Positions 1-64,000 of a stretch of DNA of 64,000 nt are shown piece by piece. The translations under genes were made by a program, and so were the position numbers. The stretch covers positions 1 through 64,000 of the forward strand of contig WSUB01000182.1 in NCBI GenBank assembly GCA_019633425.1. The letters run 5' to 3'. Every line of letters begins with the position of its first letter. Position 1 is the first letter of the stretch. The DNA is from Tulasnella sp. 424. Its lineage: Eukaryota > Basidiomycota > Agaricomycetes > Cantharellales > Tulasnellaceae. Under the pieces are notes generated by a model, which had not been told where the DNA came from, made no database searches, and was given only the letters and a program-made list of their open reading frames with translations.

Positions 1-170
1 TACTATGATGTTCGTATCATGTTTGTGGCGTATTTGTACATGTTGTGAGATTGTTTGTTACTACTACTATATATACTACATGTACACGTACGAATAATAT
101 TATCATTGACTCTTCGACTCCCTCTTCTCAGTGTGAGATACCCATAGTCGTCGGATTGCTGCGTTTAACA
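1..170 (-). repeat. Copia-type LTR, cut by the window edge
   Basis: This stretch is nearly identical to the LTR at 939-1130. They share the runs around gttcgtat, tttgtggcgtatttgtacat and gatacccatagtcgtcgg, and both end at gcgttt(a/t)aca. In element orientation (minus strand) the LTR begins TGTTAAACGC. Its far end lies outside the window. The copia integrase-like coding remnant abuts it at 171, so it is probably the 3' LTR of the decayed element to the right. Confidence 0.75.
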
Positions 171-933
171 TAACTGGCACACTCAGCGGTGCATCTACTT
201 TGGGTTTGAAGATGGGTACAATGGCCTTAAGTGCTATAACCCAGAGAGTAACAAGTTTGTCATCTCCCGGGATGTTGTCTTGACGAGGACAAGTTTCCAG
301 GCATCCCCTGGACAGATGACCACCAGCCTCTTGTCCCCATTAGTGGTGGCTCTACAACCAAAGACTCGAAGCATGCTCTGGCTTCTTCCCATAGAACGCT
401 TCATAATGTGTCTTGTCCTTGAGACCGCTGGAGGGAGTGGCATTGGTGCTCTGGACAGCAAGCTGGAGTGCTTGAGACCACACAGCTTGGGGGAGCTTGG
501 CCTCAGCCAGCATGGAAGTGATAGCCTCCTCTAGCGTCCAATTCTTGCGCTCTGCAATGCCATTCTGCTGGGGAGTGTTGACAGTGGTGCGCTCATGAAT
601 GTTGCCATGTTCAGCCATATAAGCATCCCACTTCTCGCCAATGAACTCGCCTCCTTTATCGTCCCTAAACCGCTTCAGCTGAGACCCAGTCTGCTTCTTT
701 GTTAGTGCCTTGAACTCCTGGAAGCACTCAAAAGCCTCATTCTTGCACTTGAGAGCTCACCCTCATGCTCAAAAGACATCCGGTCCTTATTGAAGCACCC
801 AGTGACACCACGCTTGCACACAAGGGGCAGAACAGCAAATACATTGTTGGAAAGACCAGTCACATATGGACTGTTGCACAGTGTCGTGCGTCTCCTCTTC
901 ACCTCTATCGTGTTCACTATATTCGATTTGGTA
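171..933 (-). pseudogene. Copia retrotransposon Pol remnant (integrase region)
   Basis: Minus-strand reading frames resemble Ty1/copia Pol, from the end of the protease linker into integrase. In order one sees a GLSNNVFAVLPLV-like pre-integrase stretch (about 700-900), then a RDDKGGEFIGEKW-like integrase core, then NTPQQNGIAERKN (352-618), the classic copia integrase signature. The frame changes several times and stop codons interrupt it. No reverse transcriptase or RNase H region is present. The remnant is broken, cannot encode an intact polyprotein, and is interrupted by the solo LTR to its right. Confidence 0.8.
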
Positions 934-1135
934 TGGACTATTATTCCCATGATTTGTTGTAATATTATGATGTTCGTATTATGTTTGTGGCGTATTTGTA
1001 CATGTTGTGAGATTGTTTGTTGCTACTACTATATATACTGCATGTACACGTACGTATAATTATCATCGACTCTTCGACTCCCCCTTCTCAGTGTGAGATA
1101 CCCATAGTCGTCGGATTGCTGCGTTTTACATGGAC
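934..1135 (-). mobile_element. Solo LTR inserted in the copia remnant, with target-site duplication
   Basis: A second LTR copy fills about 939-1130. It is flanked by the direct repeat tggac at 934-938 and 1131-1135, as expected for a 5-bp target-site duplication. In element orientation it starts TGTAAAACGC and ends near GGGAATAATA, roughly 192 bp. Coding remnants of the same copia family lie on both sides (gag right, pol left), so this LTR landed inside an older element and then lost its internal part by LTR-LTR recombination. Confidence 0.6.
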
Positions 1136-1776
1136 TTGCCGGACTGATGGAGAGTATCCTTGTCGCTGGAGTTGGATTCTTGCGCAGTTGCTTGGCTGCT
1201 GCTCCCTTTGCTTCCCTAGCATTGTGCTGCTCCTCCTGCTTGACCTTCATCCACTGGGGCATCTTTTCTGTGCAGGTCTTCCAGCAGTGCAGAGACTTGT
1301 GAGCCTCATCACAGTGAGAGCGTTTGGGAGATGGCACCTTGGGGTCCTTGGACTCCTTCCTGCCAGTCCTGGCACCCAGGCCAGCCTCCTTGACTGTGGC
1401 AACAGTGTCCCGGCGCATCTGCTCAGCCTTGAACTGGATGGCAGCCTGGGAGTGAGAGAGGGAGCCAGCAATGCTCATGGCTTGGACAAAAGCCTCATTC
1501 TGGTCATTGTCCTGAGAAGGGTAAATGTGTCCTTAGCGTCCTTTCCCTTGACCAAACGCCTTGTTGGCAGCGTCAATGGACTGCAGAATGGCTCCTAGAG
1601 CAGCTCATTGAGCCTTGTTCCACTTCCAAAGCTCCTCGTACTCCTCAGGAGTGGTTGGGGAGCTGACTGGGCATGGCCAGCCTGATTCAATGCTCCAAAA
1701 AGTTGCCACAAGGGTAGATATTGTTGTACCAGGCGTTCCAGTTGCCTTCAGTGAGGATGACCATGGTGGAGGACAT
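1136..1776 (-). pseudogene. Copia retrotransposon Gag remnant
   Basis: On the minus strand an ATG at 1776 opens a frame containing LTEGNWNAWYNNI, which resembles the N-terminus of fungal and plant copia Gag proteins. A stop follows soon after. Further down, in another frame, is a charged region with SLHCWKTC that resembles a decayed Gag C-terminal cysteine/histidine region. The frame is interrupted by stops and shifts. The protease region that should follow is missing between this remnant and the Pol remnant at 171-933. Confidence 0.65.
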
Positions 1777-2753
1777 GCTTTGGGCGATAGCGAGCAGAGG
1801 AATGAGCGGTTCAGGCTGAAATTGCGGTGTAAATTGTGGTAACGTGTCGGTTATGTGGAGCAGCTGTGGAAACGCGCAAAAAACAAAACTGAGCGGGATA
1901 AGGGGAAAAGTAAAGGAAATGATTTAAAAGCTGGCTGGGCAGCAGGGGACATGGCAGCTATGTCTCGCTAAAGTGGCAACATTTGGGTAACAAAAGCCGG
2001 TGATCACCAGCGATAGAATGGACAGATTTGCGTGAAACCTGACCGACAAGTGGCAGGTACTCCTCAGCAAAGAGGCGACTGGTGAGGATGTAAATTGCGG
2101 GAGATAGGATTGTCAGTTTGGTCTGAAAGCTACATCTAACCAACGTGGCGATGAGTGTAGCATAGAAGTGAAGGAATACTGAGCAATTTGATGATTGTAA
2201 TAGGCTAAAACTTGTCCAGAGGGTAGATGGACGGGTAAAATATGCGTAGCCAGCTGGGCAATGTGCGTGAATGGCTGGATTGACTGTACAGGTTGACATT
2301 AGGTGTATCTCCATTGTCACTTCCAACATGGGTGGTCCATGTTGGATGCTTTGTTTGTTCCAGTTCATATTCAAACTGGGAGCAGGGGCAGACCGGGTCG
2401 TTCTTTATCGACTAAGACTCCTCTGCACTGTCCCAGGTGTGTAATTTCGGTTAAGCCCAAGTGGGCTCAACACACATTGATATAGGAACTGCAAGGGCAA
2501 GGTAATGCAACTACCAAGAAAATGGCTTGCATTTTTGTTGGGGTGCTAAGGATAGTATGCAGACAGGAATGTTTTTCTTTGAATTTGTTGGATATCAGTA
2601 GCAAATTGGGGTAGGGGCCCAGTGTAAAAGAAGTAAAATGTTCAGTTTTACAGTTAGAAATGGAAACAGCTGTAAATGCTAAAAACTGAAAGAGGAAAAA
2701 ACTGGTCCTTTGGAGTTATCTACATTGCAAGTTCACAACCCATCTGACTAGTT
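1777..2753. other. No supported gene
   Basis: I see no convincing coding region here. The longest frame (minus, 1958-2374) shows no recognisable motif or intron-bounded partner. The stretch is probably the 5' flank of the copia relic plus the 3' flank of the GH35 gene. Confidence 0.5.
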
Positions 2754-5700
2754 CTAGCTCTGATCATAGATCCTCTCTGTAGTGAGTTGAAGTTTGAAGC
2801 AAGGAGCAACTGTAGCATCCATCCCCCAAACTGCCAGAACAACCACACTGGAAATCACTCAGCTTAGGATTACACATCATGTCTGCACATCCACTCACTT
2901 TGGCCCACTCATGAGGATGCCTTCTTGGATGGGAAACTTGGTTTGAGGTCTGGTTGATACACAAAGCTAGGGTTAGAAAACATGTCAGTCAGATACTTTA
3001 CTTGGCCTTACCCAAGGTTGGAAATCCGCTTTCCCATCATCCATCCATTTACAAAGACCCAAGCACGGTAGGACTGTGGATTGGGAATGTTGCTGGGACA
3101 CCCGCTTTCAACAAATTGGAGAGATTGCATGACATCTCTCCCTGGAACCAAGTTGAGTTGGAATTGGGTTCTAAAAAACCCCACTCCACTGTATCCCCCC
3201 ATTCTGATTTTGTTACCACTGTCGATCCATCGGGTTGTGGCAGGCAAGCCCTGCTCAAGGCTCCATTGCATCCAGTCTTGCTGGTTTTGGGGGACCTCTG
3301 GTCTGTGCCAGCCCATACGTTCACCATACAGACCTCCTTCATTGAATATCCCCCTCCATCGGTCAGGGTAGCTGAAGAACAAAATAAAAATGACTTCCAG
3401 ACTTGTAATGCCAGCATGCCAAACTCACTCTGTGTAACCACCCAACTTTCCTTGCACCTTCCAAATGGAAAAGTCTCCACCATGAAGTTCATAGCCTCGG
3501 ATACCTCTGGGAGAGCGTGAACCATCTGTGTCCCAGTGATTCCATGTCTCATCTAAGCCCATATTGTCCTACAGGATATCGTCATGACTCGGAATGCATT
3601 TAGTTGTTTGACAGCAGCACCCACTTGAACAATGGTCAGCACATTTTCTCCCTTTGCAAGTACCCCATCTGGGAAGCGGTAGAACTCAGTGGTTTCTGTT
3701 ATTATATGTTTGTTGCTCGTGGAGTTGCCATATGTGGTTTGTATGAATACATCATTGATGTAAACGGATGCCGCAAAGCCTATCACATATCTTGAATTAG
3801 GTTTCCGCACTCAGCATCATACATGCCTCCTACCTTGACCCCCATTGATTGTGAGGGTGACCCCATCAATCGCTGCGCTTGAATTGAAATGCCCCCGCCA
3901 AATGACCACACCTTCACAGCTGAAATGTTCTCAAATTAGCAAGAGGAGATTTGTATTAAACCATACCAACTCACAAGCCATAGTCGCATCCGTATAGAAC
4001 ATGCCGCCCAGAATAGGGTTTCTGAGATAAATTGGTGGATGTATGGTTTGCAGTAACCCAGTTGGAGTCATTGAAATGCGGGCTTGCTTCAGGTAGGCTG
4101 TTGGCATACTCCCAATTGCTCAATTGCAGGGGTTGGATGTCTAGATCTTGAAGAGCTGGGTTTGGCCGCAAGAGGAACAATGATTTGAAGCTGTCACCAG
4201 CTTTGGTGCTTTCCATAGGAACAATCTCCTGTCCGTTCCAGCAAACTGATTTGGTCTTCAAAGGGGTGCCTATGATCGTGAGGTACGTGTCGGCACCAGG
4301 GTCAAGATCCCCAAGAATGTTGAGCTGATTGTGCCGAGTGTGAAATGATGCGGATCGAACGAGGGCTGGACCGGAGACAATGATGGATGAATTACTCCCA
4401 ACAGACCAAAAGCTTTGAAAGCCATGTCCTCCAGGTTCCATAACTTGCATCATGGGTGCCCAGAACGTGCTTGATGTCTGTGTATCGACAAAGTAGATAG
4501 CTTGATCCTTTGACTCATGAAGAGGGACGATCCCAGTGAGTCCCGGAAGGACATGGAAGATGGTGTAGTGATCGGAAGCAGGGTGATATGAGGTGTGAAG
4601 GAAAGGATTAGGTGCCACGGCGGAATCATTCCTGAGGAGAACGGCAAACTCGTGTTCCTGGCTGCTGTGTCCAGTGAGGACAAGCACCTCTCGGTTAGCC
4701 ATCCAACCAAAAAAGAGGATTGCTGCAGTTGAGTATAGCAGGGTGTTTTGACGGGGTTCAACTGTTGGAGGAGAAGCGAGGAATGTGGTGATGATCTTAG
4801 ACTGTCGCCCATCTAGCGTAATTGAGTTTGCTAAATGAGGAATTTGCAACACCTCGGGGAGGTGCCAGCGGTAGCGAACATGGGGCTCCACTTTGACCCG
4901 GAGATGGAATGATGTGGAGCCGCTGGAAGGTTATCAGTATCTGGCCTGGAACCCTTTTGCAAAAACATAGTAGAGATACCTGAATGTTGAATCGTCATGA
5001 CGGGAAATGAAGAAACCACTTCCGTTATCGGGATTCTGCAAGAAGGTCGCCGCTATGGGTGTGCCACCCGATGTCAACTCTATCTCCCAAGAGGTGCTCG
5101 GCATGATGTCGGTCTTGTAGAAGTCTGGAATGCTGCGGAGAAAGAGTCCTTGTCTCTTGATCTCGCCATACTTCTCGGCTCTGATGTCTCGGTTCTCCGA
5201 GATTGCAGCACCATAGTCATAGGACGTCTAGATAATTCTGGTTTGAAAGCCGTCGTGGTCCACTGGCTGAGCCCTAACTTACATATACTCCAGGGAAAGG
5301 CAGATACCCCCATGATGTTCCGCCATAGCTAGAAGCATAAGTAAATGTAAACCTCTGTAGGTAGCCTTGATCGACAATTGCAGCCACTCACATCATGTAA
5401 ATATTAACCATCTTGGCATTGCTGGCCAAAAGCGCAAGGTGGAAAACGGATTCAAACTCGGCATTTGTTAGGCGTGCACAAGCGTCGTATCCGGGCTGTA
5501 AATGCAGGAGATTTCGAACACGGAATACTCTACCCTGAGTCTTGATTGCTCACCGCATCGGGACCCTAGAAGCACAGTTGTATTTAGAGAAATCGTCACA
5601 CAATGTGTGGATCGTACTAACTGACCCAAGCGTCGTATGCTCCGCCTTGAAATTCAGGTATGTACAAGGGTTGATGTGGATTCGCACGTTGATGGAATTC

Positions 5701-6704
5701 AGCATAGGATTCAATGACCGGCCGCCAATTCTCAGGATGAGCACAGTCGAATCCTTGTGGGTACGAGTCAAAGCTGCAGAACCGAGGTTTGGTAAAGTCA
5801 GATATATCATCTCAGCCGGGTACTCGACACTCATACCCATATATGTCACCGGATCCCGTGCCGTTCACGTAGTTAGCTCCCATGTATGCGTCATTGATAG
5901 TCAATGGAACCTCGATCCCCCCGGATCGAATTGCGTCCTTTAGTTTCTCCATCATTTCACGCTTTCCGGGATATCCGACATCATCACGGTCAACATATTC
6001 ATTCTCCAGCTGCACGGCAATTACGGGTCCTCCCCGAGTAATCTGGTGAGGCGCCACCAATTCAGCCACTTTGTCGATGTACGGCCGCCATGCGCTATAG
6101 TAGACGGTATCATTGGTTCGGAGGTGGCCCGAGACGTGAGCGGTGACCCAGTGCGGAATACCACCAGCTGAAGAGAACCAACTAGTCAGCTATGTCCTCT
6201 GGATTTACAAGGAATCTCTCGACCTGTCGTTTCCGCGTTGATGTATGGACCTGGTCGCAAAACGATCCAAATACCGATCTCCATAGCCATCTTAAAAAGT
6301 GGATCCAGCGCCCGATAGTCGTCAAAATCGAATATACCAGGCGCTGGGTTCGTAAGGCCCCTAGAAGACCCGTTTGTTAGCAAGGCGACGCGACGTGATG
6401 AATAGGGGGCATACCAATGAACGTAGACAGAGATGGCGTTCATTCCGGCAGCTTTGACTTTCTCCAGAATATCGCGCCATTTATGTACGACAGGAAGGCG
6501 CCAAGGATGGAATTCCCCGCTCCATAGAAAGATCCGTTGGTCATTAATGAGAAGTGTGTAGCCATCCCAGGCGACCGAGCCATTCTGCTTTACGGGTATG
6601 GCCGGAAATCCTTGATCCAAAATTCTTTGACTGGACCGCCGAATTGCGGTACCTATGGTACAGGTAATGATTGAGTAAAGGATGTAGCCGAGACTAAGCT
6701 TCAT
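2754..6704 (-). CDS. Beta-galactosidase, glycoside hydrolase family 35
   Basis: Secreted exo-acting beta-galactosidase that would release terminal beta-galactose from plant-wall galactans or lactose-type substrates. The start at 6704 (MKLSLGYILYSIITC...) gives a hydrophobic signal peptide. The GH35 signature GGPVIAVQLENEY lies around 5992-6030 and holds the acid/base Glu (codon 5998-6000). The nucleophile motif IPEFQGGAYDAW lies near 5640-5660, with Glu codon 5653-5655. The frames downstream fit the later beta-jelly-roll domains of long fungal enzymes of about 1000 residues, ending in NLGPQTKFPIQEGIL and VVLAVWGMDA, typical of the last galactose-binding domain. Two 3' introns (about 2958-3005 and 2840-2890) are needed to reach the TAG at 2754-2756. 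There are many short introns and no frame break that I could see. Family assignment is firm, internal exon edges approximate. Confidence 0.9.
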
Positions 6705-7311
6705 TGTGGTAGGTCGAAAGAGCAAGGGGTTCCGGTTGCCGACCGTGAGACCCAGAACTTCTGTTCCCAACCGCTGCTTCCTCCTCCCCAGCACTACTTG
6801 TCTCCCAAACGCATGTACCAGCAAAGAGAAGATTGGCCAACAGATAGTCGAGCGCCGCCCCCAACCCAGCTATTTCTTTCAACCGCAGGCTCTGCGCCAA
6901 TGCAGCACCGACAAGGGGTGACAAGACGCGCAGAGCTTCGCCAGCAGCTCGAGACTGAGACTGAGGACGAACATGTGATCTTCTTCTCATTTACGATTAT
7001 CATTGTAACGTTAACTCCTTTTAATACTCTATAGAATCCGCTGCCGACTTCTCGAATAGCACCGCCTCCAGATTCCATTCATCGCTGGTCGGGTTCCGTC
7101 ATACTTCCCTGGCTTTTCCAATTTTGTCGTTTACTTTCAGTCGTTCCTGCAACGGCCGCGACGTTCGTACATGTAGTGCATCTACTGGACCCTCCGAGTT
7201 TCAGTCCAAACGGTCGCGTCGAATACAGCCTTTGCATTCTTTGGGTGAGCGTCTGATCAGAAAGCTGGTCGCGTTGACTGATGAAAAATATTTGGTAGGC
7301 GTTGCTCACAG

Positions 7312-7838
7312 CTCGGCAATGCTACTCCTTGACATCTGGTCTACTAAATCGCTGGCGGGTGTATTATTCTCCTCTCCCGACACTCATACGACTCCTAGCC
7401 CTGCAAGCGATATGCTGGCCCGCGACGCACTACACCCTCCGACTGTTCGACCACGATAAACGCCCCCTCGTTTGCTGGGCAGCCATTGGTATCACGCAGT
7501 ACTACTTCGTTCTTATCCAGTTTACTAATCCCCTAACGCTGTGCTCAGGTTCCACCACCTGCTTCAGTAAGGCGATTGAGATGTGGGTAACATCTAATCT
7601 TCGGCTGCTACCCAAGGATAAGCGCGGTTGGTCAGTCAAGGGAATGGCGGTGTGGGCTGTTGGAGAACTGGGAGCTTCAAACACCGATGGGACTTCGGGG
7701 TTACGCAGTGACGCGATGGGCAACGCAAAGGGGAGGAGATGGAACTGGAATCGAGTTTTGGTCAAATGTGTCGCTCCCCCCGGATTCATATACGTCATCA
7801 TGGCCTGGGCTCTTCTTCTGAAAAGGGAGTTTGATTAG
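7312..7838 (+). CDS. Membrane protein exons, family uncertain
   Basis: Two exons fit together cleanly. A 60-nt intron at 7489-7548 (gtatca...gctcag) joins RPLVCWAAIG to STTCFSKAIEMWVTSNLR. The second exon ends in a Trp/Arg stretch (RRWNWNRV) followed by a probable transmembrane helix (APPGFIYVIMAWALLL) and a stop at 7836-7838. I place the exon start at the acceptor ending at 7311. An upstream exon around 7124-7244 is possible. The layout recalls N-terminal halves of fungal polytopic proteins such as wax-synthase-like acyltransferases, but no catalytic motif is visible. It may be partial or decayed. It runs convergently with the minus-strand frame at 8125-8625. Confidence 0.4.
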
Positions 7839-8124
7839 CAACCTCCTGGGCCTTTGTCCGCCAATCGTCGGACCCTAGCCAGTCGATTTACAGTTCCCTC
7901 CCGAACTTTATTTTGAGGCACGGTTCTCCATGTCGCACTTCAGTTGAGAAGAATCCGAGCGGTGCCACAGGTGTGTATGATCGCATGCCACATTTTGCCG
8001 CTGTATCTTTTTCTTAGACTCGATCCGTTCAGCGGTTGACAGACGATCAAACCTGCGATCGTCCTTCGATATCGCTGTCTGTGGTCCATAGATCGGTTTA
8101 ATAGGTACAATCCTCCACTTGGAT

Positions 8125-8625
8125 TCATAATTGGGTGTAGCCGCCCACCTCTTCGAGTTGCTTGACGTAGATGGCCTTCAGTATGCCTTGAGCGCACCAC
8201 GGCCAAGCGGTTGCGGATGGGTTTGGAACCCGCGTTTCCCTTCTTTCTGCTGTAACCCAAACATATTCATATATGTGCACACGGTTTGGGATATTTAAAT
8301 CTACGCATTGCCTACTCGCGTGTGTCCAAACCTTGAGCTCAGCTCTCGTGCGACTCGTTCGTTTGGTTCTCACTAGCTGACAACGGGCGCCTCTGAACAG
8401 CATGCGACGAAGCAACGGGAGCGGATCATCAGGATACCCTCCCGACGAGAAAACTGGCGGAGTGCGAGGAAGTTGTCGGTCTTGCCGTTCTGGAGCCACT
8501 GCCATCATGGTATTGCCCCTGAACGGTATAACATTTCTAAGTCCAAGAGCAAATCCGACTACCACAAGCGAGAGCATCTGGAAGTATACTAGAGCTAAGG
8601 CGAACAACAGGGGATTGAGATCCAT
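8125..8625 (-). CDS. Putative membrane protein, unresolved model
   Basis: An ATG at 8625 opens a frame that begins with a strongly hydrophobic segment (PLLFALALVYFQMLSLVVVGF), like a signal anchor or first transmembrane helix, followed by a hydrophilic Arg-rich part. I recognise no family. The later part of the frame could contain introns, since gtgaga and gtagtc donors occur, and I cannot define the C-terminus. It lies between the unresolved plus-strand membrane exons and the WHI2-like gene. It could be a small independent gene or one end of a decayed polytopic protein. Confidence 0.25.
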   Translation of the reverse strand: MDLNPLLFALALVYFQMLSLVVVGFALGLRNVIPFRGNTMMAVAPERQDRQLPRTPPVFSSGGYPDDPLPLLRRMLFRGARCQLVRTKRTSRTRAELKVWTHASRQCVDLNIPNRVHIYEYVWVTAERRETRVPNPSATAWPWCAQGILKAIYVKQLEEVGGYTQL

Positions 8626-8707
8626 CGGATAAGAATGACAAAAGAGGAAAATCGGTGTCTGGAGCGGGCTGGTATCGGGGGATTGCTCTTTCGAGTTGCC
8701 GCCTTCC

Positions 8708-9947
8708 TTAGATCTGCGCCAGTGTAACATTAATCAGCACGAGCGGTTAAATCGAGCGAAAGAGACGTACCAAGCTCAGTTCCAATGTCCATACCCGCCG
8801 GGACCAAAGTTTGACGACGCGAGATGTCTCGCCGCTCTTGGCAATATCGACGTCAAGCCCGTCCCACCAGCATTTACGCTATAAATAATGAACCGTTTAA
8901 TTCTGAAGGCTCTATTTAGAAGACGCAGTACTCACCGCTGGTTTTCTCCAAAACAACAGAAGCTTCTGAGCAGTGCCCATTTGGTTATTGTCGACGGTGA
9001 CGCCAGCGGGAGTTGGGTCGGATGGGTTGGCATGAGTAATACCCGTCTTGAGCAGCACCAAAGCGATCGACGAAATGCAACAGCGATTGGGTTCGAGTGC
9101 ACGGTAACCCCACGAATCATCTCGTTCAAACCCACTAAAAGGACAATGAGGATGAGCGAAAGATCTTAACTGGAAGAGGACCAAGCGTGGTCGTACCTCA
9201 TGCACAGCATGTCAATCAGATGTTGCTCCGCAAGGTTGTTCTCCTTGCTAACGTTCCTCTGCAAAGCAGTGAAGATGCTCTTCTTCTCCAACAGCTTTTG
9301 TCCACACTCCTTCTTGAGGTCGATGAGATCTGGGCTTGGTTGACCGCTAGTTGGATCTGCAGAAGTTTTGGCCTTGTCACCTTTTGGAGGAATAGCAAAG
9401 TATTCTAGCTCTTCGCGAAGAACGATGATGGCTTGTTTGGTTAAGAGAGGATTTTGCGAGGGAGCGAACTCGGCGGGAATGTTTTGTGAGCCAGGATCGA
9501 CTAGGTGCTGCTGGGCTTGGTACAGTCCTTGAAAGTTTGAGGTTCCATAGAACGTATCTTGGGCTTGACGGAAGAAGGACAAGACAAAGGAGAAGCACTG
9601 GGGGTCGAACTGCATTGTCCGCCGACGATGTCAGTCCACATTTCAACATCCACGACCTTCCTGCTCATAGACCCTCCCCACTAACTCACATCAACAGCAT
9701 AAACGTCCTCGTCTTCGTCACTCTCTCCTCCATCCCCAGCGGTGCTCTGGCGGCTAAGGACCAGTCCATTCGGGAACAGGCAGAGCAGGACAGATTCGGG
9801 TAGGTTCATGATTGTCTCCCTATCCACCGAGAACTTTTGGCCTCGCAAATCCAAGGTAAGTCGAGTAAGAAGTTGGGGCTGCAGGCTGGAGATGGGGGCA
9901 GGTGCATGTTGCGAGACCTGTGTGATGGGACTGGAAGACGTAGCCAT
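8708..9947 (-). CDS. WHI2-like BTB/POZ (KCTD-type) stress-response regulator
   Basis: The protein starts MATSSSPITQVS at 9947. A BTB/KCTD-type N-terminal domain follows (LDLRGQKFSVDRETIMNLPESVL) with an acidic insert (GESDEDEDVYAVDVS), then a middle region with the FDPQCFSFVLSFFR and HLIDMLCMRYDHAW stretches. The C-terminus carries WGYRALEPNRCCISSIALV, GTAQKLLLFWRKPA and KCWWDGLDV, ending WTLELSLI before TAA at 8708-8710. This layout matches fungal Whi2-related proteins. In yeast Whi2 works with the Psr1/Psr2 phosphatases in the general stress response and in restraining TORC1 under low amino acids. At least three short introns are needed. The last exon holds only ATC TAA after a gtacgt donor. 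Transferring the yeast role is inference. Confidence 0.8.
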
Positions 9948-10421
9948 TGCGCACTCAATGCAACCTAGTTGCTCTCGTACTTGCTTGAAGGGTAGTGAAT
10001 GGTACGCGCGACTGGTGCAGAGAGGGGAGAGGTGGGGAAGGGAAGAAGCGAACGCCGGTCGGTCGTCGTTGAAGAACGGAGAGGGGGGGTGGAGAGGTTG
10101 ATGATTGTTGGTTCCCCCCGAGCAGAAAACACAAACACGCTGAACCAGCAAGGCACAAGCGGATGCTGCACCGAAATCGGCGACCAACCGACACCGCAAA
10201 ACCAATTTTTATACAGAAAAGTTGTGAGGAGAGGAGTCTTTTTACACGATACACTTTCAACATCATATCTGGAGCACCAGACAGCAGTAAAATACACATC
10301 AATGATGAGAGCAAAGGGACAAGAAAACCGAGTCGAGGGAGCAACGGGCGTCGCCACGCCTGCCCCGAGCTGATGAACGTCCAAGAACGCTATCCTCAGA
10401 CACTGCATGTTGCTTTTGTGC

Positions 10422-12817
10422 TTATTGGACATTGGTTCCAGGCTGCAAGGATGGTCAGCGTTTATAATAGCAGGATGTCGAACAGAGACTGCCTTACGTA
10501 GAACCATGTCGTCAAAGCGATCAAAACATAGATGACCATAAGAACCAATCCTTCGAGCCAATTCGTTTTCCCGTCTGAAATGGCATAGTTGACCACTAGG
10601 ATCGAGACGAAAACGACCACCGTCTCGTAAATGTCGAAAACTGCAGAAAAGGTCATGTTCAGTCACAAAAAAACGGTGGAGACTCTGCGTACTTACACAG
10701 ACTGAGAGGTTGCCCGATGATCCAGCCCAGTAGAACAAGGAACGGGATAACAAACAGGGCGATCTGAATACTGGAACCAACAGCGACAGTGATGGCCAAG
10801 TCGAGCTTGTTCTTGACCGATACAGTGACGGCAGTGACGTGCTGTATGGATGGGTCAGTTCACGGACGGGCTCGAATCAAAGAATGAAAGGAATCACCTC
10901 GGCAGCATTGCCCACAAGAGGCAATAGAATCAGTGCGATAAACTCCCGGCTAATGTCCCCAGTGGCCGTCAATCCACTTATGCTGTCGACGAGATATTCG
11001 GCTGTCAGACCGGTCAAGACGGTGACTACAACCAACAGCGCAAAGGCGACGACAGGCTTGAGTTTTTGGTGTTCTTCCTCTGGACCTGAACGCGAAGGAC
11101 TTGATGAGCTCGAGGACGAGCTGCTTGAAGAGGACGAAGAACGGCGACTCGACCGGCTGGAGCTCGAGGTATCGGAATGACCGTGGATAGTCAAACTGGG
11201 TAGGCTTGGCAAATGCGGCATCCTGAAGACTCTGGTTCCTGGAGGGGCGGTAGGCCCATCGACACCTCCGGCCTGATGAGTCTGGGCTGAATGGTACGCC
11301 GAGGCTTCCTTGGAGTATATGTAAGCATGCGTCCATAATTGAAAGACCAGGTAGGCGGCGTAGACGAAGAGGAGAACGATCGATGTTCCCCGGGATATGG
11401 CCAACACGGCGCGGTCAGTCTTGTCTTGATCCTGGCCCGTACTGGCATCGCCAAAGTTTAGGGAGCTGTTGAAGGCGGCGGGAATAACGATAGAGAAGAC
11501 GGAAATGGAGAGGAGAGAAATGTTGAGCTGAGCGGCACGGATGCCGTAACCTTGTTCGTGAAAGCGGAATCCGCCCGCGAAAAAGCACATGCCTGTGGGT
11601 ACAGCTCATTAGACCACAGATAGATACAGCTCAGGGAGGCATGGACGAACCCAATACGAGCAAGCAGTTGCTAAGGATTGAGCCGAGCATAGAAGCTTGA
11701 ACAATACGGAGCTCTCCTTTGGTAAGAGCAAGGATAGCGATGATAAGCTGAAAGGCACTTGGTCAGCCATTAGGTTCCGAATGTGAACTTGAAAACGTGG
11801 CTCACTTCGACGGCATTACCGAATGTGGCATTGAGAAGACCACCCAGTGTCTGTCCGACGCGGATGGCGAGTTCTTCTGTTGCAAAGCCGAGGAGGGCGG
11901 CAAGAGGCACAATCTAGGAGGGAGAGGGATAAGATATCATCAGGTTCCGAGTTGCAGGGACGATTGGGTGCAAGGTTAACTTACACCAAGGAAAGAAAAG
12001 ACGAAAATGACGGTATCGGTTAAGTGGGCGAAGTGCTAGGGAAGAGGCACGCGTTAGAGGTGTGGCCTAGACGGGAGATGAAATAATCGCCGTTGGTGCG
12101 GCGAATGAGACTTACAGCGCCCCAAGCGATAGGTACAAAGACGAGCATGATATTGAGCCAACTGTACGTCGCGATATTGTACAGGCTAACCCTAAGGTTG
12201 GGTGGAGGAGCGAGCTTTCGCTCTGGTTCCAAGAGTTTGTTGAGAGTCTGGACCATGGACGGCTGAAGCCCTTGGATGGGTTGGGGAGCAGTCATGGCGG
12301 GATGCGACGGCAAGGATTGAGCTCTTCTGATACCCATGGGTGCTCGTCCTCCTGGGTTGCGCCTGTTGCGACGACGAGGCCTACCGCGTTCGACGGCTCG
12401 CCCGGCGGTGGTGGGTACGCCCAGGTCGATTTCCTCTTCGTCGTCATCATCGAAAGCGAAATCACGATGCTCATGAGGTGAGCCGATGACAGCTGGACTG
12501 CTTGCATTTGAGTGCATTGTGGTGGTCCTGGGTACGTTGAGATGGGTTGGGCTGACGGAGACATGCTTTCCGGACTCGAGGTCGACGTCGAACGAGTTTG
12601 TGAATTGGGGCGACGCGCTGTTGCGGGTGGCGAAGAACCTATCAGGACTGTGTTTCTCATTGAAGGAGGCAAAGTCTCTCGAGAAGCGTTTGGTTCGTAT
12701 GTCTGGGTCGTCATTTTCTGCAGCGGTGGTGGTCGAATTTGGAACGGAGTTGGAGGACGGGCTGTGCTTCTTTTCGTCCAACGAAGCTGAAGGAATAGAT
12801 ATAGGAGGCTTCACCAT
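10422..12817 (-). CDS. Vacuolar Ca2+/H+ exchanger (CAX/VCX1 family)
   Basis: A polytopic antiporter that would load Ca2+ into the vacuole in exchange for protons. After a long hydrophilic N-terminus (start [12 protein letters not shown] at 12817; the in-frame codon further upstream is not ATG) come transmembrane segments with both CAX repeats: [21 protein letters not shown] in the first half, and [19 protein letters not shown] then [21 protein letters not shown] in the second. The membrane core is split across about seven exons. The last exon codes PGTNVQ and a TAA at 10422-10424. The loop between the two halves is unusually long and nearly pure serine over part of its length, where acidic residues are common in this family. 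Membership is clear, metal specificity is inferred. Confidence 0.88.
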
Positions 12818-14006
12818 AAGTGAGGGGGTGGGTTTCAAAAGGCAGACGGTACTTTGAAGAACGAGATCCTTTTAACGAGGACTGGTGGTGGGAGGGAAAG
12901 AAGGGAAGAGGGGGTGGGTAGGGAGTGATGTGTGGAATGATGAGGGGGAACGCGGGGTGTTTGTCCGGGTGGCACGGTTAAGCTTGGTATTAGATAGATA
13001 GAATCCAACTTTGTAATTCGGCATCATCGTTCATATTTGGCACGGGACACTGACGCCTCCCTCCTCGGCGCCGTCCCAGTTTGCGGAATTTGACGCTGCG
13101 GGGGACGACTGCGACATTATAAGGGCGGCAGAAAGGCCTCAGGCGCGAATACCCATCTCCACCACCATCAACGTCTAAACTCCCTCATCCAGTGCTCGGC
13201 CTTTTCACACACAAGTCGTTGCTTACCCTCAGCCCACATCTATCATTATATCGCAATCGACCAAGCTCCGGATGGCATTCCCTCAAGCGATGCCACAAGT
13301 CCACCAAGACGGGCAAGATCACCATCCACCCATCGGTCGGTTCTCACACTACCCCTTCGCTTCCCTTCTTCGGGATTCCCCCGCCGGGGTAATAAGGCTG
13401 CACGTTCGTCAAGAAATCCAGGGAGGCGGACAATCTCCAACAATCAAATGACAATAATATTCACCCGTACCTCCATGTTCGTAGCTAGCTGTCGCCTGAC
13501 GCCTCGTGTCTCGTGTCAAAAGCTTCGGCGTCTTGGCAAAAGTCCAAAAGGACTGTTCCGATACGCGACGATTCAAACTAGGATAGTCTTGTGGTAAGCG
13601 GAGCGTCGCCTAGATTTCACTCCCTCGCACTAAAACGAGCCTTGCCGTTCAATTTCCGAAGAAAATCATCCTCAGAACCCTCGGCGTCATTCGCTAAGGA
13701 CGTTTCAACCTCTTTGTCGGGTCGATGTGATTCAAGGAACGTCCGAGCGTTCGGGGGCCGAACCCATCTCGGCTTCCGGAGACTTCAGGCCGGGAGCCGG
13801 GCGGACGCCTTATAGAGCCCAGAGCCAGCTAAAGAGAGTACTTAGCAAACCGGCATGATACTTATATATGACCTTGTGCCTCGTCGAAATTGATCCTGCT
13901 TTTACTTTGGGGCGGGCGTGGTTCGGAGTTAACGGTGCTTTTAAGGAGTCACTCGCGGATCAGACTTTTTCTTCCACCACCTTCTCTCTCCACCAGTAAG
14001 CGAACC
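12818..14006. other. Divergent intergenic region between exchanger and DPH3
   Basis: This is about 1.2 kb between two diverging genes, presumably holding both promoters. Pyrimidine-rich tracts lie just upstream of the DPH3 start. The short open frames here have no motif and no plausible introns. No RNA gene was recognised. Confidence 0.5.
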
Positions 14007-14532
14007 ATGGGAGGATACTACGACGAAATAGAGATCGAAGACATGACATGGGACGATGTCAAAAAAGTCTATCATTACCCTTGCCCCTGTGGAGACCGAT
14101 TTGAAATCTCCAAGCCTCAACTCAGGAACTATGAAGACATAGCCACCTGCCCTAGCTGCAGCTTGATTATTCGGGTCATATACGATCCAGTACGCGCACG
14201 TCATAGATACTGCAGCTACCTTATTGTTGACCAAAGCTCATTAGCTCGACTTTGAAGATGACGAAGATGACGAAGACGATGAGCAGGGGTCAGTCGAGGA
14301 GGAGGACAGCACCGAGTCGGCTTCGGATCAAGAGAAAGAAGTCGTAACCTCGATGAAAAAACTTTCCATCGCACCAAACGTTGCCGAACCCGGTCATCCC
14401 GAAGAAACGGAGGGTGACAGTGGAGGGAAAGGGCACTCCAAAGAAAACGCCAAGGCTGCTGACGCTGTAGCTGGGAGCGAAAGTGGAGTAATTGGCGGAA
14501 TATTGAAGAATGTCACTGGTTTCTGGGCTTAG
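14007..14532 (+). CDS. DPH3: DPH3/KTI11 CSL zinc-finger protein with acidic C-terminal extension
   Basis: A small zinc/iron protein that donates electrons in the first step of diphthamide formation on eEF2 and is tied to Elongator function. The start [13 protein letters not shown] at 14007 is typical. The CSL zinc ligands are the CPCG pair and the CPSC pair, followed by LIIRVIYDP. One intron (14190-14244) separates this core from a second exon. That exon starts [13 protein letters not shown] and runs about 95 residues, rich in Asp, Glu, Ser and Lys, ending VTGFWA before TAG at 14530-14532. Most DPH3 proteins stop soon after the acidic stretch at about 80 residues, so this one is roughly twice the usual length. 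Confidence 0.87.
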
Positions 14533-14676
14533 CTCAAGGTACGTTGGAGTCGTTTGCAACGTGCCCCACCACCCGGATGTAACCGTCGTTTCCACAGATC
14601 GATGCTCTTTTGTATCGAAGGCCACTCGGGCCAATTTTCCATTGAGAATATTACAAGTTGAACTACTATACCTTCA

Positions 14677-15763
14677 CTAGGCAATCACATTTCCCCCATT
14701 GGGATGCAAGACTTGGCCAGAAATGTATCCTGAATCTGGACTTGCGAGGAAGACGAAGCAGGTTGCCACTTCGATTGGCTGGCCTGGGCGTCCCATGGGC
14801 ACATTCTCTCCGAACCCCTCTTGAGACTCCTTCGGCATAGTCGCGGCTATAAGTGGAGTCCAGATGGGACCTGGAGCGACGACTAGAGACGAGATGATGT
14901 CAGATTTACCGTTCAAAAACCGTCGCTCATGAAGCTGACCATTGACGCGAATACCCTTCTTCCCTACCAAGGCGTTGCTCAATGCACGAGCAAAGCCAAC
15001 CATGGCACCTTTGGTGGCAGTGTAGTCGATGAGAAGCGGGTGGCCCTTGAAGTGGTTGACACTCGCGTTCATGCTGATGGTGCTGCCTTGCTTCATGTTG
15101 GGAAGCGCGGCTTGAGTGATGAAGAAGTAAGGGTGAATGTTCACGTTGAAGGTATTGATCCACTGCTCAGCGGAAAGTTCGGAAAACTCTTTCTGGACCT
15201 CTTGAGTGCCATGATTGAGGACAAGAGCGTCGACCGCGCCGAACTTGTCCACATGAGACTTGACGAGTTGGTCGCAGTTTTCCTTCTTGGTAAGATCGAG
15301 TGCGATGGTGTTAAGAGTGACTTTGGGAGCTCGTTCCTTGATCATGGAAAGGACGCTTTGCATGTCTTTCTCTTCCTGCGACATTGTGATGATCCGTGAG
15401 CTGAAGATTGCCATGGCTTGCCACATACCCAAGTAAACTGACCTCTTCCAGGTAGTGCAAGGTCAAGTCTGCGCCCTCAAGAGCTGTTCCGGATGCGCAG
15501 ATGAGCCGAGCCCGCCGACCGGCAAGTCGGAATGAGGGTTACTGACCGAACAAGAGAGCAGTGGACCGTCCGATGCCCGAATCTGCTCCAGTTATGATGG
15601 CTTTCTTCCCTTCTAGCTTACCCGCGGCCTTGTATCGAGAGCCATCGTGGAGGGTGTCGTCGACTGGCTGGGGCTTCATAGTATACTGCTGACCCGTGCC
15701 TTCGTGATATTGAGGCTCAGGATGTTGGCTGAGATACTTTTCGTTCTGGGTGGTGGTGGACAT
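14677..15763 (-). CDS. Short-chain dehydrogenase/reductase
   Basis: NAD(P)-dependent oxidoreductase of the classical SDR type. The start at 15763 (MSTTTQNEKYLSQ) gives a hydrophilic N-terminal extension of about 45 residues like that of the bacterial YhdF/YhxC group. The cofactor motif TGADSGIGR follows, then the LVLNHG (NNAG-like) segment, a catalytic Ser in SMNASVN and the YTATKG active site (Tyr-x3-Lys). The C-terminus VAPGPIWTPL...GQVLHPNGGNVIA ends at TAG 14677-14679. Three introns interrupt the gene, one right after the cofactor motif. The substrate cannot be told from sequence. It points away from FAB1 and converges with DPH3. Confidence 0.85.
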
Positions 15764-16293
15764 ATCGAGAGGTGACGAGATACGATGACTGCTAGAGATG
15801 GGGATGGGGGGTTTAAATAAGTGCTTGGTGGTGAGATGGGAAACCGCGGATCGACGGAAGATGCGGAAGAGACCAACGTCATGCTTCCAAGAGGATCACT
15901 CGACGCGATGATCTACATTATCATGTAAAGGACGTTGGGGGTTTGCTTATATGACGCATTCACGCTGTCATCGAGCTCCCCAAGACCCACATTTCTCGAT
16001 TAATACGTGGGAATGTTCTAAGCTTACACAAACATTCGACTGAGCGGTTGAAGCCATAATTAACACGAAGAAATCGCAATATTTGATCTTTGACTCTAAT
16101 GAATGATATGACATGATTCATGATCACAAGTAATTGATTTACTGTGCCTCTTTTCCAAGCTCCCTATCAGTCACTTGTGCGTTGGTCTCCTCAAGCACGT
16201 GCAATTCTCTGTCACCACGCATCATTTAACGCGTTGCAGTCCATAACCCAACACTCACCCCTAATCCCAATTCCGCTTCACCACCCATGTCCA
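15764..16293. other. Bidirectional intergenic region
   Basis: About 530 bp between the divergently read dehydrogenase and the FAB1-like gene. It is AT-rich around 15960-16140 and should contain both promoters. I see no clear TATA box at a usual spacing and no other gene. Confidence 0.5.
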
Positions 16294-19200
16294 ATGGATG
16301 CCAATGCCAACACTCCCGAGCCTCGCTCTAAACCTCTTCCAGATCTTCCCCCAGCTCCAGAACCCAAGGGCAAGCGACCACACTCCAACGACGACTTGAG
16401 CGCCCCGCCGCTTCCCCTCGCAGCTACGCTGCACCTTCGTCGTTTGCTCTCAAATGCGCTAAACGAGGAACACATTGACTTTCAATGGCTTCCTCACCTC
16501 GAAGACGCTCTTCAAGCACTCATATCCGCAGTCAGGAGCGGAAGTTGGATCACTGGATCCAAGCAGAGGCGTCTGGCCCTGCGCGCTGCTTCAAGCCTCC
16601 AGGGAGCCCCATCTCAGTCTCAAGAGCCGGGCGTTCCTCCCACCCCGAGTAATACAGAAGTCCAAGACTCTCATTTTTTGGACTCGGACTGGGTTCACGC
16701 GGACGAAGGATCTGACAAGGCATTCAACGCCGCCCTGCTCGCCAAATTAGACACCAGGATAGCAGAATCCGTCGTCCCAGCACCAGCCTCGATTCCTACC
16801 CATCTAGTCATTACTTTGGCCCCACAAGAACCCGCACACCAGTTCCCTGACCTCGGCATCGACTTTGACCTTCGCCCTCACCGCGAAGGATGTACGTTTG
16901 CCGTCAGGAGCTTTTCGCTCCCGTTCTATGACGACGATTCAGGAGCACGTCATGGCTCCGGGGGTCAAATCCTTGTCGGGTTTGAAGAATGGAAAGGTAA
17001 TTAACTCATCTTCGTCTCACTCGGGATCTGGTCTTGACGGAAGAATTCTCTCAGCCATCGCCTTCCAACCTTCCATGTCCGAGGTCCGGATCGTTGGGGG
17101 TGGTTTCACTATCAAAGGACTTCAGAGCAAAAACGATTTCGCTTCCCTTACCAAGGTATTGCAAACTGGGGTGAGTCACGTACCGGGCCTACGAGACCAT
17201 GTTGGTGTGCTGACATGGCTTGAAGATCTACTGCATCTTGTCGCTCCAGCTCGAAGCCGGTCTCTTCAAAGACTATCGTATACCTCTGAAGTACTCAAGC
17301 CCTTCTCATCCCGCTGTTAATGCGAATGCCCATCCTGCCTCGGCCTTGCCTCCTCCTCCGCCTTCACCTGCTCCAAAACCAAACCGTCGTACGAAAGCTT
17401 CGTCAGGCTTATGGAACTTTCTTTCCAAGAAGACGGAAGGGATTCTCAAACCTCTGCAAAGTTCCACCTCCTCGCGTCCAGAAACCGACCAGGATTCTAC
17501 CGTCCAGTCCGCTCCCCATCAACCAGCAAACCCGGGGAGTGGCGCATCTCCCATCTCCGTCCACTTTCCAAACCGCGTCTCTCTCGATCTTGTTCGCACA
17601 ATCTCGCAACATATTCGTCTTTCTTCAACTGATCATGAAGTTCAAGACTCGAGTCTCAGGAGGCTTGATGACCAGCAGATACCTACCACTCCCGTCAAGA
17701 TATTCTCCAAGATCGTAGCCCGGTTGGCCGATGACAAGCTACTCCTATCGACATCTCCAGACGTTCGAATCCCCCCACCATCAGTTCTTATAAAGCTCGC
17801 CAAACGCGAACAACTTCTTAGCTCCAAGGAGAGCGGCATTTCGCCTTCGACTCTAGCGCTCAGCACCTCCGGGAGACTTCGTTTAACAGGAGAGGATAAA
17901 GTCGCTTTAAACTCCCTTGAAGGATGGAATCAGAATTCTTTGGAAGTGCCAAACGAAGATGACCTACTGGCGAAGCTCACAGACGTCCTCGCCTTTGTGC
18001 GGCATCAAAGCATTTGTGTCTTGTACTCCGAGCACGTTCCCGTTCTTGAAAACATTCCAGAGAAGGACGCAACCAAGGGCAAACCCAAAGGGCAGAATGA
18101 AAGGTCCGCTTCTCCCTCACTGGATTCGACTGCCGCGGCCGGATCGGAGGTCTCCACAACAGCTTCAGAGATTACGATGGGATCCACCACCTCGGGTGCA
18201 ACAAATCAAACAGTTACGACGTCTGATTCTCCGCCTTCCAAAGTATCAACTCAGGCTCCGACGACAACTGCCTGCCTACCACCGACCTGGAAGCACTATC
18301 AGTACTTTTCACAAACAGCTGATCGAAGCCTCGGCGAATTTGTGCTCGACATTTGCCAAGAGGCCGAGACCGGCGCTGTCTGTGACCGTGCTGGGTGTGG
18401 TCGGCCACGCAAGGACCACAGAATGGAATGGGTTCACGCGGGAGCAAAAGTCACGGCCAGGGTGGGCGAGGCATCTGAAGCAATTGCTAGCAGTACAAGA
18501 GAAGCTCACATGGATGGTGTGGTCCGATTGTGGAGTAGTTGCAAGAGTTGCAACGAGCAAACAGAGGAGAATGCCATAAGCGACACTGCATTGTGAGTCG
18601 ACTCCCTTCCGGATTCCCTCTCCCTCTAACCCTGTTATAAACAGCAATTACTCTTTTGCAAAGTATCTCGAGCTTATGTTCTATTCGACATCATTTGCCT
18701 ACATCCACCCGACTCTCTGCGAACACACGACTCAAAATCACAAGTCTTTGCCTCCAGCCGATCTGTCGACGAACGAATCAAGAACTAATGTCCGGAGACA
18801 TTTTCAGTACAATAACTTCGTTCTTACGCTCGATATATCGACGATCAGGTCAGACCTATTTGAAGTGAGGATGCCCCGAGTTCACATAATCAAGTCTGTC
18901 GCCGAAGTGAAGAGAGAGGAAGGCTTGGCAAACCCGCGTGATCAGCCTACAAAGTCCGACCGGCCCAATCTTTCCGCCTCCCAGGAAAATGGTCTGGATG
19001 AGGACGGGACCCACCGGGAACGCGATGACTTGAGGCTTGAAATTACGTATTGGTGGAGTGGCCTCAAGGACCATTTGATAAAGCTGGTGAGCGAAGATAT
19101 CTTGTTGCTTGGCGTACTTATCTCAATCCCAGCATTGATAGGAAGATCATCTGGCTGGAGACGGTTATCATGTCAAGGCTAAACGACTACCGACGACGCC

Positions 19201-22200
19201 AGACGACAGTGAAGGCATCGGTGCGACACTCAAATCACGACAGAAGCCTGATTTGTCGACGGCTGGCTCTCATTCGACATCCCCAGAACGCCCAATTGCA
19301 AGCGAATCCGAAACCACCTTGGCCACAACATCATCATCAACGACTGTTGACGACCTTCCTGTCTCAGATCTCCTAAGCACCCTTCGCCAGTCGTTCCAAC
19401 AGACAGAACAAAGCCTATACAAAGCGCTTGCGGAAACACCGGACTGCCACCTTAATGATGTGAGACGGAAGTTTCGCGTCAAGTCAGAGCAAGCCAAACG
19501 AAAATTGGAAAAATGGCAGGCTAATCATGGGACAAAGCCAGACAGCGATGTTGGGCCGTTCGAGTCCGGACCTTTCGAGCCCGGGTGGTGGGCACCTGGA
19601 CATCATCTTATGCCCAAGAGCAGAGTGATTGTTCGAGAGAAAGACTGGGGAAGTATTGTTGCATATACCCTGAGGTAAAGATAAAGCTTCCTGGCGCTGA
19701 AATCTATAATAATACTACGTTTCATAGCTCCCCCGAGTACATTCGAGAATTGTCTAACATGGCAGCAGGAAGAACCGAGTCTTCATCGACCATTTCCAAC
19801 TCACCGATATTAAAGGCAACGTCTCAAGTGAACTCAACCCCTTCAAGCATTTCCCTTGCTTCCGTCACAACCTCCCCGTCCTTGGATGGCACCGTATCTG
19901 CCTTGGGCCAACCCCAAGATGCCGAATCTGACCCAGAAGAAGGACCAGCAGAAGACGCCGACCCGCCCTATTCAGCAATCATTACTCGAAAAGAGCATCC
20001 CAAGGACGCAGCCGGTATCTTGGGTCTCCGGGATGTTTTGCGGAATCAACGATCCATCGATTCGTCCCCTCACACTCCTCATTCAAGCGGATTCTCTGGA
20101 TCCGGCTCTGCGAATGGCTCTGCGTCCTCCGGTGGAGTGTCTTCTGCCTTCAAGTCTCTCGGAAATTCTGCGTCGAAGCTCATTCGCTACGGGCAAGTTC
20201 CAAACAACCCGACGGATACCGGTATGCCTCCAAATGCATGGGCAAGGGCAGAATTAGAACTCAGTCTGCAACCTGCAAGAGGCGAATTTAGAGCGGTCTC
20301 CGGTCCACAGATGACGGCCGCTGGCAGTGGAGGAGGAAAGCTGTCCGATATCCTGGCGCAAGCTGAGGAAGACGCTAGGGCGTTGGGAATCACTCTCCCC
20401 GACCCGTCTACATTCGTGACAGCTTCAGAAGACATCCCAGATAGCCAATCCACACTAAACGACCCTCCTCCTAAGCTCGTGAAAACTCCCTCGACGGTTG
20501 AAGAGACGGAAGAGGGTTCGAGCACCGCCACAGCGACGCCCAGAGTCGGTGGAAACACTTTGCTGCCGACCGGGACCGTTGAGGTTACCCTCCCGGAGTC
20601 AAAAAACCCATCGGAATTGAAAGAGGTGGCGTCTTCTGGCCTGTCACTCCATTCTCAAGAATCAACTGGGAGCACGATTGCCCCTCCAGTGCCTCCAAAA
20701 GATAGGCAGTCTGTGGATCTGAACCGCGACCTACCTACTACTCCGACACCATTGTCTCGGGTCATTCTCCCCGGACCCAAGGATTTGCCGAACTATGCGA
20801 CACCTGGAACTTCAGCTGGGGCCTCGGGTTCAATCACATCCACCGTGGCCTCCGCAATTCGCTACGTCCTCGGATCTCAGGCCCCAATGACACCTCCAAA
20901 GCACCTGGGATTGCTTTCCCTGAACCCTTCGTCGGGCGCTGGAGCTATCTATCCACCTATAGATGATCGTCCCCACCTGAAGTATCAGTTCTCACTTGGT
21001 TGGTTCAATACGTGTTTGAGTAGATCTTTGAAATACTAATGACCATAATAGGGAAAAGGGCCAGGTTTAGCTGCACTGTTTACTTCGCTCGCCAGTTTGA
21101 CTTCCTTCGCAAGCGTTGCAACGTCGATTCGTCTACGACCGATGGCTCTGCATTTGATACTCACATAGTCAGGAGTCTGGAGCGATGTGTCGGGTGGGAA
21201 GCTGAAGGCGGGAAAAGCAAAAGCAGGTCAGACAGAAAAGTTGTGTCGTGGTTGAAAACTGATCAATGAACGGTTCTTATAGCTTTCTCAAGACCGAGGA
21301 TGATAGGTTTATCATCAAGACTCTGGTAAATGCGTGGAATGTAGCAGACCTGTAGGTAATTTTCATACCACACCTGACTCTTTCGCGTAGTTATCGCTCC
21401 GAGTTTATTTTTTTCAGACAGGTGTTATTGGAATTGGCTCCTTCATACTTTCGCTACATGGACATGACAGCATCCCAAGCATCTGTCCTGGCAAAGCTGA
21501 TGGGGTTCTATACCGTTGAGGTTCAAACTCTGGATCCCAAAGGTGGTGGTGGCTCGGGTAAGCTCCCAGGAGTGCTGGTTCCGAAATTTAAATTCAGACC
21601 TTTGTTGTAGTGAAAATGAAGGCCGATCTTCTAGTGATGGAGAACCTTTTCTGGAACCTGAATGTCGCGCCAGGTCGTACATTTGACCTAAAGGGTATTG
21701 CCGGAAGGAAAGTCAAACAGGCCAAAGCTGGAGGAGCCAAGGACAAGAAATCAAAAGATGATGCATCTAGCGAAACTGAAAGACCCAAGGGTGAGCGGCG
21801 ACGAGTCAAGGCTCCCGTGGGTCGGTCTGTTGCCCCCATGGCGGTCCAGAAACCTTTATACGACAATGAATGGATTGAAGGTAGGCTGAGGCCCGTTCAT
21901 CGATAGGCCACAACTCACGCTTGCCGCTAAGGACAACAAAAGACCATGGTCTTGGTTGAGCCACATTCCAAAGCTGTTCTGAAGGAAGCAATACGCAATG
22001 ATGCAGAGTTCCTTGCTAAAAGCAACATTATGGACTATTCGTGGGTGCCAATGTAACTCGATTTCCGTGAGGCCATTTTCTGATGAAACCTTTCCTAGTC
22101 TACTGCTCGGTCTTGACAAGGAGCGACGCCAGATTGCCTGCGGCTTGGTGGACACGATCGGTACGGTGATCTTAAACATCGCTCAATGCGTCCTAACAGT

Positions 22201-22506
22201 TCCTTGGCCTGTTTAGGGAGTTACACTTTTGCTAAAACGCTTGAATACAAGGCGAAGCAAGGTCTTACAGGAGGTTCAGGTCGCGAGATCACGGTGGTAC
22301 CTCCAGTTGAATATCAAGACCGCTTTATCAACGCAATGGAAGGGTACTTCGTAGCGTGTCCAGGTTCGTAGCTTGAAGGCGCTAGTCGATCGTGGGTGTC
22401 TGGTGAATGGAACTAACCCTGTGGGTTCAAATTAGACAAGTGGGGCAAGGGACCGCTGCCTCTTGACGACCCTGGAGACACTGCGGCGCTGCCGACGGTT
22501 TTATGA
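16294..22506 (+). CDS. FAB1/PIKfyve-type phosphatidylinositol-3-phosphate 5-kinase, FYVE-less
   Basis: Lipid kinase that would make PI(3,5)P2 on vacuolar/endosomal membranes. The start at 16294 (MDANANTPEPRSK) leads into a Pro-rich, cysteine-poor N-terminus with no FYVE zinc finger. A CCT/TCP-1-like region follows (IVGGGFTIKGLQSKNDF and LEAGLFKDYRI), then the FAB1-specific cysteine-rich segment (GAVCDRAGCGRPRKDH, SCKSCNEQ, HFNYSFAKYLELMFYS). A long low-complexity linker precedes the C-terminal PIPK domain. Kinase features are SFLKTEDDRFIIKTL with the ATP-binding Lys, PSYFRYMD, GRTFDLKG, SNIMDYSLLLGLD, and a metal-binding Asp in GLVDTIGSYTF. The last exon ends WGKGPLPLDD...LPTVL at TGA 22504-22506. 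About a dozen short introns. Catalytic residues look intact, so an active enzyme is likely. Confidence 0.85.
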
Positions 22507-23846
22507 TCGACGATCCGGATGCTTTCATGACTTGACTACTGTCTCTCCGACCAGAAATACATAATACCTTGAAACTTTAACATCCTCGCAGACTTTGTGA
22601 CCTCTACGCTCCCTAATCGACCCTCCAAATCGGATTGACTTGCTGCCCTGTTGATCGGAAGCGGGGATGCTGGTCGTCCTCGTACGCCATTTGCAGTTCC
22701 GGCTCATTACTACCAGAAGAAATCTGAGAAACCGTGGAGGTTGTTGCTGCAGCTGAAGACGGGCTGTTCAGAGCACGAGGGGAAATGTTCAATGATGCAC
22801 AAAGGAGCCGATATTTGGAGCGGATCTTTGTCAAGTCCAACGGAGAGACCTGTGACTCGGATGAAAGGTTTTCTCCCCGCGTTTGGCTTGATTGTACGAG
22901 ATGGGATGGGTTTTGCTTCGGGTACGCGGATACGAGTTCCAGGAGGTGTGTGACATGACGAAGGGCACGACTAAAGTGGAGTAGCCGTCAGCGTCTTTGT
23001 CTCATGGACAACCTGAATGCCCCTGCTTACTTTCGCCTTTCATCGACAGGAGAGGCGGATTTGATAACTGCGGTCCAAAAAAGAGCGAATCCTTTATAAA
23101 ATCCAACTTCTTCCCAAATCTCATAACCTTTTTCCCTTCCCAGAGCCCGCCCCTCGATTAAGCCATGGATACGGCCATGAGCGAAGCCGTCTTCATAACC
23201 AGAGTTGTAAAATCTGCGAAGTGAATATTTATCAACAGAGAAAGATTCTGGTCGTTCTCAGCGACGTACGACTGCTCGAGGTTTGCCAGACTGTCGAGGG
23301 GAAAGTCCATATTAGGAGTCAATAAGAGAAGGTGGGTTTGTAATCTGAGCCGTACCCAATGCGGTGTTACCTCCACATTTCCTCGGTTGTTTTTTGTTTG
23401 TTTATCCTCATCGGTCGACGGACGTGTGTTGCGTGATTGAACTCGAAAATTCCGTCGGAATAATACAAAAGGGGAAGGAAGAGACCTCACAAGTGAAACC
23501 TTATCTGCAGAACCGTGCCTCCCGTTCTTCAGACCCGGTCAGCTCGTTCTGAAATCCCCTATAAAGTAGACTATATCCAATAAAATCTTTAATTCTACCT
23601 CGCCAAACTTCTGCAATATCTCGTTGGAGGCATGCAAGCATGCTGGTGAGACTGCATCGATCGGCCTTGCCTCCAGCCCCCTATCTCAAGTGCGTATATA
23701 TATCGGCCGGATTTGTATGTTCCAAGTTCTCCCTAGAAAACCGTCTCTCTCGCACTACATCCCTGTTCCTTGGTGCCGACAATCGTTAGTTCCACGTCGG
23801 CCTTCAGGCACCCCTCGGTCTCTTGCCTGATGCATTACGCCCACAG
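22507..23846. other. Mostly unassigned 1.3-kb stretch
   Basis: No gene is well supported. A minus-strand frame at 22613-22840 (LTKIRSKYRLLCASLNI then a Ser/Ala-rich part) looks protein-like but lacks a clear start exon. A short plus-strand frame from 23006 codes about 31 residues. TATA-like sequences lie near 23093 (tttataaaat) and 23696-23702, the latter about 145 bp upstream of the small gene at 23847. Confidence 0.35.
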
Positions 23847-24111
23847 ATGTCACGCTCACAGCAAGCAGGTAGCGCTGAAGGACTCGATAGCAGGGAGACA
23901 GTATTTACTGAAATTGTACGACCCAAAGGGTATGTGGCTCACACTCTTTTGTATAAAGTCGGGGTGCAGAATGACATCTGACGGTGTATATAGGCTTGTG
24001 ATGACGGACAAGACGCGAGGGATTCAGGCTGCGCCTACTCTCCTCGTTCCACCACCAAAACCAAAGCCTAAGCATCCAGAAAACTCATCCCCGACGACAG
24101 CTATGGATTGA
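23847..24111 (+). CDS. Small protein, 66 residues, unknown function
   Basis: Two exons, 23847-23929 and 23994-24111, join in frame across a 64-nt intron (gtatgt...atatag). The product has 66 residues starting MSRSQQAGSAEGLDSRE. The N-terminal half is polar and acidic. The C-terminal half is basic and proline-rich (LLVPPPKPKPKHPENSS). There is no signal peptide, cysteine motif or membrane segment. A tatatat box lies about 145 bp upstream and an acag directly precedes the ATG, so a 5'-UTR intron is possible. The gene immediately precedes the tandem peptide array and shares its small two-exon layout and strand, but I see no clear sequence homology to those peptides. Confidence 0.5.
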
Positions 24112-24390
24112 TGAATCGAGAATGTTTCGTTTGTTTTCGAGCCTTGGTGACTGTATTAGGAAGTTTTGCATGTACGAGTTGGTAAATTATTCGCGTAGCA
24201 CCATGTGGAGTTTCTTACGAACGCGACCTCGTGATGGAGTGTGATGATTTCCCGGTCATAGAAGCTTAAGGATTGTGGAATGTTTTGGGATAGGGGATCT
24301 ATCGCTTTTCTTCCCCGGGCGCTACTTGTGATTGCACAGATGACGAGCGCGTGCCGATAAGATCGCACCGTAAATCTTGTGACCCTTCAG

Positions 24391-24404
24391 AAATATATAT
24401 ATTT
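24391..24404 (+). promoter_or_regulatory. TATA-like box conserved in all array units
   Basis: An aaatatatatattt run is followed by ttgattggctggcgctgataactg and the pyrimidine tract. Equivalent TA runs occur at about 25019-25030, 25636-25645 and 26278-26294, at similar distance (about 150-185 bp) from each peptide ATG. Conservation of the box, the downstream CT-rich tract and the ccaat motif in four copies suggests a core promoter. This is inferred from position and repeat conservation only. Confidence 0.5.
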
Positions 24405-24556
24405 GATTGGCTGGCGCTGATAACTGCCCTCTGCCCTCTCCTTTCCAATCTTTCTCTACAGAACCAAGGTAGGCAATGTCTTTTGCCAGCGCACTCATTG
24501 TCGTGGGCTGACAGATGCTTTCTAGGCCAAAGTCCAGACCATCTAGTGCAGCTACA

Positions 24557-24727
24557 ATGTCTAATCCGTCCACGTACCTGAATACACCGTGAGTCGCATG
24601 CCACGCACCGCTTCTTTATGTGGCCGGTGGCGCTCAGTGCCGGTTTATTAGAGTTAACTACGTCGACCCGACGGGTGGAGAACCAAAGGATTCGGTCGTC
24701 AAAGTCGACCAGGGCAAACCGAAGTGA
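24557..24727 (+). CDS. Tandem micropeptide gene, copy 1 (35 residues)
   Basis: Exons 24557-24588 and 24652-24727 flank a 63-nt intron (gtgagtcgc...ttattag) and total 108 nt, giving 35 residues plus stop. The peptide starts MSNPSTYLNTPVNYVDP, continues TGGEPKDSVVKV and ends DQGKPK. It is polar, has no cysteine and no signal peptide or membrane helix, so it is probably cytosolic or released by an unconventional route. The start is fixed by conservation in all four copies. I do not recognise the family. Confidence 0.65.
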
Positions 24728-25187
24728 GGAAGTCCCAACGCGGAACCTTGGGGCGTGGAGTCCTGAGTTTGTGTGCATGGGGATGATATTCTGTCCGTTT
24801 CCAATGAAGATTATTGTCTTGCTCTTTCCGCGAGTATGCGCTGTATCGAGGACTTGAGAAGATATCGTCGATCCCTGAAAAAAGAGGGGTTGGCGACGGA
24901 ATTGGGCCGCCTGTTCACCTTGAGCGGTGTGGGCTCTGCGTGTTCCCTGGGCGCTACCCTTGATTGCACAGAAGCTCGTGCTGATAAGACCGCACCGTCA
25001 ATCTTGTGACCCATCGGGAGTATATATACTTGATTGGCTAGCGCTGATAACTGCCCTCTTCCCTCCCCCTTCCAATCCTTCTCTGCAGAACATAGGTAGG
25101 CGTCGACGCCTTTTCCTAGCGCACTCATTGTCCTGGTCTCACCGACGCTTTCTAGACCAAAGTCCAGACCATTTGGTGCACCTAAAA

Positions 25188-25352
25188 ATGTCAAACCCAT
25201 CCACGTACCTGAATACGCCGTGAGTCGCATGCTACGCACCGTTTCTTCATGTGGCCGGTGGCGCTCAGTGCTGGTTCATTAGAGTTAACTACGTCGACCC
25301 GACGGGTGGAGAACCAAAGGATCCGGTCATCAAGGTCGAAAAACCGAAGTGA
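25188..25352 (+). CDS. Tandem micropeptide gene, copy 2 (33 residues)
   Basis: Exons 25188-25219 and 25283-25352 total 102 nt. The first 24 residues are identical to copy 1 (MSNPSTYLNTP and NYVDPTGGEPKD). The tail is shorter (PVIKVEKPK) because of a 6-nt in-frame deletion relative to copy 1. The intron keeps the same position, phase 2, and nearly the same sequence. This is the closest relative of copy 1 and probably the product of a recent unit duplication. Confidence 0.65.
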
Positions 25353-25802
25353 GGAAGTCCCAACGTGGAACCTTGGGGCGTGGAGTCCTGAGTTTGTGTG
25401 CATGAGGATGATATTCTGTCCGTTTCCAATGAAGATTGTTTTCTTTCTCTTTCCGCGAGAGTACGCTGTATCGAGGACTTGGGAAGATCTCGTCCATCCC
25501 TTAAAGAAGAGTTGGGCCACCTGTTCACCGTGAGCGGTGTGGGCTCTGCGTCTTCTTCTCTTCCCTGGGCGATTGCACAGAAGACGAGCTCGTGCCGATA
25601 AGACCGCACCGTCAATCTTGTGACCCATCAGGAGTCTATATATATGATAGGCTGGCGCTGATCACTGCCCTCTGCCCTCTCCCTTCCAAATCCTTCTCTG
25701 CAGAACATAGGTAGGCGATGTCTTTTGCCAGCGCACTCATTGTCCTGGTCTGAGGGGCGCTTCTTAGGCCAAAGTCTAGCCAAACCATCTTGTACACCTA
25801 AA

Positions 25803-25985
25803 ATGTCTAATCCATCCACGTACCTCAATGCACCGTGAGTCGCATGCTACGCACCGCTTCCCAATATGACCGATGGCACTCAATGGTGGTTCATTAGAGT
25901 TAACTACGTCGACCCGACTGGTGGGGAGCCAAAGGGCTCGGTTGCCGAAGTCAAGCAACAACAGGGCAATGCGAACTCGGCGTGA
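25803..25985 (+). CDS. Tandem micropeptide gene, copy 3 (39 residues)
   Basis: Exons 25803-25834 and 25898-25985 total 120 nt. The conserved head MSNPSTYLNAP-NYVDPTGGEPK is kept, with Thr10 changed to Ala. The tail (GSVAEVKQQQGNANSA) differs in both sequence and length, and the length difference is again a multiple of three. A TGA ends the frame. The same donor cc|gtgagtcg and acceptor ttag|agttaac are used. Confidence 0.65.
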
Positions 25986-26462
25986 CGAATGACAATGTCC
26001 CGACCCGGAACCTCGGCGCGTGGGGTCCTGAATTTGTTTGTATCTGTCCGTTTCCAATAAAGAATATATTTTTCTCTTTCCGCGAGAGTACGCTGTATCG
26101 AGGACTTGGAACGGTCTCGTCCATCCCCGAAAAAAGAGGGGTTGGCGACGGAATTGGGCCACCTGTTCACCGGTGGGGGCTCTGCGTCCTCTTCTCGTCC
26201 CCGGCGCTACCCTTGATTGCACAGAAGACGAGCTCGTGCTGATAAGACCGCACCGTCAATCTTGTGACCCACCAGGAGTATATATATATATATTTGATTG
26301 GCTGACGCTGATAACTGCCCTCTGCCCTCTCCCTTCCAATTCTTCTTTGCCGAACGAAGCTTCGAAGGTAGGCGACGTCTTTTCCTAGCGCCACGCACTC
26401 ATTGTATAGTGGTCTCACCGATGCTTTCTGGGTCAAAGTCCAGACCATTTGGTGCACCTGAA

Positions 26463-26666
26463 ATGTCTAACTCTTCTATGTACCTGAATGCGCCGTGAGT
26501 CGCGCGATAGGCACCGCTTAGTAGTTATATGGACATGACGGTGGCGCTCAAATGCGGTTTTGTTAGCGTTAACTACGTGGAGCCGACGAGTGCGGAGCCA
26601 AAGGATCCGGTCGCCCAAGTCCCAAAGGACCAAGGCCAGCAACAGGGCAATGTGAAATCGAAGTGA
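26463..26666 (+). CDS. Tandem micropeptide gene, copy 4 (43 residues)
   Basis: Exons 26463-26494 and 26567-26666 total 132 nt. This is the most diverged copy: it begins MSNSSMYLNAP, then NYVEPTSAEPKDPVAQV, with a longer Gln-rich tail ending GQQQGNVKSK. The intron has grown to 72 nt and the acceptor is ttag|cgttaac, yet the frame stays open and the substitutions are mostly conservative. Survival of the frame in the oldest copy argues that the peptide is selected for. Confidence 0.6.
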
Positions 26667-27165
26667 GGAGTGACCGCGTTCCTCGATCTAACGCGGAACC
26701 TCGCCGCGTGTACATAGCCCTGCGTTCGAGTGCACGCTATGATAATCTGTTCCGTTCCCAGCAATGTATTTTCTTTTTGCTGTCACAAAAGTACGCGATG
26801 TCAAGGGTTTGGAAAGGTTTCCCCCCACCCCTAAATTTGTACAAAGGTTGGTGTAGACGGCCATCTGTTCACTAGGGCCTCCCCAGCTGAGGCCTGCCTA
26901 AAGAGGATATATCGCGTGCCTGAGGCCGTTATAGGCAAATTGGTCACTCGAAGTCTTCTCGCGGTGAATTCCATTCGACGGTGGAATATTGAGAATTAGA
27001 GGGAATTATGACATTTCGGGGTATAACTATACTAGACAGAATAAGAGAAAATAGTTCAAGGTACGAGGGGTTGAACCGGCGGGAGGAGATGGGATAAAGA
27101 TATAAACGTCGACCTCAGGGAAGAGCGAGGTGAGAGTGGGTTTGATACGCCCAAGGCCGACAGTA

Positions 27166-27481
27166 TTAATATCTTGTTGTTCCTCTTGAACGGGAGCGAC
27201 GACGACTGCCACAGCGGCAGCAAATGATGTCGAGGAAGAAGTTCCAAATGGCGACGAGGACCTGTGCAGGCCAGTTTCAATCAGCGTCAAAATTGAGAAA
27301 TCCGGCGAAAAATGCAAGGCACGTACGGAAGTGATACCGCTGACTATGGCCATGAACACTCTGGCGATTGCAGAGATGACGGAGTTGATAGCGCGTCCGA
27401 TTGCTGAGAATATTGAACCCTGTATCGAGACCTGTGAGTACATTATTTCTGTGGTTGTGCGGGTAGTGGTAGGCTTACCAT
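27166..27481 (-). CDS. Small CC-motif membrane protein (67 residues), member 1
   Basis: Exons are 27479-27481 (only the ATG), 27327-27431 and 27166-27261, 204 nt together. The product begins MVSIQGSIFSAIG and has one long hydrophobic stretch of small residues (NSVISAIARVFMAIVSGIT), an aromatic segment (VLVAIWNFFLDII), then CCRC and a basic tail (GSRRRSRSRGTTRY). This suggests a hairpin or single-span membrane peptide whose cysteines could be lipid-modified. Paralogues lie at 48182-48510 and 51127-51467 with identical intron positions. The function is unknown. Confidence 0.75.
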
Positions 27482-27537
27482 GATTAAGTGATTGCAGGTG
27501 GATGATGAGGAAGTGGAATGGTCAACGTCGCGAGCGG

Positions 27538-27544
27538 TTTTATA
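27538..27544 (-). promoter_or_regulatory. TATA box of the small membrane protein gene
   Basis: On the minus strand this reads TATAAAA, about 57 bp upstream of the ATG at 27481, a normal distance for a fungal TATA box with a short leader. Confidence 0.5.
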
Positions 27545-28519
27545 GACGTCGACTGCTCCAAAAGGTCGTCATCGGACAATGACCTCAAAGTGGCACGCTA
27601 AACGTGTCATTGGAACATGACATCATCAGTCATCAGTCACGTGATCGCGCCCACCGCTCGCGCAGTATTGCCGACCGGCAAGAGAGCCTCATGGAAGTGG
27701 AGAGTATCCATCGCATGACATTCACTACTCGTCATTCGGTGCGTATTCTCAGGCCGTGCGGTAAACTCCGCCAGCTCATATGAGCGTAAGCTAGCCGGTG
27801 GTACTACGTTTCCGCCGTCGGCAAGTTCGAGGTCGAGGAGGTGGCTTGAGTCAACCCCACAATCTAGCAAGGGGGAATTATAAAGGGAAACATGATAGAA
27901 AATGCGGTTAAAGCCGCTGCTTGAATATGGTCGGTTGGTTGTTCAGTCCTCCCAATTCCAGGCCTAATTATAATGCCTGCAGTCACCCGGAATTTGCGAC
28001 CCCCGCGACCACCACGCATAGACGACCATCCTCGTTACATCGAATATCAACTAGTTCTCTACTGCCTGTACCTTAGTTTTAATCAAAGTCATCACGCGGG
28101 ATGCAATAATAGACCCAAGCAGGGAGCTTTGCAAGTGGCCCAATGTACAACCCTAACATGAAAGAGGAAATTTCCTTTTGTTCTGTCGAGGCACTCTGTA
28201 ACGTTCCCCTCGATTCCTCTCTCTCATCTCACATCACAGCCTTCCGTCAGGACCTCTCGACCGGGCCACGTGGTTTCTGATGGGGGGTGGAGCGATGCAC
28301 CTCATGCCATAAGCGGGTACTTGCCGATGTGGTTTGCCAGCACAAAATCTCAATCCTGTGTTTTTTCTTTTTTCCCTCCCTCCCTCCCTTCCCTTCGAGC
28401 TTGCTCGGCCAGCCCTTGCGGCCTTTTCAACCAACCCAACTACGCCTTGGGACAGCGTCCCCGGGTCGGCACTCTTTCTCAAACCTGCTTTTACTTTCAA
28501 AACGCGAGCCGGACTCGCC
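27545..28519. other. Intergenic, no supported gene
   Basis: Nearly 1 kb between divergent genes. Short frames at 27637-27870 (-) and 27973-28161 (+) show no motif or intron-linked partner. A CT-rich tract (28370-28400, repeated ccctccctccct) precedes the next gene and is typical of fungal promoters. Confidence 0.45.
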
Positions 28520-30348
28520 ATGGTCATCGCGACCTTCGTCCTGGCTATTTCTTTTTTTCTCTCTTCAATACTCCCACTATCCATAGCACAGCAAGTACGG
28601 AGACAGGTGGTAGACGATTCGGATCCAGCCATCTCCTACGGTGTCGCGACTGCGGACGGCCAATCTGGACAATGGGAAGCCATGGACGCCACCCAACAGG
28701 CCACATTCTGTGCAGCCGCCAACTGCTGGAATATTTTGGACACCAGTCAAGTCTACGGAGGTAAGTAAGCTCAGTATATAGTTGCCTTCGTAGCCGAGAT
28801 TGAAATGCAGCGTAAAGGTACATGGCACCAAGGGTACGGCCCGGTCACCATTTCATACACATTCAACGGCACGGGAGTAGCGGCCTACTTTGTCTTCTCA
28901 AATCAGTCTAATCCCATCGCAAACATCTCATTCTTTATTGATGGTCAGCTGTCTCAGGCGTTTGGAGGAGCAATTAATGGAATGGACGGACCACTATCCT
29001 ACAATGTCCAGCTGTTCGCAGTCTCTGGCCTTCCAGACCAACCCCACGAACTCGTCATCTCCCAAAACGGAGGCTCGTCTCCCATGATGTTCGATTATTT
29101 GACTTACGACGAGGTAGCAACCGATGCTGCTGGCTCGGATGGTCTCTCATCGTCGACGGCGACGGCAGCTGCAGTGCGAGCAAGCGCTGCACCGGTCGAC
29201 CCACTCAGAGTACCCGCATCACACGGAGCGGCAAGGAGTGTAGTGGGTGCTGCGGTGGCCAGCGCCCTACTCGGAACCCTCTTTCTGGTTGTTGCGGTCA
29301 AGCTTTTCCTTCGAGTCAGGAAGCGCAAAAGCCTAGAAAAATGTACGCATTGTTCTTAATCTTACTTGCATTTTCTAATACCCTTCTCCTCTGCTTTCAT
29401 CAGTGCCTTCCAAGTACGACATAGACGAGGAAGCCCCACCGGTTGTCATCACCCCATTCCGACCTCCTTCAGACATCCTATCCTCTAGTACGGAGCAATA
29501 CAGCAGGCCCGACCGCCCCGCCCCCCAATACGCCGAGTCGACGACAGGTCTGTTTTACCTATAATGCGCATCTCCTCTATTCTCTTCTCACTGAACAATT
29601 CTCTGGTTCCTTAGAAGCCACCAGCGATGAGTCCAACGCAACCCAGCCTGAGCAGTCAGACAGGAGATCTCGGTTCAGAAGCGCAGTCTCAACCGTTGTT
29701 GCAGCTCTAACGCCATGTCAAATAACTTCGTTCTCCAGGGTCGAGCTTCGGACAGCGCTAGCAGCTCTCGTCCACCCGGCCCACCAACAACCTCACGGCG
29801 TTCAACACAACACTCGCACGGATACACTCGACCAACGACTGGCCTCAGAATCCAAATATTCTCAATCGGTAGTACCAGTAATTGGCCAACCCGTGTCACC
29901 CAAAACCTTAAACGCATCTCTGGGCTCGATCACCGCCTCTCCTTCGCTGCGTAGCGTTTCCTCGGTTTCGTCCACTTTCCGCTCCCCTTCGGTACCCCCA
30001 ACCGCTCCCCTCCGCCTCCCTCGATCGTTCGACCAGTTTTCTCCTCCATCCCTTCCTCGATTCACCTTTGAAGAACGACGCCATCGTCGTCCTGACACGA
30101 TAATGGACCCCGAAGTCTTGCAAAGCCAAATCCAAGCCCTATTGTGGAATGCTCCTCCACTCCCAAATCGTGCACGAACTCCTTCAGCACCACCGCCGTA
30201 CGTTTCCCGACCGTCGACTCCAAGAGCTAGTCTCGCCAGCCGGCGAACCACGGTGCCTCCACCAGTTGGACCTGATGGGAATGCCCTGCCCTTACCACCC
30301 TTACCACCCTTACCACCGTTGCCCGAGAAGGTTGCCAACAGGATCTAG
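28520..30348 (+). CDS. Type I single-pass membrane protein with Pro/Ser-rich cytoplasmic tail
   Basis: The start MVIATFVLAISFFLSSILPLSIAQ at 28520 is a signal peptide. An ectodomain of about 190 residues contains Trp/Tyr-rich motifs (CWNILDTSQVYGG, GPVTISYTFNGTGVAAYFVF, FDYLTYDEV) suggestive of a jelly-roll-like fold. One transmembrane helix follows (AAVASALLGTLFLVVAVKLFL), then a basic stop-transfer (RVRKRK). The cytoplasmic tail is long, disordered and Pro/Ser-rich, ending PLPPLPPLPPLPEKVANRI at TAG 30346-30348. Introns lie near 28761-28817, 29343-29402 and 29550-29611. The pattern matches a large, uncharacterised family in mushroom-forming fungi. The role is unknown, a surface sensor being one possibility. 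Confidence 0.7.
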
Positions 30349-30741
30349 CAGGCCTTTCTCTGTTTCAGGGACTTTTTCCTTCTACCGTTCATTCATTTCA
30401 CTGTTCTCGCATTGCGCCTTTCTCGCTCTTTATCACATACTTTGTACTTCTTGTAGCCTTATGATTTCCACTCCTGTGCCGCGCGGTACATCATCTGATG
30501 CATCTATTCAATTCGATGGTAGGAACAACTTGTGACCCGTCCTCGCCGTCATGTGCTCTCCTGGTCTCCATTCAGAGAAGGGCATCCAAGACTGCTTGTA
30601 AAAGTATGTCTCAGGACGGCACCGCAGGTCTGAGGACCGAAAGAAAGAGGGCCATGCGATTAGCCAAGAGCAATTTACATTGCGTGCCTTGTCTAGAGCG
30701 ACGCCTGAGGTCACCAGAAAGAACATTCCTCGACGAGGAGC

Positions 30742-31486
30742 CTAGCGGACGAACAAACGCTTCCCTCGCTGTGGTAATGCCACTCCAACCTTCCCTTTCT
30801 CTTCAACATACATTCTGTACGCTTCACGAAGATGCTCAGGGGCTAGTGGCCCGGAGTCTCCTCTGGCCTGCTGGACCTGGCGAGCTGGACGAGTGTCAGG
30901 CCAACCTGAATGAGGAGAGGTCGAATAAACAAACCTTTTTCTACCATCTCGCCGACGAAAACTTTGGAGAATCCAGATATCACTTGCGCAACGTTCATGC
31001 TGGGGTTCGTTCCGAAAGTGTGGCTGACGAACTAGAACCAAAGGGTTTAGATAGAATCGTGACCATGAAACCGAGAGAGATACCTTGCGGACAGTATTCT
31101 TGTTGATAGCTGATCTTCGATACTGTTCGTATCGGTCATGTTGGTCTTGCGTAAAGTTCTCCATTAAAACTCTACGGCGCGTTGAGCATGACCTACTGCC
31201 CCGAAGTATTCGAGGAAACCACCCACTTCAAGTTCGCCTTGGACTGACTTTGCCACTTCTGCTGGGTGGTGTAGTCATCCTCTTCCATCGCCATAAAGTC
31301 CTCTTCGTCTGCATCGTCATCCGCTCCTCCCCCCGTGTCATCGTGCGCCGGGTTGCTGGCTTTCATGCCCTTCAAGTGGACGGGGACCACCGACGCATCT
31401 CTGTCGGCCTTTCGTCTTTTGGCAGCTCGAAGCCCTGGCGTTCCTGGCGGACTGATGGACTCTAGATTCTTGCGCTTCAGTGACAT
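30742..31486 (-). CDS. TAF11: TFIID subunit TAF11
   Basis: Histone-fold subunit of the general transcription factor TFIID, which pairs with TAF13. The start MSLKRKNLESISPPG at 31486 begins a nuclear, acidic leader (DDDADEEDFMAMEEDDY). The conserved fold follows after an intron: MENFTQDQHDRYEQYRRSAINKNTVRK, then HTFGTNPSMNVAQVISGFSKVFVGEMVEK, then PLAPEHLREAYRMYVEEKGKV, each on its own exon. The last exon ends GKRLFVR at 30742. The order, NTVRK, the VFVGEMVE motif and the final LREAYR helix are all characteristic. Three introns. It converges with the type I membrane protein gene. Confidence 0.88.
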
Positions 31487-31634
31487 AGAGGATGTGGTGA
31501 TGGGTGGTCAACGGTCCAAATCCTAAACGCGCGACACGAATGCAGCGAGCCCGGCGATTTTGTCTAATGTCACACAGCCCGAGGAGCTGGATTTTCGCTG
31601 TGCGCCCTTCACCTACATCCAGTTGACAACTAGA

Positions 31635-32600
31635 ATGCCGTGGCAAAAGACATTTAACCTTCCACGAAAGTCGAAAGGGTGCGCTTTGAAAACTTTTCCG
31701 CCCCGTTGGAAAGCTCAAGGACGATTGATCCGTCTGCTGCACAGAATGTACCTAGTCACCGATACCGTGGTTTCGAACATACAGGATGGCCTGAGAGATA
31801 CTCAAGTAAGTACGATGTATAATATACTACTCTAGCCGGATAAGCTGACTATCCTCGATGATTTTCTTCAGATTGGCATTCTTCATCTCTTCATGTTAGT
31901 GGCAATGCTTACTGCGACTCATCATCCCCGCTCAACGGACAGAGCGTTTTCAGCCAGCATACCAGTGCAGCCATTACAATTAATGAGAATTATGATCCAG
32001 GTCTGTCTTTCCATATATATGATGTACTCCTCAAACCCTAACACTCCTCTTCGTCCTAGATGTCCGCAAAGGTGACACCCGTACAGATTAGCGTGCAATG
32101 GAACGCATACCAATCCCTCCGGAGTATCCTCTTCCAGATATGAGCAACGCTCTCGACCGAATTGTTCCAGAATCATTTCCCTGGCTACATACTGACGAAG
32201 GCCCAGAGTCAGTGGCGCCTCTACTTTCTGGGTGATGTCATCATCTGACGATCCATCTCCTCTAGCGACTCGTATGATTACATTGCTCCTAGAAGATTAT
32301 TTATTCCTGATGTTTGTTTAATTCCGATACACAGCGTCTCACATACCAAAACGTCTATCATCGGGCCGTCGATTCAAATACCAATTACAGGTAGGATTCG
32401 CAGTTCAATGGCGGAGTTTAGACCTTTACTAAAACTGCTGTAGGTGGAAGGTTAAATTTGGGAACATGGCAAGGTATGCTCCGACGCGCTTCTTCGTCCT
32501 TTGAACGCACATTTAGAGGTCGGACCGTAATCTAGGCATATATCTCGCAGAATTTCGAGAGGCTGCTCATACTCGCACGGTCGTCGCTACCATTCTGTGA
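31635..32600 (+). CDS. YjbQ/UPF0047 family protein
   Basis: Small soluble protein of the YjbQ family. Bacterial members have thiamine-phosphate synthase-like activity, but the eukaryotic role is not settled. The start MPWQKTFNLPRKSKG at 31635 is typical. The exons then read [65 protein letters not shown] and SIIGPSIQIPITGGRLNLGTWQG, the last matching the UPF0047 family signature. The final exon gives IYLAEFREAAHTRTVVATIL and TGA at 32598-32600. About seven introns in under 1 kb; the IQHTS codon is split by an intron. It converges with the YPP1-like gene. Confidence 0.85.
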
Positions 32601-32759
32601 GTGGCAAACGAGATGAACAGTAGTTGCTGCGTGTTAACCCTTAGCCTTTAGCCCTTAAGGTTGTCTATCTTAGGTCGGAAGTACACGCGTAGGATAAGAG
32701 GAACGATCTGTATTTCACCTAAATGTGACGCCATGAATAGGTCTACTATAGTGAATCCG

Positions 32760-35700
32760 TTACAGACACCTTGGGACCGCAACCCCCACTGGGCGAAGGC
32801 AGCGACTCTCCTGCAATTGTAGGGAATAAATGAGGCACTCCCTTTCTCTCTCCTTTCTCCCCTGGAGGCCACACGCTCTGGCGAGGAAGTACCAGGCTTC
32901 TGGGACATCCCATCCCTGGCCTTGCGTCAACCCAGTTAACAACCCAGCCGCTAGATCGACATTTTCTTTCGACGGCAATGGCATTGTTAGCGGTGAAAGT
33001 GGGTTCGATGGAGCTTTGAGGTATTGTTGTGCAAGGTGAACCAGCGCTGCAACATGGTCTTGCTCGATGACTAGCGCCTTATGTAAAGACTCGATCGCGA
33101 GCGCGTCATGTCCGAGGGCAGAGTAGTGCAGCCCGAGCTACATTGATCCGTCAAGTCGGGTCTAAAAGGGATGAGACGTGATATTTCGTACCTGTATCCA
33201 AACTCCCGGATTTGTCTCATCCAATACTTCTGCCTCTTGTATCGCTGCCTTAGCCTGTTCAAGCTTCCCCATCCTCCTGAATGTAGCAGCCGATGTTAAC
33301 CAAAGGTCGCTAAGCAGTCGCGTCTCTCTTGGCGGTCGTTTTGACGTCGGCGAAGCTGGCGGGGGAAGTGGTGGCGGGGGAGAGAATGGTCGCGGCTCGT
33401 CTTCATCCTCGTTCACGTCCACGTTAAGGGTAGAGCCTGCTGCGCCTTTCAATTTCAGTGACTTCATTCTAAACCTGCTTCGCGAATGAATTGACGATGC
33501 TTGATATTTTGACGTGACCATGAGGCTGTGGAAGTCTAAAGGGGACAAAAAGCGATTAGGGCGCATCCATTTCGCACAAGTCAACAACACGCTCATACCC
33601 GGGGCAGAATTCGATCGTTGAAGGCGTCTGTTCAGTTTTCCCATTGAACCATCCATAAAATCGTCCAATTTTCGAGCCTCACTGGTAACGCGCTTGCCGA
33701 GAGAATGCATCTGGCGCTGGCTCTTGTGCAAGATCCGTTTCGGCAAATTGCCACCACCGTTGACTCCCAGTGAGCTTTGCCCCTGCGACTTCCGGTGTCG
33801 ATCGTGGTCCTGCTCTCCGTGGTTGTCGTCTGTCGAGTCGGAGATGCGGATATTGTTAGGTTGATCTCCTGGACCTGGGCTCGGAGGTATGAGACGTCCA
33901 AGACGGGGTGCATCTGTTTGATTATACGGGCTCCCAGAGCTTGTACTTGCATCCATGGACTGTCGATGAGGGTCGTCCGGCTGTACCGACTCACTGGTAG
34001 TACGAACGGACGGGTCCCCAGCTGTTGATGGAGCGGTTGGAACGATTGTGCCTATATGAGAATGTGCACCATTCGATGTAGGCCCGGCTGGCTGAGGAGG
34101 ATGTCGTACACCACTGGGACATCGGCCAGAGAAGAAAACGAAGATCTCTGGCCACATCAAGTTTGCCAGGTCGGCGCCATCCACTAATTCTGTCAAGGCG
34201 AGCTGAGTGATCCGCAGCTGCAAAGAAGCTTCAAATCGATCCAAGGCCGTCCTTTGCGGAGTGTCAGGTGGAGGAGCGAGTAATGTTTGAGAAGGCGGAA
34301 GGACCAAAGTTGTTGGAAGTAGATATTTTGCTTGAATCGCTTCGCCTAAGGGATTAGGTCGCTCTGGGGTAGGGGTGGGAAGTGCTGAGGTAGCTGAACT
34401 GCCTAAGCCTTCGATGGTTCCTCCGATCCCAGCTCCACCGTGCAAAGCAAAATCCCTCGTTTCCAAGCCGTTGGACTGCGGCAATCCATCAATAGTTGGC
34501 GTAGCCATTCCTTCATCCCCCTCGGACGGCTCGTCTTCATCGGCATGAGCTAGGCCCAGCTCAAATACTGCCTTCGCACCATTCCAGTCCCCTTGTGCTG
34601 TCAGGAGAAGCCCAAGAAGATGCCAACTCCGAATCTCACTTGGGTTTTTCTCGACTGCAGCGCGAGCAGACAGTACCGCCTCCGGAATGTCGCGAGTTTC
34701 GGCTTGGGCAATGGCTAGATGGTAGAAGGTACCGGCGGCGTGGGGATCGAACTTAACGGACTCTTGTAAACGCTCCAACGCAATCAACTGATGCTTGGGA
34801 CGGAGTTTCGAGTCAGGCTCTATTTGGACGATGACAAAGAATCCGGGTTAGTCAAGGCTCCAGATTAATTGGATCCACAATTACCTCGCTGTGCAAGCAC
34901 CAAGAAGGCTATGCCTTCTGCTCGTGCTACCTTTGCTACCAAGGCATGATCTTCGAGGAGACGTTGGTTGCTCTGCAATATCTCATTCGCGAGTTTGGCG
35001 AGCTCTTGAACTTCCTTCGCGTCCGCGTGAGACTTGGCCAATTTTGCAAATACAGAAACTCCCCAGATGAGATGATGGACAAAGACTCGATCCGAGTCTG
35101 CGTCAATACCCGATCCTAGAAGGTCGGCCTCTGATAGTCCTTCGTCATCTGCCACCTGAGGGACTATGGCTGACGGAGCTGCAGGGGGGTGATCGGTGGG
35201 GCGATGCTTGAGCTGTAGTGATACGTCCCCACCTGCAGTTTCTCGAGCCTTCTTGACAAGTTTGACGTACAGATCGAAAGTGCGCTTGGAAGTCACTGGA
35301 TTTTCTTGGATGAGAAGAAGGTGGCTAAGATGGCGCATGACACGATGGGAGTGGAACGTGAGCCGGGTCGACCACCAAAGAGTCTGTGACATGAGATGAG
35401 GTTAAGCAAAAACGGAAGCAAGGGAAGACGACATACATCGATGACCCATGTCGCGTCCATTTCATCGAAACCCCCTCTCTCCCATGCCGCCACACAGAGA
35501 TCCACGAAGTCGAGTACTCGATGGTTCACCTCACCGGCCCGAGGAAACTCTGTTGTATTCTCCAGGAGAACCTTCATCTCGGATGCGAGACGACGAGCCT
35601 CGTCTCTCCACGCTTGCTTGGACAGAGCGCCAGGGTCCCGAGGATCTAGTCTTGGCGGTGCGAGGCACAGAGCTCTCATGTGTAACGTGTAGATGGCGCT

Positions 35701-36863
35701 TCGGCAGTGGGGCCTAAAGGTCGAAGGCCAGTGGTAGGAGTATATGGAATAGAGTCGTAAGTGGCGGAGCGTCTCCATAATGGAACTGGGACCGTCTTAG
35801 TCAATCAAATGGCTATGGGTACGGAGACATGGGAAGGGAACACTTACCTAGTTCTGGCTGAAACGATCACGGCGCCACGAATAATTCGCTCTGCCCATCT
35901 CCACAATTCGCGGTACTTTGTGAACAATTCGATCTTAGTTTTCCCCTGGGGCGTCGTCCTGGATATAGCTAGACGGTCCAGGAGAGCAATTCCAGAATCG
36001 TATGAAACCAAGGCGGCCTTGAAGTCCAACCTCTTTTCGTGCGCTAGTCCTAGATTATATGTTGGGCCTCAGCCACCCAACTGGAACGACATAGAAAGAG
36101 AAGACATACCTTCGAAGCATCGTCCCCGGATGCGCTCCGCAACCTGCCACGCCTTTCCTTCTCCAACCTCTGCCTCCAGCCTCTTTGATAGCTCCGTAAG
36201 ACCCACGCTGCCTGCCAGAGTGCCAGTATGGGAGATGGCAGCCCCCAGTGCGGACAGCCCTGAACTGGTCCCTAGGCTATTAAAAGCACTGCCTGGCGCT
36301 GACAAATTACTTCCGGTTGCAGAAATGGTGGGAGTTGGGCCGTCAAAGTCAACGCGAGAGAATGTTTCCAGACAATCCTTGCTGTTCTTCATTGCGAATT
36401 GAACATACGCCTTGGCGAGGAGGACGCCTGAATCCCCTCCATCAGCTTCCAACAGCGCGGCCAAAATCGGTTTCGCTGAGGCCTGACGCTCGTCAGACAG
36501 AATATACTCCTCCCCGCGATTGAAGACGTTATCAGACTCGGAGCAATCGAGGTCGAAGTCAGCTGGGGAGAACGCCGTTGGAGTTGGTCCACTGGCGACA
36601 AGGAGAAGGGAGAGGTCGCGTGTCTGTTGAGCCACAGCGATAACTACAGGAAAGAATAGGTCAAGGTACGAACATGTGAAGTAGCTTTGTTTCTTACTGT
36701 TGGGTGACTTGCAATGCTTCTGGTATTTGCGTAGAAGCTCGCTCCAGGAGATGGGGACTCCCTTGTGAGTTTTGGCAGGAGAAGATTCAGCCCATGCGCC
36801 ACGACATAACGCTGCGTTCAGTTCGTGCTCGTAATGAACCGCTTTATAGTTTGCCGCTGCCAT
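32760..36863 (-). CDS. YPP1/TTC7-like TPR protein, Stt4 PI4-kinase adaptor
   Basis: Large helical TPR protein. Yeast Ypp1 and animal TTC7 help anchor the PI4-kinase Stt4/PI4KA at the plasma membrane with Efr3. I place the start at 36863 (MAAANYKAVHYEHELNAALCRG). Upstream in-frame residues lack an ATG. Recognisable blocks are SWSELLRKYQKHC, a helical repeat region with long Ser/Pro/Asp-rich inserts (33.4-34.5 kb), and C-terminal TPRs: FDPHAAGTFYHLAIAQAE, EIRSWHLLGLLLTAQGDWNGA and LGLHYSALGHDALAIESLHKAL. It ends VAVPRCL at TAA 32760-32762, close to the usual family ending. Roughly ten short introns. Assigned on overall layout and the TPR tail. Confidence 0.75.
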
Positions 36864-38812
36864 GCAATGGTGAGTTGAGAGGGACAAGCACGCTGCGCGT
36901 CGATGACGGTCGAAATACGAACTTTCAGCTTCGGCGTTTATGCCTGCCGTCACAAAGGTACAGAGGTTTCACGGTCGTCGACTCCTCGATGCACGCCACC
37001 AATCTACTATGCGCGCTGTTCATTTGGCCGCATTGACTCTCTTCAAAGAATAGGGGTTTCTTGAGACATTTCTAACCAGTATTTGTCTCAAGAAGGTCGG
37101 TCCTTGTTCCTGACATTCGGCCCCAGCTCATCGCAAGCCTCCCGTCACAACATTCTATCTCGCTGGTAGCCTGCTTTGTGAAATTGCATTCCGCAGACAT
37201 AGGTCCCCTCTTTGTCCTGATGGATTCTGGTATACGTTACCAAGAGTGCTCCACCGCCACACGCACATGATCCCAGCCGATTTCTGACATTTACATCGAG
37301 CTCGCTCTAAAGTTGCGAGACAGGAACGGTGTTACTGGGGAGGAGAAAGAACTATCTGTGTCCTCGTTTTGTTGCTTGATTCATGATGTGACGTCTCTCA
37401 GACTTGAGAGATCTCTTGAAGGCAGATCTTCCCCGACGCGGTGCCTCGTTTAGGCCCACAGGCATGTATTGGAATATGGAGCTCCGCACACCATTAGCTG
37501 CCCGCACTATCGATCTAGGGGTCTATTTACCGCGCTTCGAAGTTCACTTCCTGACCTCGAGTTTCTCTCGTGACCCCCTAGTTAGACTTTTCGGTTACGG
37601 TGTGACAGCGCAAGGGACTTTGCCAAAACTGGCAAGGCACAGAATGTGGTGGGAAATGATGTCAGGTTCCGCCAGTGTCACCACCACTGCCCTCTGCGCT
37701 CCCTTCCCAAGACCTGATCTCTCAGGGTAGGCCGACCCGATCGTCGCATCCATTGTTTTTGCCATGAATGTACATCTGCCGTTTGCAGATCAACTTGAAT
37801 GTGGTTCACGATCGAGAGTGCATGTCGCCTCTTAAGTGGCATCCCACGCTCCGCCTAATTGTATTCGGGCCGAATTTAAACGGGATCAATTTCTACCCTT
37901 TGTAGTTCGACCCGCTATACTCGGTTCGTTCCAGCAAAGTCGTCCGCACTCCAGATCCCTTTCTCAGACCCCATAGAAGGAGTGGAGTACCTGATTATTA
38001 CCATTCAAATATCCCATATAATTTTTGCAGCACCATATAATTGCGCTATCGCTGTTTTCACCACAGCTAACCTGTCCTTAAACGAATACCCGCAATAATT
38101 GTATTATCCTTCATTAGGCAAAAGCAAACATAGACGAGATCGGAACTATAGCGCCCGTTGTCACTGCTCTGGGTGGCTGCCAGAGCCGGGATCGGTACCA
38201 GCGGTGTCGAGTTGACAATACCGTATACCCCCGCCGCTCAATTTCCCAACTTGAAGGAACTTGTCCTCCAATATACAACTTCGATCTCGGCAACCTGTAC
38301 CATGAGAGCTAGCTCCGGCGAGCCATCAGGGCGTTCCGCAACGTTGCAATATCGACTCCGCCACAAGGACAACTCTGTCCCTGACCTGTCGATTATCGGG
38401 AGAAGCCCACGATCGTTCTTCTGATTTTCAATTCGTGGGGAGCGAAAGATACGACATTTCCGAATATGGTGACTGCCGCCGGATGATCGACTCGTGCCTC
38501 CAATTGCCTTGACCTTGGCTGGAGGCCGAGGGACGAAAGTTTCGGCTTGCAATGTTCTCGAGATGGATCGTTCTTGGCCACCTTGCAAGCGAGCTATTGC
38601 TGATCGATACGAGAGACTCTTCGAAGTCTTGGTAATATAACAGATGCGGGTGCTGAGTTTGTCCTTCGATCATTCTGCACATCTGGTTGTGATGTTCAGG
38701 TCCTTCACGGAGCTTCTCCTGAATATAAAATACCACCCGGAGAGAAGAAAGCACCGGTATCAACAGCACCAACTCTCAGCCCAACCATTCTAACCTTCAG
38801 CCCTCAGTAAAC
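36864..38812. other. Long intergenic region, possible decayed coding fragment
   Basis: About 1.95 kb between divergent genes. A plus-strand frame at 38158-38424 contains QFPNLKELVLQY, which resembles one leucine-rich repeat of an F-box/LRR protein, but no F-box, start or intron partner is visible, so it may be a relic. Nothing else is supported. The last 100 bp include a CA-rich leader before the terpene synthase ATG. Confidence 0.4.
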
Positions 38813-40071
38813 ATGTCCTCACACATTGCCGAGTCCACCGACCCCGCCTCGCGGTACTTCACAATCCCCGACTTCGTCTCTATGTGCCCTTTCACTCTCC
38901 GTGTCAATCCTCATTACGCCCCACACGCCAAGCTTTCGTATGAATGGCTGGACTCTTTCGGCGTCCACCCAAATACCAAACATCGTGATGCTTTCCAAGC
39001 CATGGACTTCGGTCTCCTCACTGCCATGTGCTATCCAGATGCCGACGAAGCGCGTTTCCGAGTTCTCTGCGATTACATCAACGCCCTTTTTGCATTTGAC
39101 GACTTGACTGATGAAGGCTCGTTGAGGAAAGACGGAGAAGGCACCAGGAGGGCCTCCGACATTGTCATGAACGCACTCTGCAGCCCCAAGACATATAAGA
39201 CATCCTTCAAAGTTGGGAACGTATTTGCAAGGTGATTTCCAGTGCATTTGACTAAACTGCTTTCTTATACTGAGGCAACTTCCTGATGCAGTTTTTGGGG
39301 TCGTGCCCTGGAGCTTGGTGGATCTCCTGGGACTCAACGTCGGTTCCTCGACACGACTGATCTGTACGTCCGTGCCGTGCACGAGCAGGTAGTCAACAGA
39401 GCCAAAGATAAAATGCTTGGAGTCGATGAGTTCATTGCCCTTCGTCGAGATACCGGAGCGTTGAAGGTGAGTGTTACGACTCTGCGGCTCTACCTCTCCC
39501 CACGATCACCGACTCTCTTTGACAGATGTGTTTCGCCATGGGGGAGTTCGCTATGAAATTGAACATTCCCGATGAAGTCCTGGAGCACCCTTCCATTAAG
39601 ATCATGGAGGATTGCGCCAATGACGTGGTGGTCCTGTCTAATGTAAGCCTTGATCTAGAGGGCGGATGGATCAAGAGTAACTCATAACGAAATTGATTTG
39701 TTTAGGATGTCTACTCTTACAACATCGAGCAGGCCCAGGGCGATACCATGAATATCATCGAGGCCTCCATGCGCGACAAGGGCCTCGATTTGCAAGGCGC
39801 TGTTGACTTTGCCGGCCAGCTGGTCAGGGAAAGGATCGACCGCTTCGTAGCGACCAAGAAAGCTCTTCCGTCATGGGGAGACAAAGTCGACGCCCAAGTT
39901 CAGGTCTACCTTTGCGTTTGCGAAGATTGGATGATCGGCGGATTCCATTGGAGCTTGGGCTCAACGCGTTACTTCGGAGCGCATGCCGAGGCCGTTAGGA
40001 GTACGCTTCGAGTCAAAATACTCCCCAAGCAGGATCCTCGTGGACAGGACGAAATTCCTGGTCTGGAGTGA
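38813..40071 (+). CDS. Class I sesquiterpene synthase
   Basis: Metal-dependent cyclase that would convert farnesyl diphosphate to a sesquiterpene in the cytosol. The start MSSHIAESTDPAS at 38813 opens exon 1 (38813-39231). The Asp-rich motif FAFDDLTDE (D-D-x-x-D) sits in exon 1. The NSE-type triad is NDVYSYNIE in exon 4, and SLGSTRYFG carries the C-terminal Arg-Tyr pair. The rest reads as an unbroken all-alpha fold (SFWGRALELGGSPGTQRRFL, MCFAMGEFAMKLNIP) of about 340 residues, the usual length. Three introns (about 39232-39291, 39468-39525, 39642-39705). The TGA is at 40069-40071. No P450 or other tailoring gene lies next to it. The product cannot be predicted. Confidence 0.9.
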
Positions 40072-40549
40072 ATGTTCGTTCAATTCGGTCCATCTCGCAG
40101 GGTCTTTCCGATATATTTGGGCCATCTGTAGACTGTATATTACACTGCCTGGAATTATTTGGGAGCTTGGAATATATCACATAGGGTGCTTCATACGGAA
40201 TCAGCCGCGATGTTGGTGTAACCTTTTCGAGAAAGATCGTCAAGGCCTTCGAGAGCCCAATGATCGCACCTTCGGGTATTAGGGCCAGCTGTGCTCTCCA
40301 TGGCATGAAAAGGACGACCCCTGGTCGGGTGATAGTCTTGTTTACCTGATCAATTGCAACCCCCGAGAGCAAAAGGCAGTCTGACGGGGGCCAGAAATAA
40401 CATGGACGTACTGGTTGGTGGTGGGACAAAAGGCAAAGTGACACCTGTGACAGGGATGAGAATGTCACAAGCAGTAGTTTCATCGACAAACAATTGTTCT
40501 GCCACCTTGATCCCAGCTCGTCTTCGCCACTACCTACCTACCTACTCCG
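40072..40549. other. Intergenic, no supported gene
   Basis: A minus-strand frame (40013-40489) starts with a hydrophobic leader-like segment. It overlaps the end of the terpene synthase exon in antisense and has no further motif, so I do not call it. The region should hold the terpene synthase terminator and the MTO1 promoter. Confidence 0.45.
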
Positions 40550-43405
40550 ATGCCGCCTAGAATTTCGTGGTCCTTAGTATCGAAGCCCGTAGAAAGGAAT
40601 CCTCGCTTAGGAAGAGGGTTGGCTTTTCATGCTCCCTCCATCCCAAGACAATCATCCTCGACCCAAAATTATGACGGTGAGTATGCGTCTCCAGACATTC
40701 CAGGAAAAAAAAATGAACATACTTTGGCTTCAATCCATCTAGTGTGCGTAATTGGTGGAGGTCATGCAGGCTGTGAGGCTGCGGCTGGTGCTGCTCGGAC
40801 TGGGGCTCGGACACTCTTGCTCACCCAAAAATTGGAGACTGTCGGAGAAATGAGCTGCAACCCTTCTTTCGGAGGCGTTGGCAAGGGCACCCTTGTCAGA
40901 GAGATAGATGCACTGGATGGAGTTTGCGGCAAAGTTGCGGGTGAGTGTCCACACGTATTATAAGCATCATCAGGCTGATTCCACTACAGACAAGGCCGCA
41001 TGTCAATTCCATATGCTTAACAGGTCCAAAGGACCTGCTGTTTGGGTAGGTCCGTTTCTGTTTCGTACCACATGTTGATATTACGGGCTAACTGCTTCCC
41101 TGGCTCTGCCATCAGGGTCCTCGCGCACAAATCGACCGAACTCTGTATAAACGTCACATGCAAGAGACGTTGTTCGCCGGAAATTACAAAAATCTTGATG
41201 TTCGTGCGGCTAGCGTGTTTGACTTGGTTTTTGAACACGAAGCAGCATCAGCTGGAGGACAATGGGGATCAATCAGCGGTGTTAAGCTGGGTTAGCGACT
41301 TAACACCTCTTACGGTGCCACTTTGCTGAACCTGTGTTCATATATACAGATACGGGCGAGATAATCCCCTGCTCTTCAGTAGTAATCTGCACGGGCACGT
41401 TTCTCTCCGGCGAGATCCACATTGGACTCAAATCCTTTCCTGCGGGCCGCCAGAACGAAGCACCCTCTCCACCCGAGGGCCTTTCCTCATCCCTCAGTCG
41501 CGCTGGTTTCAAACTCGGTAGATTAAAAACAGGTACGCCTCCAAGACTTGTCAAGGATTCGATCAATTTCGAAGGAATGGAAGTACAGCGTGGAGATGAA
41601 GAGCGATGGAGCTTCAGTTTCATGGGGGAGCCTGAAGCACTGATCTCTCCAGTGAGTGAGATGACGGCGCTTGGGTCACGAGCAGATCGCTCACCAAGAA
41701 TTTGGTTTAGGACAAGCAAGTTGTTTGCTGGAAAACATTTACGACCCCGGACACGCATAAAGTTGTTCGCGATAACTTGCACCAGAGCATTCACATTCGT
41801 GAAACGGTCAAAGGTGCGTTCGTCGTTCACGCATCGCCTCTGCCTAGTAAATTTAACGCATCTGGTCTCATTCAGGTCCTCGATATTGTCCCTCAATCGA
41901 AGCAAAGATTCTTCGGTTCCCTCAAAAAGACAACCATATCGTATGGTTAGAGCCCGAAGGCTTCGACTCTGGTCAGCGAATGGGCTAGTATTTTGTGAAG
42001 CCCTCATCGGCTTATCATTTCACTTTTCTCCCAGACCTCATATATCCCAACGGCATATCATGTCATCTTCCCGAAGAAATTCAACTTGAGATGATTCGAA
42101 CCATTCCTGGGCTCGAGCATGCCGAAATGGCTCGTTGTGGGTATGGCGTTGAATATGACCATATTGATGCAAGAGAACTTGGACGTGCGTTCGTACAACT
42201 TGCGCTTGCTTTACTGTTTGACTCAAAGATATTTCCAAATTCAGCCTCTCTCGAAACGAAGCGAATTAAAGGACTCTTCCTAGCTGGCCAAATAAATGGT
42301 GAGTGCGGAGATTGCCCAATTCCACCCCGTCGCTGACTCTTCCAAAGGAACTACTGGTTATGAAGAGGCAGCTGCTCAAGGCGCTTTAGCTGGCATAAAT
42401 GCCGGTCTTTCCTCTCTGTCCAAGCCGCCCTTGATCATTTCGAGAGCAGATGGTTATATTGGCGTTATGGTAGACGACCTCATCGTCAAAGGTGCTGAGG
42501 AACCTTGTGAGTCTTTCGTGTGCATGGCTGAACGTCATCGGATTTCATTATCGTGGAACTCTACTCTTCAGATAGGATGTTCACCAGTCGTTCGGAATAT
42601 CGGATGAGTGTGAGAAGCGATAATGCAGATTTAAGGCTCACCGAGAAAGGTTCGCATGCCGGATTCCGACCGTTTTCCTCAATCAAGTGCTGATTCCGAG
42701 GAAATGGCAGGTCGAATAGCCGGAGTTGTTTCAGATGAGCGGTGGACCAAATTCCAGGAAGTTCGCGAGGAGTTAGCTAAGGCTGAGAGCATCCTCAAAG
42801 CTGATCCCAAAAGCCCACACGTGCGTCTTTCTCCAACGCACATTTTTCCTCTATTTCTAATACCCGAGACAGGAATGGGAGAGATTAGGAGTGATTGTCC
42901 AGCGAGATGGAGCACGGAGAAGGTCGTCAGCTCTACTTGATTATGCCTGAAGCTTGACTGACAGAATTCTTAACAGTCCCTATGATCTCCTCCGCCTGCC
43001 AGGCACAAATACAGCCATGCTCGTTGGGCTTCTACCTAAACTTTCCCAAATCTCTTCAAGAAGTCTACAACGGGTTATCATCGACGGACAGTATCGTGAT
43101 CACCTCCGTCGCCAATCCGACGACTTACGGGCCTTCATGGCTGATGAAACACTGAGCCTGGATCCGAACCTGGATTACGACCTCGTGCCGAACATTTCGG
43201 CGGAAGTGAGGGATAGGCTGAAGATGGTTCGTCCCGTCAGTCTTGTAAGTTGACCTTTTCTTTTCTCCGGCGAAGACAAAACTAGATTGCATCTCAATAG
43301 GGCGCCGCGAAGAGAATGGAGGGGATGACTCCTGCTTCCCTCGTGCAACTGTTGAGACACGCCGGTCGGACTCAGTCACTGGAGAGGGAGAGCTCGATCA
43401 TATGA
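40550..43405 (+). CDS. MTO1: Mitochondrial tRNA uridine-5-carboxymethylaminomethyl enzyme (MTO1/MnmG)
   Basis: FAD-dependent enzyme that with the GTPase Mss1/MnmE modifies the wobble uridine (U34) of mitochondrial tRNAs. The start [21 protein letters not shown] at 40550 is Arg-rich and lacks acidic residues, like a mitochondrial targeting peptide. The FAD-binding motif [14 protein letters not shown] is followed by [12 protein letters not shown]. Both MnmG family signatures are present: [15 protein letters not shown] (exons near 41880-41930) and [17 protein letters not shown] (42285-42375). The C-terminal helical domain includes [22 protein letters not shown] and [19 protein letters not shown], ending LERESSII at TGA 43403-43405. 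At least ten short introns. Confidence 0.88.
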
Positions 43406-43762
43406 GTTTTCACTTCACAGCCTGTTTGTGACTCCAGAGGGGGCCATTAGCCCTGAACACCTAGCTTAACGACAATTAATATTATCATTAATTAGGCATG
43501 CTACGGCTGCGGTGCAAAGTGTAGTGCTGTTTGTCTCTCCAACTAGCACCGCGGAGTGCTATGCGCATAGGGTTTAAATCTTGGGCGGACTACTTCAGTT
43601 TTTCTTGCATACGAGCCTTGCAGAAGAACTCCTAAACCTTATCCGAGCATGAAAAAGATGATCTGATTACGTGCAACCAACAGACCGCATATAATTACAA
43701 TAGGAAACCGTTAAACTATCCTCTTGTCACAATGTCCGCGTCCGTCCTCCCGCTTCGTTTCC
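43406..43762. other. Convergent intergenic region
   Basis: About 360 bp between the 3' ends of MTO1 and the ZIP transporter gene. I see no gene; it presumably carries both terminators. Confidence 0.5.
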
Positions 43763-45496
43763 TCAATTGATCATAGCCATTCCGACGGCACCAGCAAGCA
43801 GACTAATGACAGCCAAAGTCTGCCTCCCTCTCGGAGACTTTCGCAGGTCAGCATCCATCACGAAGTCTCCTGCGAGAAGCTCCACACAACTGGCGTAGAT
43901 GAGAAGACCAGCTGAGATGGCCGCCATGACCCCGCGGAAGGTTGTTCCGCCAACGACTGTTGGATCCGAAGCTCCTGATAGGAGTGGGTCTTCGGATGTT
44001 AAGTCGGCATGCATGATTTTCTGGACGAGCAGACCGACAAGAATTCCAGCGGGGGTGGTGATTCCAAAGAGGAACGCAAGACTAGGCGGCACAAAGCGAA
44101 TGGATATGCCCCCGTTTGCCGAGGATGAACCAGTTGCAGCGATGTTGGGGATGTGGGAAGGAAGGGACGCTAATCGGACCCCTAAAGAAAGTCCTTCAAA
44201 GAGTTGGTGGAATAGGATCGCAGTGAGAAGAGATGCTATAGTGAAGAACATTAGTCATCTTCAGTTTCGGTTTCGGGGGGAGGAGGTTCAATTACCAAAA
44301 TGAGCAGCTGAGGTAACAGCCAGTGTCATTCCGATTACGAAAGAGTGTATCATGATACCAAGTTGCAGTACCTAGACGATTCAATAACTTTAGTATCACG
44401 GTTCTTCTCCCGGGAGAAGGGGAAGAGCAGAGCTGGACGTACGCATACACCCAGCAGCTGGATTGCCTTGTCCTTACGCCCTTCGTCAATTTCGGGGCAG
44501 TGACCTTCCGAGTGAGCGTGGTCATGATGATGCATATAAACATCGAAATAAGCATCCCGCATAGCAGAGCTCGTTCTACGTCCCATCAGCGGTGAACGCT
44601 CGTTAGGGTGCCCATCGTGTGACGACGAGGGTCGCCGTCGGGAATGAGAATGGTTTGACTGGGAGAGTTCTGGATGGTTGACACGTGGACGTTCCAAGTC
44701 GGGGGGGAGCTGAAAGTACGATGGCACTGGGGATTCGTTGATGGGGGCTACGAGAATAGTACTTCCATTCCCCATCGCCGGTGGCGGAAGGGATGGTGAA
44801 GAGGGAAGGGGTTTGTCTGAAGCTTCACGTTTTGTGGCGACGGATTCCACGTATACTGTTGATGTATCTAAGTAAAGAGCACAGATAACGTATCAGTCTG
44901 ATTGTTTTCTAATGATTCTTGGCTGCACTCACATTCAATGAGGAAAATGACGAGCAACGAGCCAAGCCTGAGAATGACGTCGGCATCAGCGTGCGCCACA
45001 CGGAACGAGCGGGTCGCAACGGATGACGAACAATATTGCCCCAGGCCAATTCTTGTATCCAAACGTTCGCAATTCGGTCAGGTTTGTGAAAGCATCGCTC
45101 AAGAGGTGGATGAATGCGGTGCTGAGAATGACGCCTGAACAAGGTGTATTGGGGATGAGGAGGCGTCACTAAGCAGTCCCTCCAAGATTACGAGGATCGC
45201 AAAAACTAACCTGTGCCAAAGTGTTTTCCGATGAAGAACAACAAACTGGGAATCCGAATGGCTTGTATCCGTTGTGCGGCGGTTGGGAATCCAGCGGCTA
45301 CACGGAGGCCGGACATCAGTTTCTTTGAAACAGTGCACCGCTGAAGGCTAGAAAATATCTGCGTACCTGCTACAGAGACAAGAAATATGACCCCGACAGC
45401 TGCGTAGCGAGTTGCATTGGAGGACTCCGCCAAGACCGAGATTGTTGGTGGTGACGCATGCCCGTTCAGTTGTGGAGCGGCTGCGACATTCGCCAT
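43763..45496 (-). CDS. ZIP-family zinc/iron transporter
   Basis: Divalent metal importer of the ZIP (Zrt/Irt-like) family, at the plasma membrane or an organelle. The start MANVAAAPQLNGHASPP at 45496 precedes TM1 (YAAVGVIFLVSVAG) and then FFIGKHFGTGVILSTAFIHLL. A long cytosolic loop carries a His-rich metal-binding stretch (HHHDHAHSEGHC). TM4 contains HSFVIGMTLAVTSAAHFASLL and TM5 HQLFEGLSLGVRLASL, the two helices that form the transport site. The C-terminal TMs include GVMAAISAGLLIYASCVELL, ending MAMIN at TGA 43763-43765. Five or more introns. The metallothionein lies 6.4 kb away and the Ca2+ exchanger far to the left; any functional link is inference. Confidence 0.87.
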
Positions 45497-45834
45497 AATT
45501 TATCTTCGCTTCCGCCTTGCTGCAGGAAAGAGCTATGGGTGAGAGTGCAGGAGGAGATGGTTGAAGCAGAGCGATGAGACAGAATGGTTTGTGTCAGCGG
45601 ATACTGTGTGGCGTGCCCGGGGCGAGTACCTCATAGGTCGCGGGAACTTCAGCCACATCCAATCACAATGCGAGCAATTGCCCAGCACTTCATTTCATTC
45701 AGCCCATTGATGGCAACCTGGGCTGGTACTCCCCAGCCCCAATTAAGAGACGTGGATGCACAAATCGTCGAATTTCCAAAAGAAAACAACATCTCCCGTC
45801 AAAGAAACAAATCAAAATCGTGTGCTATTTCAGT

Positions 45835-47753
45835 CCGTGTGCCTCGGTTCTCTCACTCGACCCATCCTCTTGAGTCGCCTCGCCGTAGTCGCCCTCACTT
45901 GCGGAGCCCATAGACATCAAACCCACTTCTTCGTCTCCTTCCGGGGTGGTTGGAGGGGGTGCACCGCTCTTTTTTGACAGCTACAGATAGAATCCAATGA
46001 TCGGGTTATTTAGCACCAACCGAATGGATGAAGTTCAGAGGACGTACCGCGACATAAATCGCACTAGAAAGAATGATAGCAATACCAACAAAACTGAGAA
46101 GTCCTGGTTGATGGTTGAAGAATATTCGTTCGCTGAGTAAAGAAAAGACAATCTTTTGTTGACCTCTAGCAGTCAGTATCGAGCCCGTGCAGTCCAGCGG
46201 ACGAAACACTCACCGCAAGATACAACGCCAGTGTGCCTCTCCCAGCGGACTCCTTCTGAAATCCCATCGTAAGTAACACTTGGCCCGCGAGACCTAATAT
46301 CCCGATCGCGATAATCCCCATCATCCGTGTAAAGTCTGGCCAAAACCAGACAATCTTTGACGATTCTGGTATGCCTGGGATGGTGCCGGAAAGTACACTT
46401 GTGATGGTAGAGATGATGAGGCACCAGGCGGTGAAGTATATGATGTTATGCATGACATGGGTGCTGTCTCTTAACCGACGCATGGATATAAATGCAAGGG
46501 ATGCACCAACAACACCTAACAAGCTGACACTGCGATGCAGCGGAGTATTGAAAGCGTCAACACCGTTAACAGCCGGAAATCTCAGAAGTAGGACGTACCC
46601 TATAGCTATCAGGCGCATCTTTTCGCTTTTTTGTTGCCCGCTACCCCCAACGCCATGGACTATTCCAGCGTCCGCACTTCCAGCAACGTTGTGATGGTGC
46701 GTCCCAGCTGTAGGGTCAATTTCGGCAGGATGTCCGAACAAAAAGGAAGGTTGAGCTATAAGAATGACGCCAACAAAGGAGGCAACTATGGCACAGTGTT
46801 GGTGGGGTTAGCAAATTCGCATCTGAAGGAGCGAGGCGACCAGACGCTTGACGACTTACTAGCAGCATAAGCTTCCTTCCTTGAAAAGGGTTCCTTGAGG
46901 ATAACTCTGCCAAAGAAAGCGGTGGCGAATGGAGATAGAAATCCAATTACGGTGGCATCTGAGAGGGATATGTACTGCAAATGCATGAGGATCCTTCTCT
47001 CGCATCAATCAAATGTTTGCATACCTGGACGCTATAGTAACCACCAAAAAGCCCAAAGAATCCCACTACACCACGGAACGTAAGCCAGCCCCGAACACCT
47101 GGCGGTCCTAGGATGGGATAGGGTACTTGTTTATACCACCTGTCAAACATTGAAGGTAGAATTGGATCAACACCCGCGGCAATCAGCGACGATTTGACTG
47201 CCCACGAACATCCATGCTTCCGCCGCGATCAAAGTGATAAACATTCGGGTAGCAATCAGCTATTACGGGTGCGGGGAAGGCTTAGAACTGTCGAATATGG
47301 TGTAACGAGAAGTAGACCTACCTCTGCAGTTGGGAGATGAGGCGTCTTGCGCTCTTCGTCTGAAACTGTGGGGTCTTGGTTGGTCAAAAGCTTGACAACT
47401 GTCATCATCAAGGTGGTAGTCAACGTTGACCCCGCGATCAACAACAAGCCAAGGTTCCTCTGATATAGATCCCAGAGCTCCCGTCGAGCCCGCGTGAGCG
47501 CACTGTCAGCCCTCCCCAGGCGTACATTGAACCGTTCTTTCGATGCTGAACCAAGAACCGGACTGTGTTGTCGCTCTGTGATGTCTTCTGTCTCCTCTGT
47601 TGAAAGAGTCAGCTTGGGTCGAGGGGAGGGTGACCTTCCTGAACGAGTGCGGTGGAGGTTTGTACTTGTTACGTGAAGGTGGGTATCGTTGCCTCGAGAT
47701 GAGTCGTCAGAGGTTGGGAGAGCTGTATACTGTATACTTGATAAGAAACTCAT
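45835..47753 (-). CDS. EamA/DMT-superfamily membrane transporter, copy A
   Basis: Polytopic transporter of the drug/metabolite superfamily, like SLC35G proteins. The start MSFLSSIQYTALPTSDD at 47753 begins a polar leader. The first EamA repeat reads LWDLYQRNLGLLLIAGSTLTTTLMM, LIATRMFITLIAAEAW, FRGVVGFFGLFGGYYSVQYISLSDA and TVIGFLSPFATAFFGRVILKEPFS; the last is a hallmark of the family. The second repeat has LLGVVGASLAFISMRRL, MHNIIYFTAWCLIISTI, IAIGILGLAGQVLLTMGF and LLSFVGIAIILSSAIYVA. An acidic tail (GDEEVGLMSMGSASEGD) ends at TAG 45835-45837. About seven introns. The substrate is unknown. Confidence 0.8.
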
Positions 47754-48181
47754 AGCAGGGTGGGGGTGGGGATGGATTGCAAATGCAATTGGTGGTGGAT
47801 GAAGAAGAATATTCCTCCCAACGTCATCCTCGGACTGTGAAGGGCCTTACACCTTCGATAGTGATCCATTTTGCAGAAAGATGGAGTAAGATGGAGTAAG
47901 AAGGAGAGAGTGGAGATGCCGAAGCCGTTCGGCCCGACTCCCTGATTGGTCCAGGGCAGCCGGACCGAGACGCAGTCGGATAAATCGATGCCGGATATTC
48001 TTACTGCCCTCTGATGCCCCCTTTCCACGACGTTCGTGCTCTCTATAACACCAGTCCATTATATCATACAAAGACAAAGAAGAATTACACGTCAATGAGT
48101 AGAATCCATGATGTCTATGCGTGTGAGGAGTCCAGGCGATGCGGAAGTAGTGAAAACGTCAAGTTGTTCGCAGAAAGTATC

Positions 48182-48510
48182 CTACTCCCAAAACATTCTG
48201 CGTCTTCGCCCACTTTCAGTTCGTCGTCCTGATCTGCAGAAATTACAGCAGACGATATCCACGATGAAATCCCAAAATGAGATGAGGATCTTTCACAGCG
48301 ATATTTAATCAGACAGTGGTCGCAAAAACGCACAAAGGACGACGGAAGGGCTTACTGAAGTTATGCCACTGATGATGGCGATGGGCACAGACGCAATAGC
48401 AGGGATTATAGAGTTGAGCGCCGCAATTGCTGAAAATACGCTTCCCTGCTCACGTGAGGGTAGTTAGTCGTTATAGCATCGGGCACCACACCTTGCTGGA
48501 CACCTACCAT
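48182..48510 (-). CDS. Small CC-motif membrane protein (67 residues), member 2
   Basis: Exons are 48508-48510 (ATG alone), 48356-48448 and 48182-48289. The protein begins M-QGSVFSAIAALNSIIPAIA, continues IAIISGITS, then the aromatic ILISFWDFIVDIVCCNFC and a basic tail (RSGRRTESGRRRRMFWE). Length, intron positions and the CC motif match the genes at 27166-27481 and 51127-51467. The second-exon acceptor could be shifted by three bases (cag|GGA), which would remove the Gln. It lies 430 bp upstream of transporter copy A on the same strand. Confidence 0.7.
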
Positions 48511-48781
48511 GGCTGCGACGGGAGTGGAAAAGAATGAGGAAATGAGTGACGAAGCACTAGAAGGGAAATCTTAACACCCCTTCTTGACGAGCAGTGTGTC
48601 GATGGTGAGGCGGGTGTGCCGAAGCCTCCCTATTGTCGTCGCGCGTATTCAGCCCAGGCCCCATTTAATGGCAACCTGGGCTGGTACTCCTCAGTCCCGA
48701 TTCAGAGACGAGGAGGCACAAATTGTTCGATTTCCAGAGAAAACAACATCTCCCGTTCAAGAAACAAATCCAAATCGTGTA

Positions 48782-50711
48782 CTATTTCAGTCCATGTGCC
48801 TCGGTTCTCCCGCTCTCTTGAGTCGCCTCGCCATCGTCACCCTCACTTGCGGAGCCTATAGACATCGAGCCCACTTCTTCGTCCCCTTTAGGAGTGGTCG
48901 GAGCGGGTACACCGCTCTTCTTTGACAGCTACAGATGAAATCCAATAATCGGGTTATATAACACGTACCGAATGGATGAAGTGTAGAGGACGTACCGCGA
49001 CATAAGTCGCACTAGAAAGAATGATAGCAATACCAACAAAACTGAGAAATCCGGGGTGATGGTGGAAGAATATTCGCTCGCTGATTAAAGAAAAGATAAT
49101 CTTATGTTGACCTCCAGCGGTCAGTGTCGAGCAAGTGCGGTCCAGCGGACGAAACACTCACTGCAAGATACAACGCCAGTGTGGCCCTCCCAGCAAACTC
49201 CCTCTGAAATCCCATCGTAAGCAACACTTGCCCCGTGAAACCAAATATCCCAATCGCGATAACGCCCATCAGCCGTGTAAAGTCCGGCCAAACCCACACA
49301 ATCTTCGAAGATTCTGGTAGGCCTGGGATGGTGCCGGAAAGTACACTTGAGAGGGTAGAGAGGATCAAGCTCCAGGCGGTGAAGTATATGATGTTATGCA
49401 TGACATGCGTGCTGTCTCTTAACCGACGCACGGATGTGTACGCAAGGGATGCACCAATAACACCGAGCAAACTGAAACTGCGATACAGCAGAATATTAAA
49501 TGTGTCAACACCTTTAACGGCCGGAAGTTCCCGGAGTGGGACGTACCCTACAGCTATCAGACGCATCTTTTCGCTTGGTTCGATGTGATGTTGCCCGCTA
49601 CCCCCGATGCCAGGCACTATTCCAGCGCCCGCACTTCCGGCAACGTTGTGATGGTGCGTCCCAGCTGTAGGGTCAATTTCGGTAGGATGTCCGAACAAAA
49701 AGGAAGGCTGAGCTATAAGAATGACGCCAATGAAGGAGGTAACTATGGCACAATGATGGTGGGGTTAGGGAATGCGCATTTGAGGAGCGGCGCCTGACGA
49801 CTTACTAGCAGCATAAGCCTCCTTCCTTGTGAAAGGTTCCTTGAGAATAACTCTGCCAAAGAAAGCAGTGGCTAATGGAACTAGAAATCCAATTACGGTG
49901 GCATCTGATAGAGATATGTACTGCACGTGCATGAGGATCCTTCTCTCGTATCAACCAACTGTCTGCATACCTGGACGCCATAGTAACTACCAAAAAGCCC
50001 AACGAAGCCCATTATCCCACGGAACGTAAGCCAACCCCGGACTCCGGGGGGTCCCGAGATGGGATAGGGTACTTTTTTATGCCACCTGACATGTACAACA
50101 TTGAAGATAGGATTGAATCAATATTCGCGGGCATCAGCGACGATAGGACTGCCCACGAACATCCATGCTTCCGCCACGATGAGAGTAATAAGCATTCGGG
50201 CAGCAATTATCTATCACATGTGCGGGGAGAGCTTAGAACTCTCCAATATGATGTAATGAGAAGCAGACCCTACCTCTACAGTTGGGAGAGGAGGCGTCTT
50301 GCGTTCTCCGTCCGACACTGTGGTGTCTGGGTTGGATAACAGCTTGACAAGTGTCATCATCAAGGTGGTAGTCGATGTTGACCCCGCGATAAACAACAAT
50401 CCAAGATTCTTCTGATATAGATCCCAGAGCTCCCGCCGAGCCCGCGCGAACGCGCTATCAGCCCTCCCCAGGCGTACATTGAAACGGTCTTCCGATGCTA
50501 GACCGAGAATCGGACTGTGTGGTCGCTCTAGATCTGTGTCTTCTTCTGTCTCCTCTGTTGAAAGAGTTAGCTTGGGTCGAAGGGAGGGCGACCTTCATGA
50601 ACGAGTGCGGTGGAGGTTTGTACCTGTTACGTGAAGGTGGGTATCGTTGCCTCGAGATGAGTCGTCAGAGGTTGGGAGAGCCGTGTACTGTACACTTGAT
50701 AAGAAACCCAT
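48782..50711 (-). CDS. EamA/DMT-superfamily membrane transporter, copy B
   Basis: Paralogue of the gene at 45835-47753 with the same exon layout. The start MGFLSSVQYTALPTSDD is at 50711 and the TAG at 48782-48784. Both EamA repeats are intact: DATVIGFLVPLATAFFGRVILKEPF-like in the first; LLGVIGASLAYTSVRRL, MHNIIYFTAWSLILSTL and IAIGIFGFTGQVLLTMGF in the second. Introns keep their positions, for example gtacgt...tatcgcag before FSLLGV. I see no frame-breaking change, so both copies appear functional. Sequence in the luminal/cytosolic linkers differs most. Confidence 0.77.
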
Positions 50712-51126
50712 AACAAGGTAAGAGGAGAGATGGATTGCAATTACTGGTGGTGGATGAAGAAGAATATTCGTCCCAATTACATACATCGATTTCGGATGGG
50801 GAAGGCCTTACCACCTTCGATAGTGATCATGATCTATTTCGGAATAGGATGGGAGAGGATGCTGAAGCCATCAATAATCGTCCCACCTGATTGGTCCAGC
50901 GGCAGCCGGGCCGAGACGCAGTCAGGTAAATTGAGCCAGATATTCTTCCTGCCCTCTGATGCCCCCTTTCCACGACGTTCGTGCTCTCTATAACACCGGT
51001 CCATTATATCATACAGAAACAAAGAAGAATTACACGTCAATGAGTAGAGTCCATGGTGTCTATGGGCGTGAGGAGTCTAGACGATGCGGAAGTAGCGAAA
51101 ACGTCAAGTCGTTCGCAGAAAGGAAG

Positions 51127-51467
51127 CTACTCCCAATACATTCTACGTCTTCGCCCACTTCGAGTTCGTCGTCCTGATCTGCAGAAATTACAGCAGACGA
51201 TATCCACTATGAAATCCCAAATTGCGATGAGGATCTTTCACAAAGATATTTAATCAGACAGTGGTCGCAAAAACGCAAAAAGGACGAGGGAAGGGCTTAC
51301 TGTAGTTATGCCACTGATGATGGCGATAGGCACAGACGCAATAGCAGAGATTATAGAGTTGAGCGCCGATCCAATTGCTGAAAATACGCTTCCCTGCTCA
51401 CGTGAGGAGAGTTAGTCACGCGTTATAGCATTGGGCACCACACCGGACCGGGCTAGACACCTACCAT
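51127..51467 (-). CDS. Small CC-motif membrane protein (68 residues), member 3
   Basis: Exons are 51465-51467 (ATG alone), 51301-51396 and 51127-51234. The product reads M-QGSVFSAIGSALNSIISAIA, IAIISGITT, ILIAIWDFIVDIVCCNFC, RSGRRTRSGRRRRMYWE. It is one residue longer than member 2 through a 3-nt in-frame difference (GSAL versus AAL). The two-Cys pair next to the inner face of the hydrophobic segment and the Arg-rich tail are conserved. It stands upstream of transporter copy B. Confidence 0.7.
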
Positions 51468-51909
51468 AGCTGCGAGGAGGGTGGAAAAGAATGATGAAAT
51501 GAGTGACGAAAGCACAAGATGCGACATCTTAATACCCCTCCTTCACGAGCAATGTGTCGGTGGTGAGGCGGGTGTGCCGAAGCCTCCCTCATTGCCGTCG
51601 CGCGTTTGCCGTGCCTAAACCTCACGTCGACCGACTGAATGACCTAATATTAGAAACATGCCAAGTGTTGGGCGGATTAAACTCGTGTCTTCCATAAGGC
51701 TTGACCCATAGAGTCGAATGCCGCGGAGAGCTTGGGCCATGGCCACTAATGGAGGTTGGCGGTGTGCGTGAGTGGAGGTAACGAGGTCTTTCGCCGAGGT
51801 GGAACAACGAATCGAGAATATTATTTACATCACAAAATTTGCTGGATTTTTACGTCGGACTCAGAATACAAGGTATTAAAGGGGGAACGAGATGAAGCGA
51901 GCTAGCTAA

Positions 51910-52585
51910 TCAAGCAGCAGCAGCCTTAGCCTCGCCAGGTCCACATTGGCAAGCTTCAGCGCATTCGCACTTGGGGCCACATTGGCACTAGGTTATAGAG
52001 ACAAACATTAGCATATTATTACACCCTTTATTATAGGTGAAAGCACTTACGCCACTGGTTCGGACTTTCTCGGTGCTGCCGCCGCAATCGCAGGTGCCTG
52101 TTGCCGCGGTCGCGCACTTGCATTCGCCTTTGCATTGACACTAACAAACAATCAACAAGCGGCGGAATCAGTCACTGGGTCGACACCCTGAGGAAAGAAG
52201 ATGAGATGGGCGACGTACGTCTTGAGTCCTTACGGGGGCTTGGTTCGACCCCCCGGCAGTGCTGCCACATTCGCATGCGCCAGCGGGACATTCGCAGCTA
52301 TCTCCACAAGTGCACTAGTGGAAGAAGGAAGGGTGACAAGTTAGTCCTTGCGACCGAGACCGCCCGATATGTTTCAGAATAGACTTACGCCCGAGTGCTT
52401 TGCGACGTTGTTGGCACACCCGTCGCACTTGCATTCGCCAGCAGGACAGGTGCAAGCGGTTCTTTGACCGTCAGCACCGACCTTGCCGCAAGCACTGTCG
52501 ATCATCTACGTCAGCGGCGCTCGTCGGTGAGTGGTGCCAAGGCCAAAACCACTTACGTGCATGAAGTGTTGCATCCACAGGTCAT
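51910..52585 (-). CDS. Metallothionein with repeated cysteine modules (127 residues)
   Basis: Cytosolic Cys-rich protein that would bind copper, zinc or cadmium. Five exons splice in frame: 52557-52585, 52389-52494, 52234-52314, 52051-52140 and 51910-51987 (384 nt). The start is MTCGCNTSC at 52585 and the TGA lies at 51910-51912. There are 27 cysteines, nearly all in CxC or CxxC spacing: CTCPAGECKCDGC in exon 2, CTCGDSCECPAGACEC in exon 3, CQCKGECKC plus CDC in exon 4 and CQCGPKCECAEACQC in exon 5. Exons 3, 4 and 5 each carry six cysteines and are bounded by phase-0 introns at their shared junctions. Spacers are Gly/Ala/Ser-rich without aromatics. It is much longer than small fungal metallothioneins of 25-60 residues. 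The preferred metal is unknown. Confidence 0.88.
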
Positions 52586-52690
52586 GATGATGTTCGTCGT
52601 ATGAAAGGTTGTCAGAGAGTTGGTTGTGAGTGAAGTCAGAGTGTCTGAAGTGGATGAGGAATGGGAGAGAGTAGCGCCACCCGGTCGGTC

Positions 52691-52697
52691 TTTTATA
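52691..52697 (-). promoter_or_regulatory. TATA box of the metallothionein gene
   Basis: Minus-strand TATAAAA about 105 bp upstream of the ATG at 52585, fitting a leader of roughly 70-80 nt. I did not find an unambiguous metal- or copper-response element nearby. Confidence 0.6.
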
Positions 52698-55600
52698 CAC
52701 GGAGCTGAGGGAGATTCTGGACAGATGCGCGACTTCTTGGACAAGACCCCTCCCCACTTGATCCGCTTACCTCATAGACCCCATGAATTAATCTTTATCC
52801 ATTTTATCCCGCACCCGGTGTCTCTTACAAAGGAGGCAAGTGGCTGACTGGGAGGTCCCGAGACCTGACGTGGGGCGCATAGTTGGCAAATCGGGCAAAC
52901 ATCTGCGTCAGCGACTGCCAAGTCTACCGAGTTATCTTATCAAGATTACGTCACCGCTCCTCCTTGTCCAGGAAAGCCCGCACCACGGAAAAGGGTCCAT
53001 CGACCAACCATGCATGCTAACGATGGGAGGTCTCATCTGATAGTATTAGAAGACATCTTTAAAGGAGGGCGAAGCGAATGCTATTGACCTTCGGAGGCAA
53101 GCTTGTTTCTCTTGGCCGACGTGAAATTCCAATAAGAGTTGTCGGATAAGCTGGCTAGAGGTGATAACCATTTACTATCCATCGGGACAATCTGAACCGG
53201 GCGACCCCATTTTAGTAAGCTAATACATTCTTTTACCGTGGCTGAGAAGCTCTTGGTTCGGCGCAGCAGGCGTGCAGGTCGGCAGCTACATTTGTCCCAG
53301 TCATCGCCAACCCCTTTGCCACATCACCAGTGGACATAGGGCTCGAAGGAACCACGACTACGAGTGTTCCTTGTATACATTTCATGTGAGATGTGAACAG
53401 AAAAAGGATAGTCCTTCGTTTCGGGTGATCCGACCGCTCTCGCGTGAGCTCAGCTGGAAGTTGAGCACCGCGCAGACGGCTTAGTCACCCCGCTTGATAA
53501 CACAGATGAGCATGAAGTTGATGAATTATCTAGAAGCTCTCTGTAAGGTGAGATTTTACCTGCTTCAGAAGTGCATAGGACCGTAGTCATCTTGTTCTTG
53601 TGGCATGTGCAGACACGAAAGCTGGTCAGACGGCGGACGCAGGCACTGGAGAGGGAGGAGTTGGAGGCGAATTCAAGGCTCTTTTCGATGCGCATTTATT
53701 ACCTCTCTTGGAGAACCTCTCTGAGATATTTTAACCTGTCCATCACGCCTTTTGCTACGCGCGTAGTCGAACGGCGATCCAATATTTCACAATACTTTGA
53801 GGACGAGGCGTCAGTCCCGCGATTCCCCTTACCTAATCACCCGATCCGTCTGCCGAAACCTCACTGACGTCTCCGTTCCCCACCGGCAGGAGTCTTTACT
53901 AACACTCTAATAAGGCTTACCAAGGCGCAGCAAGGACGACTGATAGTTTAGCACAAGGTTTGTAAGGGGACTACGGGTTCGTCGAAACCAACGGACCGCG
54001 ATACTGTTCCGCATCGCGTACTTAGGTAGCTGTATGGTGGGGAATAGATGACCGAGAGCGGCTTTCGGAGTGACATTGAGCAGGTTCGATCGGAGAGGGA
54101 GTGGAGGTGACGATATCCTCTCGGCAGGCTTGAGGGTGAAGAGAGCTCGAAGAGGGCTTTCGAGATCGTCGGCGAAGAGCCTGATTGGAAGTGTAGTTTA
54201 GTAGGTAGCTATCGACTCTCCAATCATAAGATCCTACGGCCACTGAACTCTCATATGTGACTATCTAAGATAGTCTACATTCGAAACACGATACTCCAAG
54301 TGAGTCGCTGACATAAGCCACGCGACTTACAAATACCGTCACCTCGCCTCATCGTTTTTACCTTGCCCTTAGACAATGGTGCGCAATAGAGTGTAGAAAT
54401 TGTGTAGTATTCGATAGTACTGACGTTATATGACATGTTCCCCCGCCTCACTGACCCAAGATCGGTACCCAGGTCCTAGCGCAGGATCCATTTCGGGAGG
54501 AATTCTCGCAACAAATGCATTCTAATTGGGAGGACAAATCGACGCTACCTAATTACCCGGAATTAGGGTAGTATATCCTAGTTCCGCTACCAAGAAGGTA
54601 TATCATGAGATATACACCAGCTCCCTTGTCAAATAAGCTTAAGTTTGTGAAGGGCTTCCAGAAACCGATGCCCCCAAACTCCTAAGACGTGTACAGAGCA
54701 GTGGATTGAACTGTACCATGTTACCGCTCAACTCAAGATAATCGATCCTACTTTGTGTTGTTGCAGAGTGGGTTCAATACGCAACGTTCGTTGTCTGATT
54801 TGTTAACGGTATCGTTCAATCCTGCGGGCGAGCACGTGTAGCTCTACCACCTATCAACATTACTTCGGTTTAGATTTTGGTGATCGACAACCGGATTCTC
54901 GGGAGCATCGTGGTCGCGATGTAATTAGGTCGCCTTGAGGGCGACCGGACGAAGTGGAGCCCGAGGTTGGACAATCCACGGATTCCGATTTTCTCGAAGC
55001 GGTAACAGTGGCGTTGCCGAGATCACGTATTCCAGGCGAAGAAATGCATCGTCAAGTCAGCCGGGGGATGGTTATTCGATACCCCAGGGTTCTAGACTGT
55101 GGCATTGGTGCCTTTCAGACGAAGAGTCGAGCAACGTGTTTCAGGACGATCATGCCAACTCATGACGAAGAAGATCTCTTCCATGACGGAATGGAAATCC
55201 CAGGTGATCTTTCCCCAAAGGTGAGAAGCGACCTCCGAGGCTATTATTGGTGGAAAAGAAAGAAAATGCGCGCGAGCTCAAGGAAATGCCAGTGATTGGT
55301 CGGATTAAGCGAAGCATTACGGAAACCTTGTAAAGTCTACCTGGTCGCAGATGCGACGTGACCTGCTTAAAGCAGTGTACGATGTTGTGATAAAGAAAGG
55401 GGTGGACGATTAGTCTCTTTTAGGTTGCAGAGAGTTTTACCTTGCCCCTTTCATCTGCGACCTCCCACCAGCGCGAGATTCATTTTGGCTGGGAAATAGG
55501 TCCATGCTAAATGGTGACCCTTCGTCTCAGAAAGTCATATGATCTATTCAGAGTTGCCTCTGCAGTGATAACGTTGGGCGGCAAAGCGTCATTGTACGTG

Positions 55601-56358
55601 TCAAGCACGTTCGTGCGGCAAGGCCTGAGGCTTGCGGATTAAGATAGAACCGACCTCAGAATGAAATCGGCGGCCTTTGCAAACAGATCAAGGAGGGTGC
55701 GCGGTAAGAAGATTCGGTGAACGAGGTGGCCACGCAGTATGGAAGGGTCTCGTGACAGCCTAAACCGCCAAAACGGGATGTTGGATCCGAAAATTGAGTT
55801 GCCAACTCAAGAGATCAACCGTCCTTCACAGGCTTATCGTCAAGCGGATTCCTCAATATACCTTCTCCCAGCGATCAGGATCAGAGGCAAGACGACAATT
55901 GGGGTTGCTGGGATGAGTGAGGGTGCGGCGATCCGGGCTCGAGTTCTGGACGGGACGAAGCCGGAGGCTCCAGGGCCGCGCGGGGACCCTTTTTCGCGGA
56001 GCCACTCGGCCAACCTCATTTTGCAATCGCCGGGGGCAGAGGTAGAACACGCACTGGAGATAAAGGTGGGGCTCCCAAACACTCGCTGGATGGGAATATA
56101 AGAAGAGGTGGGCAAAGGAGGGAAAAGGGTGAACGGTCCCTCCTTCTTTCAAAGCCTCCTCCTTTGTCTCCGAGAACTCCGCTTCATATAACAACCAACC
56201 AACAGTGTGTACTCCCCTCAACACACGTTTGTCCTCACCCTCGTAAGTCCCCTTTCCTCACAGCTCGCCATTTGTTTCTGACATCCCCTTCCACCACCAC
56301 CACCAACCACCACCACCACTACTACTACCAGGCTACCTCTCTACAAGATCATATCAGC
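52698..56358. other. Gene-poor 3.7-kb stretch
   Basis: I see no convincing protein gene. Open frames such as 53571-53867 (+), 54954-55295 (+) and 55739-56101 (+) have no family motif, no good intron joints and unremarkable composition. No tRNA or rRNA signature was recognised. From about 56200 the sequence becomes a pyrimidine- and CA/CCACC-rich leader (caccaccacc runs at 56290-56330) of the next gene. Confidence 0.4.
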
Positions 56359-56731
56359 ATGCCTAGCCAAACCGTTGACTCCCTTTTCACCTTTGCCACC
56401 AACGCCATTGGGTGGAATAGCAACCGAAATGCGCCCAACAGTACGTGTCAAACATTTCGCTTGCACTTCGCTTAGATCTGTCGAAACCTTACGCTTTGCT
56501 TTCCCCACAGCTCAAGGAAAGCTTTTCCGCGTCCAATCCAATGCATCCACCGCCACCGCTTCCAGCCCACAAGTGACTGCCACGACTCCATCAAACCCAG
56601 TCCCGATCCCTGGCATGTCTCTTTCGTCACCCTTGGTCGGTGGGGGTTCGCCGGCCTCTACAAATGCCGGTTCTTACGCAGAGCCCGCACGCCACTACTT
56701 CGACAACCCCCGATTCCTGCCTCATTACTGA
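56359..56731 (+). CDS. Small hypothetical protein, about 100 residues
   Basis: Exon 1 starts at 56359 with MPSQTVDSLFTFATNAIGWN and ends within an Asn/Pro codon run at about 56440. An intron (gtacgt...ccacag, to 56510) joins TQGKLFRVQSNASTATASS in frame. The rest is Ser/Thr/Pro-rich and ends YAEPARHYFDNPRFLPHY at TGA 56729-56731. There is no signal peptide or membrane helix, and the family is not recognised. The long CA-rich leader and CT-rich 3' flank suggest a well-expressed transcript, which is inference only. Confidence 0.55.
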
Positions 56732-57444
56732 GCTAGTCAACTACCCTCTTGCTTTTTTTATCTATGTATTGGGCCCTCAGCTGTCTTTCGGCGCCCATGA
56801 CTTGACTGCTCGTTCGTCTTGACTCTTTTGTATCACTCCACGTCATAGCGCCACCTTGTTTGCATCTCTTTATCCTTTCCCAGCTTTTCTTTTACCTTGT
56901 ACTACCTTGTGGGCCTTCTCACGATCTATTATCATCGTTGCATCGATATATCACTATCGCCTCTCTATCTGGTGTGTTCCTCAAAATCAGACTGGGGGAA
57001 GGTCTTGGCAAATAGACGCCCATGCCGAAAAGTTCCAGACCACGCCCTTGGCGATAGACGCCACAAACAGGGGTCCACCAATGTATCCGTTCCTGTACCG
57101 CCTAAAGGCATATGCCGTGATGGCAATCGAACACTATGGTCGACGTTAACACCAATTCAAAGACATCAATATTCTTGGATGCCGACGGAGGCTGTGGCAG
57201 CGCCCGGAATAGATACGAACACCACCGCGTCTCTAGATGAGCCCGGAGAAGCAGGCACTAGATCGATTACAGAGAAGAGGCCCTCCGGTCAAGGTAGATC
57301 CGATCAGAGAACTGGATACTATTTATGTCGGTCGCCGTATATATAGTGGTACAGTCAAGCGGCCATCGGGTTCAGTATCAGCCTCGACCTCCTCATCTCC
57401 TTCTTCATCCACTCGACTTTTCTTCTCTTTTACAGAATTTCATA
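56732..57444. other. Intergenic, no supported gene
   Basis: About 700 bp, CT-rich at first. The frames at 56856-57346 are unconnected and lack motifs. The 3' part, with atatatagtgg near 57338-57348 about 100 bp before the next ATG, is probably the promoter of the CBM5/12-like gene. Confidence 0.45.
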
Positions 57445-58448
57445 ATGGTTCAATCCTGGTGAGTCCGTGATCAATGCCTCTCAGGGTGTAGGAAAAGCAT
57501 CTGACGTCCTGTTCCTCCTTTCAGGGGAGCAGGCAACAAATACCAAGTGGGCGACGTCGTCACCTATCAAGGTCCTTCCCCATTCCATCACGCTCCATTT
57601 TACATGCTAAATCTGCCTTCCATCTAGGCTACTACTACAAAGTCATCCAAGCACACACCTCCCAGAATGACTGGGCCCCGGACAAGACTGCAGATCTTTG
57701 GGGCAGGCAAGACAAAGTTGGCGCCGTCTTCTCAAGTGAACAGGACAGAGTCGAGTTAGAAACTGCTCACCAGGAAGTTGAGAATGCACCTCGTGAGGTA
57801 TGAATTGAGACTTGGGGTTCGGGTATCTCGGGGTCTCGTCGTTGAATTTTGGTTCGGAATGCCAGGCACAACTGAGCCACGAACTGATTGCGGGTGCTGC
57901 TGCCTTTGGAGGTAACTTATCTCCCACAAGGTCTTATCACACCTCGCATTCTTGCTTATCACCGCTGTTTACTCGATGAAGCTGCAACCGCATGGGAACA
58001 TCATAAAGTGAAGAGTACGTATAGACGTGGGCAACTCATCCGTCTGTCGCCACAGCTTCACATCCCCCTTGTTTACTTGTAGACGGCGGCGAGGCGTCGA
58101 GCCATCCTCATGCCAAAGCGCTCATGTAAGCCATCCATTTCTCTCATGCGCTCGCGTTGGGGTCTCACTGTTATTCACCATTCCATGGGAAATCCATTAG
58201 TGCCGGATTCACTGGTAAGGCCGAATGAATCCACGTCCAAGTCCCATCTCCTGTTCGCTCACCGCCGGAATCGTTTTTAGGGGCGTTCATCGACCGGATT
58301 GTTGAGACCAAGGGCTTGGACTTCATCGACAAGCAGAAGGCAAAGAAGCAAGGTGAGAAGGACTTCCCTTCGAGCTTGCTACCGCGGCTGATTCGTCGTG
58401 CTCGCAGCTCAAGAACGTGCCGAAGGCCAAGTGGCTTCTAACTACTAG
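57445..58448 (+). CDS. CBM5/12-like carbohydrate-binding protein fused to a DUF3759-like domain
   Basis: Five or more introns join short exons. The start is MVQSWGAGNKY at 57445. The N-terminal 45 residues have the chitin-binding type 3 (CBM5/12) pattern: W, then YQVGDVVTYQGYYYKVIQAHTSQNDWAPDKTADLW, with the stacked Trp/Tyr residues. A linker and AQLSHELIAGAAAFGA follow. The C-terminal part (WEHHKVKNGGEASHPHAKALIAGFTG, AFIDRIVETKGLDFIDKQKAKKQA) matches the fungal DUF3759 pattern. It ends VASNY at TAG 58446-58448. No signal peptide is visible, so the protein should stay in the cytosol unless secreted unconventionally. Confidence 0.8.
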
Positions 58449-59351
58449 ATCTGTTCGCCTATAAGCCCATTATACTGGAGTTGAGGGCCCGTGAACTTGT
58501 TAGGAGGTCTGACTTTTGTCTAATGGAGATTAGACGCCACACAGTATGAATGAAACTCTTGAACCGTCACACCTCAAAGCCCCAGTTTGCTCGCCACAAA
58601 CTATAAGAGTGATAATCTCGGCTCTCCGCTTTGTTCTGCTCTGAAAGGCACGCCCCGATACACGAGAACTGCTCTCGGTAGGGCGGAACTGAAAAAAAAG
58701 GTCGGGATGTGGCAGTGACCTCGATGGAAGATTTTTAAGATCGACAGATGGGATCTATTAGCGTCCGTGCAAGCAGTATTCTGCGACTCTTCCCCGCGAT
58801 TCGGAAATCGTATCGAAATCCTGGACGGGCGGGGCGCTCATGTTGTGCGTTTCCAACGAAGTTCGAAATACTCCGTCCCTGGGAGAACACGTAAAGGGGT
58901 AATGGGTGAGATAACATACACCCGCTCGTAGTCGGCGTTGTCTTGGTTAACCATCACCAAGCCAACCGCGATGACCGTGATGATATTAAAGGCAATCTTA
59001 CTCGAACTTTTCGGTCTACATTTCAGCTGTAATGTCACTGTCGCTATCACTATTCCAACCCATCCTTTCTCCATCATCGAGTCTCTGTGGTGGGTTATCG
59101 CTTCGTCTCCCTTATACCCAACGGTCTGGCGGCGAGGGGGTAACGCCTCGCTGTCTTTGACAGAATCTTTAGGTCTTCGTACGTACAAAGGGCACGCATT
59201 ATGTACACGTTTACCTTCTGATTTTAAGGGACCCATGTGCTAATTCTACTGAGCGGCCCCCAGGAGAGACGGGAGGTAGCCGCAATCTGCCCGCCCGACT
59301 TGCAATTTCAAACTTCAATTTCAAACTTCAAAGTAACATGATCTACTAGTC
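58449..59351. other. Intergenic, no supported gene
   Basis: A minus-strand frame at 58838-59236 contains one hydrophobic stretch (IAFNIITVIAVGLVMV) but has no intron partner and no motif. I treat the 900 bp as the terminator regions of the flanking convergent genes plus spacer. Confidence 0.4.
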
Positions 59352-61552
59352 TTAACTCGCGAGAGTAACTTGCGGAAGCCAGTGAGGCTCGGGCATCCAA
59401 GCTGGCTCCTGCTCCACCCTCTTGACGACCTCTAAGCACTCAGTAATCGTGAATCGGTTCTCGGGGTCATTATCGAGACATCTATCCGTGAGATTCCAGA
59501 ATTTGGAAGTCGTCGGAATGTGTTTCGATAGTCCCGGATCCGTAGGCACTGGTTTCCAATTATCTGTAGTCTCGGGATTTGGTAAACTGCGACTGACTGC
59601 CTCCACCAGCTGGAGAGTTGGACGCCTCTTGGCCAAATTAAATAGGACTATACCGAAGGCGATCTAAACGACAAATTATCAGTGAAAATGCGATAATATT
59701 TGAATTCCGGAGCTTCAAACCTCAGCTATCAAGCATGCAAGCGCAAAGATGTCTGTTTCGAGTGTTTTGAGCATTTCTTTCAGTCCTCCGTAGAAGAGCT
59801 CCGGGGCCCAGTACCTGGCCACTCCTAGGATTTTTGCCTTTCTTTCCTCGTCGCTTCGATTATCAAGGAGGGCGGACATCGAGAACCCGAAGTCGATTAT
59901 TATTGCACGGACTCCGAACATTTCGCCGTGGATTCGTCTTACCAGGACGTTATTCTTAATTGGCGTAAAAGCAAGTACCGATACAAACGAGAGCAATACC
60001 GTTCTTACTCACAAACTTAAGGTCTCCATGGATGAAACCCAGGGTTAAGTGGATGTACTGTAGGCCTAGCGTAATGTCCTTGATCTGATATGGGGGCACA
60101 ATGAGCATTTCTGTAGCCATGTGACGGGCAGGACCACAAACCACTTTAATACGTAGAGCCAGCGGGGCGAACTTCAGAGGGTCGTCACCGCCGCTATCTA
60201 TGCACCTTTGAATATAACCCGTCACAGACCCCTCCTCGTAGTAGGGGAGGACGTAGGCCATCACTCCCTGCATCGTAAAGCCCACCAAACGCACGACGTT
60301 GTCATGAAGGGTTTTGGAGGTATTCGACAGCTCTTTTATAGCGCGCTAGTAAAGTTTTCATTTAAGTTTAGCATGCAAACCGGATTTCTTTGGGAAGACG
60401 GAGATACCGTGCTGAGGAGCCGAGCGCTTTCTCCAAAGGCATCATCAAATGGGCTCATTCCTCGTACTTGTTTCACGACCTGAAAAGACTCATTAATATT
60501 ATACAAACAGACCCAGTTATTTGTTTACCATGTCTGTGATCGCGGCGTTTCCCGGAAAGCGGATCTTGCAGACCCAAACGCCGTTTCTACTAGTAGATTC
60601 GAGCTTGATCGAATCTTTCTCTCTTTGGTAACCTTCAATACAGTTCATCACCGCTTCATACTCCCCGTCTACAGCCAGCCGGGGGATACTTAAGTCCTCT
60701 GGGAAGTTCATAGAGAGTGTCAAAATGAAGGCCCTTGCTTCATCCGAACACTGCTCCTGCAGGTAGCTACCAAGCTTCACTGGAATATTCGCTCGAGGAA
60801 TCTTCCAGAATCCATACGCATTATTCGGATTATTTGTGGTTTGGAAGGCATACCATTGATCCGTTTTGGGTGGAGCTTTGCCAATCCAGTTGACGATTCC
60901 GCCATCCGCCTCTGGTTCTGGCTTTACGACGTCGACCAAACCGTTACTTTTTACCGGTAGATGCAGGAAATAAAGAAGCCAAGAATATATTCTTGTCGAT
61001 GAATCGATTGCATCTTTAAACTACAGAGTAAACATCTGCTCAGTGCTGACCATTTGCTGGTCTAAGGCTAGCTCACAATGTGTTCATAGGCATCTGGTTC
61101 AATTTCTTCCCCGAACCACACACCTTCCACACAGATAGCGTCATGCTGGTAGTCGTGGATCTGTTTATCGACCGTCCAGGGCACTAATACACAAATCGTG
61201 ATGTAGTGACAACCGAGACCCTCACGTGGGGAAGTGCTCAAAGATCTTACCCTTGACTCGGACAGTTCCCTTCTGATTCGACCCAACTACGCCATATTCA
61301 TACAGTGGAGGTTCTGGAGACTCCACAGAATCACAGTATTGTAATATGGTCCACTTGAACAAAAAGCTGTGACGTAGGTTATTCGTGATCTGGAATGTAA
61401 AATCTTGCTGGCCGTCTTAAAAGAGGTGAAGTGAAGTGAGATCAAATTTATTTCAGGGAGTGATCAACTTCGCTCCCACAGTTAAGACGTATCCGAGGAG
61501 GATCGAAAACTAATCCTCCCTCAGGGTTCGGCGGATCCTTGAATTCTACCAT
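59352..61552 (-). CDS. Protein kinase-like protein with an MSP-like N-terminal domain
   Basis: The N-terminus (start MVEFKDPPNPEGGLVFDPPR at 61552) resembles a major-sperm-protein/VAP fold: LVFDPPRIRLNCGSE, then QDFTFQITNNLRHSFLFKWTIL. A middle region of unknown type follows (GIVNWIGKAPPKTDQWYAF, FILTLSMNFPEDLSIPRL). The C-terminal half is kinase-like: RAIKELSNTSKTLHDNVVRLVGF, MAYVLPYYEEGSVTGYI, HGDLK, NNVLV, IIIDFGFS, GVARYWAPELF and a C-lobe ending WLPQVTLAS at TAA 59352-59354. HGDLK replaces the usual HRDLK, a change often seen in fungal Ser/Thr kinase-like families; the catalytic Asp and DFG are present. The splice joint between HGDLK and NNVLV (about 59960-60015) is not resolved, so a break there cannot be excluded. 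Confidence 0.6.
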
Positions 61553-62917
61553 GATAGAGCGACGTTGTTGGCTTTCTTACAGGTGAGTAGCTTCTAGTAT
61601 TGCTGGATTGGAGATACCTCATTTTATAACTGGTCCACCAACTTCCGTTGGAGCCAGCGGCGCAAGAAATCCGAATTGCACATCGTATACCTTTACCACC
61701 ATGTTACTCGAGTTTTAGTGGGGCTCATTAATAACTATAGGTTCATATTCAAGCGGCGCAATGACATGTGAGGTACGCTACGCCTCTGCGCAGCTTCAGA
61801 GACCTGTCTTGAGACCTACAAAGTATCACTGGTACTACAAGAGTCTATGGATATGGACGGGAGACGCAATCGAGATGCGATAGATCAGAGAACAACTCTA
61901 CTCCACGATGTATTGAAATATCGTGCTCACGCATAATTCCAATGGGTGGCCTCACCTTGATCGGTCGATGTAAAGCGCGGGTGGGGTTGTTGAACGCTGA
62001 AAGACCCTTTTCATCAAATACCGCAATTACAAATCGAGGCACATTGATTTAGGACAGGCCATTTTCTCTGTATACCACTGCTGGGCGGCACCGTTCTCAT
62101 CTCAATTATCGTCAACAACCACAACAGGTCAATCGATCCTATGACCGCTTTGGTTTCTGATAGCAACGACCGGTTCGTGTCGGGTGGGATGACCACGGGG
62201 GCGGCTATAGCCTCACGTGGGAGAAGTGCCTACAAACACGTCACGCGAGATGACGCATCAATCAATACGTAAGCTCTCGCGAATCATCAGCGAGGGGTTC
62301 ACCAAGATCTGCCAGCGTTCAGTCTATAAACGAAGATCAGCAAGAGTAACATATCCACACGATTGGGTGCGAAATAGCACCTGACTTAAGACCTTACTTC
62401 TCTATTATTGCAGAGAATCTTTGAGCGGATGCGCGTGGCGCATATATGTATGTGCCAGCATTTGCGATGATGCAGAACTGCGTGCCTGCATTGAAGATCG
62501 TTCGTTACGCCGGCGCACAGCGGCATGTTGATTTCCTATTCTCTCTAGGAGAGCATTTCAGCTCTTTCAAACGAAAACAGCTACTCTCAGTCTCTTCCCT
62601 ATTATGGCTACCGCGTAGGAGTAAGCGGAACGGCTCTGACGGCCAACCCAGGCACTTAACCTTTATCACAGTACCACTGTCATAAGCGGTCATCATGAGC
62701 TTATGTATGTAAGCTTGTATAGGTAAAATGAGCCTGGGGAACTGGTGGCGATCGACATCGATCACGTAAACGTTTCCGCCTCTCACAGCCGAAGCGGCCT
62801 TATAAAGGCCTCCGAATCTCTTCCGTCCAACTTCATATCGAACAACTACGCGCACCTCTGCCGAGTCGACCTTTCTGGGACTCTGAACTGCATCTTATCT
62901 TATTAGTATTCCGAAGA
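61553..62917. other. Divergent intergenic region, no supported gene
   Basis: About 1.36 kb between the divergent kinase-like gene and the unknown gene at 62918. A minus-strand start near 61700 (MVVKVYDVQFGFLAPLAP) reads for some 23 codons and stops. It could be an extra 5' exon of the kinase gene but is not needed. Nothing else stands out. Confidence 0.4.
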
Positions 62918-63624
62918 ATGGCATCGGATGCAAGGCCTTCCCTCGTCGATAGCACATTCGCTCTTCTCTCAATCAACCAGAGTGAAATAACGCTACAACG
63001 TCCTGGTGAGTTTGCAATACTACAGCACAATCGGAACGGTGAATACATGACTCCGGAATCGGGCCAGATTTTCCTGGGGATCCCCTTACCGCCACAGTCA
63101 CAGTCGGTTGCAGTCAAAGCATTGTGTTCAAAGCGGAAATACTCGATCATCCCGATGGGGTGGACACCAAAATTATTGAAAAAACATCCCAAGGAGTTAT
63201 CTATTGGAATAAGTCCGAAGCAAACATTGAAAGTAAGTCGCATTTATAATAACTCAGAGCCGGGTGTGACTCATCCCAACTTCCCTTCTAGTTACAGTGA
63301 AAAGAACTGAAGGAGCACACGAACTCGAGACTTTGGAGGACCGCCAACTCACCATCACTTGGGCACAAATCTCTTGCGTTCCCGAGAGCCCCGCCCAAAT
63401 AGAGACTCTGTGTAACGAGGTAGGAGATAAATTTAATTCTACTAATCACGGCGGCTGAAGAGGCTCAATACAACTTAGTTAAAAACCTCTCCTCTCAGAA
63501 AAGTTCACAAGTTGAAGCTATGTTGGGACTGACAATGCGCATAAAGGTACCCCTTTAACGCTACACATTTTGACGTGGCCCTCTGTAGTGCTACTGCTTC
63601 GGCAGGTTTATTGAATATAAATGA
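62918..63624 (+). CDS. Hypothetical protein, unknown family
   Basis: The start MASDARPSLVDSTFALLSINQ at 62918 opens a 105-codon exon (GQIFLGIPLPPQSQSVAVKALCSKRKY, IIPMGWTPKLLKKHPKEL). A second coding stretch at about 63291-63418 reads VKRTEGAHELETLEDRQLTITWAQISCVPESPAQIETLCNE. A third, from about 63500 (KSSQVEAMLGLTMRIK), can be followed by a short last exon ending FIEYK at about 63624. The first joint is awkward: the obvious donor (gtaagt at 63232) and acceptor (ttctag at 63291) leave the frames out of register, so it may use the gtcgca donor or be damaged. The all-beta look of the first exon is the only structural hint. Confidence 0.45.
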
Positions 63625-64000
63625 AGTCCTGTTCATGAGTTCTTCTTGTGAATGACTCCTTTCATCCCTCAGCTGTGAGGGACCTGTGTTTCAGAAGATT
63701 AGCTCGTTAGTTTAGGAAGCTTTCACATAAAATTGAGCGTTGGGACAGACCTGACGTTATCTGATGCGCTGATGTGAGAGCTAAGCTGCTTGTGGGATGT
63801 GTGTAGTCGAGCTCTGCGTGGATCTAAAACGGCGTAGGTTCAACCACTCATGCAGCGCCAGACCTTAACCAGGTATTCTGAAGGATGTCTACAACCTAGT
63901 CGGCTATCGCACCTAAGACCAAGTCATTCCCGACCAGCTCTGTCTTTGTCAGCGTCTTGTCGCCCTCGATGGACTGCGTAAACCGGCCTGACTTAAACTA
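63625..64000. other. No supported gene to the window end
   Basis: I see no open frame or RNA gene here. Confidence 0.4.

What the first reader, a model, noticed from the sequence alone, without database searches (positions are those of the whole stretch)
24331..26875. Four-unit tandem array of two-exon micropeptide genes, each with its own promoter
Seen: four direct repeats of about 0.61-0.645 kb each hold a TA-rich box, a conserved CT tract, an ATG, an intron at the same phase-2 position, and a short frame. Spliced coding lengths are 108, 102, 120 and 132 nt, all multiples of three. The head (MSNPSTYLN, NYVDPTGGEPK) is conserved while the tail varies by in-frame indels. Unit 4 is clearly older yet still open. 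Inference: this is an expanding family of 33-43 residue peptides with a fixed head and variable tail, too short and too spliced for gene finders to call. Possible roles include signalling or a stress peptide; nothing in the sequence chooses.
Basis: partly seen in the sequence, partly recalled or inferred. Interest (0 to 1): 0.9.

Follow-up and report, generated by a model that had tools for sequence, protein, structure and literature searches.

The report
Four tandem spliced micropeptide genes, fungus
A mushroom-relative fungus carries four side-by-side copies of a tiny spliced gene whose 33-43 amino-acid product keeps a fixed front half and a changeable tail; it looks like a real gene family of unknown role.

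Summary
Four direct repeats lie at about 24331-26880, each with a TATA stretch, CT tract, ATG, a conserved GT..AG intron and a short frame giving 35, 33, 39 and 43 residues. They are very probably genes: in the spliced frame, and in no other open frame of the spliced head, changes are mostly silent (7 of 20000 column shuffles do as well; head dN/dS 0-0.20 in 6 of 6 pairs). CDS gaps are multiples of three in 4 of 4, against 6 of 24 outside. New: a second, 5'UTR intron (acceptor lost in copy 4); only copy 4's gene half is old, its promoter is young, which fits unequal crossing-over of a gene-to-next-promoter block; searches found only these four copies in the genome. No relative was found, while a neighbouring 67-residue spliced micropeptide found kin in four Cantharellales genera. 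No related fungal genome could be searched. No signal-like stretch, no Cys. Function is inference: a disordered intracellular peptide, its dose raised by duplication.

The parts
24331..24392 (+). unit 1 conserved promoter upstream of TATA (carries a GATA-type site at 24355)
   Evidence: 3-13% divergent between copies
24394..24468 (+). unit 1 TATA stretch, CT tract and 5'UTR exon
   Evidence: transcription start not determined
24469..24525 (+). unit 1 predicted 5'UTR intron (GTAGGC...TCTAG)
   Evidence: splicing inferred
24557..24588 (+). unit 1 CDS exon A (MSNPSTYLNTP, last codon split)
24589..24651 (+). unit 1 CDS intron, phase 2, 63 nt
   Evidence: splicing inferred
24652..24727 (+). unit 1 CDS exon B with stop; whole peptide 35 aa
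24803..24808 (+). unit 1 AATGAA, possible polyadenylation signal
   Evidence: inference
24973..25095 (+). unit 2 promoter, TATA, CT tract, 5'UTR exon
25096..25155 (+). unit 2 predicted 5'UTR intron
25188..25219 (+). unit 2 CDS exon A
25220..25282 (+). unit 2 CDS intron, 63 nt
25283..25352 (+). unit 2 CDS exon B with stop; whole peptide 33 aa
25575..25710 (+). unit 3 promoter, TATA, CT tract, 5'UTR exon
25711..25767 (+). unit 3 predicted 5'UTR intron
25803..25834 (+). unit 3 CDS exon A
25835..25897 (+). unit 3 CDS intron, 63 nt
25898..25985 (+). unit 3 CDS exon B with stop; whole peptide 39 aa
26219..26367 (+). unit 4 promoter, TATA, CT tract, 5'UTR exon (young half of the unit)
26368..26431 (+). 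unit 4 counterpart of the 5'UTR intron; donor kept, aligned acceptor reads CTGG
26463..26494 (+). unit 4 CDS exon A
26495..26566 (+). unit 4 CDS intron, 72 nt
26567..26666 (+). unit 4 CDS exon B with stop; whole peptide 43 aa

Best explanation
This is a four-copy tandem family of real, very small protein-coding genes. SHOWN from sequence: a conserved promoter, a phase-2 intron with invariant GTGAGT/TTAG, one reading frame with mostly silent change in its first 23 codons, and a tail that changes by in-frame indels. INFERRED from divergence: the array grew by unequal crossing-over of a block running from one gene body into the next promoter, so the first promoter and the last gene body are the old ends. 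INFERRED about function (about 0.3 on its own): each copy makes a soluble, mostly disordered peptide without a classical secretion signal. The constrained head (MSN.S.YLN.PVNYV.PT..EPK) acts as a short binding motif for a partner in the cell, the K/Q/P-rich tail as a loosely constrained linker, and the copies raise dose under one shared, possibly GATA-factor-driven, promoter type. The confidence below is for the gene and array part with its mode of expansion, not for the function.
For: Unit anatomy in 4 of 4 copies. Head dN/dS 0, 0.05, 0.16, 0.03, 0.20, 0.13 for the six pairs; variable columns at codon positions 1/2/3 are 3/2/12 in 22 codons. Column shuffles of the spliced head: 7 of 20000 at or below the observed 19 residue differences, mean 38.0. 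Of six frames of the spliced head only the proposed one is both open and conserved, z -3.6. CDS gaps 4 of 4 multiples of three, others 6 of 24. Donor GTGAGTCG and acceptor TTAG unchanged in 4 of 4, with a CTCA branch-like word at the same place, 15-16 nt from the intron end, in 4 of 4, although intron 2 of unit 4 differs by 29-30% from the others. No ATG in the spliced leader of units 1-3 and a purine at -3 in 4 of 4. Most distant unit is 1 in the promoter (bootstrap 0.96), but 4 in CDS plus intron (0.92) and in the 3' part (1.00); units 3 and 4 differ at 7 of 111 promoter/TATA/CT sites and at 75 of 225 intron and 3' sites. Searches with units 1 and 4 as protein, a promoter query and the unit 2 gene as DNA report only these four places in 46.8 Mb. 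Hydropathy lies on the disordered side of the Uversky line in 4 of 4, by 0.013-0.025.
Against: No RNA, Ribo-seq or peptide evidence could be consulted. Only four sequences of one genome, related by descent and perhaps conversion, so shuffle and pairwise tests are not independent. The exon-B frame alone is not significant (z -1.4, 106 of 1000). Among the 54 frame tests (9 stretches, 6 frames each) some others are also low: one antisense frame of the spliced head (z -2.4, 4 stops), one of exon B (z -2.3, 4 stops) and one of intron 2 (z -2.3, no stops). Over the whole CDS dN/dS is 0.18-0.49 and the unit 1-unit 4 pair is not significant (P 0.27), so the tail is weakly constrained or misaligned. 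The two segments between promoter and CDS give no clear outlier unit (bootstrap at most 0.59), and promoter closeness of units 2-4 could be selection or gene conversion instead. Genome search counts are lower bounds by the tool's own statement. GATA-type sites are common (2.70 per kb of window, both strands). Nothing direct supports any function.
Confidence: 0.72

Rival explanations
1. Real peptides, but exported: a leaderless signal or effector-like molecule toward a partner, or a RiPP-like precursor in which the fixed head is the leader and the variable tail the core.
For: Fixed head with variable tail, small size, exon A ending within a Pro codon, tandem copies; size overlaps cyclic-peptide precursors of 33-37 residues (passages of PMC5159998).
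Against: No hydrophobic signal-like stretch and no Cys in 4 of 4; tails are K/Q/G/N/P-rich, with no conserved C-terminal follower. No tailoring-enzyme family among the Pfam matches (E 0.01) in the frame scans of + 14-34 kb and - 22-32 and 34-44 kb; other stretches were not scanned that way. Prolyl oligopeptidase (PF02897) gave three matches, on two other contigs. UstYa found nothing, in a search whose controls were silent too, so it proves nothing.
Confidence: 0.12
2. Non-coding: the repeats are short spliced RNA genes or regulatory repeats, and the frame is incidental or a decaying remnant.
For: Introns and promoters are conserved too; the product is tiny and no relative was found.
Against: Codon-specific silent changes; frame-keeping indels; no Rfam match in the window at gathering scores; 2 of 81 predicted RNA pairs show a two-sided change that keeps the pair, covariation term +0.31.
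Confidence: 0.1
3. A longer or different protein: further exons, the antisense frames, or an N-terminal extension through a retained 5'UTR intron.
For: Long antisense open frames overlap the array (232, 154, 156 and 159 aa), and one antisense frame of intron 2 is open and conserved at z -2.3. Units 1 and 4 have an upstream ATG in frame inside the UTR intron; in unit 4 that intron lacks its TAG.
Against: The antisense open frames start at irregular distances, out of register with the units; the low antisense values are 3 among 27 antisense tests and two of the three hold stops. Pfam finds nothing in the 232-aa frame at E 0.001 (the other three were not submitted). Upstream ATGs are in frame in 2 of 4 units, out of frame in unit 3 and absent in unit 2, and the leader just before the ATG has 1- and 4-nt indels.
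Confidence: 0.06

Closest known systems
Neighbouring SIFSAIGRAINSV...CCRCGSRRR micropeptide family (27166-27481, minus strand)
   Same: Also a tiny spliced gene in the same locus; relatives are named 'putative transmembrane protein' or 'hypothetical protein' in Cantharellales.
   Different: 67 aa, hydrophobic middle, Cys- and Arg-rich end, found in several genera; no sequence resemblance seen.
MSDIN cyclic-peptide precursor genes of Amanita, Galerina, Lepiota
   Same: 33-37 aa precursors, multigene family, one short intron inside the CDS, leader ending in Pro (passages of PMC5159998).
   Different: Here no conserved C-terminal follower, the intron lies within codon 11 rather than the fourth-last codon, the variable part is the tail, and the prolyl oligopeptidase matches are on other contigs.
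Basidiomycete mating pheromone precursors (recalled)
   Same: Short precursor genes in small clusters.
   Different: No C-terminal CaaX and no Cys at all in 4 of 4.
Small secreted proteins / effectors of symbiotic and pathogenic fungi (recalled)
   Same: Small, lineage-restricted, tandem.
   Different: No signal-peptide-like hydrophobic stretch in 4 of 4.
Small ORF-encoded peptides (micropeptides) in general (recalled)
   Same: Under 100 aa, no relative found, coding signal from codon constraint.
   Different: Own promoter, intron and tandem array rather than a frame in a longer RNA.

Membership tests
Protein-coding micropeptide gene family | reading frame under purifying selection | tested here: met
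   head dN/dS 0-0.20; 7 of 20000 shuffles; tail weakly constrained
Protein-coding micropeptide gene family | transcribed, spliced and translated | not testable with these tools
   no RNA-seq, Ribo-seq or peptide data available
MSDIN cyclic-peptide precursors | 10-aa leader, 6-10 aa variable core, conserved 17-aa follower | tested here: not met
   residues 1-23 conserved, C-terminal tail variable; definition from passages seen
MSDIN cyclic-peptide precursors | intron interrupting the fourth-last codon | tested here: not met
   intron within codon 11 of 33-43
MSDIN cyclic-peptide precursors | dedicated prolyl oligopeptidase B | tested here: inconclusive
   three matches, on contigs C149 and C101, none on C93; A or B type not determined
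Basidiomycete pheromone precursors | C-terminal CaaX prenylation motif (recalled) | tested here: not met
   no Cys in 4 of 4
Classically secreted small proteins | N-terminal hydrophobic signal stretch | tested here: not met
   best 15-residue mean hydropathy -0.35, -0.35, -0.18, 0.05; no signal-peptide program was run
Structured RNA gene | known family match or compensatory changes | tested here: not met
   0 Rfam matches; 2 of 81 pairs; only four sequences, so the test is weak
Any Pfam family or solved structure | profile or sequence match | tested here: not met
   none at E 10 for units 1, 3, 4 (unit 2 not submitted); 0 PDB chains at E 10 for the profile of the four

The most novel reading that the evidence does not exclude
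A lineage-born family of spliced micropeptides in Cantharellales in which a 23-residue binding head is held fixed while its tail is free to change, expanding by unequal crossing-over in a register that gives every new gene a fresh copy of one shared promoter, so that dose and co-regulation are kept while tails diverge.
Probability: 0.3. Interest if true: 0.6.

Novelty: new member of a known kind. Interest (0 to 1): 0.42.

Why it matters
Fungal gene sets usually omit spliced proteins below about 50 residues (recalled), so families like this stay invisible. Tandem copies give an internal comparison that reveals coding constraint without any related genome, a method that could be run over many fungal assemblies. 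If translated, the array offers a natural experiment on how a very short protein keeps one half fixed and lets the other drift.

Tried and rejected
Structured RNA: Rfam and consensus folding gave no support. Antisense genes: long antisense frames exist but are out of register with the units and give no consistent codon constraint. RiPP or MSDIN-like precursor: size and head/tail layout suggested it, the defining features fail. Dispersed mobile element: searches report only these four copies in the genome. Extra exon past the TGA (GTGAGG could look like a donor): by eye, no TAG or CAG in the next ~130 nt of unit 1, and unit 3 reads GTGACG, so not pursued. Bacterial promoter/terminator scan: not informative for a fungus. 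tRNA and short-period tandem-repeat scans: no tRNA in the window, and none of 5 short-period rows lies in the array. Literature: nine searches, seen as listings of titles and abstract starts, only part of the papers found (20 of 132, 10 of 58, 8 of 9); none of the listed ones appears to describe this family. The exact 11-residue string is in 0 papers. Structure prediction was not run: its stated rule admits proteins read letter for letter from the DNA, which a spliced peptide is not.

Full report
WHAT IS THERE. Four direct repeats lie head to tail at about 24331-26880. A four-way alignment shows the same order in each: a conserved upstream stretch, a TATA run, a CT tract, a GTAGG...TAG stretch that looks like a 5'UTR intron (TAG lost in unit 4), an ATG, a 32-nt exon A, an intron with GTGAGTCG...TTAG, an exon B ending in TGA, and a 3' part with AATGAA or AATAAA in units 1-3. 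Spliced products are 35, 33, 39 and 43 residues. Nineteen columns of the peptide alignment are invariant, 17 of them within residues 1-23.

IS IT MORE THAN CHANCE. The repeats themselves are beyond doubt. That they code for protein rests on the substitution pattern. In the 22 head codons after the ATG, variable columns fall 3, 2 and 12 at codon positions 1, 2 and 3; dN/dS for the six pairs is 0, 0.05, 0.16, 0.03, 0.20 and 0.13. Shuffling alignment columns gives as few residue differences in 7 of 20000 trials. Of the six frames of the spliced head only the proposed one is both conserved (z -3.6) and free of stops; one antisense frame reaches z -2.4 but holds 4 stops. Exon A alone gives z -2.6 and exon B alone z -1.4 in its frame, so the signal is strongest with the two exons joined. 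All 4 CDS gaps are multiples of three against 6 of 24 outside; some CDS gaps overlap and may be fewer events.

Results on the other side: with tails included dN/dS is 0.18-0.49 and the unit 1-unit 4 pair is not significant. One search made 54 frame tests, and an antisense frame of intron 2 without stops reaches z -2.3. The copies are related and may have exchanged sequence, so the tests are not independent. No expression data were available.

HOW THE ARRAY GREW. Divergence is uneven along the unit. In the promoter, unit 1 is the outlier (bootstrap 0.96) and units 2-4 differ by 3-4%. In CDS plus intron and in the 3' part, unit 4 is the outlier (0.92 and 1.00); the two segments between give no clear outlier. 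Units 3 and 4 differ at 7 of 111 promoter-side sites but at 75 of 225 intron and 3' sites (Fisher 7e-9). This is what unequal crossing-over leaves if the duplicated block runs from a gene body through its 3' flank into the next promoter: the first promoter and the last gene body are the undisturbed ends. Selection on the promoter or gene conversion could give part of the same pattern.

UNIT 4. Its leader intron keeps the donor, but the acceptor aligned with TAG reads CTGG. If that intron is retained there, an upstream ATG at 26421 is in frame with the main ATG and could give a longer product; another acceptor may be used instead. This is untested. In one search the leader donor of unit 1 was set one base early and that of unit 2 two bases late; by the sequence this does not change the finding of no ATG in the spliced leaders.

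RELATIVES. Queries with unit 1, unit 4, a mixed promoter query and the unit 2 gene report only the four copies in the 46.8-Mb genome; the tool calls such counts lower bounds. A search of 5.8 billion proteins with the four peptides found no candidate sharing three 5-residue words, among proteins of similar length. Viral contigs (40 pattern matches, none confirmed) and prokaryote genomes (13, none confirmed) gave nothing, as expected for a fungal gene. As a control, the 67-residue spliced micropeptide about 0.3 kb downstream found 6 relatives in Tulasnella, Rhizoctonia, Ceratobasidium and Clavulina, so the database does hold some small spliced proteins of this order; the control is longer and so offers more words, and frames as short as the array's may simply not be annotated. 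No related fungal genome could be searched, so 'no relative found' is not 'no orthologue'.

HOST AND SETTING. The neighbour's relatives place the host in or near Cantharellales, possibly Tulasnella (best hit; lineage). A TPR protein at 33-35 kb has a 79% relative of unnamed source and a 31% one in Suillus. Around the array: PIP5K at about 21.6-22.0 kb (+), Yae1 at about 23.1-23.2 kb (-), TAF11-like at about 30.9-31.2 kb (-) and TPR at 33-35 kb (-). The Pfam frame scans covered + 14-34 kb and - 22-32 and 34-44 kb only.

HOW IT MIGHT WORK. The peptides are hydrophilic (GRAVY -0.82 to -1.00), just on the disordered side of the Uversky line in 4 of 4, without Cys and without a signal-like stretch. 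I therefore favour a soluble intracellular peptide whose fixed head binds one partner and whose tail is a tolerant linker, with duplication raising the dose under a shared promoter. The upstream GATA-type site is present in 4 of 4 promoters and a second one in 3 of 4, but such sites are common and this is a lead only. This functional reading is inference, about 0.3.

COMPARISON. MSDIN precursors share size, a multigene habit, one small CDS intron and a Pro-ending leader, but their intron place and conserved follower were tested and are not met (definitions from passages of PMC5159998). Pheromone precursors fail for want of a C-terminal Cys motif (recalled definition). Other papers were seen as search listings only.

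VERDICT. A real tandem family of spliced micropeptide genes, probably unannotated, ordinary in kind and of unknown role.

Noticed in passing
27166-27481, minus strand: A spliced 67-residue hydrophobic micropeptide gene (SIFSAIGRAINSV...CCRCGSRRR) with relatives in four Cantharellales genera; the own genome shows further matches on the same contig near 51.2 and 64.2 kb, and weaker ones with stops near 48.2 kb, on the minus strand too, so it may form its own local family.
   Followed up: partly
23847-24111, plus strand: Just upstream of the array, a predicted two-exon 66-residue gene; residues 12-36, across the splice junction, match an open stretch on contig C323 at 68% identity, E 2.6e-4 (L005), so it may be a duplicated piece of another gene.
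   Followed up: partly
26368-26431: Unit 4 lost the TAG acceptor of the 5'UTR intron; an upstream ATG at 26421 is in frame with the main start.
   Followed up: partly
24515 (unit 1): Unit 1 also has an in-frame upstream ATG inside the predicted 5'UTR intron; retention could give a longer N-terminus.
   Followed up: no
24299-26255, minus strand: Four long antisense open frames (232, 154, 156, 159 aa) overlap the array but are out of register with its units.
   Followed up: partly
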